DNA of 32,987 bases from a bacterium (GTDB lineage Bacteria > Actinomycetota > Coriobacteriia > Coriobacteriales > CADBOM01), in the NCBI GenBank assembly GCA_024698685.1, contig JAILQZ010000036.1:1-32987 (forward strand). The letters are read 5' to 3'. Under the pieces are notes generated by a model. The model made no database searches. It was not told the DNA's origin and saw only the letters and a list, made by a program, of their open reading frames with translations. Positions 1-32,987 of the stretch are shown here, one piece after another. The position numbers were made by a program, and so were the translations under genes. How positions within the stretch are numbered: the stretch's first letter is position 1; every line of letters starts with the position of its first letter.

Positions 1-34
1 CCCGCCATGAAGCAACCAATTGAGAGGAGTGGTT

Positions 35-1264
35 ATGGCATTGCTCGAACACGTCGATACGCACCGCGGCGTCGAGACCGCATTCGGCAAGATCATCCCC
101 GAGAAGGAGGCGTATAGTTACTGCCTCCGCACCATCGCGGCTTTTTCCGCGAACATCTTCCAGGTGATGCGCATCCTGAACGACGACTGGGAGGACCGCA
201 CGTCGCAGATCTGCGAGATCGCGAACATGATGAACTGCGCCGCCTGCTCGGGCAGCGAGGAAGAGCTGTTCGACTACCTGAACGATTTCTACGATGAGTG
301 GAACATCCCCGAGCTCGTGAAGCGCGCCGCCTGGATCGGCGCCATCTGGGGCGACTACGGCGATGAGGCAGAGGATATGGCCGGTCGCGTCATCCAGTTC
401 ACCGAGGATCGCGTGGAGAAGGAGCTAGACTCCTGCCCGTGGGACATCGTCGGCTCCGAGATGTGCAACATGACGACCGCTATGTTCACGGCGAATTTCG
501 ATATCGCCGCCGGCGGCGAGCACGGCGAGATCACCAACGACGTGGCGCTGAACATGTGCGAGGCGCGCGGTTGCGGAAACCCGCACTGCCGCGTAGTCTC
601 CGAGCGCCGTGACACCTTCGACCTCGCGAAGCAGGATTGGCTCGACCATCGCGGCCAGGCGTTCCTGCCTGTTCACGACACGCCGCCCGAGCGCCGAGTC
701 AAGCACGCCCAGGGCCTGCGCAACGGCCAGTACACGAACGCCTTCGGCGAGGAGAACTCGCTGGAGTGGCAGTACAACTGGGTCGCCCAGATGGGCTGGG
801 TCTGGTCGATCAGCTTCCCTCTGATTGCCATCCGCGACATGGCAGACGATGATGACGAGTTCGAGCGCATCCTCAAGATCGTGTTCGCCACCGCGGGCAA
901 GAACTCCTTCATCGATCCATTCGCGCGCGAGGGCCTGCGCAACTGGCTCGACATCCCCCGCGAGATCGGTGACAACGACCCGCGCGTCATGGGCGCCTAT
1001 ATCCAGGCAATCCTCGGCTGCCAGCTCGTGCCTTACGAGTTCGAGGCCTTTGATGCCGACGGCGTCGAGATCCGCGTCGACCAGGAAACGTTCACGGGCC
1101 GCTTCGAAATGGCCCCGCTCGACGAGATCACGCTCGGCTACGAGGCCCAGTGGAATGGCGCCTGCCATACGCTCGTCTCGCCTGAGTGGTCCGTCTGGAT
1201 CGATGAGGACGACGACGATTTCATCATCAACGTGGGCCGCAAGGTCGACGACCGAGCGCTGTAA
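35..1264 (+). CDS. Unknown protein with Cys-rich motif, first gene of GcvT-like/SDR operon
   Basis: I do not recognise this 409-residue protein. The ATG at 35 is preferred over an upstream TTG at 20 because GAGAGGAG lies just before it. It has no signal peptide or membrane segment and is predicted cytosolic and acidic. The most distinctive part is around residues 134-185: Cys134, Cys144, Cys175, Cys180 and Cys185, the last two in a GCGNPHC context. This is faintly reminiscent of small-molecule or metal-binding domains of the V4R or ATC-hydrolase type, but that is only an impression. Residues about 345-390 look like a degenerate echo of residues 120-165 without the cysteines, so an internal duplication is possible. 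It is followed after 12 bases by the GcvT-like gene, so the three genes are probably co-transcribed. A TGA at 8-10 may end an upstream gene outside the window. Confidence 0.8.
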   Translation: MALLEHVDTHRGVETAFGKIIPEKEAYSYCLRTIAAFSANIFQVMRILNDDWEDRTSQICEIANMMNCAACSGSEEELFDYLNDFYDEWNIPELVKRAAWIGAIWGDYGDEAEDMAGRVIQFTEDRVEKELDSCPWDIVGSEMCNMTTAMFTANFDIAAGGEHGEITNDVALNMCEARGCGNPHCRVVSERRDTFDLAKQDWLDHRGQAFLPVHDTPPERRVKHAQGLRNGQYTNAFGEENSLEWQYNWVAQMGWVWSISFPLIAIRDMADDDDEFERILKIVFATAGKNSFIDPFAREGLRNWLDIPREIGDNDPRVMGAYIQAILGCQLVPYEFEAFDADGVEIRVDQETFTGRFEMAPLDEITLGYEAQWNGACHTLVSPEWSVWIDEDDDDFIINVGRKVDDRAL

Positions 1265-1276
1265 GGAGGTAGAGAG

Positions 1277-2272
1277 ATGCTGTTCAAAGAAGACGAAATC
1301 GCCCGCGGTGAGGCTACCGCCGTACGCGAGAACGCTGCCTGGCACCGCTGGACGCACGACCTCGTGAAGGTGACCGGCGAAGACGCCGAGAAGTTCCTCG
1401 ATTGGATGCTCGTCAACTCAATCGCTGGCCTTCCCGTCGGCCGGGGCAAGTATACGACGATGCTCGACGAGGACGGCGGGATCATCGACGACCTCGTGGT
1501 CTTCCATAAGGCCGAGGGGCTGTGGTGGCTCTCCACGCTGTACGGTCCGCATGCAGTGAAGTGGTTCGACGCGCATGCGGATGGCTTCGAGGTCGCCTAC
1601 GAGGACATCACCCAGGAGATCGACATGTACGCCATCCAAGGCCCGAACTCTGTGAAGGTCATGGACGAGCTCGTCGTCGATGCGGTCGACGACCTCAAGC
1701 GCTTCCAGATCATCGACACTGTCATCAGCGGCATCGCTGTGAGCGTCGACCGCGGCGGGTTCACCGGCGAGCTCGGATATGAGATTTACTGCGCACGCGA
1801 GGATTCGGCCGACATCTCCGATGCCATCGAAGCAGCAGCCGCCAAGTATGACGCGCCGCGTCTGAAAACGCTCGAGGTCTACGTGCGCTCGCTTCCCATG
1901 GAGAAGGGCATGGCGCTGCGCCAGGATTACAAGGGCCTCACCCCCTACGAGGCGAATCTCGGCTGGTCGGTGCGCATGGACAAGGACTTCCTCGGCAAGG
2001 AGGCGCTCGAAGCAGCGCAGGCAGAGGGCCAAAAGCGCGCCTTCGTCGGCATCGAGATCGAGCGCGAGAGCTACGAGGACATCGCGCAGAACGAGATAAT
2101 CCGCAAGCGCGGCATCCCCGTCGGCATATGCCGCCAGATGATCTACGGGTACACGGTCGACAAGAACATCGGCTTCGGCATCGTCGATGCGCGCAAGGTG
2201 CCGCTCGGCACGCGCGTGACCATCGGCCCGAACGACTCGCCGGCCGTCATCGTAGAGCCCAAATGGTGCTAG
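1277..2272 (+). CDS. GcvT-family aminomethyltransferase-like, folate-binding protein
   Basis: This 331-residue protein has the GcvT/DmdA fold signatures: DEDGGIIDDL at about 64-73 (the folate-contacting Asp region), MYAIQGPNS at 118-125, GFTGELGYEIY at 161-171 and TPYEANLGW at 222-230, then a C-terminal barrel from about residue 255. Family members move one-carbon units from an N-methyl, aminomethyl or S-methyl donor to tetrahydrofolate. No gcvH, gcvP or lipoate gene is near, so this is unlikely to be the glycine-cleavage T protein. A demethylase or oxidase-coupled role on an unknown substrate is more likely (inference). AGGAGG directly precedes the ATG, and the upstream stop is 12 bases away. 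The SDR gene follows 13 bases after its stop, so an oxidoreductase may act on the same substrate. Confidence 0.88.
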   Translation: MLFKEDEIARGEATAVRENAAWHRWTHDLVKVTGEDAEKFLDWMLVNSIAGLPVGRGKYTTMLDEDGGIIDDLVVFHKAEGLWWLSTLYGPHAVKWFDAHADGFEVAYEDITQEIDMYAIQGPNSVKVMDELVVDAVDDLKRFQIIDTVISGIAVSVDRGGFTGELGYEIYCAREDSADISDAIEAAAAKYDAPRLKTLEVYVRSLPMEKGMALRQDYKGLTPYEANLGWSVRMDKDFLGKEALEAAQAEGQKRAFVGIEIERESYEDIAQNEIIRKRGIPVGICRQMIYGYTVDKNIGFGIVDARKVPLGTRVTIGPNDSPAVIVEPKWC

Positions 2273-2285
2273 GAAGGAGATTGTC

Positions 2286-3104
2286 ATGAGCACGAACGAA
2301 GGACGCAAGATTCTGGTCGTGGGCGGCGCGTGCGGCATGGGCGCGGCGACGGTCGCGGCGCTGTACCGCCAAGGCGCGGACCTCATCGTCCTCGACATCA
2401 ATGAGGAGGCCATGGAGGAGCTCATCGAGGACGAGGAGCTTACGGACGGCCCTGGTACGCTGCATTTCGTGGCGGGAGACGTCAACGATGCCTCTGTGCG
2501 CCAAGAGGCCATCGACTACGCGAAGGAGAAGTTCGGCACGCTCGACAGCCTGCTCTACATCGCAGGCGTCCTCGACCTCATGTGCCCCGCGCACAAGACC
2601 GACGACGAGCTGTACGACTATGTCATGGACGTAAACGTGAACTCGTGCTTCCGCATGTGTCGCGACTGCCTGCCGCTTCTGTGGGATCACGAGGGCCTGC
2701 CGGCGAGCATCGTGATCGTCGGCTCAGTGGGAGGCCAGGTCGGCTCCTCTGCCGGTGCGGCCTACATCACGTCGAAGCATGCGGTTTTGGGCCTTGCGCG
2801 CAACCTCGCACACACCTACCGCTTCCGCAACGTGCGCACCAATGTCGTGAACCCGGGTGCGTGCGTCACGGACATCCTCGCCAACGCGATGGAGAAGTGG
2901 CCTGACCGCGATGTCATGGACCTCGAGGGCAACGAGCTGTACAACGTACGCGGCGCCGTAGCACTTGGAGTCGACTACGACGGCAACAACATCACCGGCT
3001 GGCCCGAGGACATCGCCAACGCCATCCTGTACCTGATCAGCGACGAGGCGCATTACGTCAATGGCGCGCAACTCAACGTCGACGGCGGTTGGACGAGCTT
3101 TTAA
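2286..3104 (+). CDS. Short-chain dehydrogenase/reductase (SDR), NAD-type
   Basis: This 272-residue classical SDR carries the glycine-rich nucleotide motif GGACGMG at 13-19, Asp37 at the end of the second strand (which usually selects NAD(H) over NADP(H)), the NVN segment near 117, Ser147, and the catalytic Tyr160/Lys164 pair in YITSK. The C-terminal NVDGGWTSF matches the usual SDR end. The substrate is probably a secondary alcohol or ketone, such as a hydroxysteroid- or polyol-like compound, but it cannot be read from the sequence. The start at 2286 follows AAGGAG. It is the last gene of the operon and is followed by a strong stem-loop. Its pairing with a GcvT-like protein suggests that oxidation and one-carbon removal act on one compound (inference). 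Confidence 0.92.
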   Translation: MSTNEGRKILVVGGACGMGAATVAALYRQGADLIVLDINEEAMEELIEDEELTDGPGTLHFVAGDVNDASVRQEAIDYAKEKFGTLDSLLYIAGVLDLMCPAHKTDDELYDYVMDVNVNSCFRMCRDCLPLLWDHEGLPASIVIVGSVGGQVGSSAGAAYITSKHAVLGLARNLAHTYRFRNVRTNVVNPGACVTDILANAMEKWPDRDVMDLEGNELYNVRGAVALGVDYDGNNITGWPEDIANAILYLISDEAHYVNGAQLNVDGGWTSF

Positions 3105-3130
3105 TCTCAAACTACTTATTGATTTATCAA

Positions 3131-3170
3131 GCGGCGTCAAAGAAGCTCATCGCGACTTCTTTGACGCCGC
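3131..3170 (+). terminator. Perfect 15-bp stem-loop after the SDR gene
   Basis: GCGGCGTCAAAGAAG at 3131-3145 pairs perfectly with its complement at 3156-3170 around a 10-base loop, starting 27 bases after the SDR stop. The following bases (ATTGACGTTT) are only weakly T-rich, so it is a likely but not textbook rho-independent terminator. It could also protect the 3' end of the operon mRNA. Confidence 0.6.
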
Positions 3171-3318
3171 ATTGACGTTTAATCCGAGTGTAGCCAAAAG
3201 CGCTTCTGCCACTTTATGATACGGCAGAGCATCGGAAAGCGCCAAGAAGCAAATCAGACTGCCGATACATCAAAGAGTGGGAATAGCCAGAACAATCTCT
3301 ACTGTCTTGCAAGCTGAA

Positions 3319-3342
3319 AGGGCACCGCAGATGCGGCGCCCT
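3319..3342 (-). terminator. Stem-loop after the GyrI-like gene
   Basis: Reading the minus strand, AGGGCGCCGC and GCGGTGCCCT form a 10-bp stem with one G-U pair and a 4-base loop, beginning 2 bases after the GyrI-like stop and followed by TTTCAGCTT. This is a probable intrinsic terminator for the 4619-to-3345 operon. Confidence 0.55.
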
Positions 3343-3344
3343 CG

Positions 3345-3977
3345 TCATTTCTTCCTGATCGGATGTCGTATGACCGTCTTCCATTTCTCCGGAGCAACTC
3401 TTCTCGCATCGGAAAGATAGATCTCGTGATGTGCGCGAGTGTCGGAGAAATCGTTTTCGTATCCGTTTTCGGCAATATGGCGATCCATCAATTCGACGCT
3501 TGCAGGCTCGTCATCGAATGGGCCGATGTGCATGATCTGCACGCAAAGCCCCTCGTCAATTGTCAGAAACTCAGCTTTGGAACAGTCCAGCCTTTTCTTT
3601 CTCGCAGCCGTTTCCACAGCCCAATCGAAGTCATTTCTCGCAATGAAGTCGGGTAGCCGGATCACGGAAATCCAGCAGAAAGCGGATTTGTCGCTGTAGT
3701 CGACCCCGTTCACACCTTCCTGCCACCAAAAGCCTTCCAGCGGAGGAACAACATAGTCGTAAAACCCTTCGATGCGGTAGTCGGTCTTGTAGCTCATCTT
3801 CAGCGTGTAGGCAACTGCATATAAAACGTCGATTGCCTGCTGATATTCGCCGCCCTCTTCGTTGGGATCGCCTTCACCCCGAACGGCAATGTAGTTTGCC
3901 TTCGGAACATTCACGATCTCCGGCTTGCTCTTAGGCATATAGAATTCTTTGTATTCCTTCTTGAAATCGAAAGCCAT
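3345..3977 (-). CDS. GyrI-like small-molecule-binding domain protein
   Basis: The 210-residue protein resembles the stand-alone GyrI-like (SBMC, effector-binding) family seen in Firmicutes and Actinobacteria. It begins with FDFKKEYKEFYMPKSKP, continues with NYIAVRGEGDPN near residue 27, and has LCVQIMHIGPFDDEPASVELM and an ARRVAPEKWKTVIRHPIRK C-terminus, which are typical of that family. Such proteins bind hydrophobic or cationic ligands without enzymatic activity, or hydrolyse toxic compounds in some members. No DNA-binding domain is attached. The start is preceded by GGAGAAG. The gene lies 15 bases after the unknown gene ending at 3993 and probably shares its transcript. The GC content of the pair is visibly lower than that of the neighbours. 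Confidence 0.85.
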   Translation of the reverse strand: MAFDFKKEYKEFYMPKSKPEIVNVPKANYIAVRGEGDPNEEGGEYQQAIDVLYAVAYTLKMSYKTDYRIEGFYDYVVPPLEGFWWQEGVNGVDYSDKSAFCWISVIRLPDFIARNDFDWAVETAARKKRLDCSKAEFLTIDEGLCVQIMHIGPFDDEPASVELMDRHIAENGYENDFSDTRAHHEIYLSDARRVAPEKWKTVIRHPIRKK

Positions 3978-3992
3978 GTTCTTCTCCGAATG

Positions 3993-4619
3993 TCAGTCTG
4001 TTGCCGATGCCATGATGACAGCGTACCGATCCATTTTCTTGTCGTAGACGCTCCAGCAGGCGGCACCCCACCACTCATGTCCGTCGTCGAAGTAATTCGA
4101 CCAATCCGTAGTCCATTCGTAGGCTTCCAGCTCATCGGTGCCCTGTGGAAACAGGGCGCGGTTCACGATTTTGAAATCTTCCTGGCCATATGCTTTGCGA
4201 ATCGTCTTCCCGTTTTCTTTTACAGGACCGGTTCCATGGGGCGGTTCCAAAAATGCATACCAATACGGAATCTGCCCTCCATCATTGTCTGTCGGCCATC
4301 CACCGTCATAGCACTTTTTGTCAGAATGATCTACGCGCTTTATTTCCGGCATATGGAAAAGCGATGCCGCATCAATCGGCTGGGCCTTCGCCTTGCCCAT
4401 GTCCAAGCTCCACGCAACCATGTTCAGAGGATATCCATCGCACCTGAGCTCGCAGTCGATATCGCGTTCGATTAATTTCAGCATTGCAGACAGCACCGCA
4501 AATTTGTGTGACATATAACCTGCGTAGTGCTGCTCATTCGAAAGCAGAAAGTATTCAACAACCAGATCATCATATTCTTTGAGAATTTCATAAAACGGAT
4601 CGTCCATCAATTCGTGCAT
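3993..4619 (-). CDS. Unknown aromatic-rich cytosolic protein
   Basis: This 208-residue protein is not assigned to a family. I start it at the ATG at 4619, where GGGGGA sits four bases upstream, rather than at a TTG at 4631. The sequence is acidic, rich in Trp/Tyr (for example GGQIPYWYAFLEPPHGTGP, YEWTTDWSNYFDDGHEWWGAACWSVYD) and has no signal peptide or membrane helix. It lies 15 bases upstream of the GyrI-like gene and probably forms a two-gene unit with it. Base composition is lower in GC than the flanking operons, which suggests relatively recent acquisition of the pair (inference). No function is proposed. Confidence 0.72.
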   Translation of the reverse strand: MHELMDDPFYEILKEYDDLVVEYFLLSNEQHYAGYMSHKFAVLSAMLKLIERDIDCELRCDGYPLNMVAWSLDMGKAKAQPIDAASLFHMPEIKRVDHSDKKCYDGGWPTDNDGGQIPYWYAFLEPPHGTGPVKENGKTIRKAYGQEDFKIVNRALFPQGTDELEAYEWTTDWSNYFDDGHEWWGAACWSVYDKKMDRYAVIMASATD

Positions 4620-4822
4620 GCTGTCCCCCAAGACAAATCTTTCTTACGCCCCGCTTCCATTTCGCCATTATACTTGGCAATTCCTCATTAACTTGGGCTG
4701 TTTTGAATAATGGGAAACCGTGAGTCACGCATTGCAGCGAGTTCATCAAGCTCTGGCGAACTTTTAAATCCCGTCTGTTGTCGAATATTGCGATATGATG
4801 GTGCTCGTAACTAGGAGGTGCC

Positions 4823-5128
4823 ATGGCCAGTAGCGCTGAATATCTGGAATACGTGTTGGATCTGCTCAGAGACGTTCCCGAAATCTCTCACAAGAAGATG
4901 ATGGGAGAATATCTGCTCTACAGCGAGGACGTTCTATTCGGCGGCATCTACGACGATCGCTTCCTCCTGAAGGATACGCCAGCTGCCAGGGCCGCTTTCC
5001 CCGAGGAGCAGATTCCCTATGATGGCGCGAAGCACATGATCCTCGTCGACATCGAGGACTCCGTGCGCATCGCCGAAGTGGTCTCCGGTATGCTTGCCGA
5101 GCTGCCGAAGCCTAAGAATAAGCGCTAG
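4823..5128 (+). CDS. TfoX/Sxy N-terminal domain protein
   Basis: At 101 residues this is a single TfoX N-terminal domain: KKMMGEYLLYSEDVLFGGIYDDRFLLKDTPAARAAFPEE-like strand and helix order, ending in a short Lys/Arg-rich tail. Full-length TfoX/Sxy regulates competence in gammaproteobacteria, but the short N-domain-only proteins common in Firmicutes and Actinobacteria have no firmly known role. AGGAGG at 4813-4818 places the start at 4823. It is monocistronic. About 200 bases separate it from the divergent unknown gene at 4619, enough for two promoters, though I see no consensus boxes there. Confidence 0.87.
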   Translation: MASSAEYLEYVLDLLRDVPEISHKKMMGEYLLYSEDVLFGGIYDDRFLLKDTPAARAAFPEEQIPYDGAKHMILVDIEDSVRIAEVVSGMLAELPKPKNKR

Positions 5129-5230
5129 ACGCTCAGGGCAGTGGAATGAGCGCGGATTTCGAGGTTAGGCGTCTCGGGAAATATCGCCCTTCTCGCGTTT
5201 ACCGCGCATCCACGTCATCGCAAACCGTGT

Positions 5231-5764
5231 CTAGATAAACCGGCAGAGTTCCTGAACGTCCTTGCGCTTGAAATGCCATCCGGAAGGGCGGGCATCGTCG
5301 GCCGGATAGCCCATGGGCATCATTGCGACTACCTTCCACGTTGATGGCAGGTCGAACTCCCTGCGGAATACGCGCTCGTCGAAACCGCGAACCCAAGTGC
5401 TCCCCACACCGCATTCCCAGGCCTCCATCATCATGTGGTCGAGGGCGATGGTGGCATCCACCTCGGCCGAATCGCAACCATCGACGTTCTTCCATGATTC
5501 AGTCAGATCGGCGCATACGAGCAGGATCGTGGGCGCATTGAACGCCCAGTGCGTGATGGAGCGCATCTGCGCGATTGTTTCGCTTGATTGCAGCACCAAT
5601 ACGCGTTGGGGCTGGTAGTTGCACGCGCTCGGCGCGTTGCGGCCAGCCTCCAGTATGCGCGCCATATGCTCTTCGCTGATCTGCTCTGGCTTGAATTTGC
5701 GCACGCTCCAGCGTTCGCGCGCCATATCCAGGAATGTCTTGCCTGCGTTGCTCTCCTTTGCCAT
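5231..5764 (-). CDS. Nitroreductase-family FMN protein
   Basis: The real start is the ATG at 5764, preceded by GGAAGGGG; the open frame runs further upstream but without a conserved sequence. The 177-residue protein shows nitroreductase marks: RWSVRKF near residue 18 (FMN phosphate contact), RNAPSACNYQPQR at about 42-54, ALDHMMMEAWECGVGSTW in the central dimer region, and MPMGYPADDARPS near the end. Family members use FMN and NAD(P)H to reduce nitro groups, quinones or enones, or act as dehalogenases. It sits 14 bases after the radical SAM stop, so the two are translated from one mRNA controlled by the TetR-type regulator facing them. Confidence 0.9.
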   Translation of the reverse strand: MAKESNAGKTFLDMARERWSVRKFKPEQISEEHMARILEAGRNAPSACNYQPQRVLVLQSSETIAQMRSITHWAFNAPTILLVCADLTESWKNVDGCDSAEVDATIALDHMMMEAWECGVGSTWVRGFDERVFRREFDLPSTWKVVAMMPMGYPADDARPSGWHFKRKDVQELCRFI

Positions 5765-5778
5765 GGTTACGCCCCTTC

Positions 5779-6660
5779 CTACAGCGATCTTTTCATCGAG
5801 CGTCGGCGTGCCATTTGGTCTAGGTCGCCGCTCTCGATCTCGTTGCGCAGAGTGGCCACGATGCCCTCTTTGCGGTTTAGGAAATTCGGTCCAGTCAGGT
5901 TCATGCCGCCGATGGTGTGGTGTGTGATGAACTCGCAGTCGCACTCTAGATTCTCGACGAACAGCAGCAGCTCCTCGAGCATTCCGCGCTCATCAAGCGG
6001 GTCGAATTCGCCTGCGCGCGCTTCGTCTAGCAACGGTGTGCCTGGGAACAGAATGAGCCCGCCCGTGCCCACGAGCATGGGTTTGGTTTGGCTGAACACC
6101 TTGGCCGAGTTGATAGCGTGCTCGCGGCTGTGCGAACGCCCAGCTGCACCGTTTAGGAAAGTGTGCCAGAAGACGATTCCCGCCTCGTTCAGCTTCGCGC
6201 ACTGCTCGATGATGTCTTCGGCATGATAGCCCTTGTTCACGCGGTCGAGCGTCCAGTCGTCGCCGCTCTCGGTTCCGAGCGATATTTCATTCATGCCGAG
6301 GTCCTTGAGCGCCTTGAGCTGCTCTACAGTCTTGTTGCGCAGATCGCTCACGCGGCCTGCCAGATAGATATGCTCTATCTCCGGCAGGTATTCGTTCACC
6401 TTCTCCAAGATGGGTGCCATCTTGTCGTAGGAGAGCACCAGCGGGTTCGCGGAGAGCAACTGTATGGTGCGTGCATGCGGATTCGTGGCGGCGAGCTCGC
6501 GCAGATCCTCTTCGATCTGCTCCATGTCAGACATGCCGAACTGAACGTTCTTGTACATAGTGCAGAACTTGCACTTGTTGTGAGTGCAACCACGAGTGAC
6601 CTCCAGAAGCGGCCAGGTGGGCCAGTAGGGATTGCGGTAGACTGGTTCTGTGAAATGCAT
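5779..6660 (-). CDS. Radical SAM protein with Cx4Cx2C cluster motif
   Basis: This 293-residue protein has a radical SAM core beginning TRGCTHNKCKFC at residues 22-33, giving Cys25, Cys30 and Cys33 with Cx4Cx2C spacing rather than the common Cx3Cx2C. Later segments fit a TIM-barrel radical SAM enzyme: EISLGTESGDD (Gly-rich strand), a barrel end with GLILFPGTPL, and HHTIGGMN near the C-terminus. It resembles COG1032-type enzymes lacking a B12 domain. The substrate is unknown. GAGAAGGAGAAGG precedes the start. It is first in a two-gene operon with a nitroreductase and is divergent from a TetR-type regulator, with a perfect operator-like palindrome between them. Confidence 0.9.
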   Translation of the reverse strand: MHFTEPVYRNPYWPTWPLLEVTRGCTHNKCKFCTMYKNVQFGMSDMEQIEEDLRELAATNPHARTIQLLSANPLVLSYDKMAPILEKVNEYLPEIEHIYLAGRVSDLRNKTVEQLKALKDLGMNEISLGTESGDDWTLDRVNKGYHAEDIIEQCAKLNEAGIVFWHTFLNGAAGRSHSREHAINSAKVFSQTKPMLVGTGGLILFPGTPLLDEARAGEFDPLDERGMLEELLLFVENLECDCEFITHHTIGGMNLTGPNFLNRKEGIVATLRNEIESGDLDQMARRRSMKRSL

Positions 6661-6721
6661 GGCACCTTCTCCTTCTCATCGTCTTTTCTTGATTGCAGAA
6701 TAGCGCTAGCATTTTAAGAAT

Positions 6722-6752
6722 TATCCGTACATTTTGCTAATATGTACGGATA
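6722..6752. promoter_or_regulatory. Interrupted perfect palindrome, likely TetR-type operator
   Basis: TATCCGTACAT at 6722-6732 is an exact inverted copy of ATGTACGGATA at 6742-6752, separated by 9 AT-rich bases. It lies between the radical SAM/nitroreductase operon and the divergent TetR-type gene, 29 bases before the latter's start, so it could control both directions. The length and symmetry fit a dimer-of-TetR site. Confidence 0.75.
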
Positions 6753-6781
6753 GTAGAATTGTTTTGCGGGGAAGGGGAACA

Positions 6782-7330
6782 ATGCGAACCACGCGGGACA
6801 CGAAGGGCATGTTCGCCGACGAGCTGGAGTCCATGATGGAACGCATGCCGCTATCGAAGGTGCGCGTCGCAGACCTCTGCGCCCGCTGCGGAGTGGAGCG
6901 GCGCGTGTTCTATTACCACTTCAAGGACAAATACGATCTTGTTGCCTGGATGTTCGAGCGCGATTACAGCATGGCAGCGGAGATCGGAGCGCCCTATTCG
7001 GTCGAGCTCTACGCGCAGGCACACCGCCGTCTCTGGGAGCGCAGGGCATTCTATCGCCGTGCATTCGAGGAGGATTCGCAGAATTCGATCTTCCGCTACC
7101 TGATCCAATTCAGCATCGAGGCCAACGAAGCCGCGCTCAAACGCTATCTCGGGGTCTCGCAGCTTGCGCTCGCCCCTGCGTTCGAAGCGCGGCATTTCGC
7201 GCACGCAAACGTTGGATGCGTCGTCGATTGGCTCAATGGGCAGATTGCGGCGACGCCAGATCAGCTAGCCCGCGAGATGTTCTCCTGCATGCCCGCTTTG
7301 CTGCGAAAGGCGTACGAGGCTAGCTCCTGA
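6782..7330 (+). CDS. TetR/AcrR-family transcriptional regulator
   Basis: I start this 182-residue protein at the ATG at 6782, which has GGGAAGGGGAAC just before it; an upstream in-frame start at 6734 would lie inside the palindrome. The N-terminal HTH reads VRVADLCARCGVERRVFYYHFKDKYDLVAWMF, a typical TetR recognition helix with YYHFKDKYDL. The C-terminal helical part is similar to the DhaS/TetR-like C-terminal class common in Firmicutes. It is divergent from the radical SAM/nitroreductase operon and most likely represses both that operon and itself through the palindrome at 6722-6752. The inducer is unknown; it may be a substrate of the nitroreductase (inference). Confidence 0.88.
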   Translation: MRTTRDTKGMFADELESMMERMPLSKVRVADLCARCGVERRVFYYHFKDKYDLVAWMFERDYSMAAEIGAPYSVELYAQAHRRLWERRAFYRRAFEEDSQNSIFRYLIQFSIEANEAALKRYLGVSQLALAPAFEARHFAHANVGCVVDWLNGQIAATPDQLAREMFSCMPALLRKAYEASS

Positions 7331-7362
7331 GCGCCCTCCAGGGGGAATCTCCGTCGTGCCGA

Positions 7363-8340
7363 TCACAGGTTCTCCTCGAAGAACGACTGCAGCTTGTCGA
7401 AGGGGATGGCCTCGAAGTTGTCGTAGAGATCCACGTGGCTTGCGCCGGGGATGATCAAGAGCTCCTTGTTGTCGCCCGTGAGCAGCTCGAATGCGCCTTC
7501 ACTGAAGTAGCGGGAGTGCGCCTTCTCGCCATGGACGATCAGCACTGGGCTGTCGATCTCGCCTGCCATCGAGAGGATGGGCTGGTTGATGAATGAGACG
7601 GTTCCGGTGACGTTCCAGCCATCGGTCGAGTTGCCTGAGCGCTCGTGGTAGCCGCGCGGGGTCTTGTAATACGCATGGTAGTCCTTGACGAAATAGGGCG
7701 CATCCTCGGGTAGGGGATCGATGACTCCGCCTCCGCGCTCGTAGCTGCCGGACTTGTATTCGGCCGTGCGCTGCGCCGCCCAAGCTGCACGCTGCTCGTC
7801 ACGGGCCTCCTTGCTATCGGTGCTTCCGAAGTAGCCTTCGCGCGTCACGCGCGTCATGTCGTACATCGTCATGGCTGCGGTGGCCTTGATGCGCGGGTCA
7901 AGCGCCGCGGCGTTGATTCCCATGCCTCCCCAGCCGCAGATGCCGATGATGCCGATGCGCTCGGCGTCGACGTCGTCGCGGCAGCTCAGGTAGTCCACGG
8001 CCGCGCAGAAGTCCTCGGTGTTGATGTCGGGGGAGGCCATGCGCCTGGGCTTTCCGCCGCTCTCGCCTGTGAAGGAGGGATCGAAGGCGATGGTCAAGAA
8101 GCCGCGCGTTGCCATCTCCTGCGCGTAAAGGCCGCTGGACTGCTCTTTGCAAGCACCGAATGGTCCGCTTACTGCAATGGCTGCGAGCTTGCCTTCAGCG
8201 CCTTTCGGCTTGTAGAGATCCGCCGCAAGCGTGATGCCGTAGCGGTTGATGAACGTCACCTTGCAATGGTCGACGCGCTCATCGCGAGGGAACACCTTGT
8301 CCCATTCCTGTACGAGTTCGAGCTTCTCAGTATCCATCAT
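7363..8340 (-). CDS. Alpha/beta hydrolase with dienelactone-hydrolase-like Cys nucleophile
   Basis: The start is the ATG at 8340 (a second ATG follows at once), preceded by AGAAAGGAAAG; the longer upstream frame is antisense-like and unconserved. The 325-residue protein has an alpha/beta-hydrolase fold. The expected Gly-x-Ser-x-Gly elbow is instead GICGWGG, putting Cys135 at the nucleophile position as in dienelactone hydrolases. PGASHVDLYD near the C-terminus supplies the catalytic His, and SPVLIVHGEKAHS carries a probable loop acid. It resembles YcjY-like hydrolases that are often found next to MerR regulators and reductases. It shares an operon with the acetyltransferase upstream and is probably controlled by the MerR-type regulator at 9096. 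Confidence 0.88.
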   Translation of the reverse strand: MMDTEKLELVQEWDKVFPRDERVDHCKVTFINRYGITLAADLYKPKGAEGKLAAIAVSGPFGACKEQSSGLYAQEMATRGFLTIAFDPSFTGESGGKPRRMASPDINTEDFCAAVDYLSCRDDVDAERIGIIGICGWGGMGINAAALDPRIKATAAMTMYDMTRVTREGYFGSTDSKEARDEQRAAWAAQRTAEYKSGSYERGGGVIDPLPEDAPYFVKDYHAYYKTPRGYHERSGNSTDGWNVTGTVSFINQPILSMAGEIDSPVLIVHGEKAHSRYFSEGAFELLTGDNKELLIIPGASHVDLYDNFEAIPFDKLQSFFEENL

Positions 8341-8387
8341 GGTCTTTCCTTTCTGCCGATGTTGAAATGCAAATGCGGCTGCGAGAT

Positions 8388-8993
8388 TCACAGCTTCTTG
8401 ATGACTTTGGCCGGTACGCCGCCTACAACCGTGCGCGCGGGAACGTCCTTGGTGACAACCGCACCCGCGGCTACCACCGCTCCGTCGCCGATGGTCACGC
8501 CAGGCAAGACGGTTACATTGGCGCCAAGCCATGCATCGGATCCGATATGCACGGGCGAGGGGAGCAGGTTGGCCCGTTTGGCGGGATCCATGTGGTGATT
8601 GAGCGTGGCTATGACGCAGTTGTGTCCGATGAGCGCACGGTCGCCGATGAAGATGCCGCCTTGGTCTTGGAATCGGCAGCCCGAATTAATGAACACGCCT
8701 TTGCCCAAGTGAGTGTTCAGACCGCAGTCTGTTGTGAACGGCGGAAATAGCCCCACATCTTCGAGAAGCGGTTGCATGAACAGCTCTTCGAGTTGCTTGC
8801 GCGTATCGGACAGACTCGTGAATGATGAATTCATACGCGAGGTGATGCGCATCGCCCGCTCGGAAGCGGCGGTCATCAAACGATGTTCGAGCGAGCCTGC
8901 TTCGACCTCATCGCCCGAGTTCATGCGCTCGATGAAGTATTCGATTTGCTCATGTGTCAGTTCAGCGCCATCTTCGTAGAGGTTTTTGGCCAT
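8388..8993 (-). CDS. Maltose/galactoside-type sugar O-acetyltransferase
   Basis: This 201-residue protein is a left-handed beta-helix (hexapeptide repeat) acetyltransferase of the Maa/LacA class. The N-terminal helical region carries the Mac-type segment, followed by [25 protein letters not shown], the catalytic His region LNHHMDP near residue 133, and hexapeptide rungs [48 protein letters not shown]. It would acetylate a sugar or another hydroxyl acceptor with acetyl-CoA. The N-terminus is longer than in LacA (about 10-20 extra residues). AAAGGA precedes the ATG at 8993. It is the first gene of the operon read from the MerR-type promoter, followed 47 bases later by the hydrolase. Confidence 0.92.
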
Positions 8994-9042
8994 TCCAATC
9001 CTTTCAACGTTTGAAATCTCTTGCGTTTTCGGGTATAGTGTA

Positions 9043-9073
9043 ACTCTAAAACATAAACCTAACTTTAGGTCAA
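9043..9073 (-). promoter_or_regulatory. MerR-type stretched promoter with palindrome
   Basis: On the minus strand TTGACC (9073-9068) and TAGAGT (9048-9043) are separated by 19 bases, the over-long spacing typical of promoters activated by MerR-family proteins. ACCTAA at 9057-9062 and TTAGGT at 9065-9070 form a perfect palindrome overlapping the -35 and spacer. It would drive the acetyltransferase/hydrolase operon. Confidence 0.6.
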
Positions 9074-9095
9074 GATATTATTTGGAGATGATCCC

Positions 9096-9533
9096 ATGTA
9101 CACCATCGGTCAGGTTTCGGAGATGTTCGGCCTTCCAATCTCGACTCTGCGCTACTACGACAAAGAGGGTCTGTTCCCGACCATGGAGCGCAAGAACGGC
9201 ATCCGCAAGTTCGGGGAGACCGAGCTGGAGGCGCTGCGCGTCATCGAGTGCCTGAAGGCATCGGGGCTAGAAATCAAGGACATCAAGCTCTTCATGCAAT
9301 GGTGCACGGAGGGTCCAACGACCTATCCGCAACGCAAGGAGCTATTCGAGCGCAGGCGCGAGGCCGTAAACGAGGAGATGGATCAGCTGCGCAAGACGCT
9401 TGCCATGCTCGAGTTCAAGTGCTGGTACTACGATACGGCCATCGCCGAAGGAGATGAGGATCGCCTGCAGTCCATGCTGCCTGACAAGCTGCCGCCCGAT
9501 ATGCAGGCGCTATACGACATCGCGCACAGCTAG
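9096..9533 (+). CDS. MerR-family transcriptional regulator
   Basis: The 145-residue protein starts with the MerR winged-helix signature MYTIGQVSEMFGLPISTLRYYDKEGLFP, followed by a second wing (RKFGETELEALRVIECLKASGLEIKDIKLFM) and a long dimerisation helix (about 85-125). The C-terminal part is short and has no metal-binding Cys pair, which places it with the organic-ligand or aldehyde-responsive members of the family rather than with metal sensors. GGAGATG precedes the ATG at 9096. It is divergent from the acetyltransferase/hydrolase operon, whose stretched promoter lies in the shared 102-base gap. Confidence 0.93.
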   Translation: MYTIGQVSEMFGLPISTLRYYDKEGLFPTMERKNGIRKFGETELEALRVIECLKASGLEIKDIKLFMQWCTEGPTTYPQRKELFERRREAVNEEMDQLRKTLAMLEFKCWYYDTAIAEGDEDRLQSMLPDKLPPDMQALYDIAHS

Positions 9534-9674
9534 TTTGTCGCTGCCATTTTGCGCGATTGAGCAGGGCAAAGGATGCCAGTTCCGTTTGCTCGCCGATAGG
9601 AAGACACTAACACCGGCTAGTTGCCGTCAGCTGTTGCAGAATCCTGCCACCGCCATCCTAGGCGAATCCGCCCG

Positions 9675-10256
9675 CTAGGCTTTTTCCAAGCTTGATTTCG
9701 TAAGGTGAACGTATTTGAATTCGTCTTCCATGTAGATTTCGAACACGCCGGTAACCGTCACCTCGCACCCGTCTTCGGGGTAGTCTTGCGGCCACTTACG
9801 GCTGCCGTCGCCCCATACGAATTCGAGACCTTGGGAGCAACACGCCGTTGCATCTTGGATTACAACGAAGAAGTAGTCGTTTCCCGTTCTTTCATCGCGG
9901 CTGTGATAGTAGACGCCCGACATCCTGATGACTTTCCCCTCGTATGATGAGGGGTTGACCATCATGTCGTTTACCGTTGCATACACCATGTCAGACCCCA
10001 TCTTCGTGAGGTCGTAGTCCACTTTCGAGTAGGTTGGCTCGGCATCGGCAGGGAACAGGCCGCTTCGAGGCGTTCCGTTTGAGGCCCCTTGCCCATCTGA
10101 TTCGCCGCTCTGCTTCTGCTCTTGCAAGATGTCGGAGACGCCCTGTTGCTGTGACGGCGCGGAACGGGAGGCGTCATCAGAGCATCCGCCCACGATCAGC
10201 ATGCCCATCAAGGCTGTGGCAAAGGTTATCGAGACGATGCTTCTCGAGAGATTCAT
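9675..10256 (-). CDS. Lipoprotein with OB-like domain in zinc-uptake operon
   Basis: The second of two adjacent ATGs (10256) has the better distance to AAGGAG; the first (10259) is also possible. The 193-residue protein has a lipoprotein signal ending LIVGGC with Cys25 as the lipidated residue, then a Gln/Ser-rich linker to about residue 75 and a compact domain. That domain reads NPSSYEGKVIRMSGVYY, DYFFVVIQDATACCSQGLEFVW and CEVTVTGVFEIYMED, an OB-like strand order. The Cys-Cys-x-x-Gly segment recalls the C-terminal domain of the DUF1980/TIGR03943 family (weak resemblance). Its start overlaps the znuB stop, so it is the last gene of the metal ABC operon. It may handle metal or thiol chemistry at the outer membrane face (inference). 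Confidence 0.8.
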   Translation of the reverse strand: MNLSRSIVSITFATALMGMLIVGGCSDDASRSAPSQQQGVSDILQEQKQSGESDGQGASNGTPRSGLFPADAEPTYSKVDYDLTKMGSDMVYATVNDMMVNPSSYEGKVIRMSGVYYHSRDERTGNDYFFVVIQDATACCSQGLEFVWGDGSRKWPQDYPEDGCEVTVTGVFEIYMEDEFKYVHLTKSSLEKA

Positions 10257-11101
10257 CATATTCTCCTTTTCAAGAATCCGATCGCGCAAAAAGATGCATA
10301 GGCGAGTGCGTCGAGTACCACGATCGTCGATCCAACTGGTGTGCCGAGCATGATCGATGCGAGCATGCCGACAAGCGCGCACGACACCCCTATCGCAGCT
10401 GCAATAACGGTGACTGCCTTGAATGTGCGGCAAACCCGCATGGCGGAAAGCGCTGGGAACACGACGAGGGCGGAGAGCAGAAGCGCTCCGACCAGGTTCA
10501 TGCCGACGACGATGACGAGGGCGACCATGATTGCAATGACGAGGTTATATCGCCCTACGGGCAATCCTGCAGCTCTTGCGAAGGCCTCGTCGAAGGTGAC
10601 GGCGAACACCCGGTTGTAGATCAGCGCGAAGCCTGCCACTACCACGACCGACATGACCGCGCATGCAGCGACGTCGAAAGGCGTGAGGGTGAGAATCGAG
10701 GTAGATCCGAAAAGGACCGTGCACACATCTCCCGAGACGTTCGAGCGCGTGCCGAACACGTTCATAATGAGGTAGCCTATTGCGAGCGCTGTCACCGACA
10801 TCATGGCAATCGCCGCATCGCCCTTTACCTTGGCCGACTGGCCTCGCCTTAGCAACAGTACGGCTGCAAGCACCGTTACCGGCGCGATGATCATCATATC
10901 CCGCGTGACGCCGACGACGGCTGCCACTGCATAGGCGCCGAATGCAACGTGACTTAGGCCATCGCCGATATAGGACAGCCGTTTCATCACGAGCGTCGTT
11001 CCCAGAAGAGATGAGCACAGGGCTACCAACACGCCTACGACAAGCGCGTTCACGACGAATGGATAGGACAGGTAGGTTATAAGCTGCTCAAACGCTCCCA
11101 T
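10256..11101 (-). CDS. znuB: Zinc/manganese ABC transporter permease
   Basis: This 281-residue integral membrane protein belongs to the ABC-3 (ZnuB/MntB) permease family. It shows about eight hydrophobic segments and the conserved GDGLSHVAFGAYAVA region near residues 47-60 and the LLSALVVFPALSAM segment near 205-218. It forms the channel through which the metal released by ZnuA enters the cytosol. Its ATG overlaps the TGA of znuC in TGATG, which implies coupled translation, and the lipoprotein gene overlaps its own stop. Whether it carries Zn or Mn cannot be decided from the permease alone; the His/Asp/Glu loop of ZnuA and the Fur/Zur-type neighbour favour Zn. Confidence 0.93.
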   Translation of the reverse strand: MGAFEQLITYLSYPFVVNALVVGVLVALCSSLLGTTLVMKRLSYIGDGLSHVAFGAYAVAAVVGVTRDMMIIAPVTVLAAVLLLRRGQSAKVKGDAAIAMMSVTALAIGYLIMNVFGTRSNVSGDVCTVLFGSTSILTLTPFDVAACAVMSVVVVAGFALIYNRVFAVTFDEAFARAAGLPVGRYNLVIAIMVALVIVVGMNLVGALLLSALVVFPALSAMRVCRTFKAVTVIAAAIGVSCALVGMLASIMLGTPVGSTIVVLDALAYASFCAIGFLKRRI

Positions 11102-11775
11102 CAGGCATCGCCTCCACGAGGGGATTCGACTGCAAGAAATCTCGCAGTTCCTCCGCTCATCTCGAGCACGTGCGTGGCGTGTGGCATCGCAGCAGCAACA
11201 TCGTGCGTCACCGCTATCACGCCTACGCCCTGAGAACGAAGGTCGTCGATGGTGCGGTAGAGCGACTCTGATGCCTCCGGGTCTAGTCCAGTCGTCGGCT
11301 CATCGAGTACGAGCAGACTTGGTGCTCCAGCGAGCGCACGCGCCAGAAGCACGCGCTGCTGCTGGCCACCTGAGAGGGAGCCGAATGGCTTGTCCTTCAG
11401 CGCGATGGCCCCTACCTTGCGCAGAGCCTCCTCGGCTGCCTCGCGATCCACCTTGGAATAGAAGGGCCGGTTCCCCAATCGGGCCGCACGGCCTGAAAGG
11501 GTAACCTCCCATGCGGAAGCGGGAAAATCTCGTTGAGATTCGGCCTTCTGGGGCAGATAGCCTATCTTGCCCGCCGAGGCTCCATCGCAGAAGCTCATAT
11601 CGCCAGAGAGCGGGGGCAGTAGCCCTAGCAGCGTCTTCACCAGCGTGGATTTGCCCGCGCCGTTCTCACCCACGATGAACACGGCATCGCCATAGTCCAC
11701 CGAGAATGAAATGCCTTCTGCAACAGGCGTGTTGCCGTAGCCCACAGAGAGACATTCGCATGAGAGGTATGCCAT
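11101..11775 (-). CDS. znuC: Zinc ABC transporter ATP-binding protein
   Basis: The 224-residue ATPase has Walker A GENGAGKST near 36-44, Q-loop region GYLPQKAE, signature LSGGQQQR near 134-141, Walker B LLVLDEPTTGLD and the switch His in VTHDVA. Length and the short C-terminus fit metal-chelate ATPases of the ZnuC/MntB class. It powers transport through ZnuB. It lies 9 bases downstream of znuA, and its stop overlaps the znuB start. It is assigned to zinc by the adjacent genes rather than by its own sequence. Confidence 0.94.
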   Translation of the reverse strand: MAYLSCECLSVGYGNTPVAEGISFSVDYGDAVFIVGENGAGKSTLVKTLLGLLPPLSGDMSFCDGASAGKIGYLPQKAESQRDFPASAWEVTLSGRAARLGNRPFYSKVDREAAEEALRKVGAIALKDKPFGSLSGGQQQRVLLARALAGAPSLLVLDEPTTGLDPEASESLYRTIDDLRSQGVGVIAVTHDVAAAMPHATHVLEMSGGTARFLAVESPRGGDA

Positions 11776-11784
11776 AGCGTCTCC

Positions 11785-12804
11785 TTACTTCAACGCCTTG
11801 GACAGAATGGACAGGTTGTTCTCCATCGTTTCGAGGTAGGTCTTGCCCTCTGCAATATCGGCATCGGTTGCGGATTGCAATGAATCCATGGTGAGGATCT
11901 CCTGATCATGGCCCTGCGTGGTATTCACGACAGTTTGCGCTATCTTCTGATCGGAGCTCTCTATTACGAGAACGCATCCCAGATTCAGCTCGTCGACCTT
12001 CTGCGCAAGGAAGGCTACGGTCTCGAAACTCGCTTCTGACTCGGCCGAGCAGCCGACGAATGCGGCGTAGTACTTCAAGCCGTAGTCGTCTACCAGGTAA
12101 CGGAACGGGAATCGATCGGCGAATACAATGGTATCGTGCGCACCCGCCGCCACGACATTCGCATAGCGGCTGTCCAGCTCAGCCAGATCTGCCTTGTAAA
12201 CCTCTGCATTCTCCTTGTAAACGCCAGCATGCTCAGGATCGATATCGGAAATCTCCGCAGTTATCGCATCCACCAGCACTTGTGCATTCCTCAGCGAGAG
12301 CCACACATGCTCGTCGTACTCCGGGCCCTCTTCGCCTTCGTCCTCGTGATCGGCTTCGCCATGCTCGTGCTCTTCGGCTTCCATGCCCTCGACGATCTCC
12401 TCCTCAACTGCAGCGTCGCCAACCGCATCGAGCATGCTCACAACGTGCAGGTCGGGGTTTGCCGCCTCCTCGACGGCATCTTCCGCCCATTCATCGGACT
12501 CGCCTCCGACATAGATGAACAGATCGGCATCGGAGATCTTCGCGACGTCTTCGACTGTCGGCTGATAGCTATGCAAATCCACGCCGCTGCCCATCAGATA
12601 GGTTATTTCGAAGGCATCGCTCCGGTCTCCGACGATCTCGCGCGTCCAGTCGTATGCTGGAAACGTTGCGCACACGACATTGATCTTCTCTTGCGATGAA
12701 TCGTTTGAATCGGATTGCGAGCTTTGGCTCGTACCCGAGCATCCGACAATCAATCCCATGCACAGCGCCGCCGTCGCAACGACGGCGATAATCATTCGTT
12801 TCAT
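11785..12804 (-). CDS. znuA: Zinc ABC transporter substrate-binding lipoprotein
   Basis: This 339-residue lipoprotein has a signal peptide ending IVGC, a Ser/Asp/Gln linker, and the two-lobed ZnuA/TroA fold. Metal-ligand regions are visible: DLHSYQP (His in the first lobe), YDEHVWLS (second His), HDTIVFADRFPFRYLVDDYGL (third His region) and VLVIESSDQK. Between the first and second His lies a flexible loop rich in His, Asp and Glu (EEHEHGEADHEDEGEEG), a hallmark of zinc-specific ZnuA proteins. It captures Zn2+ outside the membrane and delivers it to ZnuB. It is the first gene of the znuACB-lipoprotein operon, 93 bases after the small membrane protein gene, and its upstream leader holds a perfect hairpin. 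Confidence 0.95.
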   Translation of the reverse strand: MKRMIIAVVATAALCMGLIVGCSGTSQSSQSDSNDSSQEKINVVCATFPAYDWTREIVGDRSDAFEITYLMGSGVDLHSYQPTVEDVAKISDADLFIYVGGESDEWAEDAVEEAANPDLHVVSMLDAVGDAAVEEEIVEGMEAEEHEHGEADHEDEGEEGPEYDEHVWLSLRNAQVLVDAITAEISDIDPEHAGVYKENAEVYKADLAELDSRYANVVAAGAHDTIVFADRFPFRYLVDDYGLKYYAAFVGCSAESEASFETVAFLAQKVDELNLGCVLVIESSDQKIAQTVVNTTQGHDQEILTMDSLQSATDADIAEGKTYLETMENNLSILSKALK

Positions 12805-12822
12805 AGTGGATACACCCCTTTT

Positions 12823-12841
12823 TGCGGTCCACAGGACCGCA
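12823..12841 (-). promoter_or_regulatory. Hairpin in the znuA leader
   Basis: TGCGGTCC at 12823-12830 and GGACCGCA at 12834-12841 form a perfect 8-bp stem with a 3-base loop, located 19 bases upstream of the znuA ATG. On the minus strand it is followed by AAAAAGGGGTGT, not a T-run, so it is not a terminator. It could stabilise or process the mRNA between the upstream membrane protein gene and znuA, or tune translation. Confidence 0.5.
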
Positions 12842-12897
12842 TCGCCTTGTAACTTTCAGCTGGATTTCCAGGCAAAGCATGTCCGTTGGGGTGTCGG

Positions 12898-13251
12898 TTA
12901 GATGCGGAGCATGACTCCCAAAGATAGTGGGGTTGCAGCCTTGAACGCAGCAGCGAAGCCAAATGGAAGCATCTTGCAGGTAGCGTCTGCCAACAGCTTC
13001 CTCGATTGCGCTGGTCGCGCATGTGCCAGCGCGAGGATGATGGGCTGGACGACGACGATGCCGACGCACAGAATCAGCAGTCCGCTGGCCAGCGTTGCGA
13101 CAAGGCACAAAACGCAGCCATCTCCAGTGCATTCGTGGCCATGGAGCGCCTCGATGACGATGGCGCTTGCAGCTGCCAGGATTGCCATGGCAGCGCTAAG
13201 CCTACGAGGCCACGATGAGCTCTTGCGATGTGGGAGAAGGGCAAGGTTCAT
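12898..13251 (-). CDS. Small membrane protein with HxCxGxxCxxC motif
   Basis: I start this 117-residue protein at the ATG at 13251, preceded by GGGAGGAAT; it overlaps the Fur stop. Hydrophobic segments lie at about 18-34, 50-76 and 97-115. Between the first two is a short loop with His37, His39, Cys41, Cys46 and Cys49 (HGHECTGDGCVLC), a likely soft-metal-binding or disulfide motif on one membrane face. The order Fur/Zur, this gene, znuA places it in a metal-homeostasis block, so zinc sensing or trafficking is plausible (inference). The family is not known to me. Confidence 0.78.
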   Translation of the reverse strand: MNLALLPHRKSSSWPRRLSAAMAILAAASAIVIEALHGHECTGDGCVLCLVATLASGLLILCVGIVVVQPIILALAHARPAQSRKLLADATCKMLPFGFAAAFKAATPLSLGVMLRI

Positions 13252-13772
13252 CGCGATTCCTCCCGACATTTCTCGCATATCCCGTAGAGCACAGTGCGCG
13301 TTGCGTCGATTTTAAATCCATGGTGATCGAGCATGTGTGCCGAGAAATCAGCCAACATGCTGCAGTCAAGCGGTAGCGCATGTCCGCAATTCAGGCACAC
13401 GAGCTGCGTAGAGGCATCGCCGACAGCCATTCGGTAGCGGGCTTCGCCGCTCGGCGTCATCGCCTTAAGGGCAGCTCCGCTTGCGAACATCGCCTCGAGA
13501 GTGCGGTACACGGTCGAGCGACCGGCATTCTCGGGCCCCGCGGATACCCCAGCCCACACCTCGTCGACGCTCAGGTATCGATCGGCCTTTTCTGCCAGGT
13601 ATGAAGCAATGGCATCGCGCTGCTTCGTTCTATATGTGCCCCTCCGCGCCGTGATTGCTCCTGCCGAATATTGAAATTGAATGTCGATTTCATATTTTAT
13701 GCCAAGTGCCGTCCGCTTGCAAGCTGGAGATGCAATTGACGTTCCATGATATCGCGATCTCAGCGACCGCAA
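13248..13772 (-). CDS. Fur-family metalloregulator, probably Zur
   Basis: The protein has a Fur-type winged helix (RTKQRDAIASYLAEKADRYLSVDEVW, STVYRTLEAM) and a dimerisation domain with two CxxC zinc sites (CLNCGH, CEKC) and the sensing region LDHHGFKIDATRTVLYGIC. The zinc transport genes alongside make a zinc uptake regulator more likely than an iron one. The start is unsettled: the only usual in-frame start before the DNA-binding domain is TTG at 13772, giving 174 residues and an odd N-terminal extension; the conserved part begins near 13645. It lies 4 bases after the GNAT stop, and its stop overlaps the small membrane protein start. Confidence 0.85.
   Translation of the reverse strand: MRSLRSRYHGTSIASPACKRTALGIKYEIDIQFQYSAGAITARRGTYRTKQRDAIASYLAEKADRYLSVDEVWAGVSAGPENAGRSTVYRTLEAMFASGAALKAMTPSGEARYRMAVGDASTQLVCLNCGHALPLDCSMLADFSAHMLDHHGFKIDATRTVLYGICEKCREESR
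13672..13722 (-). promoter_or_regulatory. Internal promoter with dyad, probable Zur/Fur operator
   Basis: On the minus strand TTGCAA (13722-13717), a 17-base spacer and TAAAAT (13699-13694) make a good promoter. TGAAAT at 13672-13677 and ATTTCA at 13687-13692 form a dyad with a 9-base spacer over the predicted transcript start. An AT-rich dyad at this place fits a Fur-family site. The promoter lies inside the long open frame of the regulator, which bears on where that gene really starts. Confidence 0.5.
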
Positions 13773-13776
13773 ATCT

Positions 13777-14289
13777 CTAGCGCTCGCCTAGTGTCAGATA
13801 GTCTTTCATCTCGATGAATCCACGCGCGGCATAGATGCCCCGCGCCGCATCGGTGGTTTCGAGATAGACCTTCCCCGCTCCCGCCTTGTGGGCATAGGCC
13901 ACGAGCCAATCGACTAGTACGCCGGCCACGCCTTGCTTGCGTGCGGAGGGCACCGTGTAAATGTTCATCAGATAGGCGCATAGGCCAGTGGGGTTGTCAG
14001 GGGAGGGCATCTCATCGTAGAGGCAAAGCGCGCCGCAGCCAACGGGTTCGCCGTCGCGCTCGGCATCGAGAGCTAGCACGGCCACATGAGATCCGTCGGG
14101 CAGATGACGCTCGTAGTAGCTGCGGTTTTGATCCATGAGCTCGTCGATGTCGGCATCGTCAGCCAGCTCGAACACCTCTCGCAGAACGCGCTCGCGCCAC
14201 TCCATCAGAAGATCGAGGTCCTCGAGGCTGAGGCGCTTCACGGTTACATTCGGCTTTTCTGCGCTACGCATGTCGCCCATCTCGCTCAT
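13777..14289 (-). CDS. GNAT-family N-acetyltransferase
   Basis: The 170-residue protein shows a GNAT fold: an N-terminal strand and helix with LLMEWRERVLREVF, the acceptor-side strand VAVLALDAERDGEPVGCGALCLYDEMP, the acetyl-CoA loop VPSARKQGVAGVLVDWLVAYAHKAGAGKVYLET (Q/R-x-x-G-x-A type), and ARGIYAARGF at the end. Family members acetylate amino groups of small molecules or proteins. Its ATG overlaps the stop of the adenylation-enzyme gene in ATGA, so the two proteins are probably made together. The acceptor is unknown; the pairing suggests an amino acid or its derivative (inference). Confidence 0.9.
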   Translation of the reverse strand: MSEMGDMRSAEKPNVTVKRLSLEDLDLLMEWRERVLREVFELADDADIDELMDQNRSYYERHLPDGSHVAVLALDAERDGEPVGCGALCLYDEMPSPDNPTGLCAYLMNIYTVPSARKQGVAGVLVDWLVAYAHKAGAGKVYLETTDAARGIYAARGFIEMKDYLTLGER

Positions 14290-15800
14290 CGCTCCGTTTC
14301 TTTCTTCGCCTTGCCTGCGTTGCCCGACCTCTCGACCTTGGGCAGCGCTTCGACGTCAACCTTGCCATTGGCGGTCAGGGGCATCCGCTCAAGGCGCACG
14401 AAGAGCTCGGGCACCATGAACGCGGGAAGCTCTGCGGCCATCTGGACGCGGATCTGTCCCTCGGACACATCGCCGTCGGCAACGTAATACGCCGTCAGAT
14501 ACGAGGCCATCCCGCGCTCATCGGGATATGCGCGCACCACGCCGGTCTTCACGCCAGCGCATTCGCAAAGCACGCTTTGAACCCCGTCGGGCTCCACGCG
14601 CTGCCCCCACACCATCACCTGGTTGTCCTTGCGATGCACGAACGCGATGTCGCCGTTCGGCAGCTCGTAACCCAGGTCGCCAGAGCGGTAGAGCCTCGTG
14701 CCATCAGGGCGCTCAGCAAACGAGGTGGCGTGCATGTTGGCATGGCCGATGTAGCCGCGGCCCACGCCATCGCCGCCAATGCAGATCTCACCCACAGTGC
14801 CTGTCGGCACTGGCTGCAGGCTTCCATCGAGGATGCGAACCGTGGCGCCGAGCACCGCATGCCCTATGGGATACGTGCCGTCTGCAAGCTCGCTACCCGG
14901 CGTGCACCGGAAATAGTTCGAGCAGACGGTGGTCTCGGAAGGTCCGTAGGTGTTGTAGACCGCAACCTTGTCCACGAGATTCGCCACATAGCTTGTGCGC
15001 AGCACGTCGCCTCCGCTGATGAGCAGCCGCAGGCTCGCGGGAATCGTTGCGAGGTCGTTCATCTCCATCAGCAGATAGGGGAAGCCCGACACCATCGTGA
15101 CGCCAAGGCGCTCGATGAACGCCATGAGCTCCTCAACGCTGTTGCGGGTCTCGGGGGTGGGAATGGCCAGCGCAGCGCCGTTGAGCAGCGTCGCGAACAC
15201 CTCCTCGACAAAGATGTCGAACGTGCATACCGAATGCTGCAGCATCACGTCGCCAGGCCCGTTTTGAAACTCGTGGTGGAACGCGCGCGCATAATGGCAC
15301 ACGTTGCGCTGTTCGATGGCGATGCCCTTGGGCCTTCCCGTGCTGCCCGATGTGTAGAGAACGTAGGCGAGATCGCTGGGCTGCACCAGCACCGGTGCGA
15401 CGGCATCGGTGGCCGCCTTCGCCTCGAAACCGTGCTCGATCGCAACGATCGGCACCGAGCCGATGCCGTCGAAGCGGTGCGCGTACTCCGCATGGGCGAG
15501 GATGCAATCGGCTTGGCAGTCTTGCATCATGAAGCGGATGCGGGCATCGGGGAAGCTCGGCTCGACGGGCACATAGGCCGCACCGGCGCGCAGCACGCCG
15601 AGGATGGCCGCGATCATCTCGACGCCGTGGTCCATGATGATGCCCACGCGCTGCACTTTGGCGGGCAGCAGCGACTGGATTGCCGCCGCCATGCGCTCGA
15701 GCTGTGAGAACGTGAGCGCGCGGTCTTCGCCTTGCACCGCAAGCGCATCGGGACGCGCCGCGACTTGCGCCGCGAACATCTCGAATACGGTCTGGTACAT
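14286..15800 (-). CDS. Stand-alone amino-acid adenylation enzyme
   Basis: This 504-residue protein is an NRPS-type adenylation domain without a carrier or condensation domain. Motifs seen: A3 YTSGSTGRPKG at 149-159, A4 FDIFVEEVF with Asp195 at the position that holds the alpha-amino group, A5 NTYGPSETT at 283-291, A7 YRSGDLGYE, and A10 PLTANGKVD with the catalytic Lys near the C-terminus. The A8 hinge is degenerate (KDNQVMVWGQRVEPDGVQ). Asp195 argues for a true amino-acid substrate. It should form an aminoacyl-AMP from ATP, but its acceptor is not encoded nearby. It is not part of a dlt operon: no DltB, DltC or DltD is present. The GNAT gene overlaps its stop. Confidence 0.9.
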   Translation of the reverse strand: MYQTVFEMFAAQVAARPDALAVQGEDRALTFSQLERMAAAIQSLLPAKVQRVGIIMDHGVEMIAAILGVLRAGAAYVPVEPSFPDARIRFMMQDCQADCILAHAEYAHRFDGIGSVPIVAIEHGFEAKAATDAVAPVLVQPSDLAYVLYTSGSTGRPKGIAIEQRNVCHYARAFHHEFQNGPGDVMLQHSVCTFDIFVEEVFATLLNGAALAIPTPETRNSVEELMAFIERLGVTMVSGFPYLLMEMNDLATIPASLRLLISGGDVLRTSYVANLVDKVAVYNTYGPSETTVCSNYFRCTPGSELADGTYPIGHAVLGATVRILDGSLQPVPTGTVGEICIGGDGVGRGYIGHANMHATSFAERPDGTRLYRSGDLGYELPNGDIAFVHRKDNQVMVWGQRVEPDGVQSVLCECAGVKTGVVRAYPDERGMASYLTAYYVADGDVSEGQIRVQMAAELPAFMVPELFVRLERMPLTANGKVDVEALPKVERSGNAGKAKKETER

Positions 15801-15960
15801 GTGCGCTTCCTCCGCTTCCGTCTTTGCAGATTGCCCAGTCTAAGCATACCCGATGCAGCAGTGCCAGCGTAGAGAAAGCAACCCAGAGGAATGGCTCTTT
15901 CGGGTTGGCTTCGCAGGCAGGCCTAGCGAGCATCCTCGACATCTCTGCCAGATAGACGAA

Positions 15961-15989
15961 GGGCAGCTGCAGGATCATCGCAGCTGCCC
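15961..15989 (-). terminator. Stem-loop after the CoA-disulfide reductase gene
   Basis: GGGCAGCTGC at 15961-15970 pairs exactly with GCAGCTGCCC at 15980-15989 around a 9-base loop, 33 bases after the reductase stop. The minus-strand sequence after it (CTTCGTCTATCT) is only mildly T-rich, so this is a probable but weak intrinsic terminator. Confidence 0.5.
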
Positions 15990-16022
15990 ACTCGGCATTA
16001 TGTTGTGCGCAGCGCGGGATCT

Positions 16023-17723
16023 CTACAGCTCAGCGCCGCACGCAGTGGCCGACTTCTTGCGCAGTCCGCCGCCGCGCTTGACCTCGCGGTAGAACGCGAA
16101 GCCTCCCATGAGGTTCTTGCAGTCGTAGCCGTGCTGCTCCAGCACGCGGCACGCGACGTAGCCGCGCATGCCCATGCCGCAGATCACGTAGACCGGCCTG
16201 TCCTTGGGAATTTCATCGAGGTGCTCGCGGATGCCGTCGACGCAGACGTTGATGGCGCCATCGAGGCTTCCATTGGCGAACTCCTCGGGCGTGCGGATGT
16301 CCAAGAGCGTCACGCTGCCGTCGCGCGGCAGATCCTCGGACTCGTCGATCGAATATGATTTGAAGAGCCCGGCGCGCAGGTTCTGGATGACGTAGCCTGC
16401 GAGGTTGGCCGGATCCTTCGCCGACGAGAACGGCGGGGCATAGGCCAAGTCGAGCTGAGCGAGGTCGTCGGCCGTCATTTCCGCGCGGATCGCGGTTGCG
16501 AATACGTCGATATGCTTGTCGATGCTCTCGAATCCCACGATCTGCGCACCGAGGATGCGGCCATCGGCTGGGGCGTAGAGCACCTTCATGGTCATCATGG
16601 TTCCGCCCGGGTAGAACTCGGCATGCGAGTCGGGACGCAGCACCACGACCTTGTAGTCGATGCCCGCCGCCTGGGCGCCCTTCTCGTTGAGGCCGGTCGC
16701 GGCGATCGTGAGGTCGAACAGCTTGAGGATCGACGAGCCCTGCGAGCCCAGGTATTCCATGTCTCCGCCCGCGATGTTGGTCGCAGCGATTCGCGCTTCC
16801 TTGTTTGCCGGTCCCGCCAGCGCGATGAACGCGTCCTGGCAGGTTACGCTCTGCTTGACCTGCACAGCGTCGCCCACCGCGTAGATGTTTGGATCGGACG
16901 TGCGCATGTGAGAATCGACCACGATCGCCTTGCGGATGCCCAGCTCCAAGCCGGCGTCGGCTGCCAAGGTGGTCTCGGGGGCTACGCCCACGCCCATGAT
17001 CACGAGATCGGCATCGATGGCGCTGCCGTCCGAGAGCACCACGCGCATGCCCTCGCCAGACTCGAGGCGCTCGAAGGCATTTGCACCCGTCTCGAGGCGC
17101 AGATCGAGGCCGTGGTCGCGCAAGTGCGCATGCACCATGCACGCCATGTCGAAGTCGAATGGCGGGAACACCTGCGGGCTCAGCTCGACGAGCGAGGTTT
17201 CGATGCCAGACTCGATGAGGTTCTCAGCCACTTCGAGGCCGATGGAGCCGCCGCCGACCACGACGGCGCGCTTCGGCTGCTTCTCATCGATATACGAGCG
17301 GATACGCAGGGTGTCTTCAACTGTGCGCAGCGTCATGATGCGCTCGTCGTCGGCACCGGGTACCGGCGGACGCACCGGCTTGGCGCCAGGCGACAGCAGT
17401 AGCTTGTCGTAGCCCTCGACGTACTCGGTGCCATCGTCGAGCTTGCGCACCGTCACGGTCTTTGCGGTACGGTCGATGCTCAGCACCTCCTGCTTCACGC
17501 GAACGTCGACGTTGAAACGCGCGTCGAAGCTCTCGGGAGGCTGCAGCGTCAGCTCGCCAGCATCTTCGATGACGCCGCCGATGAAATAGGGCAGGCCGCA
17601 GTTCGCATACGAGATGAACCCGCTGCGTTCGATCATGACGATCTCCACGGATTCGTCTAGCCTGCGCAAACGGGCGGCAGCCGTGGCACCGCCAGCCACG
17701 CCGCCTACGATCACAACCTTCAT
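16023..17723 (-). CDS. CoA-disulfide reductase with C-terminal rhodanese domain
   Basis: The ATG at 17723 is preferred to one at 17729 because AAGGAG then has an 8-base gap. The 566-residue protein has an FAD-binding N-terminus (VVIVGGVAGGATAAARL), Cys42 in SYANCGLPY matching the single redox cysteine of CoA-disulfide reductases, a second nucleotide site VVVGGGSIGLEVAENL for NAD(P)H, and a pyridine-nucleotide dimerisation domain to about residue 440. A rhodanese domain follows, with the active loop CGMGMRGYVACRV. Such fusions reduce CoA disulfides, persulfides or polysulfides and move sulfane sulfur. The second rhodanese lies 66 bases upstream on the same strand, so the two may act together in sulfur metabolism or redox defence. 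Confidence 0.93.
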   Translation of the reverse strand: MKVVIVGGVAGGATAAARLRRLDESVEIVMIERSGFISYANCGLPYFIGGVIEDAGELTLQPPESFDARFNVDVRVKQEVLSIDRTAKTVTVRKLDDGTEYVEGYDKLLLSPGAKPVRPPVPGADDERIMTLRTVEDTLRIRSYIDEKQPKRAVVVGGGSIGLEVAENLIESGIETSLVELSPQVFPPFDFDMACMVHAHLRDHGLDLRLETGANAFERLESGEGMRVVLSDGSAIDADLVIMGVGVAPETTLAADAGLELGIRKAIVVDSHMRTSDPNIYAVGDAVQVKQSVTCQDAFIALAGPANKEARIAATNIAGGDMEYLGSQGSSILKLFDLTIAATGLNEKGAQAAGIDYKVVVLRPDSHAEFYPGGTMMTMKVLYAPADGRILGAQIVGFESIDKHIDVFATAIRAEMTADDLAQLDLAYAPPFSSAKDPANLAGYVIQNLRAGLFKSYSIDESEDLPRDGSVTLLDIRTPEEFANGSLDGAINVCVDGIREHLDEIPKDRPVYVICGMGMRGYVACRVLEQHGYDCKNLMGGFAFYREVKRGGGLRKKSATACGAEL

Positions 17724-17789
17724 GTGCATCGCTCCTTCGCTATTGCTTGCTTCAAAGGTTTGCCGCGCTCAGCGGCCAGTTTTGCGACT

Positions 17790-18410
17790 TCAGTCGATTG
17801 GCGTGAGCCTCGAGAAGTCGATGCTCCAAACCTCATGGCCGTTCGTGTTGATGGTTCGCGTGCCGTCCTCGTTCAGCGTCACGATAGTGTCACCGCACTT
17901 GCCCGCATAATCCCAGCCTCCGCCAGTGTGGTAGATCTTGTCGGGGTCGTATCCCAGCGCGATGAGGCACGAGCGCGTCATTGCCGCATATCCGCCGCCG
18001 CCGCACATGAGGAAGATGACCTTGTCGCGGGGGAACAGCTTCTCGACGATCTCGAGCGACTCCTTGTAGTTGGGGCGCACGGCCAGCGCGTTGATCTCGC
18101 CTTCGTAGTCGACGCTGAACAGGCAGTCAGAACGATAGGCGCCTGCGACACGCATGGGGCCGAGCTCGAAGATGTAGGGCAGCGGGGTGATGGCGTATCC
18201 CTGAACGCAAACGCCCAGCTCGCGAGCGCCGCCAACCTTATCGAATTCGCAGCTATCCTCGAGCAGGCGCATATCGCGATAGACAACGCCGTCGATGAAC
18301 AGGTGCTCATCGATGGTATCCAGGTTGATGTTGGCATCGACGCCGAAATCGTCATCGGTGCGGGGTTGGGGCTTGGGCAGATCGGCAGGCGACTTGTACT
18401 TGTCGTTCAT
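17790..18410 (-). CDS. Rhodanese-like sulfurtransferase
   Basis: The 206-residue protein starts at the ATG at 18410, with AGGAGG in front. The rhodanese-like fold is seen in the C-terminal half: DKVIFLMCGGGGYAAMTRSCLIALGYDPDKIYHTGGGWDY, with a Cys-Gly-Gly-Gly-Gly-Tyr-Ala loop in the place of the usual six-residue active loop. The N-terminal 100 residues are less typical and contain ITPLPYIFELGPMRVAGAYRSDCLFSVD. It has no signal peptide and is probably cytosolic. Its partner gene, 66 bases downstream, encodes a CoA-disulfide reductase with its own rhodanese domain. Sulfane-sulfur transfer is likely, though the glycine-rich loop may alter activity (inference). Confidence 0.85.
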   Translation of the reverse strand: MNDKYKSPADLPKPQPRTDDDFGVDANINLDTIDEHLFIDGVVYRDMRLLEDSCEFDKVGGARELGVCVQGYAITPLPYIFELGPMRVAGAYRSDCLFSVDYEGEINALAVRPNYKESLEIVEKLFPRDKVIFLMCGGGGYAAMTRSCLIALGYDPDKIYHTGGGWDYAGKCGDTIVTLNEDGTRTINTNGHEVWSIDFSRLTPID

Positions 18411-18570
18411 GGTTTGATCCTCCTCGTGGGTGCATGCCCGGATGCTTGCCGGTGCCATGCATGAAAATAGGACATGACGGAATGAGGCAGCGCGATAGGC
18501 GCGCTACGGCACCAATCTTAACACGAAACCACCAGTAGCGTGCGGTATATGAGCAAAGTGGGAGAGGGTG

Positions 18571-18599
18571 CTTTGGGGAGCAAATGCCTAGGCTATAAT
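18571..18599 (+). promoter_or_regulatory. Promoter of the small acidic gene
   Basis: A perfect -10 TATAAT lies at 18594-18599, with a weak -35-like CTTTGG at 18571-18576 and 17 bases between. Transcription would start near 18606, leaving a leader of about 58 bases before the ATG at 18664. The small acidic gene is the only plus-strand gene that follows. Confidence 0.6.
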
Positions 18600-18663
18600 T
18601 GCCTTTAATGAGTGAAAGCCGCTGGAATGGTGGCACGGGTCAGCCAAGACTTCGGAGGCAAGC

Positions 18664-18888
18664 ATGGAAGAACCCATGAAGATCGTTTGGGACTTGAATA
18701 TCATCGACGAGGAGGAACTGCCCCCGAGAGAGCCCACCTACCACCTTTGCCAAGATGACTACAACGATCTCAACGCGGGCCTCATCCTGCTCGAGGAGGA
18801 TGAAGTCGACGAGGAGCCTGCGCACTACGAGGAAGAGCCGGACATCAACCTGATCTACGGTTATTACGAGGAAAGCGAGTTCTACTAA
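18664..18888 (+). CDS. Very acidic small protein of unknown function
   Basis: This 74-residue protein is not recognised. Of 74 residues, 25 are Asp or Glu and only 2 are Lys or Arg, so it is highly negative and likely cytosolic. It has one Cys (C29) and a Tyr-rich tail (YGYYEESEFY). It is supported as a real gene by GGAGG five bases before the ATG, a consensus -10 box upstream and a strong terminator downstream. A role as an inhibitor, DNA mimic or charged regulator is possible but unsupported. An overlapping leader frame at 18608-18679 ends on the second in-frame ATG (18676), but it has no ribosome site. Confidence 0.78.
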   Translation: MEEPMKIVWDLNIIDEEELPPREPTYHLCQDDYNDLNAGLILLEEDEVDEEPAHYEEEPDINLIYGYYEESEFY

Positions 18889-18929
18889 GCCCGATTGCGG
18901 GCGGTTAACCCAGCCGATCAGTGCTTCGC

Positions 18930-18966
18930 GAATGGTTTCCGAGGGCTTCAGGAGCCATTCTTTTTA
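18930..18966 (+). terminator. Rho-independent terminator of the small acidic gene
   Basis: GAATGG at 18930-18935 pairs with CCATTC at 18955-18960, with further TCC/GGA pairing inside, and is followed at once by TTTTTA. It lies about 42 bases after the small gene's stop and reads on the plus strand, closing that one-gene unit. Confidence 0.75.
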
Positions 18967-19015
18967 CCCTTTTACCAACGAAAATGCTGAATGCGAGCTG
19001 GCGAGAACCCCGCCG

Positions 19016-20064
19016 CTAGAACAACAGGAATAGCTTGGTCATCAGGAAGCCGAGCACGCCGCAGGCGGGGAAGGTAATGACCCACGCCAGCACCATGCGC
19101 TTGATGACTCCCCAGTTGACCTTCTTGATGTTGCGCTCAGCGCCCACGCCCACGATGGATGTGTTGCAGGTGTGCACGTCCGAGAGCGGGATGCCGGTGA
19201 AAGTTGCGAAGGCGATGCAGATCGAAGCGGAGATCATCGCCAAGGCCCCCTGGTAGGTTTCGAGCTTGGCGATGGACATGCCCACGGTCTTGATGATTCG
19301 GCGGCCGCCAACTGCGGTGCCGAGGCCCATGGCGATTCCTATGAGGAGGATGAGCCAGATGGGCATGGAGGTGCCTCCCACTTGCGCGAGACTGCCACCG
19401 GAAGCCAGGATGATGCCCATGAAGGCGATGCTGAGGAACTTCTGACCATCCTGCGAGCCGTGGAGCAGCGAGACGACGGTTCCGAAGAGAATCTGCACGA
19501 TGCGGAAGCTTCGGTCGGCATGGCTGCGCTTGAGACCCCTGAGTATCAGCTTGGTTAGGCGTGCCAGAACCAATCCACATCCAAAGCCCAATATGCTCGA
19601 GATGACCAGGCCCAGCAGGATGAGCAGCCAAGCGTGTCCGTTGATGCCTGCGAAGCCTGTGATGGCGACGCCGGCGCCGGTGATGCCCGCCATGAGCGCA
19701 TGCGAATTCGAGGTGGGATGCCGAACCACCAGCTTGCGGTGCACCAGACGATGATGGCCACCGCGCCCGCGCAGAGGCCCAACAGGGCATAGTGGGTATC
19801 GCCGCCGAAGTCCACCATGCTCAGGATGGTCTGGGCTACGGCGGTATTGAACAGCGAGATGACGAACAAGCCAACGACGCTGCAAATGGCTGCTAGGATG
19901 ATGGCTGTCTGGGGCTTGACGGAACGGGTGCCCACAAGGGTTGCAACGGCGTTTGGAGCGGCGGAAGCGCCATTTACCACGGTGGCGCCGATTACGATGA
20001 CCATGATGATCACCAGGATGGGATTGGCAAAGAGCATCTGAAGAAATGCCCCGAGTGTGATCAT
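19016..20064 (-). pseudogene. PiT-family phosphate transporter broken by a one-base frameshift
   Basis: Two frames together spell one PiT-type inorganic phosphate permease. The N-terminal part (ATG at 20064, GGAGAG upstream) reads NGASAAPNAVATLV and continues to WCTASWWFGIP. The sequence should go on as PTSNSHALMAGITGAG, but that lies in another frame. Joining them needs one extra base at about 19714-19717, in a short GGG run on the plus strand. The rest is well preserved: SLLHGSQDGQKFLS is the second signature and GIPLSDVHTCNTSIVGVG the late PiT motif. The joined length is about 349 residues with roughly ten membrane segments. The preservation elsewhere means the lesion is recent, a sequencing error, or possibly programmed, so the gene may be intact in relatives. 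Confidence 0.85.
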
Positions 20065-20112
20065 GGCTCTCCATCAAACGAAGCTGGCATAGCGCATTCT
20101 CACGCAAAATAC

Positions 20113-20118
20113 ATTATA
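20113..20118 (-). promoter_or_regulatory. -10 box upstream of the PiT gene
   Basis: A consensus TATAAT reads on the minus strand at 20118-20113, about 50 bases before the PiT ATG. I see no good -35; only a weak TTAGAC-like hexamer lies upstream of it. Overlapping control with the divergent oxidoreductase promoter is possible. Confidence 0.45.
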
Positions 20119-20140
20119 GCTTAAATGGAAAGTGTCTAAG

Positions 20141-20173
20141 CGTTCGCGTCGCAAACGTTCTTGCACGTATAAT
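20141..20173 (+). promoter_or_regulatory. Dyad and -10 box upstream of the OYE-family gene
   Basis: TATAAT at 20168-20173 is a consensus -10 for the oxidoreductase. Directly upstream, CGTTCGCG at 20141-20148 and CGCAAACG at 20150-20157 form a dyad with one mismatch and a single-base spacer, where the -35 would be. No clear -35 is present, so an activator or repressor site is plausible. Confidence 0.5.
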
Positions 20174-20220
20174 TCGATGTAGGAAATACGCGATCAGGCA
20201 GATCGAAGGAGGTCGCGCAA

Positions 20221-22134
20221 ATGCTCAAGTATCCGCATCTGTTCTCGCCGATCAAGGTGGGAAATGTGGTTTTCAGGAACAGGATCTTCGCTTCGCCCAC
20301 GGGATGGGTGGACATCAAGGATGATTGCACGTTGCCCGACGAGGCCATCGACTACTATGCCGAGAAGGCCAAGGGTGGCGCGGCATCCGTCTGCGTCGGC
20401 GAGTGCCAGGTGGACCATCCCAGGGGCTCGCGCGGTGGAAGATGCATCGACCTGCTCACCCCGCGCAATCTCTTCTACATGGGCAAGATCGCGGATAAGG
20501 TCAAGCGCCATGGAGCGGTAGCCTCCGCCGAGCTCTCCCATTGCGGACGCTATGGTGGCAAGCATCTCGGGCCATCCGAAGGGGTCGTAGACGGTCATCT
20601 CATCACCGCATACACCGAGCGCGACATCGAGGAGATCCTTGAAAACTATGTGATTTCCGCGGTAAACGCCAAGAACCAGGGCTTCAACATGGTTACGATC
20701 CACGGCGGCCACGGCTGGCTTCCTGAGCAGTTCTTCAGCGAGTTCACCAACCAGCGCACAGACGAGTGGGGCGGCACCCGCGAGAGACGCGCCCGCTTCG
20801 CGATAGCCATCTGCGACAGGATTCACGAGGCGCTCGGCAGGGATTTCCCCATCGAGTTTCGCATCAGCGCTTCCGAGCTCACCCAGGGCTACGGCCTTGA
20901 CGAGGGCATCGAATACGCCAAGGCGCTAGACGGCCACGCGGACATAATCCATGTGTCGCTCGGCGTTCATGGCACGCTCTCCAACGACGAATGGCAGGCC
21001 TGCGCGCCCACAATGTTCCAAGAGGAGGGAGCGCTGGTGGAGTACGCTGCGGCTGTCAAGAGGGAGATGAAGCACTCGCTGGTCGGAACGGTGGGCTCGA
21101 TCTCGCGCCCGGAGATGATGGAGGAGATCATCGCTTCGGGCAAGGCCGACTTCGTCAACTGCGCGCGTGCGCTGCTCTGCGATCCGTATCTGCCGGAGAA
21201 GGCCCGCGCCGGTCGCGACGACGAGATCCGTCCGTGCATCAGGTGCATGAGCTGCTGGTCCTCGATCCTGACCGGCAAGCTGACCTGTGCGCTCAACCCC
21301 AGGACCTCCCGTGAGGCCGAATTCCCAGAGGGCGCAGAGGCCAAGGTCAAGAAGGACGTCGTGGTTATCGGCGGTGGAATCGCCGGCATGCAGGCGGCCC
21401 TTACCGCGCGGCAATGCGGCCATACGGTCACCTTGCTGGAGAAGGGCGATCGTCTCGGCGGCGGCATGCTCTGCGAAGAGAAAGTGCCGTTCAAGCGGTA
21501 TTTCCGGCGCTATCTGGAGTTCCAGGCCCGCGAGCTGGAGAGAGCGGGAGTGGACGTGCGGCTGGGCACTGAGGCCACCTTTGAGTTGATGGAAGAGATG
21601 CGCCCCGACGTTATCCTAGCATGCATCGGATCCAAGCCGGCGCTGCCGCCAATCCCAGGCATCGATGCGCCCAACGTGGTGACTGCGCAATGCGCTTTCG
21701 CGAACCCCGAGAGGCTGGGGAAGAGGATGGCGATCATCGGCGGCGGCCTGGTAGGTTGCGAGCTCGCCATCTTCCTCGACATGGAGGGGCTGGACGTCGA
21801 GGTGATCGAGATGGCCTCCGACATCAGCGCGCCCGGGTTGAGCTCACAGCGCATCGCGGTCAAGCGCGAGATGCGGCGCAGGGGAATGACGGTGACGTTC
21901 AACACCATGGCCTCGCGGATAGCTGAAGAGGGGCTGTATTGCACCCAAGGCGGGGAAGAGCGGCTGATCGAGGCGGATACGGTTATCATTGCCACAGGGC
22001 AGAAACCGTTGGCTGAGGAGGCCTTCGCCTTCGCGCCCTGCGCTCCGCAGTTCCAGATGATCGGCGATTGCAGCAGCGTCGCCAACATAATGACTGCGGT
22101 CAGGAACGCATATACCATAGCAAGGGACCTTTAG
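20221..22134 (+). CDS. Old-yellow-enzyme/FAD iron-sulfur oxidoreductase
   Basis: The 637-residue protein has the three-domain plan of 2,4-dienoyl-CoA reductase, enoate reductase and BaiCD/BaiH enzymes. The FMN barrel (1-335) holds HGGHGWLPEQF with His161 and His164 at the catalytic site and NQRTDEWGG. A 4Fe-4S site follows with Cys339, Cys342, Cys345 and Cys356. The spacing Cx2Cx2C is one residue tighter than the usual Cx2Cx3C. The FAD part begins VVIGGGIAGMQAAL at 381-395, and the NAD(P)H-binding site IIGGGLVGCELAIFL comes later. Such enzymes reduce activated C=C bonds, for example in bile acids, enoates or dietary phenols; the substrate here is unknown. AAGGAGG precedes the ATG. The acyltransferase gene follows 6 bases after the stop. 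Confidence 0.92.
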   Translation: MLKYPHLFSPIKVGNVVFRNRIFASPTGWVDIKDDCTLPDEAIDYYAEKAKGGAASVCVGECQVDHPRGSRGGRCIDLLTPRNLFYMGKIADKVKRHGAVASAELSHCGRYGGKHLGPSEGVVDGHLITAYTERDIEEILENYVISAVNAKNQGFNMVTIHGGHGWLPEQFFSEFTNQRTDEWGGTRERRARFAIAICDRIHEALGRDFPIEFRISASELTQGYGLDEGIEYAKALDGHADIIHVSLGVHGTLSNDEWQACAPTMFQEEGALVEYAAAVKREMKHSLVGTVGSISRPEMMEEIIASGKADFVNCARALLCDPYLPEKARAGRDDEIRPCIRCMSCWSSILTGKLTCALNPRTSREAEFPEGAEAKVKKDVVVIGGGIAGMQAALTARQCGHTVTLLEKGDRLGGGMLCEEKVPFKRYFRRYLEFQARELERAGVDVRLGTEATFELMEEMRPDVILACIGSKPALPPIPGIDAPNVVTAQCAFANPERLGKRMAIIGGGLVGCELAIFLDMEGLDVEVIEMASDISAPGLSSQRIAVKREMRRRGMTVTFNTMASRIAEEGLYCTQGGEERLIEADTVIIATGQKPLAEEAFAFAPCAPQFQMIGDCSSVANIMTAVRNAYTIARDL

Positions 22135-22140
22135 GGAATC

Positions 22141-23307
22141 ATGGCTGAGCGAGGAGCGGGAAGCGCATATGCGAGCATGCCGAGGCATGAGCGCAAGCCG
22201 ATCGAGGAGCAGCGCCGAGAGCGCAAGGTCTACCTCGATGTGCTTCGCACGCTTGCCATCTTCTCCGTCGTCGTCATCCACGTTGCGGCGAACAATTGGT
22301 ATTCCGTCGACATCGCTAGCCTTGATTGGCAGGCCTTCAACGCGTATGACAGCCTCGTGCGTTGGTCCGTGCCCATGTTCGTGATGATCTCCGGCGCGCT
22401 TTTCCTCGACCCCGACCGCGAGGTTCCTACACGCAGGCTCTACAAGAAGAACGTCGTGCGCATCGTCGTCGCGTTCATCGTCTGGTCGATCGCCTACGTC
22501 CTCTTCGGGATGTACGTCACGGACAGCATCCATACGAAGTCTGAAATCTTCGCTCATCTCGTGAAGGGCGAGTACCACCTCTGGTTCCTGTGGATGATCG
22601 TCGGGCTCTACATCGTGACTCCGATTCTTCGGCGCGTGACCTCCAGTCCTAAGGCAACGCGCTATTTCGTCATCGTCGCGCTCATCTTCTCGTTCTGCAT
22701 TCCCACGATCGAGGAGCTTGCGAGCTCGCTGCTGCCGGTGCTCGACATCGAGCAGCTCTCCAAGGCGTTCAGCAGCCTGTCGAAGGCCTACGGGCAAATG
22801 CGCTTCCATCTGACGCTGTGGTTCGTGGCGTACTTCGTGCTGGGCTACTACCTGTCGCAGAAGAGCTACGGCAAGGGGCAACGCGGCGTGCTCTATGTGC
22901 TGGGCATTGCGAGCTTCGCGTTCATCGTTTTGTACTCGCGGTTCATCTCGCTGCAGACGGGGGAGGCCTACGGCTTCTACGATTGGATGCTGCTGCCGGT
23001 CATGCTAGAAGCCGCCGCAATCTTCGTGTTCTTCAAGCAGGTTGGCGACAAGAGATCAGCTCGCGCCCAGGGTGGCGAGGAGACCTTGGCGGTGCGCGTG
23101 TTCAAGTTCATTTCGGTTAGGAGTTTCGGCGTCTATCTCGTGCACATCATGGTGCTAAGGCTGCTCATGATGCTCACGCCTCTCAATCCAGTGGCGATCA
23201 ACCCTGTGCTCTCCGTGCCGCTCATCGCAATAATAGTGTTCGCGATCTCGTTGGCGATCTCCGCTTTGCTGCATCGTATCCCCTTGGTGGGAAGGTGCAT
23301 CACCTGA
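22141..23307 (+). CDS. Acyltransferase-3 family membrane protein
   Basis: This 388-residue polytopic protein belongs to the acyltransferase-3 family. A charged N-terminus is followed by RKVYLDVLRTLAIFSVVVIHVAANNWY, with the conserved R near residue 28 and a family His in the first helix, and then RWSVPMFVMISGALFLDP, the second signature. About ten membrane helices follow, ending with SFGVYLVHIMVLRLLMML. Such proteins acetylate or succinylate surface sugars or lipids on the membrane. The start at 22141 follows AGGGAATC, 6 bases after the oxidoreductase stop, so the two may share a transcript, though a common pathway is not obvious. Confidence 0.88.
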   Translation: MAERGAGSAYASMPRHERKPIEEQRRERKVYLDVLRTLAIFSVVVIHVAANNWYSVDIASLDWQAFNAYDSLVRWSVPMFVMISGALFLDPDREVPTRRLYKKNVVRIVVAFIVWSIAYVLFGMYVTDSIHTKSEIFAHLVKGEYHLWFLWMIVGLYIVTPILRRVTSSPKATRYFVIVALIFSFCIPTIEELASSLLPVLDIEQLSKAFSSLSKAYGQMRFHLTLWFVAYFVLGYYLSQKSYGKGQRGVLYVLGIASFAFIVLYSRFISLQTGEAYGFYDWMLLPVMLEAAAIFVFFKQVGDKRSARAQGGEETLAVRVFKFISVRSFGVYLVHIMVLRLLMMLTPLNPVAINPVLSVPLIAIIVFAISLAISALLHRIPLVGRCIT

Positions 23308-23338
23308 TCCTGCCGCTATCATCGAGAAAGGTTGCACC

Positions 23339-24322
23339 ATGAAACTGCTTGTGATCGGAGACGAGAAGCGCTTCCGGAAGTTCCTGCCGAGCCTGGACAT
23401 CGTGGAGCGCGTGGAGGCTGTCGTGGCCCCGCGCGGTGCATCCGACGAGGAGATCATCGCGCAGGCTGGTGACGCCGACTTCATCGTGGCCGACGCGATC
23501 AGCCCGGTCAGCGCGGCGCTCATGGACGCTTTTCCCAGCCTCAAGCTCATCCACTCCGAGGGTGTGGCCTACAATGCGATAGATGTGGCTGCGGCGGCCG
23601 AGCGCAGCATAGCGGTGTGCAACAACGCGGGTGTCAACGCCGGTGCCGTGGCCGAGCAGGCTGTGTTGCTGATGCTCGCGTGCCTGCGCCATGCGGTTGA
23701 AGGGGACGCAGCTGTCAGGGCGGGGTGCCAGATCCAGATGAAGGAACGCCTCATGGTCGAAGGCCTGCGGGAGCTGGGCGACTGCAAGGTCGGCCTGATC
23801 GGCCTTGGAGCGATCGGCTCGCAGACCGCGCTGAGGCTGCGTGCGTTCGGCTGCGAAGTCGCATATTGGAATCGCAATCGCCGCAGCCCCGAAAGGGAGG
23901 CTGAGCTCGACGTGAGCTATATGCCACTCGATGTACTCGCAAGTACGTGCGACATCGTCAGCATCCACGTGCCAGTTGCACCTGAGACCGAGAACCTGGT
24001 GGACGAGGCATTCCTTGCATCGATGAAGTCGGATTCCATCCTGATCAACACGGCACGCGGAGAGATCGTCGACCAGTTCGCCTTGGCGCGCGCTCTCGAG
24101 AACGGCACGATTGGGGCCGCTGGGCTCGATACGCTCTCGCCCGAGCCTGTGCAGCTCGACCACCCTCTGCTCGGCCTTTCCGAGGAGGCGTCGCGAAGGC
24201 TCGTCCTCTCGCCGCACATCGGCGGCATCACTTTGGGAATGTTCCGTCGCGCTTGGACCACGATATGGGAGAACATCGCGCGCGTGGCGGATGGCGAAGA
24301 GCCCATCAACAGGGTGGGGTAG
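23339..24322 (+). CDS. D-isomer-specific 2-hydroxyacid dehydrogenase
   Basis: This 327-residue enzyme of the phosphoglycerate-dehydrogenase superfamily has the nucleotide motif GLIGLGAIGSQTALRL at about 155-170. The catalytic triad is seen in order: Arg in NTARGEIVD, Glu in DTLSPEPV and His in SPHIGGITLG. It would interconvert a 2-oxoacid and a D-2-hydroxyacid with NAD(P)H; the exact acid is not set by the sequence. It has no C-terminal ACT domain, so it is not an allosteric SerA. GAAAGG lies before the ATG, 31 bases after the acyltransferase gene. It converges with the methyltransferase at 24379. Confidence 0.92.
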   Translation: MKLLVIGDEKRFRKFLPSLDIVERVEAVVAPRGASDEEIIAQAGDADFIVADAISPVSAALMDAFPSLKLIHSEGVAYNAIDVAAAAERSIAVCNNAGVNAGAVAEQAVLLMLACLRHAVEGDAAVRAGCQIQMKERLMVEGLRELGDCKVGLIGLGAIGSQTALRLRAFGCEVAYWNRNRRSPEREAELDVSYMPLDVLASTCDIVSIHVPVAPETENLVDEAFLASMKSDSILINTARGEIVDQFALARALENGTIGAAGLDTLSPEPVQLDHPLLGLSEEASRRLVLSPHIGGITLGMFRRAWTTIWENIARVADGEEPINRVG

Positions 24323-24378
24323 CGAGCGATCCAGACACCAGTATCCTCCGCTAAACGGGCATTTTTGCAATCACGCCC

Positions 24379-25167
24379 CTACTTCTTCCCGACCAGCAGC
24401 GCGGAGCCGTAGAGCTCCATCCAGATAGCTTCCCGCTTCGTCATGAATGTGCCATCGGTGGTGTCGATGAACTCGACATGCTCGTAGCCCATGCTCCTCA
24501 AGCGTTCGGCAAAGGCCTGCATGTCGCCGAACCTCGACTTCGAGAAAATGTCGTGGAGGGCGAAGGTGCCACCTTTCTTCAGTACGCGCAGCGTCTCCAG
24601 TAGGATCTCCTGGCGATTCCTCGACGGGATGTTGTGGTAGACGTAGTTGCTGACCACGGCGTCGAAGCTCTCGTCGGCGAAGTCCAGTTCCACCGCATTG
24701 CCGCGCTCGAAGGAGACGTTGCGCACGCCTTCGGCCTCGGCGTTGCTCTCGCAAAGCTCTTTGCTGAAGGAGGCGTACTCCTTGCCCCAGCGGTCGATGC
24801 CGACGAATATCGCGCTCGGGTTTCGCTTGGCGCAGGCGATGGCGAGCGCGCCGCTGCCGCAACCTACGTCGAGCCCCGTGCCGCCTTCGGGCAGCTTCAC
24901 GTGCTCCGCGATGCCCTCGATGATCTGCCTGGACATCTGTCGCTTCCCGTTGTAGGAGAACGCGCGGTAAAGCAGCCACATCCAGATGGAGACGCCAAGT
25001 CCGATGATCGTGCCGATGAGGAACACGACGAACAGCACGGTCTTCAGCGTGCCGGATACGATCCCAGTCAGGCCGAAGATGATGAACAGCGCGAGAAGCG
25101 CAATGGTAGCGAAGACTGCGGTCCACACCATGCCCTTGGGCATCCAGTTCTTGTAGTCGGGTTTCAT
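24379..25167 (-). CDS. Membrane-anchored SAM-dependent methyltransferase
   Basis: The 262-residue protein has two N-terminal hydrophobic segments at about 14-34 and 41-66, then a class I methyltransferase domain. Motif I is LDVGCGSGALAIACAKRNP near 98-116, motif II/III includes IFVGIDRWG, and NVSFERGNAVELDF gives the adenine-side Asp. SNYVYHNIP and LKKGGTFALHDIF complete the fold. AAGGAAGG precedes the ATG. The substrate is likely membrane-associated, such as a lipid or quinone (inference). It follows the MptD-like gene in the same direction, separated by a 79-base gap with a short hairpin, and may be cotranscribed with the ABC genes. Confidence 0.88.
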   Translation of the reverse strand: MKPDYKNWMPKGMVWTAVFATIALLALFIIFGLTGIVSGTLKTVLFVVFLIGTIIGLGVSIWMWLLYRAFSYNGKRQMSRQIIEGIAEHVKLPEGGTGLDVGCGSGALAIACAKRNPSAIFVGIDRWGKEYASFSKELCESNAEAEGVRNVSFERGNAVELDFADESFDAVVSNYVYHNIPSRNRQEILLETLRVLKKGGTFALHDIFSKSRFGDMQAFAERLRSMGYEHVEFIDTTDGTFMTKREAIWMELYGSALLVGKK

Positions 25168-25195
25168 TTCCTTCCTTCTTGCTTCTTTTGCTCCA

Positions 25196-25211
25196 GCGCC
25201 TTTAGAGGCGC
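25196..25211 (-). other. Short hairpin between the MptD-like and methyltransferase genes
   Basis: GCGCCT at 25196-25201 and AGGCGC at 25206-25211 form a perfect 6-bp stem with a TTAG loop. There is no T-run after it on the minus strand, so it is not a clear terminator. It may attenuate read-through between the two genes. Confidence 0.4.
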
Positions 25212-25246
25212 GCTAACGCAAGGCTTTTCCTCCCAAGGGCCGCCTG

Positions 25247-25816
25247 TCACTTCAGCTTGGCGGCCTGCTTCTTCAGAACCTTCTCGGCCAGCCTCATGCC
25301 CAGGATCGCAATCGGAATCACCAGAATCAGCGCGACGACCAGCATTGGGATGTTGGAGATCACCGGCGCCATGGTGTCCGCATAGCCCGCGGGCATCTCC
25401 GCCACTGCAGCGGCCAGGGAGCCCGCGGTGTCCGTCCACCAGTGCGCGGAGTAGGTATAGAACGAGAACGCGAAGGGGACGAAACTCAGCCGCACGCCCT
25501 TGAGCGTGTCGTAGCCGCAGATTCCGCGGATGATCTCCGCAAGCACGGCAAGACCGATCATTCCGATGATGAACGGCAGGTTCCCTTCGCCTGCGATCAG
25601 CCCCAGTATCAGCACGAAACCGTTCAGGACGATCGCGGCGCCGAAGCAGCGCATATTGGCAGCAGTCAGCAGGTATACGAAGGCGAAGAGCAGCGGCACC
25701 ACAGTGCCGGCATATGCGTAGCATGCCGGATGAATCATCCCGGTTGCCGAGGCAAGGGGGTAGAGTGCGAGGTAGACAATTGCGGCGATGATTACGGAAA
25801 TGACAGACTTCTTCAC
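25247..25816 (-). CDS. MptD-type ECF transporter S component
   Basis: This 189-residue hydrophobic protein resembles the Trep_Strep/MptD family of putative ECF substrate-binding (S) components. It has about six membrane segments, the Gly-rich LASATGMIHPACYAYAGTVVPLL region and a FVPFAFSFYTYSAHWW segment typical of that family. It begins with GTG (25816) after GAAAGGA. No ECF T or A subunits are in the window; instead two half-size ABC exporters lie just upstream in the same direction, a context seen for this family in other bacteria. It probably captures a small ligand, with transport powered elsewhere or by the shared ABC proteins (inference). Confidence 0.85.
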   Translation of the reverse strand: MKKSVISVIIAAIVYLALYPLASATGMIHPACYAYAGTVVPLLFAFVYLLTAANMRCFGAAIVLNGFVLILGLIAGEGNLPFIIGMIGLAVLAEIIRGICGYDTLKGVRLSFVPFAFSFYTYSAHWWTDTAGSLAAAVAEMPAGYADTMAPVISNIPMLVVALILVIPIAILGMRLAEKVLKKQAAKLK

Positions 25817-25855
25817 GTTTCAGCGATCCTTTCGAATTTCGACGTTCGGCTGCGG

Positions 25856-27598
25856 CTAGACACTCCAGCCTGCGCTGGCGGATTGCAGCGCGTGCATGCG
25901 GGTGAACACGCCGTCCTCATTCGCGAGCAGCTCGGAAGGCGCACCTTCTTCGATGACCTTGCCCTCCGAGAGCACGACGATCTTGTCGGCGTTCTCGACG
26001 GTACGCATGCGATGAGCGATGATGAGCACCGTTTTGCCCGCTAGCAGACGCGAAAGCGCGCTCTGGACTTTCGTCTCGTTCTCGACATCCAAGCTGGCCG
26101 TAGCCTCGTCAAGCAGCACGATGGGAGCATCCTTGAGGAGCGCGCGTGCAATAGAGATGCGTTGGCGCTCGCCGCCAGAGAGCCTCGCGCCATTCTCGCC
26201 GATTGGCGTGTTGTAGCCAGCCGGCAGCTTCTCCACGAACTCGTCGCAGTTGGCTGCGGCAGCCGCTGCGCGCACCTCTTCATCGGTGGCGCCGTGCTTG
26301 CCGAGGCGGATATTCTCCATGACCGTGTCGTCGAACAGCGTGACGTTTTGGAAGACCATCGAATAGTCTCCGAGCAGCGCCTCCGGGTCGACCGAAGTGA
26401 TGTCTACGCCACCCACCTCGATGCTGCCCTGCGAGACGTCCCACAGGCGAGCAGCCAGGCGAGCGCACGTGCTCTTGCCAGATCCTGAGGGCCCGACCAG
26501 CGCGGTGACCTCGCCCTCCTTGGCTACGAAGCTCACGCCGCGCAGCACCTGTTCGTCGTCGTAGGCGAACCCGACATCCTTGAAGACGATGTCGTGGCCA
26601 GTAGGCTTGAATTCCTCAGCTCCCTCGGCTGCGGGGGTGTCGTAGATCTCCATCAGGCGCTTCGCCGAGACCTCGGACATGAACACCTCGGCGATGAGTG
26701 CGAGCGACTGATCGAATGGAGCGTAGATTCGCGTGATTACCAGCAGGAACATGAAGAGCAGCATGAAGTCGATGCGCCCGGAGAGGATGAGGCTGGCGCC
26801 CACGAGGATCGTCGTGGCCACACCGAGGCGCATGATCACGCTCGCCCCATTCACGAACAGGCCCGCAACGAGCTCGGCGCCGATCTTTGCGCGCTCGAGT
26901 GCGTCGATCTTGTCGTTAAGCTCGCCGAGGAAGCGCTGCTCCTGGTTGGTTGCATGGATTTCGCGGATGTTCTCGAGCGCCTCCTGCATGCCATCGGCTA
27001 CCGCCAAGGAGGTCGCCTTCGCCTTCTCAGCGCTCCGTGCGGAAAGGCGCCTGCTGCCGAAGAGCAGCGCGAATGCCACGGGCACGCCCCAAAGGCACGC
27101 GATCGCGAGGCGCCAGTCCATCGCAAGCAGCATGACGGCGATGATGGCGGTCGATATGTAGCCGCCGTAGAGGTATCCGAGCACGTGCGACCACACATGT
27201 TCCATGCGGTTGACGTCGCCCATGACCGTCTCGGTCAGATCGGCCAGGTCGCGCTTGCCGAAGAAGCCCAGCGGCAGCTTGCGCAGACGCTCGGCGAGGC
27301 CAAGCCGCATGGTCTTGACCTCTTCGTAGACCAGGCCGTAGGTTGCGTAGTACTGCTGGTAGTGGGTGATGATCGACAGCACGATGAAGACCACGGTTGC
27401 GCCGACGAAAATCATCCAGTTTGGCAGGACCTCGCCATCGACGAGCGTCTTCATGAGGCCCATCATCAGGAAGTACAGGATGCCCATGCCGACCATCATG
27501 AGCAGGTTGACGATGACGGTCCAGAGGGTGCCCTTCTTGGTTGCGGCAATGCCCTGGTCGGAAAGCGCGTACTTGCGCTGGAACTTCGGTCCGAACAT
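25856..27598 (-). CDS. Half-size ABC exporter, second of a pair
   Basis: The 580-residue protein has a six-helix type-I exporter membrane domain (about 20-310) and an ATPase with Walker A GPSGSGKST, signature LSGGERQR, Walker B IVLLDEATASLD and the H-loop IAHRM. It starts (ATG 27598) immediately after the TAG of the preceding ABC gene, with AAAGGAGG in that gene's tail, so translation is coupled. The two half-transporters most likely form a heterodimer. Similar pairs next to MptD-like genes have been linked to drug, siderophore or lipid handling in other species, but nothing in the sequence fixes the substrate. The MptD-like gene follows 39 bases later. Confidence 0.92.
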   Translation of the reverse strand: MFGPKFQRKYALSDQGIAATKKGTLWTVIVNLLMMVGMGILYFLMMGLMKTLVDGEVLPNWMIFVGATVVFIVLSIITHYQQYYATYGLVYEEVKTMRLGLAERLRKLPLGFFGKRDLADLTETVMGDVNRMEHVWSHVLGYLYGGYISTAIIAVMLLAMDWRLAIACLWGVPVAFALLFGSRRLSARSAEKAKATSLAVADGMQEALENIREIHATNQEQRFLGELNDKIDALERAKIGAELVAGLFVNGASVIMRLGVATTILVGASLILSGRIDFMLLFMFLLVITRIYAPFDQSLALIAEVFMSEVSAKRLMEIYDTPAAEGAEEFKPTGHDIVFKDVGFAYDDEQVLRGVSFVAKEGEVTALVGPSGSGKSTCARLAARLWDVSQGSIEVGGVDITSVDPEALLGDYSMVFQNVTLFDDTVMENIRLGKHGATDEEVRAAAAAANCDEFVEKLPAGYNTPIGENGARLSGGERQRISIARALLKDAPIVLLDEATASLDVENETKVQSALSRLLAGKTVLIIAHRMRTVENADKIVVLSEGKVIEEGAPSELLANEDGVFTRMHALQSASAGWSV

Positions 27599-29425
27599 CT
27601 AGGCCTCCTTTCCATCGGTCGTGGTTGGCTCGAGTGTGCCGACGCCGATTCTCCATTGGACCGCTTGGTTGTAGTCAGCCCACATGCGCGCGTACAGTCC
27701 GTTTGCGGCGATGAGCTCGCCATGGGTGCCTTGCTCGACCATCTGTCCGGAGTCGAGCACGACGATCTTGTCGGCTCCCACGACCGTGGAGAGGCGATGG
27801 GCGATCATGATTACCGTGCGGTCGCGCATGAGCGTGGCGAAGGCCTTCTGGATGAGCGCCTCGTTCTCGGGGTCGGCGAAGGCCGTCGCCTCGTCGAGCA
27901 CGATGATCGGCGCGTCCTTGAGGATGGCGCGGGCGAGTGCCACGCGTTGCTGCTCGCCTCCAGAGAGGTAGGTGCCCTCGGTGCCGATGATCGTGTCGAT
28001 GCCATCGGGGAGCTTGGCGATGATGTCGTCGCACTGCGCGGCCGAGAGCGCTGCGAGCACTTCTTCGCGCGTGGCTTCGGGGCACGCAGCGCGGACGTTC
28101 TCGAGGATCGATGTCTTGAACAGGCGGTTGTTCTGGAATACGAACGCGATCTGGTCCATGAGCACATGAGGGTCAATCTGGCGTACATCTACGCCGCCAA
28201 CCTCCACGGCACCGGAATCCACATCCCAGAAGCGGGGGATGAGGCTTGCAGCAGTTGTCTTACCGCCGCCCGAAGGCCCGACGAGAGCAACCGTTTGGCC
28301 GGGTTCGACCACGAGCGAGACGTTCTTCAGCGCCGGCTCAGCGGCACCCTCGTACGTGAACGTGACGTCTTTGAACTCGACGCGGTTGCCTTGCGGCGCG
28401 ACGGGCTCGCTGGCGATCTCGAGCACAGGGGCGTCCATGACCTGGTTGATGCGGCCGAGCGCCGAGGTGGCGAGCATCGTGCCACCTGCAGCGAACATGA
28501 CCTTTGCGAGCGCCGTCGAGATGATCGCAGAGAACACGGCGTAGAACGCGAAGTCGGTGATAAATCCGGCGAAGTTGCCCGAGGCGAGCGCGCTAGGCGC
28601 CAGGATGAGCGCGACGGGCACCAGGAACACGAACGCGCCCTCGGTGAACGTGAGGTTTATGGTCTGCGGCATGCGGCAGATCTCGCCCTGGTAGTGCCCG
28701 GCCTTCGCGCTGTAATCGTCGATGGCCTCCTTGAAGGCCTTGAACGAGTAGACGGTCTGCTGGAACACCTTCACCACTGGAATGCCGCGCACGTACTCGA
28801 CGCCTGCCTTGCACATGGGGTCCTGAGCCGCCTGGTATTCGGCGATGAGGCCTGAGTTCTTGCCGCCCATCATCGAGAACAGCATGAGGATCGAGATGAC
28901 GGCTGCCAGCAGGCACGCGAGGCCCATTCGCCAGTCGAATGCGAACATCAGCGCGATGACGCCGATGAGCATCGCCGCCGTGCCCGAGATGTCGGCGAGG
29001 TTGTGTGCAAGCAGCGTCTCGGTTTCGCCCGCGCCCCCGTCGAGGCGGTTGCGGATCAAGCCGCTAGCGTTGTTGTCGAAATATCCGAGAGGTGCGCTCA
29101 TCATGCGCGCCATGCCCTGCTTGCGGATGTTGGTGGCCGTGCGGAACGCGGAGAGGTGCGTGCACATGAGCGCGGCGAAGTACACGACGATTCCGCCCAC
29201 GGCGAACCAGAATGCAGCCCAGCCATAGGTGGAGATGTTCGTTGCCAGCGCCCAGTTGGGGGCGACGGCTATGAGATCGCGTGCGACGAGCCATACGCAG
29301 ATGTAGGGGACCATGCCCATGAGCATGGCGATCACGGAGAGCACGCAGCCCACGAAGGTCAGCGACTTGAAGCTGCCCGCGTAGTTGAGGAGGACGGAGA
29401 CCTCTCCCTGCTTCTTCTCTGCCAT
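27599..29425 (-). CDS. Half-size ABC exporter, first of a pair
   Basis: The 608-residue protein has a type-I exporter membrane domain with long hydrophobic helices (for example LTFVGCVLSVIAMLMGMVP), then an ATPase with Walker A GPSGGGKTT, signature LSGGEQQR, Walker B IIVLDEATAFADPEN and H-loop IAHRLSTV. In the Walker A the usual Ser is Gly (SGGGKT), a minor change. It is the first gene of the ABC-ABC-MptD unit, with AAAGGA ahead of the ATG and a promoter in the region shared with the divergent methyltransferase. It presumably pairs with the adjacent half-transporter; the substrate is unknown. Confidence 0.93.
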   Translation of the reverse strand: MAEKKQGEVSVLLNYAGSFKSLTFVGCVLSVIAMLMGMVPYICVWLVARDLIAVAPNWALATNISTYGWAAFWFAVGGIVVYFAALMCTHLSAFRTATNIRKQGMARMMSAPLGYFDNNASGLIRNRLDGGAGETETLLAHNLADISGTAAMLIGVIALMFAFDWRMGLACLLAAVISILMLFSMMGGKNSGLIAEYQAAQDPMCKAGVEYVRGIPVVKVFQQTVYSFKAFKEAIDDYSAKAGHYQGEICRMPQTINLTFTEGAFVFLVPVALILAPSALASGNFAGFITDFAFYAVFSAIISTALAKVMFAAGGTMLATSALGRINQVMDAPVLEIASEPVAPQGNRVEFKDVTFTYEGAAEPALKNVSLVVEPGQTVALVGPSGGGKTTAASLIPRFWDVDSGAVEVGGVDVRQIDPHVLMDQIAFVFQNNRLFKTSILENVRAACPEATREEVLAALSAAQCDDIIAKLPDGIDTIIGTEGTYLSGGEQQRVALARAILKDAPIIVLDEATAFADPENEALIQKAFATLMRDRTVIMIAHRLSTVVGADKIVVLDSGQMVEQGTHGELIAANGLYARMWADYNQAVQWRIGVGTLEPTTTDGKEA

Positions 29426-29440
29426 AGGGATCCTTTCATT

Positions 29441-29516
29441 AGTTAGTAATAGCTAACTTTGGATGATAGAGCAGGGGCTGCGCTTGTGCTATAGTGAAGT
29501 TAGAATAAGTTAACAA
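29441..29516 (-). promoter_or_regulatory. Divergent promoter with repeated GTTAG-type sites
   Basis: On the minus strand TTGTTA (29516-29511), a 17-base gap and TATAGC (29493-29488) make a promoter for the ABC operon. AAGTTAG occurs at 29497-29503, AAGTTAA at 29507-29513 (10 bases apart), and its inverse CTAACTT at 29453-29459. AGTTAG (29441-29446) and CTAACT (29453-29458) form a dyad with 6 bases between. The sites overlap the spacer and leader, which suits repressor binding; no regulator gene is adjacent. Confidence 0.6.
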
Positions 29517-29532
29517 TTGTACGCGAAAGGCA

Positions 29533-30420
29533 TTGGATACGGCGATAATCCATGATGTAGCGAGCAAACAGCGAAAGGCATTCGATGGCGATAAGATCAA
29601 GATCGAGCCCGGCTCGGTTCAGGAGACGCTGATAATTCCGCTCTACGGGCGCAAGCTCTGCGCTGAGTCGTTCCCCAAACTCTACGTCGATACCAGCGCG
29701 GCTGAGATCTGCGCACAGCTGGACTACGATTTCTCCGATTTGAATCGACAGTCCGAGAGCACCTTCTGGCGCTTCGGCGCGCTCGAGGTAGCGATGCGCC
29801 ACTTAGATATGCAATGGGAGATAGGGGACTACCTTTCAGCGCATCCGAGCGCCGCGATTGTTAACATGGGTTGCGGACTCGATCAGTCTGCGCGCGCCTG
29901 CGACAATGGCACGTGTCGGTTCTACAGCGTGGACCTGCCCGATATCATCGCCGCTCGCGAGGAGCTTTGCCCTGCGGACGAGCGCGAGCGAAGCATCGCA
30001 TGCGACCTGAACGACTTCTCATGGATGGATGCCATCGACGGTTCTTACGGCGCCATCTTCTTCGCTGCAGGAGTGTTCCATTACTTTACGTTCGAGCAGG
30101 TCAGCGCGCTGGCTCGCGAGCTGGCCTGGCGCTTTCCGGGCGCGCGGCTCGTGTTCGACACCGTCGGCAAGCTGGGCAAGAAGATGATGCGTGCTTCCTT
30201 CAAGGAGTTTGGCATGGAGAACTACGACGACTGCCTGTTCGTCGAGGATATTGCCGAGGTCGAGGCTTGGGTGCCCACCGCGCGCACGTCCTCTCGTGGT
30301 TACATGCTGGGCTATTGCAGCATGGACGATCCTGCGGTGACAGGGCTGCACCGCTTTCTAGCGCGTCGATGCGACGGGATGGTGAAGATGCGCATCGTGC
30401 GCATGAATTTCGCTAGCTAG
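29533..30420 (+). CDS. LCM-family class I methyltransferase
   Basis: This 295-residue protein has the leucine carboxyl methyltransferase/PPM-like layout: ETLIIPLYGRKLCAESFP near residues 31-48, YVDTSAAEIC, and motif I VNMGCGLDQSARA near 113-125. YSVDLPDII gives the acidic residue after strand 2, and HYFTFEQV lies further on. It probably methylates a carboxyl or hydroxyl group of a small molecule. The likely start is TTG at 29533 with GAAAGG just before it, which is unusual but fits the family N-terminus. It is divergent from the two ABC exporters across a shared control region, a recurrent pairing that suggests a common substrate or pathway (inference). Confidence 0.88.
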   Translation: MDTAIIHDVASKQRKAFDGDKIKIEPGSVQETLIIPLYGRKLCAESFPKLYVDTSAAEICAQLDYDFSDLNRQSESTFWRFGALEVAMRHLDMQWEIGDYLSAHPSAAIVNMGCGLDQSARACDNGTCRFYSVDLPDIIAAREELCPADERERSIACDLNDFSWMDAIDGSYGAIFFAAGVFHYFTFEQVSALARELAWRFPGARLVFDTVGKLGKKMMRASFKEFGMENYDDCLFVEDIAEVEAWVPTARTSSRGYMLGYCSMDDPAVTGLHRFLARRCDGMVKMRIVRMNFAS

Positions 30421-30425
30421 GCAAG

Positions 30426-31202
30426 CTATCCCAACGCAACATCGAGGATCATCATCAGCGTGAATCCAACTGCGAAGAGGACTACGCCGATGTTGGAATG
30501 CTCGCCCTCGCTCATCTGCGGGATCAGCTCCTCAACCACCACATATACCATGGCGCCAGCGGCAAACCCCAACAGGTAGGGGAGTGCTGGGACGGCCAAC
30601 TCCGATAGCGCGATGGTCAGCGCCGCTGCTATCGGCTCGACGGCTCCCGAACCCATTCCCAGCAGGAACGCGCGTCCGCGGCTGCCCGCCGAGCGCAGGG
30701 GCAGCGAGACTATGAGCCCTTCGGGGAAGTTCTGGATGGCGATGCCGATGGAGAGGGTCATCGCGGCGGCAAGCGTGATGGCCGTGTTGCCCGTCAGCCA
30801 TCCAGCGAATACGACCCCCACCGCCATGCCTTCGGGGATGTTATGCAGGGTGACTGCGAGCACGAGCAGCGTCGAGCGGTGTAGCTTGGTGCGGGGACCC
30901 TCCGCCGCGGTGGCGCGCATGTGGAGGTGAGGCATCACGTGGTCTAGCAGGAGAAGGAATAGCGTGCCGATCCAGAAACCCACTACAGCGGGGACGAACG
31001 AGAGCGCGCCCATGTGCGCCGAGGCCTCGATCGAGGGGATGATGAGGCTGAATACCGAAGCAGCCACCATGACGCCTGCCGCAAATCCCGCCAGCGCACG
31101 CTCGATGCTCTGGGAGATCTCGCGACGCAGCAGGAAAACGCACGCCGCGCCGAGCGTGGTTCCCAGGAAGGGGATGAGCAAACCGCTGAGCAATTGAGGC
31201 AT
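30426..31202 (-). CDS. ZIP-family divalent metal transporter
   Basis: The ATG at 31202 is chosen because GAGGT sits before it; a GTG at 31232 has no ribosome site. The 258-residue protein has about eight membrane helices, the fourth with HNIPEGMAVG and the fifth with NFPEGL, the metal-binding pairs of ZIP/ZupT proteins. A short His-containing loop (HVMPHLHMRA) lies between helices 3 and 4. It would import zinc or a related metal. It converges with the methyltransferase gene, 5 bases from its stop. A link with the zinc block at 9675-13772 is functional rather than positional. Confidence 0.9.
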   Translation of the reverse strand: MPQLLSGLLIPFLGTTLGAACVFLLRREISQSIERALAGFAAGVMVAASVFSLIIPSIEASAHMGALSFVPAVVGFWIGTLFLLLLDHVMPHLHMRATAAEGPRTKLHRSTLLVLAVTLHNIPEGMAVGVVFAGWLTGNTAITLAAAMTLSIGIAIQNFPEGLIVSLPLRSAGSRGRAFLLGMGSGAVEPIAAALTIALSELAVPALPYLLGFAAGAMVYVVVEELIPQMSEGEHSNIGVVLFAVGFTLMMILDVALG

Positions 31203-31517
31203 GAAGACCTCGCTGAGTTCGATGTCGAGCACTGGCTTCGTCTTGCTTCGCTATATTACCTTATCGGGAAAGGATGGCGGAAATCCGGATTTGCTCCATA
31301 TGCCAGGCGTCAGGTTTTGCACCATGTTCGCAACTATGCGAACATGGCGGGATTCGGCGGTTCCCGTATGCTTCGGCGAACGGAAATCGTGGCTTTTCGG
31401 GGTTTCATGTGGGCATGGACACACCCGGCTTACCTGCGGAAATGCCGGATTTTAGACGAATCTAGAGGCGAGCGCAGCGCGAGCGTCGGCGGCAGCGCTT
31501 CGAAGGTGCAAACGCGC
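31203..31517. other. Intergenic stretch with repeat-like ends and a strong hairpin
   Basis: No supported gene is seen in these 315 bases. AAATCCGGATTT at 31281-31292 is a perfect palindrome preceded by GCGG. A near copy, GCGGAAAT then GCCGGATTT, lies at 31436-31452 with one extra G. Between them CCATGTTCGCA (31322-31332) and TGCGAACATGG (31337-31347) form an 11-bp stem with an ACTA loop. There is no T-run after it. The unit could be a small repeat element or a structured RNA. Confidence 0.55.
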
Positions 31518-31967
31518 CTATTTCGCCCACCTTCCAAGCGTGGGAAGCAGCGCGCCCATGAACGAAACAGCCTCGTCCAAGCTCACGCCGGTGGCCTCGA
31601 CCAGGTATGGCGCTGACTTCTCGATAACCTCGTCCATCGTCGGGCTGGCGAACTCGCCATGGTCGTAGCACCATTTGCAATAGTCGGGATTCTCGACCCC
31701 GTCGGCATCGGTTCCCCTGTTCATATTCGGCACCGAAAAAGGGGTGCCGCAGCACTGGCAAGATGGCTCCTGAGGCAGGTCGAGTACGCGCATGATCGGC
31801 ACGTCTAGCGCGACGGCGATGAGCTTGGCCATGTCGATGCTCGGCGTTGTGTCGCCGTTCTCCCAGCGGCTCACAGCCTGTCTGGTTACAAATAGCTTAC
31901 GCGCGAGTTCTTCTTGCGTGAGCCCTTTCTCCTTGCGGATCTGCGGCAGGGAATCCTTGATCGCCAT
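31518..31967 (-). CDS. XRE-family regulator with C-terminal zinc ribbon
   Basis: The ATG at 31967, with AAGGAG before it, gives a 149-residue protein; the open frame runs further upstream without support. The N-terminal helix-turn-helix is of the Cro/C1 type (LPQIRKEKGLTQEELARKLFVTRQAVSRWENGDTTPSIDMAKLIAVALDV). Residues about 70-105 form a putative zinc ribbon: CQCCGTPF, an N-x-GT-x-DG-x-N loop and YCKWCY. Such HTH plus zinc-ribbon proteins are widespread in Firmicutes and Actinobacteria and are of unknown signal. It is divergent from the VWA adhesin across a 552-base gap and might regulate it (inference). Confidence 0.9.
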   Translation of the reverse strand: MAIKDSLPQIRKEKGLTQEELARKLFVTRQAVSRWENGDTTPSIDMAKLIAVALDVPIMRVLDLPQEPSCQCCGTPFSVPNMNRGTDADGVENPDYCKWCYDHGEFASPTMDEVIEKSAPYLVEATGVSLDEAVSFMGALLPTLGRWAK

Positions 31968-32519
31968 GGTGAAGCTCCTTCTTGCCTGGACATCCTTGCT
32001 TGTCGAGAGAATCTGTTCGACGCAACGCATCGACGGGACAAGTAAAGCACTTGCAGCATTTCATGTCACGCAACGCGATGTTGCTTTGGCTCGAATCTCA
32101 GAGCCGTCTGAAAACCGCTTGGCGATGCAAGTCGATCAACTTTGGAAAGATGGCCCAAGGGCCGCCTATGTCAGTTTTCAACATATATATGGTCGAAACA
32201 CCATTTCATTACACGCTTATTTGGCCACAAATGGCATGATATCGACCGTTTATCGGGGCATTTTGACCCTTGAAAATCCATTATTCCCAAAACTCCGAAA
32301 AAAGGGCCGTTTTTGTGAATTGCATAGCAATTTTGCTCATGAAGTAATAGAATTGTCTATTAAGTATTGCCTTATTTTGGACACCACTAAATCGTCGCAC
32401 TGAAACGTACTAAAAAAGTGGTTTTTATGAGGTAGAAACAAAGGGTTTTGCTAGCTGGGTGGAAGCCTGAATTCGGTGATACGGCAACTGGTTGCGTTGG
32501 TAGTTGAGAGGAAGTCAGT
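31968..32519. promoter_or_regulatory. AT-rich gap upstream of the VWA adhesin, no supported gene
   Basis: These 552 bases are visibly more AT-rich than the rest, with runs of A and T. Small dyads are AATTGC/GCAATT at 32318-32332 (ATA loop), ATGGT/ACCAT near 32189-32204, and GGCCC/GGGCC near 32152-32163. Short frames here lack ribosome sites and show no family features. A long regulatory leader for the adhesin is the simplest reading. The ribosome site GAGAGGAAG ends about 6 bases before the ATG at 32520. Confidence 0.5.
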
Positions 32520-32987
32520 ATGAAAGGCAAGAGATCGAAGATACTTGCGTTGGGTATCGCTCTAATTGCTGTGATTGCGCTCGCATTCGGTGTGAGTGCT
32601 TCGGCATTTGCAGATGCAGGTGACCCACCTGAGCATAGCAAGACGCTATCTGACAACGGAGACGGTACTTACAAGATCGAGCTTACCGTCACCGGTGATG
32701 CAGAAACCGAGAAGCTTAGCGACTCGCACGTCAACGTGTTGATCGTTTACGATGAGTCGTCGAGCATGAATACCCGCGATGCTAGCGTCGGTGGAGCGAA
32801 CTACACCCGTGCCGATGTGGCTGAGGATGCCATGTATACGCTCATGAACGGCTTGGTTGGCTATAAGGCTCGCGGAGTCGATATCTACGCTGCATGCATC
32901 GGATTCGGCACTGGAACGGACGTTCGTTCCGGCTGGACCGATAATCTGACTTCCGTCCGCTCGCTGTTCGACCAGGGTGTCGATGGC
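32520..32987 (+). CDS. Secreted VWA-domain surface protein, 5' part
   Basis: This is a partial gene cut by the window end: 156 codons are visible from the ATG at 32520, with GAGAGGAAG upstream. A signal peptide (KGKRSKILALGIALIAVIALAFGVSASAFA) is followed by NGDGTYKIELTVTG, a segment common in pilin-like or adhesin N-termini. A von Willebrand factor A domain begins with VLIVYDESSSMN, which carries the DxSxS metal-ion-dependent adhesion motif. Family members are pilus tip or surface adhesins, often with CnaB repeats and a sortase signal, which would lie beyond the window. Its long AT-rich upstream region suggests regulated expression. Confidence 0.88.
   Translation, partial: MKGKRSKILALGIALIAVIALAFGVSASAFADAGDPPEHSKTLSDNGDGTYKIELTVTGDAETEKLSDSHVNVLIVYDESSSMNTRDASVGGANYTRADVAEDAMYTLMNGLVGYKARGVDIYAACIGFGTGTDVRSGWTDNLTSVRSLFDQGVDG

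Follow-up and report, generated by a model that had tools for sequence, protein, structure and literature searches.

Results

An adenylation gene and a GNAT gene at one junction

The window, by which we mean the whole stretch of 32,987 nucleotides that was analysed, carries on its reverse strand a gene for a stand-alone NRPS-type adenylation (A) enzyme and, directly behind it, a gene for a GNAT acyltransferase (Table 1). Both open reading frames lie where the first-pass annotation had placed them and the GNAT start does overlap the stop of the A gene, as it had claimed. At the junction, GGAGCGATGAGCG, the TGA of the one and the ATG of the other share an ATGA that is preceded by a GGAG stretch. 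To judge from this sequence, A and GNAT would be translationally coupled. Directly upstream of A lies a gene for a CoA-disulfide-reductase-like flavoprotein and directly downstream of GNAT a Fur-like gene, whose start (in the longest open reading frame) is 4 nt past the GNAT stop. The Fur-family regulator and, after it, the genes of a metal ABC transporter (a ZnuA-like binding protein, an ATPase and a permease) occupy positions 10256-13772 of the reverse strand; a methyltransferase gene and a pair of ABC exporter half-proteins are found on the same strand at 24379-29425.

Table 1. Positions of the paired genes and of their main sequence features in the window.
Feature	Position	Strand	Basis
Stand-alone NRPS-type adenylation (A) enzyme, 504 aa	14286-15800	-	ATG start, TGA stop; ORF, TIGR01733, AlphaFold model
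GNAT acyltransferase, 170 aa	13777-14289	-	PF00583 53.3 bits; structure model
ATGA, 4-nt overlap of A stop (TGA) and GNAT start (ATG)	14286-14289	-	Sequence reading
Pocket core Asp195-Glu199 (DIFVE)	15204-15218	-	Computed Stachelhaus positions
Met396, at the site of the A8 lysine (Lys434 of GrsA)	14613-14615	-	Family versus control alignment
Lys480, catalytic A10 lysine	14361-14363	-	K in 87/90 family rows, gap in 3
GNAT family signature EMPSPDNPTGLCAYLMN	13963-14013	-	E93, P95-N99, G102, C104-N109 invariant (78-row alignment)
CoA pyrophosphate loop R-K-Q-G-V-A (R/Q-x-x-G-x-G/A)	13924-13941	-	R or Q117 in 93/93, G120 in 91/93, G/A122 in 93/93

The adenylation enzyme and its altered A8 motif

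The A open reading frame scores 348.7 bits with TIGR01733, above the curated threshold of 317.4. Both A subdomains are present (PF00501, 242.7 bits; PF13193, 28 bits), Pfam finds no further domain in the chain, and the C-terminus consists of A10 and about 18 more residues. The best structural matches of the AlphaFold model (pLDDT 87.4) are all NRPS A domains, among them 4d4h (Z 51.5) and 1amu (Z 50.7). Identity with DltA was rejected, the TIGR01734 score being 210.8 bits against a cut-off of 559.85.

In a 90-row family alignment, Asp195 and motifs A3, A5, A6, A7, A9 and A10 are intact in the window enzyme and common to the family; the first-pass annotation was right that Asp195 and the core motifs are kept, A8 apart. 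It had called A8 degenerate, which proved true in one respect. The site of the A8 lysine is Met in 89 of the 90 rows and a gap in the other (89/89 readable), whereas all 30 control A domains have Lys there. These controls were the domains that passed the coverage filter among 31 loci supplied, the window locus (L123) and one family locus (L138) having been excluded beforehand. The rest of the motif is better preserved than 'degenerate' would imply: the hinge Asp392 is retained, as are R390, Q394, G399, R401 and E403. The window enzyme also deviates at G406 and Q408, where the family has Glu in 85/90 and 84/90 rows (Gly in 3, Gln in 2). The Lys-to-Met change at 396 is the A8 change that counts, and it is a trait of the family.

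The A8 lysine (K434 of GrsA) is described as supporting the thiolation half-reaction (PMC11253843), and Met at this site would speak against standard carrier loading. Judged by the acyl-CoA ligases of the window's own genome, which carry I, K and K there (three of four were readable), the position is not diagnostic for CoA thiolation, so that the change to Met would be compatible with the use of CoA.

A pocket of the lysine/ornithine type

The Stachelhaus residues of the window enzyme (D195, I196, E199, S238, I261, G263, T284, V292, C293 and K480) give the code DIESIGTVCK. It is identical in 79 of 90 family rows, and 3 more differ solely by a gap at the last place; Glu199 is found in all 89 readable rows. 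Glu at place 3 (239) and Ser at place 4 (278) are each found in a single one of the 30 A domains taken as controls from the class. Thr at place 7 is present in 14 of these 30 and is therefore not telling.

Among published codes, that of BacB-M1-Lys is DAESIGSV (PMC3207962). The code of PosA, for ornithine, is given as DMEHNGTVSK and those of related homopolymer synthetases as DLEDIGTV(T/V/I)K and DIESIGTVTK, with Asp at place 1 and Glu at place 3 conserved (PMC10522769). For Pls_A, the lysine contacts listed are D213, E217, S256, T301 and K495 (PMC11253843). The window pocket has the residues with which poly-lysine and poly-ornithine synthetases hold their lysine or ornithine, and the code suggests that the substrate is a cationic diamino acid similar to these two. 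Any choice among Lys, Orn and Dab by code is weak and the three are indistinguishable on this comparison, because place 2 is Ile here and Ala, Met or Phe in characterised enzymes. The code strings themselves occurred in no paper of the literature searched.

The GNAT partner

The GNAT model (pLDDT 91.3) is closest to 3mgd, an acetyl-CoA-bound GNAT (Z 20.2, 2.1 Å over 150 residues). Lower matches, at Z 14.9-16.2, are the polyamine acetyltransferase DpA, the thialysine acetyltransferase SSAT2, PaiA and ornithine-bound NATA1, and many aminoglycoside acetyltransferases are also among them; a GNAT fold shared by a model and known enzymes does not establish function. In NCBIfam, one family GNAT is weakly similar to PaiA, and the AcuA-type model gave no match for the GNAT family. 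The 78-row alignment has 31 invariant columns, many of them within EMPSPDN..G.CAYLMNIY. Such deep conservation of a loop would fit one specific, small acceptor.

A conserved module of gut bacteria

Relatives were gathered by a GNAT scan of 84,980 species genomes, which gave 192 matching stretches with 179 relatives among them and from which the best 80 were used, and by a search with the A protein in the window's own order; a contig scan with the A protein confirmed 0 of 25 pattern matches. The alignments for structure, drawn from the 80 GNAT loci, held 77 GNATs and 55 A proteins once near-identical copies and partial or odd-length sequences had been dropped.

An A homologue stands beside the GNAT in 75 of the best 80 GNAT loci, on the same strand in all 75 (HMMER, six-frame open reading frames); 74 had one above 300 bits in the first pass. 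In three of the five loci without A (L060, L094 and L095), the GNAT sits no more than 200 bases from the beginning of the locus, and in L041 A is present only as a fragment in another frame. At 75 loci with A out of 80, the A-GNAT pairing exceeds chance. The sources of these 80 are mostly Lachnospiraceae, Oscillospiraceae, other Clostridia, Prevotella and other Bacteroidales, with Coriobacteriia as well. A Coriobacteriaceae member of the GNAT family (L082, 5995-6459, forward strand; 48% identical) has neither an A homologue nor the esterase-like hydrolase described below across roughly 12 kb (6 kb on each side), possibly a free-standing use of the same GNAT.

Of the 297 genomes in the order to which the window belongs, 18 gave a match to the A protein at 1e-70. 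Sixteen, including the genome of the window, were counted as family, and two (L023 and L024) were left out, their A match lying inside NRPS frames of 3000-4000 aa. Within a flank of only about 1.5 kb, the GNAT was seen in 12 of the 15 relatives in the order and the esterase-like hydrolase in 9. Of the 73 family loci measured, 69 have the stop of A and the start of GNAT overlapping or at most 30 nt apart; the exact offsets are approximate, since GNAT starts were chosen by alignment. Pairwise identities of A and GNAT are correlated (r=0.80, 87 members), with 0 of 300 permutations as high, a result that shared genome ancestry could also yield.

When the regions of seven relatives were compared with the window, A and GNAT were matched in all seven, and the neighbouring Fur-like, ZnuA/ZnuB and CoA-disulfide reductase genes in none of the seven. 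The sole region with other matches (L156) has a 58-residue ABC ATPase hit and matches to three other window genes. A + GNAT is a conserved gut-bacterial module and not a local oddity.

Several further ideas about the module were rejected. A link to zinc or iron uptake fails on the 0/7 count for Fur/Znu genes beside A-GNAT, the short ATPase hit apart. A fusions in L053 and L089 are only apparent (the N-terminal extra of L053 has no Pfam match and reads as an out-of-frame GC-rich extension), and an A-GNAT fusion in L019 is doubtful, its open reading frame crossing a block of undetermined residues. Spread by plasmids was rejected on identities of only 34-36% in the best 15 of 102 plasmid records, and a role in anti-phage defence on 0 PADLOC families for the window A, the window GNAT and the esterase and GNAT of L073 (one sequence each).

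Further genes near the module

A third gene, encoding an alpha/beta hydrolase of about 230 aa (PF00756), is present in 63 of the best 80 GNAT loci; in 59 of the 80 it is on the same strand and no more than 300 bp away, 39 times downstream of GNAT and 20 times upstream of A. In the PDB, the hydrolase profile matches BES, IroE and other siderophore esterases (E 1.9e-8 and weaker). The profile found no match in the window's own genome (6 of 8 genomes searched were positive), and in one relative (G237) the hydrolase and the A gene are on different contigs. The core is thus A + GNAT, with the hydrolase frequent and dispensable.

HxlR- and AraC-type regulators are often neighbours of the module. In several Lachnospiraceae loci (L027, L031, L034, L037, L038 and L041), at least two Sir2-family genes and a microbial-type PARG gene lie upstream of A on the same strand. 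Genes for radical SAM enzymes (16 loci) and for DUF5131 proteins (11 loci) are found repeatedly near modules of the Prevotella and Clostridia type (L026-L105).

Carriers and condensation domains

The first-pass annotation had stated that the A enzyme lacks a carrier or condensation partner, and we found neither gene within the A-GNAT module. No carrier was detected in the window with an ACP-seeded profile, which covers mainly discrete carriers. PF00668 has 0 matches in the window's own genome (94.4% complete, so that absence is not proof); the same search was positive in 4 of 14 control genomes. A genome search for free carriers, which the annotation had proposed, returned two, both in other operons, and no cognate carrier. 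One is a FAS-type ACP, the single PF00550 match, on contig C35 in the order plsX-acpP-rnc (plsX and rnc named by eye); the genome has one ACPS-type transferase. The other, an atypical carrier on contig C77, was missed by PF00550 and found with the ACP-seeded profile, which is weak where a carrier is embedded in an NRPS chain (detected in 1 of 6 control loci, E=0.058).

The C77 carrier belongs to a variant of a Dlt-like operon (locus L146, 3938-9912, reverse strand) that is separate from the A-GNAT pair and also holds an MBOAT protein, a 447-aa gene with no Pfam match, a stand-alone A domain and a PLP enzyme resembling ornithine/DAP decarboxylase. The A domain has the code DVKIGSLCNK and an intact A8 lysine; a similar code, DVKxxSLCNK, occurs in several Coriobacteriia A domains among the A8 controls.

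Across the family, carriers were present in 20 of 20 module genomes tested, 1 to 7 in each. Among 95 module loci, a single one (L055) gave a carrier-like open reading frame with the ACP-seeded profile, some 2 kb away from A. Coordinates could be compared in five relatives, and there the PF00550 match nearest to A is 54 kb (G231), 187 kb (G202), about 214 kb (G210) or about 337 kb (G223) away, or on a contig other than that of the A gene (G237).

Discussion

A possible route to a cationic amide

The first-pass reading of a carrier-less A enzyme coupled to a GNAT survives in the pairing of the two genes and in the lack of a cognate carrier or condensation gene; it had missed the spread of the module, its frequent third gene, the pocket and the fact that the A8 change is a family trait. 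With these added, we lean tentatively, at a confidence somewhat under even, towards the view that the two genes form the core of a conserved two-enzyme module that does without a carrier and makes amides from a cationic diamino acid. An amide product is plausible.

The A enzyme would bind a diamino acid of the lysine or ornithine kind, with Asp195 contacting the alpha-amine and Glu199, Ser238 and Thr284 the side-chain amine, and would make the acyl adenylate with ATP and Lys480; from the pocket, we hold this step to be probable. Because the A8 lysine is gone and the module has no carrier, it also seems likely, if slightly less so, that the activated group passes on without carrier loading, either still as the adenylate or in the form of a CoA thioester. 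The co-translated GNAT, whose CoA loop is kept, may then join a small amine to it in place of a condensation domain, a step that we propose only tentatively. Since the two-gene form contains neither a carrier nor a further conserved enzyme, the GNAT would be the simplest user of the activated group, and its PDB neighbours, which include the diamine and polyamine acetyltransferases DpA, SSAT2 and PaiA as well as ornithine-bound NATA1, lend carrier-free amidation some support. Where the hydrolase is present, it could release or degrade the product.

It is tempting to go further and to see here a third class of nonribosomal amide synthesis, one that needs no carrier and spans the main gut phyla, in which an A enzyme without the thiolation lysine makes an adenylate or CoA ester of the lysine/ornithine type, a GNAT acts as the condensation enzyme to give cationic amides, and the hydrolase releases or destroys them. 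Taken together, these claims are rather doubtful.

Alternative roles for the GNAT and for the A enzyme

The main rival to amide formation by the GNAT is that it merely acetylates, as most GNATs do; after it come acetylation of the A enzyme itself and an unlinked carrier. As an acetylating enzyme, the GNAT could transfer the acetyl group of acetyl-CoA to one amine, either on the diamino acid or on the completed product, and the adenylate could meet another nucleophile or cyclise with its own side-chain amine to a lactam, giving an N-acetyl amide or an N-acetyl lactam. Ornithyl and lysyl adenylates can cyclise. The outer positions of the CoA loop are intact in 93/93 family members, 3mgd binds acetyl-CoA, other structural relatives acetylate polyamines and diamino acids, and the weak similarity of a family GNAT to PaiA goes in the same direction. 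That the best structural match binds acetyl-CoA also tells against condensation, and the GNAT may cap instead of condense. However, the two-gene form has no other conserved user of the adenylate, and capping would need a spontaneous or a non-conserved step. On balance we consider it unlikely.

The GNAT could instead be a regulator that, as in the AcuA/AcsA pair, acetylates the A10 lysine (Lys480) and switches the A enzyme off. GNAT control of AMP-forming synthetases is established (PMC11255334), the window enzyme has the P-x4-GK stretch (P474 to K480), a Sir2 gene is present in its own genome, and Sir2-family genes lie upstream of A in some Lachnospiraceae loci. To our knowledge, though, all A10 motifs share the P-x4-GK form, which is thus not diagnostic. 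The GNAT family has no AcuA-type NCBIfam match, the own genome has no AcuC-type deacetylase (PF00850), and the deepest GNAT conservation, in the loop EMPSPDN..CAYLMN, would better suit a specific small acceptor; we regard such regulation as improbable. Much the same low probability attaches to loading of a carrier in trans, in the manner of type II NRPS or Dlt systems, with the ACP or the C77 carrier charged by A and offloaded by the GNAT or an unlinked enzyme. The own genome does have two carriers, of which the C77 one could in principle act in trans, and every module genome tested has at least one. Yet the A8 lysine is lost family-wide, neither own carrier shares an operon with the pair (the C77 operon even has a separate A domain), the nearest carrier in the five relatives is at least 54 kb away or on another contig, and just 1/95 module loci has a carrier-like frame.

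Comparison with known systems

No description of an A-GNAT module was found in the literature searched, which covered few subscription papers, so that an earlier account may exist in print. Such loci are labelled merely 'NRPS-like' by standard cluster finders. What is new here is known enzyme classes in a carrier-free pairing. If the proposal is true, Blautia, Faecalibacterium, Prevotella and Coriobacteriia would share a compact pathway to a metabolite not yet assigned, and a GNAT would replace a condensation domain in bacteria. The module may make a common gut metabolite, a small amide of a lysine- or ornithine-like amino acid, and the invariant A8 change together with the pocket could offer a cheap handle on substrate and carrier independence.

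DltA is likewise a stand-alone A domain of about 500 aa. The window enzyme has a different code, has no DltB/C/D beside it and falls below the TIGR01734 cut-off. Pls/PosA-type synthetases, which make cationic homo-polyamino acids, have their carrier in the same chain. They share with the window enzyme the Asp/Glu/Thr and Ser pocket for Lys or Orn, and the PosA structures 8g97/8g98 are among the structural matches of our A model (Z about 47), whereas the window protein is a 504-aa A domain only (PF00501 + PF13193). Their membrane condensing part is also described as part of that chain (PMC10522769). The OaaA/OaaACP/OaaC clusters for gut fatty-acid amides resemble the module in using discrete NRPS-like enzymes, with a stand-alone A domain and an amide formed with a small amine (PMC13142362). 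They have their own ACP and C domain and activate a fatty acid; the window module has neither ACP nor C domain, and its predicted substrate is a diamino acid.

Two systems come closer in how they would work. Ebony, the Drosophila beta-alanyl amine synthetase, is a single polypeptide with a carrier. It combines an A domain with a GNAT-fold domain that stands in for the condensation domain, whereas the window has two proteins, no carrier in the A chain, a lost A8 lysine and a different pocket. Condensation by a GNAT-type domain thus has a precedent in Ebony (cited in PMC8072286 and PMC10531068). The lindolin enzymes LinA/LinB of Kickxellales likewise comprise a ligase and a separate acyltransferase, with no carrier and no C domain. 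They are the precedent for a carrier-free ligase and transferase, joining indole-acetic acid and anthranilate via CoA from fungal genes that are reported as unclustered (PMC10478498); in the window, by contrast, the A domain is of the amino-acid type and the genes are coupled. By analogy, our best reading is that the module would work like Ebony or LinA/LinB while being a member of neither.
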